From Nitrospinota bacterium (lineage in GTDB: Bacteria > Nitrospinota > Nitrospinia > UBA9942 > JAHJSF01), in contig JAHJSF010000009.1 in assembly GCA_018830405.1 (NCBI GenBank), positions 1-8,965 of the forward strand: a DNA stretch of 8,965 nt. The letters run 5' to 3'. Shown here one piece after another: positions 1 through 8,965 of this stretch. A model generated the notes under the pieces. It had not been told where the DNA came from. It saw only the letters and a list, made by a program, of their open reading frames with translations, and made no database searches. Numbering within the stretch: position 1 is the first letter of the stretch; each line of letters starts with the position of its first letter. The translations under genes and the position numbers were made by a program.

Positions 1-168
1 CTTAGCCCCGATTAAGCAAGATTAGAGCTCTGTTGAGACTCTCAAATACCAGGGTAAGGCAAGGTGCTATTAAGCCAAAGATATACTAAAAAAGAAGGTA
101 AATATTAACATTTTATTGTTGACCATAATAAACCAGAGGGGGAGGGGGAGATTTGAGATTGTTTTTTC

Positions 169-202
169 TTTTCCCTTTCTTGCCCGTCCAAGAAAGGGAA
201 AA
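169..202. repeat. Perfect hairpin repeat, copy A
   Basis: A 14-bp perfect stem (169-182 with 189-202) has a 6-base loop, CCCGTC. The stem core CCCTTTCTTG and the loop recur at 860-887, and the stem recurs at 2554-2581, so this is one member of a dispersed repeat. It is preceded by a G-rich tract (136-150) that is also present before copy B. No T-run follows it on the minus strand, so it is not a standard terminator for the gene ending at 228, although it could protect an RNA 3' end. The rest of 1-227 has stop codons in all frames and shows no gene. Confidence 0.8.
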
Positions 203-227
203 AGAAGACACCGCCTCCCCTTTTCGC

Positions 228-458
228 TTAGGAATGTAGGGGCGAACCAATTCCCTCCTTGTCGAGAGCAAGCTCGTAGGAGAGGATTGTTTTAACGTTC
301 ATCTTCTTTGAGGCATTAAGAATCTCTATGCCGACGATTTTATCGTCTGATGTTGTATCTAAATTGACCCCCTCGGACATCTCAACAACCCCATCAGGTT
401 TCTGATTGCCTAACTTAATATAGATGGCATCAGCCTCGGTATCATATTGAACTTTCAT
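228..458 (-). CDS. DUF2283 family small protein
   Basis: This 76-residue protein has the DUF2283 signature. The N-terminus 'VQYDTEADAIYIKL' is followed by a Glu/Val strand and 'VNLD', then 'DKIVGIEILNAS' at about residues 39-50. The family is a small beta-rich fold of unproven function, often encoded beside DUF4258 or other RelE-like small proteins. The ATG overlaps the stop of the upstream DUF4258 gene by 4 bases (ATGA, 455-458), so the two are translationally coupled. A purine-rich GGGAGG lies just upstream inside that gene. Known: such pairs are often listed as putative toxin-antitoxin or defence-associated modules. Inferred: this protein would be the antitoxin-like partner. No DNA-binding motif is visible, so that role is a guess. 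The last residues are probably not conserved, because the gene runs into repeat-like sequence. Confidence 0.85.
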   Translation of the reverse strand: MKVQYDTEADAIYIKLGNQKPDGVVEMSEGVNLDTTSDDKIVGIEILNASKKMNVKTILSYELALDKEGIGSPLHS

Positions 459-682
459 TTCTCCCTCCCTTTCTTCAAAGGATAGCTGGTTACTACTGTT
501 GCTGTATCCCCTTCAACGGAAACAACAATCTTTAATGGATATTCAAATCCTGCAACATTCTTTACGATTTCATGTTCGCCATGCTGTAAATCCATGCCGG
601 TCAGAATATCCAAAATATCTGATTCCGGAATCTGGTAGAGCTTCGCCCTTCTTTTGGCATGTCTTGAGAACTTTATCTCCAC
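455..682 (-). CDS. DUF4258 family small protein
   Basis: This 75-residue protein begins with GTG at 682-680, supported by AGGAGA five bases upstream. The motif 'FSRHAKRRAKLYQIPESDI' (residues 5-23) is typical of DUF4258: a His and several Arg/Lys, then a short helix. A C-terminal strand 'TATVVTSYPLKKGR' resembles the end of RelE/ParE-like folds. DUF4258 proteins are small and basic, and are often found in toxin-antitoxin-like pairs, but few have been tested. The gene is first in a two-gene unit and overlaps the DUF2283 gene by 4 bases. If it is a RelE-like nuclease, the conserved His and Arg residues would be the functional candidates. That role is inferred from family and context only. Confidence 0.85.
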   Translation of the reverse strand: MEIKFSRHAKRRAKLYQIPESDILDILTGMDLQHGEHEIVKNVAGFEYPLKIVVSVEGDTATVVTSYPLKKGREK

Positions 683-687
683 GAATA

Positions 688-707
688 TCTCCTTTTATTC
701 AAGTATA
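688..707 (-). promoter_or_regulatory. RBS and possible -10 for the DUF4258-DUF2283 unit
   Basis: On the minus strand, AGGAGA (693-688) sits 5 bases before the GTG start and fixes the start choice. TATACT (707-702) is a plausible -10 box, but no good -35 lies 16-18 bases upstream, so the promoter call is weak while the RBS is firm. Confidence 0.5.
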
Positions 708-859
708 ACTTATTTCTACAGAATACTCACGCGGAGACCATAAAAGTTTCTACTCTTTTTAAGGTGTCATTCCACGATTTAATCGGGGAATCCAGCCTGC
801 TAAATTTTTCCCCACTTTATAAAAGGGGGGAGAGGGGGGATTTGAAATTGTTTTCTTAC

Positions 860-887
860 TCCCTTTCTTGCCCGTCCAAGAAAGGGA
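860..887. repeat. Perfect hairpin repeat, copy B
   Basis: An 11-bp perfect stem (860-870 with 877-887) has loop CCCGTC, identical in loop and stem core to copy A at 169-202. The flanks match too: 'ATTTGAAATTG' before it, and 'AAAAAGAATACGCCGCCTCCCC' type sequence after it. Confidence 0.8.
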
Positions 888-919
888 AAAAGAATACGCC
901 GCCTCCCCATTTTTTTAAC

Positions 920-1010
920 GGCCTGGAATAACGGTTGGTCTCGGAGCCTAAAAAACTCGCTTCGCTCAGACAGCTTTAGGCTTATTTCCTCAACCAACCT
1001 ATTCCACGCC
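920..1010. repeat. Large imperfect hairpin, copy B
   Basis: The outer arms GGCCTGGAATAACGGTTGGT (920-939) and ACCAACCTATTCCACGCC (993-1010) pair with one 2-base bulge and one mismatch. Inner arms GCCTAAA (946-952) and TTTAGGC (975-981) pair perfectly around a terminal part containing CTCGCTTCGCTCAGACAG (956-973). The related copy at 2430-2521 keeps the pairing although bases differ. Confidence 0.75.
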
Positions 1011-1096
1011 TAAAAATGAAATGGCGGGATAGAGCCTAACGGCTTAAAAAAAGTGATTTTTCAGGATCTGTTCCCATCTCCGCAGGCAGAAGAAGC

Positions 1097-1525
1097 TCAC
1101 TGCTTCATTAACCTTTGATAACGTGCTTGAGGCTGGACTCTTTCGTCGGTAAAACAACGACCAGTTGGCGCGTACTCAATGACCTTGCCATCCTTGATGT
1201 AGAAGATGTTGTTGCAACCGACCCAGCCGCTCGAACATGTGGAGAATGAATTCGCATTCACCCAAGACCCGGCTACGTTGGCAAAACCAAGGCCAGAACA
1301 GCCTCCGAAGTTTCGGCCATTTGCATAGTTTCGGATTTTGATTCCACTCTCTGTCTTGGTGCGAACCATTGGAATGGTGAGAAACAGCGAGTGAGCATCG
1401 AGAGCCTCAACTGGCACGCCTACCCAGGCATCCAGGTCCTGCTGACGTACGGTGCGTACGGTAGCACAGGCCACAAGAACGACGGCAATGACGCCAGTAC
1501 CAACTACTGCAACAGCTTTCTTCAT
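1097..1525 (-). CDS. Small lipoprotein, probable integron cassette gene
   Basis: This 142-residue protein starts at an ATG with GGAGGA five bases upstream (1536-1531). Residues 1-19 are a signal peptide: two Lys, then a hydrophobic stretch. It ends in the lipobox L-V-A-C with Cys20 as the lipidated residue, so the protein should be exported and membrane-anchored. The mature part has four cysteines (76, 97, 104, 124), likely two disulfides, and motifs 'LDAWVGVPVEALDAHSLF', 'IRNYANG' and 'CNNIFYIKDGKVIEY'. From memory, similar lipoproteins of unknown function occur in gammaproteobacteria, where they often lie in mobile regions. Its codon and base usage is more GC-rich than the AT-rich gene just upstream, which fits separate origin. 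It begins 31 bases after the attC crossover, the usual cassette spacing. No attC of its own is recognisable after the stop. Confidence 0.8.
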   Translation of the reverse strand: MKKAVAVVGTGVIAVVLVACATVRTVRQQDLDAWVGVPVEALDAHSLFLTIPMVRTKTESGIKIRNYANGRNFGGCSGLGFANVAGSWVNANSFSTCSSGWVGCNNIFYIKDGKVIEYAPTGRCFTDERVQPQARYQRLMKQ

Positions 1526-1550
1526 GGGGTTCCTCCAGTAAGTTTGTGCA

Positions 1551-1611
1551 GCCCAACGGTGCTAATCAGCCGCGCGGCCTTTTCACGTCGGCTGAATTAG
1601 CCTGGTTAAGT
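1551..1611 (-). mobile_element. attC: Integron attC recombination site
   Basis: Read on the minus strand, the 61-bp site has an R'' box ACTTAAC (1611-1605, fits RYYYAAC) and spacer CAG. L'' is GCTAATTCAGCCG (1601-1589), followed by a 16-base variable terminal loop. L' is CGGCTGATTAGC (1572-1561), then spacer ACC and an R' box GTTGGGC (1557-1551, fits GTTRRRY). L'' and L' pair over 12 bp with a single extra T in L'', the expected extrahelical base. The spacers CAG and ACC do not pair at any position, as expected for the unpaired central spacer. The orientation given by the extra base agrees with the direction of both flanking genes. The stop codon of the upstream gene lies inside L', as is common in cassettes. 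Confidence 0.85.
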
Positions 1612-2315
1612 TTTTTCATTTGATCCTCAAGTGCCAACTCAATATTGATCCTTGCTTGGTTAAATTCACTAAACAGTTTCTTGCCTTCATCAAAATGGAT
1701 GGCATTTTCATGTATGGATAATTGGGTATTGCTTCTTTCCATATTTTTTTGACAAAGCTGACGTATGTGGGTTGCGAGTTTTCCTCTTTTATCGCGGTAG
1801 AATTCTAACTCATTTTTGAGTTCATCCTTAAAATATAGAGAAATCAACAATTCAACTCGATTGGAGGGAATAACCACATCTCGCCCAATATCTGACATAG
1901 CTATAGAATGATTTTGCGAATATTCTCCAATTTCTCTGCTTGCAGCTTCATATGTTTCTTCAATTTTGTCTCGCTTAATTTTGTATAGTTCTCTTTTTTC
2001 CCAAAAATTGTACGCAATATTCTCTTCTATCTTTTTGACTGCCTCGGTTTGCTCTCTTACCTGTTCCAAAGCCCTATCAAAATCAGTCCTCATTGCTTTG
2101 TTCTGAGCTCTAACTGCTAAATATGCACCACACCATGCTGATATCGCTGCCAAAATAAAAACCAATAACAAGGTAACTAGAAGAAACCATTCGTTTCCCC
2201 AGAAAGACTTATCAATAATAAGGGCAGCGATTTTCTCGGCTAAAATTTGTATGTCGGAGGGGGGCAGGTCTTGAAATAACACTTTTCATCTCCTTTATGG
2301 GGATATCATACTTAA
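1557..2315 (-). mobile_element. Predicted complete integron gene cassette
   Basis: This segment runs from TTAAGT (2315-2310), 28 bases before the GTG start, to the G of the attC R' box (1557). In an integrated cassette, the first six bases are the TTRRRY half of its own R' box and should pair with its own R''. TTAAGT is the exact complement of the R'' box CTTAA core (ACTTAAC), which supports this boundary. The base before it is A, not the expected G, so the upstream junction has mutated or arose by an atypical insertion. Confidence 0.6.
1566..2282 (-). CDS. Membrane-anchored coiled-coil protein (cassette gene)
   Basis: This 238-residue protein is not recognised as a named family. The start is GTG at 2282, with AAAGGAGAT a few bases upstream (2296-2288). 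The nearby ATG at 2289 is out of frame. A short amphipathic N-terminus (1-31) precedes one strong transmembrane segment (about 32-57, 'WFLLVTLLLVFILAAISAW'). A long charged, probably coiled-coil region follows ('FDRALEQVREQTEAVKKIEENI', about 68-120), then a helical C-terminal domain rich in Lys, Glu and Asn. The likely topology is one membrane anchor with a cytoplasmic coiled-coil tail. The gene is AT-rich, and its 3' end and stop lie in the attC site, so it is best read as a cassette gene of unknown function. The lipoprotein gene follows 40 bases later, and both could be read from the promoter at 2378-2350. Confidence 0.8.
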   Translation of the reverse strand: MLFQDLPPSDIQILAEKIAALIIDKSFWGNEWFLLVTLLLVFILAAISAWCGAYLAVRAQNKAMRTDFDRALEQVREQTEAVKKIEENIAYNFWEKRELYKIKRDKIEETYEAASREIGEYSQNHSIAMSDIGRDVVIPSNRVELLISLYFKDELKNELEFYRDKRGKLATHIRQLCQKNMERSNTQLSIHENAIHFDEGKKLFSEFNQARINIELALEDQMKKLNQANSADVKRPRG

Positions 2316-2349
2316 TTTGAGAAACATACAAAAAGGGAACTATGAGGCG

Positions 2350-2378
2350 ATTCTATATCTTTTAAAATCTATGGTCAA
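2350..2378 (-). promoter_or_regulatory. Near-consensus sigma-70 promoter upstream of the cassettes
   Basis: On the minus strand, TTGACC (2378-2373, 5 of 6 to consensus) is spaced 17 bases from TAGAAT (2355-2350, 5 of 6). Transcription would start near 2343, about 60 bases before the GTG at 2282. The promoter lies outside the predicted cassette start at 2315 and inside the repeat-bracketed island, so it could serve both cassette genes, much as an integron Pc promoter does. Confidence 0.65.
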
Positions 2379-2429
2379 ATGGTTATTCAGCCCTCCCAAA
2401 GTGGTGCCTCATCTGCCATCTCGTTTTTA

Positions 2430-2521
2430 GGGTTGAAATAGGTTGGGCGAGGAAATAAGCCTAAAGCATGTCTGAGCGAAGCGAGTTCTTTAGGCTCCGA
2501 AACCAACCGTCATTTCAAGCC
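2430..2521. repeat. Large imperfect hairpin, copy C
   Basis: Outer arms are GGGTTGAAATAGGTTGG (2430-2446) and CCAACC-GT-CATTTCAAGCC (2503-2521). Inner arms GCCTAAAG (2459-2466) and CTTTAGGC (2488-2495) pair perfectly. Where copy B pairs TGGAATA with TATTCCA, this copy pairs TTGAAAT with ATTTCAA, so both partners have changed together. Confidence 0.75.
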
Positions 2522-2553
2522 GTTAAAAAAATGAGCAGGCGGCAGGTTCTTTC

Positions 2554-2581
2554 CCCCTTTCTTGACTGAGCAAGAAAGGGG
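2554..2581. repeat. Perfect hairpin repeat, copy C
   Basis: An 11-bp perfect stem (2554-2564 with 2571-2581) has loop ACTGAG. The stem matches copies A and B, with the C-run lengthened and a different loop. Confidence 0.75.
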
Positions 2582-2602
2582 TTTAAAAAAACTGATTTCT
2601 GG

Positions 2603-2622
2603 ATTCCCGTTTTCACGGGAAT
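2603..2622. repeat. Small GGAATCC-type hairpin beyond queH
   Basis: ATTCCCGT (2603-2610) and ACGGGAAT (2615-2622) form a perfect 8-bp stem with loop TTTC. A degenerate copy in the opposite orientation is at 766-795. It lies 15 bases downstream of the queH stop. On the minus strand a T-run follows about 11 bases after the stem, too far for a standard intrinsic terminator, though it may still end or shield the transcript. Confidence 0.65.
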
Positions 2623-2636
2623 GACAGAGGAAAAAA

Positions 2637-3167
2637 TCACCTCTTACTAAATATACACCCACAATAGTTTTGCCGTCGCAAGCAATGAACCTTCGACAAA
2701 TCAAGACTCCTCTTAAACCCCTCCCCTTTTTTAAAGTTGGCTTGGTAAAACTTAACGCCAAGCTCCTCCCCCGCCTCTTGACCTATTTGATTTATAACCA
2801 GATGGTCTTTATGTGAGCTGACGCTTAGAGTTGTAGTGAAAAGATCAAAGCCATTTTGGGCGGCATATTCTGCGGTTTTTTTAAGACGGATATCAAAACA
2901 GATTGGGCATCGTTTTCCCTTCTCCGGTTCATCTTCGTATCCTTTTACCGCTTCACACCAGGCGACATTATCATACTCTGCCTCTATCATCTCCACCCCT
3001 ATCTCAGCCGCAAATCTCCTGGTTTCTTCAAGCCTCTCTTGATACTCCTCTAACGGCTCAACATTGGGATTATAGAAGAATAGTGTTATATCGTACTCAC
3101 CCCGCAGTCTCTCAATAACCGATGTAGAGCAGGGGGCGCAGCAGATATGGAGGAGCATCTTATTCAT
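2637..3167 (-). CDS. queH: Epoxyqueuosine reductase QueH
   Basis: QueH reduces epoxyqueuosine to queuosine in the wobble base of tRNAs for Asp, Asn, His and Tyr. It replaces the unrelated cobalamin enzyme QueG. It is cytoplasmic and binds an iron-sulfur cluster. The family's cysteine pattern is present: 'HICCAPCS' near the N-terminus, 'RCPICFDIRL' in the middle, and 'YCGCIFS' at the C-terminus. Also present are 'FTTTLSVSSHKD', which follows that second motif, and 'FKKGEGFKRSLDLSK'. From this start the protein is 176 residues, normal for the family. The reading frame stays open to an ATG at 3248, but the extra 27 residues are not family-like and contain a TATAAT box, so MNKMLLHICC at 3167 (or the ATG at 3158) is preferred. 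No strong SD is seen at either. The gene is divergent from glpX. The usual LRYRQ-like stretch reads 'CLRRQNYCGC' here. Confidence 0.9.
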   Translation of the reverse strand: MNKMLLHICCAPCSTSVIERLRGEYDITLFFYNPNVEPLEEYQERLEETRRFAAEIGVEMIEAEYDNVAWCEAVKGYEDEPEKGKRCPICFDIRLKKTAEYAAQNGFDLFTTTLSVSSHKDHLVINQIGQEAGEELGVKFYQANFKKGEGFKRSLDLSKVHCLRRQNYCGCIFSKR

Positions 3168-3222
3168 TATGGCCGTTATCTTATTAAAATATGTTGGGGT
3201 ATATTCGCCACTAAAAAATGGT

Positions 3223-3228
3223 ATTATA
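3223..3228 (-). promoter_or_regulatory. Possible -10 box of queH
   Basis: A perfect TATAAT occurs on the minus strand (3228-3223), preceded by TTTGTAA. No good -35 is found at 16-18 bases. Transcription would begin near 3216, 49 bases before the 3167 start and inside the longer open frame, which argues against the ATG at 3248. Confidence 0.45.
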
Positions 3229-3279
3229 TTACAAACCTGTAGGATCATAACTTAATTCAATAGGGAGCAAGTATAAGAT

Positions 3280-4257
3280 ATGGACAGAAACATGATTTTA
3301 GACCTAGTCAGGGTAACAGAGGCTGCGGCCTTGGACTGCGCCAGACTTATGGGACGCGGTGATGAGAAGGCGGCCGACCAGGCAGCTGTTAATGCGATGA
3401 GAAAGGCCTTTGATTATATAAACATCAGAGGAACCGTTGTCATCGGAGAGGGGGAACGAGACGAGGCCCCGATGCTTTACATAGGGGAAAAGGTAGGGAC
3501 TTGGGCCGATGATGCCCCTGAGGTAGAGATTGCCCTCGACCCGCTTGAAGGAACTACCATATGCGCCACCGGTGGGCCAAACGCCCTCTCAGTTATCGCC
3601 ATGGGGAGTAAGGGAAGCCTTCTCAATGCCCCTGATACCTATATGGAAAAGATAGCGGTCGGCCCTGAAGCTAAGGGGGTAATCGACCTCAATAAGAGTG
3701 TTAAGGAAAATATGCAGGCTGTTGCTGACGCCCTGGGGTATAAGATTGAAGACCTGACAGTAGTGATATTGGATAGAGAGCGCCACCAAGACCTGATAGC
3801 CGAGGTGAGAAGTTATGGAGCCAGAATAAGGCTTATCGGTGACGGGGATGTGGCCGCCGCAATATCAACAGCCGAGGAAGATTCCGGTGTCGATATGCTT
3901 CTCGGTATAGGCGGAGCCCCCGAAGGGGTAATCGCCGCCGCCGCCCTTCAGTGTATGGGGGGGGATATGCAGGGACGGCTTAAGCCAAGGAATGAGGAAG
4001 AGATAACCAGGGCGGCCAAGATGGGAGTCAAAGATATAAACAAGGTCTTCACTATAGATGAGTTGGCGGTTAGGGATAAGGTTATGTTTGCGGCTACCGG
4101 CGTGACCGACGGAAGTATGCTACAGGGGGTGCGCTTCTTCGGCGGCGGGGCAATAACCCACTCTATGGCCATGAGGGGGAAGACCGGAACAATACGCTAC
4201 ATTGAGGCGGAACATCACTTTGTGATAGAGGACAAAAAATACGTCTTTAAGAGATAG
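3280..4257 (+). CDS. glpX: Class II fructose-1,6-bisphosphatase GlpX
   Basis: This cytoplasmic enzyme hydrolyses fructose-1,6-bisphosphate to fructose-6-phosphate in gluconeogenesis. At 325 residues it is full length. The metal and substrate residues known for GlpX are in place: Asp33, Glu57 in 'VVIGEGERDEAPMLYIGEKVG' (53-73), Asp87 and Glu90 in 'DPLEGTT', and Glu215 in 'GIGGAPEGV'. 'GDGDVAAA' (187-194) and the C-terminal 'TGVTDGSMLQGVRF' are also typical. The ATG has AGGGAG 12 bases upstream (3262-3267), a rather long spacing. The gene is divergent from queH with about 110 bases between starts. It lies upstream of the kinase-like gene, but a strong hairpin (4301-4330) in the gap suggests at least partial separation. 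A run of eight G (3957-3964) sits inside the frame without disrupting it. Confidence 0.96.
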   Translation: MDRNMILDLVRVTEAAALDCARLMGRGDEKAADQAAVNAMRKAFDYINIRGTVVIGEGERDEAPMLYIGEKVGTWADDAPEVEIALDPLEGTTICATGGPNALSVIAMGSKGSLLNAPDTYMEKIAVGPEAKGVIDLNKSVKENMQAVADALGYKIEDLTVVILDRERHQDLIAEVRSYGARIRLIGDGDVAAAISTAEEDSGVDMLLGIGGAPEGVIAAAALQCMGGDMQGRLKPRNEEEITRAAKMGVKDINKVFTIDELAVRDKVMFAATGVTDGSMLQGVRFFGGGAITHSMAMRGKTGTIRYIEAEHHFVIEDKKYVFKR

Positions 4258-4300
4258 AGGATGGCTGAGAATCGTCATCGGATTTAGACATATGATATTT

Positions 4301-4330
4301 ATCCCCGCGGCATCTTTATGTTGCGGGGAT
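4301..4330 (+). terminator. Hairpin after glpX, possible terminator or attenuator
   Basis: ATCCCCGCGGCAT (4301-4313) pairs with ATGTTGCGGGGAT (4318-4330) over 13 bp, including two G-U pairs, around a CTTT loop. The tail is only moderately T-rich (TATCATTAT), so termination would be partial. The right arm contains the ATG at 4318, which argues against that ATG being the start of the next gene. Confidence 0.55.
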
Positions 4331-4365
4331 TATCATTATCGAGTAAAAATTATTTTAGCCGGCAC

Positions 4366-5205
4366 ATGGATATAGAAGAGATAGTCAGAAATTATAAAAA
4401 ATTAAAGTTGGCCGATTCGGGCAACCTTGGTTTTTTTGCCAAACCTTTCAGGGTAAAGGGAGATGATGGGCGCGATAAGATAGTCAAGATATATAAAGGG
4501 ATGGAGAAGAAGGAGATTGAGAATATAATTCCCATTCATGACCTATATGTTAAGAGACTAAGAGAGGCCGGCCTATCCATCCCCGAAACGGAAATCAGAG
4601 AGGTTAAGGTAAACGGCAAAAATCATCTGGTTATACTGCAGGATGCCCTTAGGACGGACGAGGTTGTCCGCAACATTATGGAGGGAGCCGACCTTGAGGG
4701 GTGTAAATATCTTCTGGGCAAAATCCTCGGCGATACCATAAAGTTTATTTTGTATAAACCCAACTTTGACCCGAAGGAAAATATCGGCTTCCACCCTACC
4801 CTGCGCAACTACGCCTTCAGCAACGACAGGCCTATCTACTTCGATACCTTTCCCCCGATGCTCGGGATGACCCAAAAGGAGCTGGATAGGTTTATACTAA
4901 ACTTTGCGCCCTATCCGATACCATCAGTCTTTAAGGGATTCATCGCTAAAAAGATGGGGATGGTGACCGATGAATATTATCAGGATGATAAGATGATTAT
5001 CGGCCTGATCGGAAGCAGCTGCCGGTTGAGGCCGGAATTCTCAGGGGAACTGCTGAAATTCAGCCGGGAGTATATCGTCCGGTCACCTCTTGATGCCGGG
5101 CTGAAAAAGGATATTGATCTGATACTCACCTCCCCCCCCAGGCTGAATAAGATTTGGGTGGTGGTGAGAAGACTGCTGGGGAAAGAGGGAAAACCAAACA
5201 TATAA
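4366..5205 (+). CDS. Kinase-fold protein of unknown substrate (DUF6206-like)
   Basis: This predicted cytoplasmic protein has 279 residues from the ATG at 4366. The frame also opens at 4318, but that codon is in a hairpin arm and the extra 16 residues look non-conserved. No SD is visible at either start. The pattern resembles phosphotransferases of the protein-kinase or aminoglycoside-kinase fold. 'DKIVKIYKG' (37-45) carries a beta-3-type Lys, and 'NHLVILQDAL' (86-95) resembles a hinge. 'GFHPTLRNYAFSNDRPIYFDTFPPML' follows at 141-166, with Asn148 and Asp160 spaced like the catalytic-loop Asn and the DFG Asp. The 'RNYA...YFDTFPP' signature suggests the uncharacterised DUF6206 group, from memory and with modest confidence. 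It ends two bases before the acyltransferase gene, so the two are probably co-translated. A lipid, sugar or carbohydrate-phosphate substrate is possible, but this is inference. A run of eight C (5132-5139) lies near the 3' end. Confidence 0.6.
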   Translation: MDIEEIVRNYKKLKLADSGNLGFFAKPFRVKGDDGRDKIVKIYKGMEKKEIENIIPIHDLYVKRLREAGLSIPETEIREVKVNGKNHLVILQDALRTDEVVRNIMEGADLEGCKYLLGKILGDTIKFILYKPNFDPKENIGFHPTLRNYAFSNDRPIYFDTFPPMLGMTQKELDRFILNFAPYPIPSVFKGFIAKKMGMVTDEYYQDDKMIIGLIGSSCRLRPEFSGELLKFSREYIVRSPLDAGLKKDIDLILTSPPRLNKIWVVVRRLLGKEGKPNI

Positions 5206-5207
5206 TT

Positions 5208-5864
5208 ATGAAAAATATTAAGAAAATAGCCGCCAGATACATCATCCCGCCGATAGGTTTTCTGCTGATATACCTGATTGGCCTTACCTGCCGGGAAGAG
5301 GTAATCAACAGGGAGGCCGCCGACAATGTTTCCGCTAAAGGGGAAATCCCCGTCATTACATTCTGGCACCAGCATATAGTTTATATGACCCACTATTTCC
5401 GCTGGCAAAATATGGCCGCCCTCGTTTCCCCCAGTCCAGATGGAGAGATAATCGCCCATATACTGGAACTTTTCGGGGTAAAGATAATCTGGGGATCGAC
5501 CTTTAAAAATCCGGTTAAGGCCCTCCTGAACATGAGGAAAGAGATTAAGGGACATAAAAGAGTGGCCATTATTGCCGACGGCTCGCGCGGCCCGGCCTTT
5601 AAGGCCCAGGATGGGGCCATAAAGATCGCCCTCCTGACGGGGGCTCCGGTTATACCGATTACCTACGGCTGTGAAAGGAGAACCATGTTCAAGAGCTGGG
5701 ACAGACTTATGCTCCCCCACCCCTTCACCAGAACAGTGGTTGTCTACGGCGACCCGATATATATCCCCAAAGGGGCCGGCAAAGAGGTGATAGAGGAAAA
5801 GAGGCAAGAGGTTGAGGCGAGTCTAAATAAAATTAAGGACGAAGCTGACAACTATCTATACTAA
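5208..5864 (+). CDS. DUF374 lysophospholipid acyltransferase-like protein
   Basis: The family belongs to the LPLAT acyltransferase superfamily, which includes lipid A and phospholipid acyltransferases. The acyl acceptor here is unknown. The ATG at 5208 gives 218 residues. An in-frame ATG at 5154 would add 18 residues inside the upstream gene and is disfavoured. AGAGGGA (5184-5190) is the only SD candidate, 17 bases away. One hydrophobic N-terminal segment (about 11-27) should anchor it to the inner membrane. DUF374 marks: 'ITFWHQHIVYM' (50-60, putative catalytic His54), 'LVSPSPDGEIIAHILELFG' (72-90, Asp78), 'IIWGSTFKN' (94-101), and the strand 'VAIIADGSRGPAFKAQDGAIKIALLTGAPVIPI' (119-151). 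It starts 2 bases after the kinase-like gene and is followed 28 bases later by the Ste24 gene, so a membrane-lipid operon is likely. Confidence 0.88.
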   Translation: MKNIKKIAARYIIPPIGFLLIYLIGLTCREEVINREAADNVSAKGEIPVITFWHQHIVYMTHYFRWQNMAALVSPSPDGEIIAHILELFGVKIIWGSTFKNPVKALLNMRKEIKGHKRVAIIADGSRGPAFKAQDGAIKIALLTGAPVIPITYGCERRTMFKSWDRLMLPHPFTRTVVVYGDPIYIPKGAGKEVIEEKRQEVEASLNKIKDEADNYLY

Positions 5865-5892
5865 GCGGATAAAAATAAAAACATAGCACTAA

Positions 5893-7125
5893 ATGACACC
5901 AACAATATTTAAAATAATATTTCTCCTGGCAATAGTAGTCGAAACGGCTTGGGAGATATTTCTGACCCACAAAAATATAGTTTGGACCAATAAAAATAGG
6001 GGCAAAATCCCTTCCTACCTGGCCGGGAAAACGAGCAGTGATGAGTTAACCAAGAGTGCAGACTATTTGGCAGCCAAAGGGGTCTTGGCTACCTATGAAG
6101 GACTCTATAATCTGGTCATTATCTTCGCCGTCATCCTCTTCGGAGTTATAGGTACAATAGATAGCTTCTTGGCCCCGCTCGGCAACATCTATCTTAGGGC
6201 AGGGATCTTCTTTTTTCTGATAACCGAAATCCAAAACATGCTCAACCTCCCCTTCTCCATCTATCGTACCTTTGTTATTGAGGAGCGGTTCGGGTTCAAC
6301 AAAACCACCCCTGAACTTTTTTTCAAAGACCTCGCCAAAGAAATGATTGTCGGCATCCTGGTTACAATTCCCCTACTCCTCGGGGTAGTTTGGTTTATAT
6401 CTGAATACAACCTCTGGTGGCTCTACTCTTGGGTTTTGATACTATCCTTCTCCCTCTTTATGACCTGGCTCTACCCGATCATCATCGCCCCCCTGTTCAA
6501 CAAATTTACCCTGCTACCGGATGGAGAACTAAAGAATTTGATAAAGGAACTGGCCGAAAAGCTTGGTATCTCAATAAAAGAGATTAGGGTTATGGATGCC
6601 AGCCGAAGGAGCGGTCATTCAAACGCCTATTTTACCGGCTTCGGAAAGGTGAAGAGAATTGTCATATTCGATACCCTTATTGAGATACTAAACAACAAAG
6701 AACTTCTGTCGGTTCTAGCCCACGAGTTGGGGCACTTCAAAAAGAGGCATATCTTAAAGAGGATCTTTTTATTACAAATCCTCCTCCTGGCCGGACTTTA
6801 CCTGGCCAGTCTGGGAATAGGGTTCGATTGGGCATATAAAGGCTTGGGGTTGAACATAAACAACTGGTCAGCCATAGTCGTCTTTGCCCTTGTGGCCCCA
6901 AGGCTTACCTTCTGGTTCACCCCCCTATCGAGTTGGCATATAAGGTCGCACGAGTTTGAGGCGGACAGTTATGCCAAGGAGATCATAGGGACAGGGGAAC
7001 ATCTTCAATCTGCCCTTATCGCCCTTGAGAAAAACAACCTTAGCAATCCAGAACCTGACCCCCTCTATAAGAAGTGGTACTATTCCCACCCAACGGTCGG
7101 GGAGAGGATAGATGCCCTTTCTTAA
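5893..7125 (+). CDS. Ste24-type M48 membrane metalloprotease
   Basis: The family cleaves peptide bonds inside or near membranes. The eukaryotic members process CaaX prenylated proteins, while bacterial ones probably act in membrane-protein quality control. At 410 residues it is full length. An N-terminal membrane domain has hydrophobic segments at about 6-20, 72-92, 101-112, 151-170 and 178-200. The protease domain follows. 'SRRSGHSNAYFTGFG' (237-251) is diagnostic of Ste24. 'HELGH' (277-281) supplies two zinc ligands and the catalytic Glu278, and 'HEFEAD' (353-358) supplies the third ligand, Glu354. Two more segments lie at about 290-307 and 326-340. No residue is missing. The ATG has no SD, but no better start is evident and 'FKIIFLLAIVVETAWEIFL' fits the family N-terminus. 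It lies last in the plus-strand unit after the DUF374 gene. Confidence 0.92.
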   Translation: MTPTIFKIIFLLAIVVETAWEIFLTHKNIVWTNKNRGKIPSYLAGKTSSDELTKSADYLAAKGVLATYEGLYNLVIIFAVILFGVIGTIDSFLAPLGNIYLRAGIFFFLITEIQNMLNLPFSIYRTFVIEERFGFNKTTPELFFKDLAKEMIVGILVTIPLLLGVVWFISEYNLWWLYSWVLILSFSLFMTWLYPIIIAPLFNKFTLLPDGELKNLIKELAEKLGISIKEIRVMDASRRSGHSNAYFTGFGKVKRIVIFDTLIEILNNKELLSVLAHELGHFKKRHILKRIFLLQILLLAGLYLASLGIGFDWAYKGLGLNINNWSAIVVFALVAPRLTFWFTPLSSWHIRSHEFEADSYAKEIIGTGEHLQSALIALEKNNLSNPEPDPLYKKWYYSHPTVGERIDALS

Positions 7126-7133
7126 ATTATTAC

Positions 7134-7161
7134 AAACCTTAAGCAATAGTAGCTTTGGTTT
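7134..7161 (+). terminator. Probable terminator after the Ste24 gene
   Basis: AAACC (7134-7138) pairs with GGTTT (7157-7161), and AAGC (7141-7144) pairs with GCTT (7152-7155), with a small asymmetric internal loop and a 7-base apical loop. A TTTCCTTTTC tail follows. The stem is short, so the call is tentative. It separates the upstream unit from the independently promoted regulator. Confidence 0.45.
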
Positions 7162-7190
7162 CCTTTTCTCAAAAGAATTTGTAAGCACCC

Positions 7191-7246
7191 ATTGTAAAGA
7201 GGGCTACAATATTGCTTGGCAGATTAAAAAACTGCTGTAGTATAAT
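7191..7246 (+). promoter_or_regulatory. Promoter of the GAF-ANTAR gene, with upstream inverted repeat
   Basis: TTGGCA (7216-7221) and TATAAT (7241-7246, perfect) are spaced by 19 bases, slightly long. The start would be near 7253, giving a leader of about 30 bases. Directly upstream, ATTGTA (7191-7196) and TACAAT (7205-7210) form an 8-base-gapped inverted repeat that could be an operator. That role is only a possibility. Confidence 0.55.
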
Positions 7247-7283
7247 CTATAAAAATTACAAGAATCTTAGGAGATGAAAGATA

Positions 7284-8537
7284 ATGACTAAGAAACCGGC
7301 CAAGAAGGTTAGCCAAAAAACAAAACCCAAAGAAAAGATAAACCCTAATGAAGAACTGGAGATTTTGCGGACGATTACCGAGACTATAAGCAGCAGCCTC
7401 GACCTTGAAGAGGTTCTTAAACAGATAGTTGAAATAGTTGTCAAAGTTACTAAGGGGGATGCCTGTCTTCTATATCTCTTAAACGGGGATAAAGATGAAT
7501 TGACACTCAGGGCCTCAAAAAAACGACGTTCTAAAAATATTCTGGATAAGATAAAACTTAAAATAGGGGAAGGAATTACCGGTTGGGTGGCCCAGAAAAA
7601 TAAAATGGTCGCCATCTCTAAAAACGCCACTCAGGACTCCCGCTTCAAAATATTCAATACCCTGTCGGAAGATAGATATGAGGCCTTTTTATCACTCCCG
7701 ATAGTAAGCCGAAGCAATGTTATAGGGGTAATAAACGTTCAGCATAAAAAGGCTCACATCCATAGTCACGAAGAGATTGCCCTTATGACTACCATAGCCG
7801 GGCAGGTTGGGAGCGCCATAGAAAATGCCCGTCTCTATGAGGAATCAACCAGACGAGCAGCCCAGTTAACCACTCTGGCCGAGGTAAGCGAGACTATCGC
7901 CTCCAAACGCTACCTTAATGAAATATTGCAATTGATTGTTACCATGACAGCAGAGATGATGAACTCCAAGATCTGCTCCATCATGTTCCTCGACGAAAAG
8001 AAGGGGGAGCTGACAATTGAGGCTACCCAAAGTCTGAGCAAAGAATATATCAAGAAGGCCCCTCTCAAACTGGGGGAGAGCGTCAGCGGTAGGGTTGTCC
8101 TTGAGAAGAGACCTATCACAATACTCGATGTAACCAAGGAGCCGGGATACCGATATTCTCAATTGGCCGAAAAAGAGGGAATCGTCTCCCTCCTCTCCGT
8201 TCCGATGATGATCAAGGACAAGGCAATTGGGGTTATAAATAGCTATACCGACAAAAAACATAAATTCAACGATGAAGAAATAAAGATACTCCAATCTGTG
8301 GCCAATCAGGCCGCCGTAGCCATTGAAAATACAAATCTGATGGAAGAAGGGCTGGCCACTAAAGAGGCCCTTGAGACTAGAAAATTGGTTGAAAGAGCCA
8401 AAGGAATTCTTATGCGTGAGTCAAATATAAGCGAGGACAATGCCCACAAAATGATCCATAAAAAGAGCATGGATACACGAAAAACTATGAAGGAAATCGC
8501 TGAGGTTATAATCCTGGCCTACGAAATAAGAAAGTAA
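7284..8537 (+). CDS. GAF-GAF-ANTAR signalling antiterminator
   Basis: This 417-residue cytoplasmic regulator is predicted to sense small molecules with two GAF domains and to bind nascent RNA with a C-terminal ANTAR domain, preventing transcription termination at its targets. After a Lys-rich leader (1-20), GAF1 spans about 39-183, with 'IGEGITGWVAQ' (94-104) and 'IGVINVQHK' (147-155). GAF2 spans about 207-352, with 'LGESVSGRVVLEKRPI' (263-278) and 'IGVINSYTDK' (315-324). A short helix joins it to ANTAR at about 357-415, where 'RKLVERAKGILMRESNISEDNAHKMI' carries the conserved Glu-Arg-Ala-Lys-Gly-Ile-Leu-Met run. The ATG has AGGAGA nine bases upstream (7269-7274). ANTAR proteins usually need dimerisation, often after phosphorylation or ligand binding. 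There is no kinase domain or receiver here, so a GAF-bound ligand is the likely cue. No pair of hexaloop hairpins is obvious nearby, so its target is elsewhere. Confidence 0.93.
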   Translation: MTKKPAKKVSQKTKPKEKINPNEELEILRTITETISSSLDLEEVLKQIVEIVVKVTKGDACLLYLLNGDKDELTLRASKKRRSKNILDKIKLKIGEGITGWVAQKNKMVAISKNATQDSRFKIFNTLSEDRYEAFLSLPIVSRSNVIGVINVQHKKAHIHSHEEIALMTTIAGQVGSAIENARLYEESTRRAAQLTTLAEVSETIASKRYLNEILQLIVTMTAEMMNSKICSIMFLDEKKGELTIEATQSLSKEYIKKAPLKLGESVSGRVVLEKRPITILDVTKEPGYRYSQLAEKEGIVSLLSVPMMIKDKAIGVINSYTDKKHKFNDEEIKILQSVANQAAVAIENTNLMEEGLATKEALETRKLVERAKGILMRESNISEDNAHKMIHKKSMDTRKTMKEIAEVIILAYEIRK

Positions 8538-8589
8538 GACAGAGCAGCATAAATTTATAGGCCTTCGTTTATCCTCGCCTCTTCATTCC

Positions 8590-8608
8590 GGCGTATGCTT
8601 AATACGCC
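8590..8608. repeat. Small GGCGTAT hairpin
   Basis: GGCGTAT (8590-8596) and ATACGCC (8602-8608) form a perfect 7-bp stem with loop GCTTA. No T-run follows, so it is not a clear terminator of the gene ending at 8537. The GC-rich text after it (8609-8640) can be read as a pseudo-peptide, 'TPHSSASSRLG', and looks like repeat rather than gene. Confidence 0.5.
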
Positions 8609-8679
8609 TCACTCATCGGCTTCGTCGCGCCTCGGCCTACTTTTTTCTGACGCTCTGTTCAACTTTCATAGTCAAACAG

Positions 8680-8734
8680 TTTTAGGCTTATTCCCTCCCC
8701 CAACCTGTTTCAACCCTAAAAATCAAATTGCGGG
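8680..8734 (+). repeat. Truncated copy (D) of the island's structured repeat
   Basis: This segment matches the right half of copy B (974-1028): TTTTAGGCTTATT, CTC, CCAACCT, 'TTTCAACCCTAAAAATCAAATTGCGGG'. The left arm and the other hairpins are absent, so the copy cannot fold like B and C. It and the neighbouring hairpin fill the gene-free stretch 8538-8825 together with the palindrome at 8761. Confidence 0.65.
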
Positions 8735-8760
8735 AATGGGAAGAGGGTGTCTTTTTGACT

Positions 8761-8777
8761 TGAATCATTGTGATTCA
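8761..8777. repeat. 17-bp perfect palindrome
   Basis: TGAATCA and TGATTCA are separated by TTG. This could be a protein-binding site or a small hairpin. There is no gene immediately downstream to link it to, and the IS terminus begins 49 bases later. Confidence 0.4.
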
Positions 8778-8825
8778 TAACTTTATACGTCATCTATTAA
8801 TTGCCTCTGCTGGGTTTATTTTATA

Positions 8826-8965
8826 GGCTCTTCGCGTAAGAGTGTGGGTCATTTTATATCTCCTTAAGCATACAAGTCAGTATTTTCAGCCTCAGATACT
8901 CCTCGTCTCGTAAACCATAAGCCCTTCTCTGGATTACACGGATCTTGTTGTTCAGTCCTTCGACA
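8826..8965 (-). mobile_element. ISL3-family insertion sequence, partial (one end)
   Basis: The element seems to end at GGCTCTTCGCG (8826-8836), which resembles ISL3-family termini that begin GG-T/C-TCTTC. The transposase stop is 28 bases inside. The eight bases before the end, ATTTTATA (8818-8825), are AT-rich and of the length typical for an ISL3 target duplication. The other end is outside the window, so this cannot be confirmed. Confidence 0.65.
8854..8965 (-). CDS. ISL3-family transposase, C-terminal fragment
   Basis: Only the last 36 residues are visible, since the gene continues past the window edge. They begin with 'EGLNNKIRVIQRRAYG' and end with 'LRDEEYLRLKILTCMLKEI' and TAA. This is the C-terminus of the ISL3 (DDE) transposase family. 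The Glu in 'EGLNNKI' fits the catalytic third acidic residue of the DDE triad, and the following Arg/Lys-rich helix is typical. Nothing in the visible part is damaged. Whether the element is complete and active depends on the part outside the window. Confidence 0.85.
   Translation of the reverse strand, partial: VEGLNNKIRVIQRRAYGLRDEEYLRLKILTCMLKEI

Follow-up and report, generated by a model that had tools for sequence, protein, structure and literature searches.

A lone integron attC site and its probable single gene cassette on a contig of an uncultured Nitrospinota bacterium

Single orphan cassettes of integrons are named SALINs (PMC9229058), and cassettes have been reported to insert at non-classical attG sites (Loot et al. 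2024, as cited in PMC12901181 and PMC12444791). By default, IntegronFinder 2 calls a CALIN from two attCs up, and its description grants that single attCs can be true (PMC9024848). Here, we describe a locus in a draft genome of the phylum Nitrospinota (a 1.42-Mb bin of 185 contigs, 87% complete) that stands closest to the SALINs. The window, which is the whole stretch of 8,965 nucleotides analysed, makes up the entire contig C44. It holds a single attC and no IntI, as a SALIN does; the integron integrase of this genome lies on a separate contig, C76. One attC on the contig falls short of the two or more nearby attCs of a CALIN. A complete integron is not seen either, as intI and a candidate attI lie together on C76, where no attC was found.

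The attC site and its relatives

The attC site occupies positions 1551–1611 of the minus strand. In the direction of that strand it consists of the R'' box ACTTAAC (1605–1611), a spacer CAG (1602–1604), the 13-nt L'' GCTAATTCAGCCG (1589–1601), a loop (1573–1588), the 12-nt L' CGGCTGATTAGC (1561–1572), a spacer ACC (1558–1560) and the R' box GTTGGGC (1551–1557), with the predicted cut point between 1557 and 1556. The two boxes fit the consensus RYYYAAC and GTTRRRY of R'' and R'. L'' and L' make a stem of 12 pairs with one extrahelical T in L'' (1595 or 1596), and the CAG/ACC spacer pairs at no position. All parts of the architecture named in an earlier, sequence-only reading of this DNA are therefore present.

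Several lines of evidence set this hairpin apart from chance. Our own attC finder scores the site at 15.0, a value that 500 Markov shuffles of the window failed to reach (best 13.1), and folded as DNA the site is stabler than its shuffled versions (z = -2.7). A covariance model, R1, was built from eight rows with the window's site left out; two of its rows were entered by hand, namely an aadA-type attC and a site of a related genome, G007, minus its long loop. R1 gives the window's site 62.0 bits on the minus strand (E = 4.0e-13 genome-wide) and 18 bits on the plus strand, which settles the orientation. It is also the direction of the genes, as the sequence-only reading had deduced from the extra base, and the site thus withstands the covariance-model check which that reading had proposed, run here with a model of our own. 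A search of Rfam at the site returned no match. In an alignment of nine attCs, 86.7% of the cells pair in register and 23–38% when the alignment is slid, part of the excess being expected because the structure was taken from one of the aligned sequences; eight stem pairs are altered on both sides. The shuffles, the covariation, the independent model and the near-identity to known attCs described below all contradict a hairpin that arose by chance or has nothing to do with integrons, and the probability of such an origin is negligible. Judged by its sequence, 1551–1611 is a genuine integron attC site, and its recombination by IntI is predicted.

A plasmid search with an 86-base query around the site matched nine records, with attCs at the top. 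Five places on Desulforapulum autotrophicum pHRM2a match it and are at most 87% identical across 60 nt; this plasmid carries a long array of short genes, lnu(F)/linG among them. An attC of E. coli JML285_P1 (83% identity) lies in the intI1-qacEdelta1 interval of a class 1 integron, where it belongs to the final cassette ahead of qacEdelta1, and one of Thiolapillus pTBH10 is 82% identical. In all three plasmids the matches have the orientation of the window's attC. The attCs of pHRM2a and JML285_P1 are like the window's site in stem, bulge position, orientation and identity (82–87%), but they sit in arrays or beside intI1, whereas the window's attC is in neither setting. As a side observation, the long attC array of pHRM2a (2583–21077) has no annotated intI within the stretch shown; a block of ~5.7 kb is duplicated in it, and it also carries a gene for lincosamide resistance.

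The cassette and the neighbouring genes

The gene upstream of the attC, gene 2 (1566–2282, minus), encodes 238 amino acids from a GTG start that follows AAGGAG. Its stop, at 1566, lies inside the site, within L', as had been claimed, and its last 14–15 residues (KLNQANSADVKRPRG) are encoded within the attC. By reading, the protein has one hydrophobic stretch followed by a probable coiled coil. No convincing relative was found in plasmids, in phages, in viral contigs or in the 76 further genomes from the phylum, and one marginal match at 26% came from those 76 genomes. Matches to IcmQ, GspM and CARF_TM were considered and rejected; they are marginal, below the cut-off where the library has one, and look like chance similarity of coiled coils.

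An integron cassette should begin with bases (TTRRRY) that complement the R'' box of its own attC. Therefore, the left end was placed at A^TTAAGT (2310–2316, minus; A at 2316; ^ marks a junction or cut throughout), since TTAAGT is the complement of the R'' ACTTAAC. This motif stands 33 nt 5' of the GTG of gene 2, with 0.05 such matches expected by chance in 60 nt. The proposed cassette, 759 bp on the minus strand, begins with TTAAGT at 2315 and ends with the G at 1557, next to the cut, and the attC is its right end. At 2261–2286 a dispersed REP-like motif, AAGACCTGMCCC, runs into the beginning of the coding sequence of gene 2; it has nine copies, and its reversed control has none. By reading, copies on contig C26 flank a gene resembling a RAYT transposase. 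Because a genome-resident motif lies in the start of gene 2, the 5' part of the cassette may have been altered.

Downstream of the cut point, gene 1 (1097–1525, minus) starts after 31 nt and encodes a lipoprotein-like protein of 142 amino acids. Its relatives are scattered over Rivibacter (73%), Nitrospirae, Sulfuritalea, Polynucleobacter, Novosphingobium and others; the phylum's 76 further genomes contain none. Base composition differs between the two genes (G+C 51.5% and 38.2%), as had been observed before, and both are accessory genes. The sequence-only reading had also asked whether close relatives have the pair as a plain operon lacking the site; those 76 genomes offer no convincing counterpart of either gene for that comparison. 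The sequence-only reading took both for captured cassettes. At least one of them is, and this is established only for gene 2, which has an attC after it; after gene 1 neither R1 (filters off) nor R2, a second attC model, finds an attC or a remnant of one, and gene 1 may instead be the gene in front of which the cassette landed.

Farther out, a promoter-like sequence, TTGACC-17-TAGAAT (2350–2378, minus), lies upstream of the cassette; it is a weak candidate from a consensus scan (10 of 12), of which 0.5 are expected by chance. Both genes lie between two inverted copies of a palindromic intergenic repeat of 176 nt with a sharp 3' end (...AAAATGAGATGGCGG), the left copy at 851–1025 (plus) and the right copy at 2415–2590 (minus). 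The repeat was also considered as an attC and rejected, as it shows no RYYYAAC...GTTRRRY arrangement by reading and no model match above ~10 bits. Elsewhere in the window, at 228–682 (minus), overlapping small genes, one DUF4258-like (below cut-off) and one of DUF2283, form a toxin-antitoxin-like arrangement.

Integrase and attC sites in the genome and its relatives

The sequence-only reading saw no integrase, and none is encoded on C44, but the genome does contain one: positions 644–1636 of C76 encode an IntI (TIGR02249, 418.9 bits against a cut-off of 265). It matches the structure of the Vibrio cholerae integron integrase (2A3V) over its full length, and the catalytic R, HxxR, H and Y are present, the residues being assigned by reading the alignment. 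From its sequence the gene is intact. A candidate attI, ...ATGGAAAATGTTTCCATCTATTAACACTG^TTAGGC (ending ACTG^TTAGGC; G at ~478, minus), lies upstream, 165 nt from intI. The IntI of G007 is 62% identical to that of C76, and by eye the GGAAA/TTTCC motifs near it, ending CTG^TT, resemble the layout on C76. The neighbour of intI on C76 is a DUF5714/MbdU-like gene that runs off the contig, which ends 643 bp upstream of intI.

The genome was also searched for further attCs, as had been suggested along with the search for intI. C44 has none besides 1551–1611, so that the proposed cluster of attCs lacking an integrase gives way to a single attC in a genome with a full-length IntI. This search, which could miss weak attCs because the candidates it scores are limited in number, returned one other site, on contig C104 (9834–9891, minus; 29 bits with R1, and 49.8 bits with R2, which includes this site among its sequences). 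The C104 site directly follows the stop of malQ, and its right half, GTTATCT, is a non-consensus R' that begins at the end of malQ. The sole minus-strand copy of GTTAGGA is the exact complement of the R'' box TCCTAAC (0.008 expected by chance) and stands 75 nt 5' of a gene for 110 amino acids without a family. A second cassette with this gene therefore probably spans ~10448 to ~9840 (minus). The layout is the picture expected of a single cassette at a non-att place, its other side lying near the end of the contig.

Among 77 genomes of the phylum, IntI above the cut-off is found in seven and attCs (R2, E <= 0.001) in 14; the 63 genomes without an attC match serve as a rough negative control for R2. 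All seven genomes of the window's order have attCs, 2 to 12 each and on several contigs in most. Thus, attCs are common in the order, even where no integrase was found. One member, G001, is laid out classically: two attCs lie upstream of IntI and are oriented opposite to it.

Two further features were seen in relatives. In genomes of the order, a recurring cassette-like element of ~120–170 bp without an open reading frame (locus L140, on G006:C26, at 5745, 4896 and 3053; also loci L165, L129, L137 and L159) starts at G^TTCTCCC, preceded by an attC or putative attI, and is mostly a long-stem attC-like hairpin, GCGGAGTTAAGCCG...CGGCTTAACTCCGC, with a non-consensus R'' GGAGAAC; it has matches in five genomes and none in the genome of the window. 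On G006:C26 a frame of 64 amino acids (6149–6343) resembles the C-terminus of integron integrases and lies beside a putative attI and cassettes; it is possibly a decayed intI.

Origin of the cassette and comparison with known systems

We consider it rather probable that the cassette of gene 2 is a SALIN, inserted by an integron integrase outside attI or a cassette array. The integrase would act on the folded bottom strand of the attC and insert the cassette of ~759 bp (2315–1557, minus) at a non-att, attG-like place. The cassette would land directly before the lipoprotein-like gene 1, between it and the promoter-like sequence, and the IntI that this genome encodes on C76 may have carried out the insertion. 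Without the cassette the flanks would read ...GTTTCTCAAA^TTGGGCTGCACAAACTTACTGGAGGAACCCCATG, and gene 1 would come to lie behind TTGACC-17-TAGAAT; a join without gene 2 would run ...TCTCAAA^TTGGGCTGCAC... into gene 1. With the cassette in place, the promoter-like sequence could drive both genes. The left junction is one match of six bases, preceded by A instead of G, and a close relative with the site empty was not seen. As attG-type junctions, A^TTAAGT fits at the left, and TTGGGC at the right could be either the target or another cassette.

The right half raises the question of whether the locus is instead what is left of a longer array, in which both genes were cassettes, co-inserted or remaining from a chromosomal integron, the attC of gene 1 having since been lost, with the repeat at 851–1025 as a possible cause. 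On either side of the cut the R' box agrees with GTTRRRY, and the TTGGGC that follows the cut conforms to TTRRRY, the consensus for cassettes, as would be the case with gene 1 as a cassette too. The short distance from the cut to gene 1 and its good ribosome site are cassette-gene-like, and relatives up to 73% identical in distant phyla with none in the rest of its own phylum would suit a captured gene. The absence of an attC or remnant after gene 1 speaks against this origin. The one candidate for a degraded site, GTTAGGC at 1042–1036, was rejected, as it lies in a stretch that resembles the flank of another copy of the repeat, and none of the relatives of gene 1 that were searched has an attC nearby. 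An array relic is thus possible but doubtful. A broader reading, also possible but doubtful, is that the genome has an empty or near-empty integron platform, its own IntI having dispersed the cassettes as single genes to non-att targets of the chromosome; in relatives of the order the same scattering together with loss of intI could have left many stray attCs.

The inverted repeats could also mark a composite mobile unit that carried both genes together, resembling a MITE-bounded integron mobilization unit, and the same plus/minus pairing within 2 kb is found around a SIR2-domain gene (C119) and a gene of no known function (C57). Against it, the repeat has 33 matches genome-wide, mostly single, and neither a transposase nor a target duplication was seen. 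Any such event would be old because the copies are only 84–87% alike. This origin is improbable, though it is compatible with insertion by an integrase and does not exclude it. Farther down in probability stands an assembly or binning error that attached foreign cassette DNA to C44, as might happen in a draft bin of 185 contigs. Repeats of one genome-wide family lie on both sides of the segment, the exact identity between the window's two copies extends over no more than 19 bases, few for an assembly join, and a second attC adjoins malQ on C104, all of which make a misjoin very improbable.

If the cassette of gene 2 was indeed inserted alone, integron cassettes of this uncultured lineage can become isolated chromosomal genes with junctions that are partly readable. 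The case is of value for its clean attC, for the lineage and for a genome that encodes an intact integrase at another place. As in a CALIN, the attC has no neighbouring intI; because the default of two attCs would skip such sites, counts of stray cassettes in draft genomes are probably too low. With an integron mobilization unit, in which a pair of MITEs surrounds cassettes, the window shares inverted repeats around the cassette region, but its repeat belongs to an intergenic family of 33 copies without evidence of transposition. The likeness to attG insertion lies in a cassette outside attI and attC whose junctions would be fused to the target, with the difference that the base before TT is A, not G. 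With SALINs the locus shares a lone orphan cassette in the chromosome, an attC adjoining an open reading frame and no integrase alongside; it differs in coming from an uncultured lineage outside the well-studied gammaproteobacteria and in a genome with an intact IntI, on whose own contig no attC was found. Stray single cassettes are already known, and the one in the window adds a new, well-supported example from a lineage that is poorly known.
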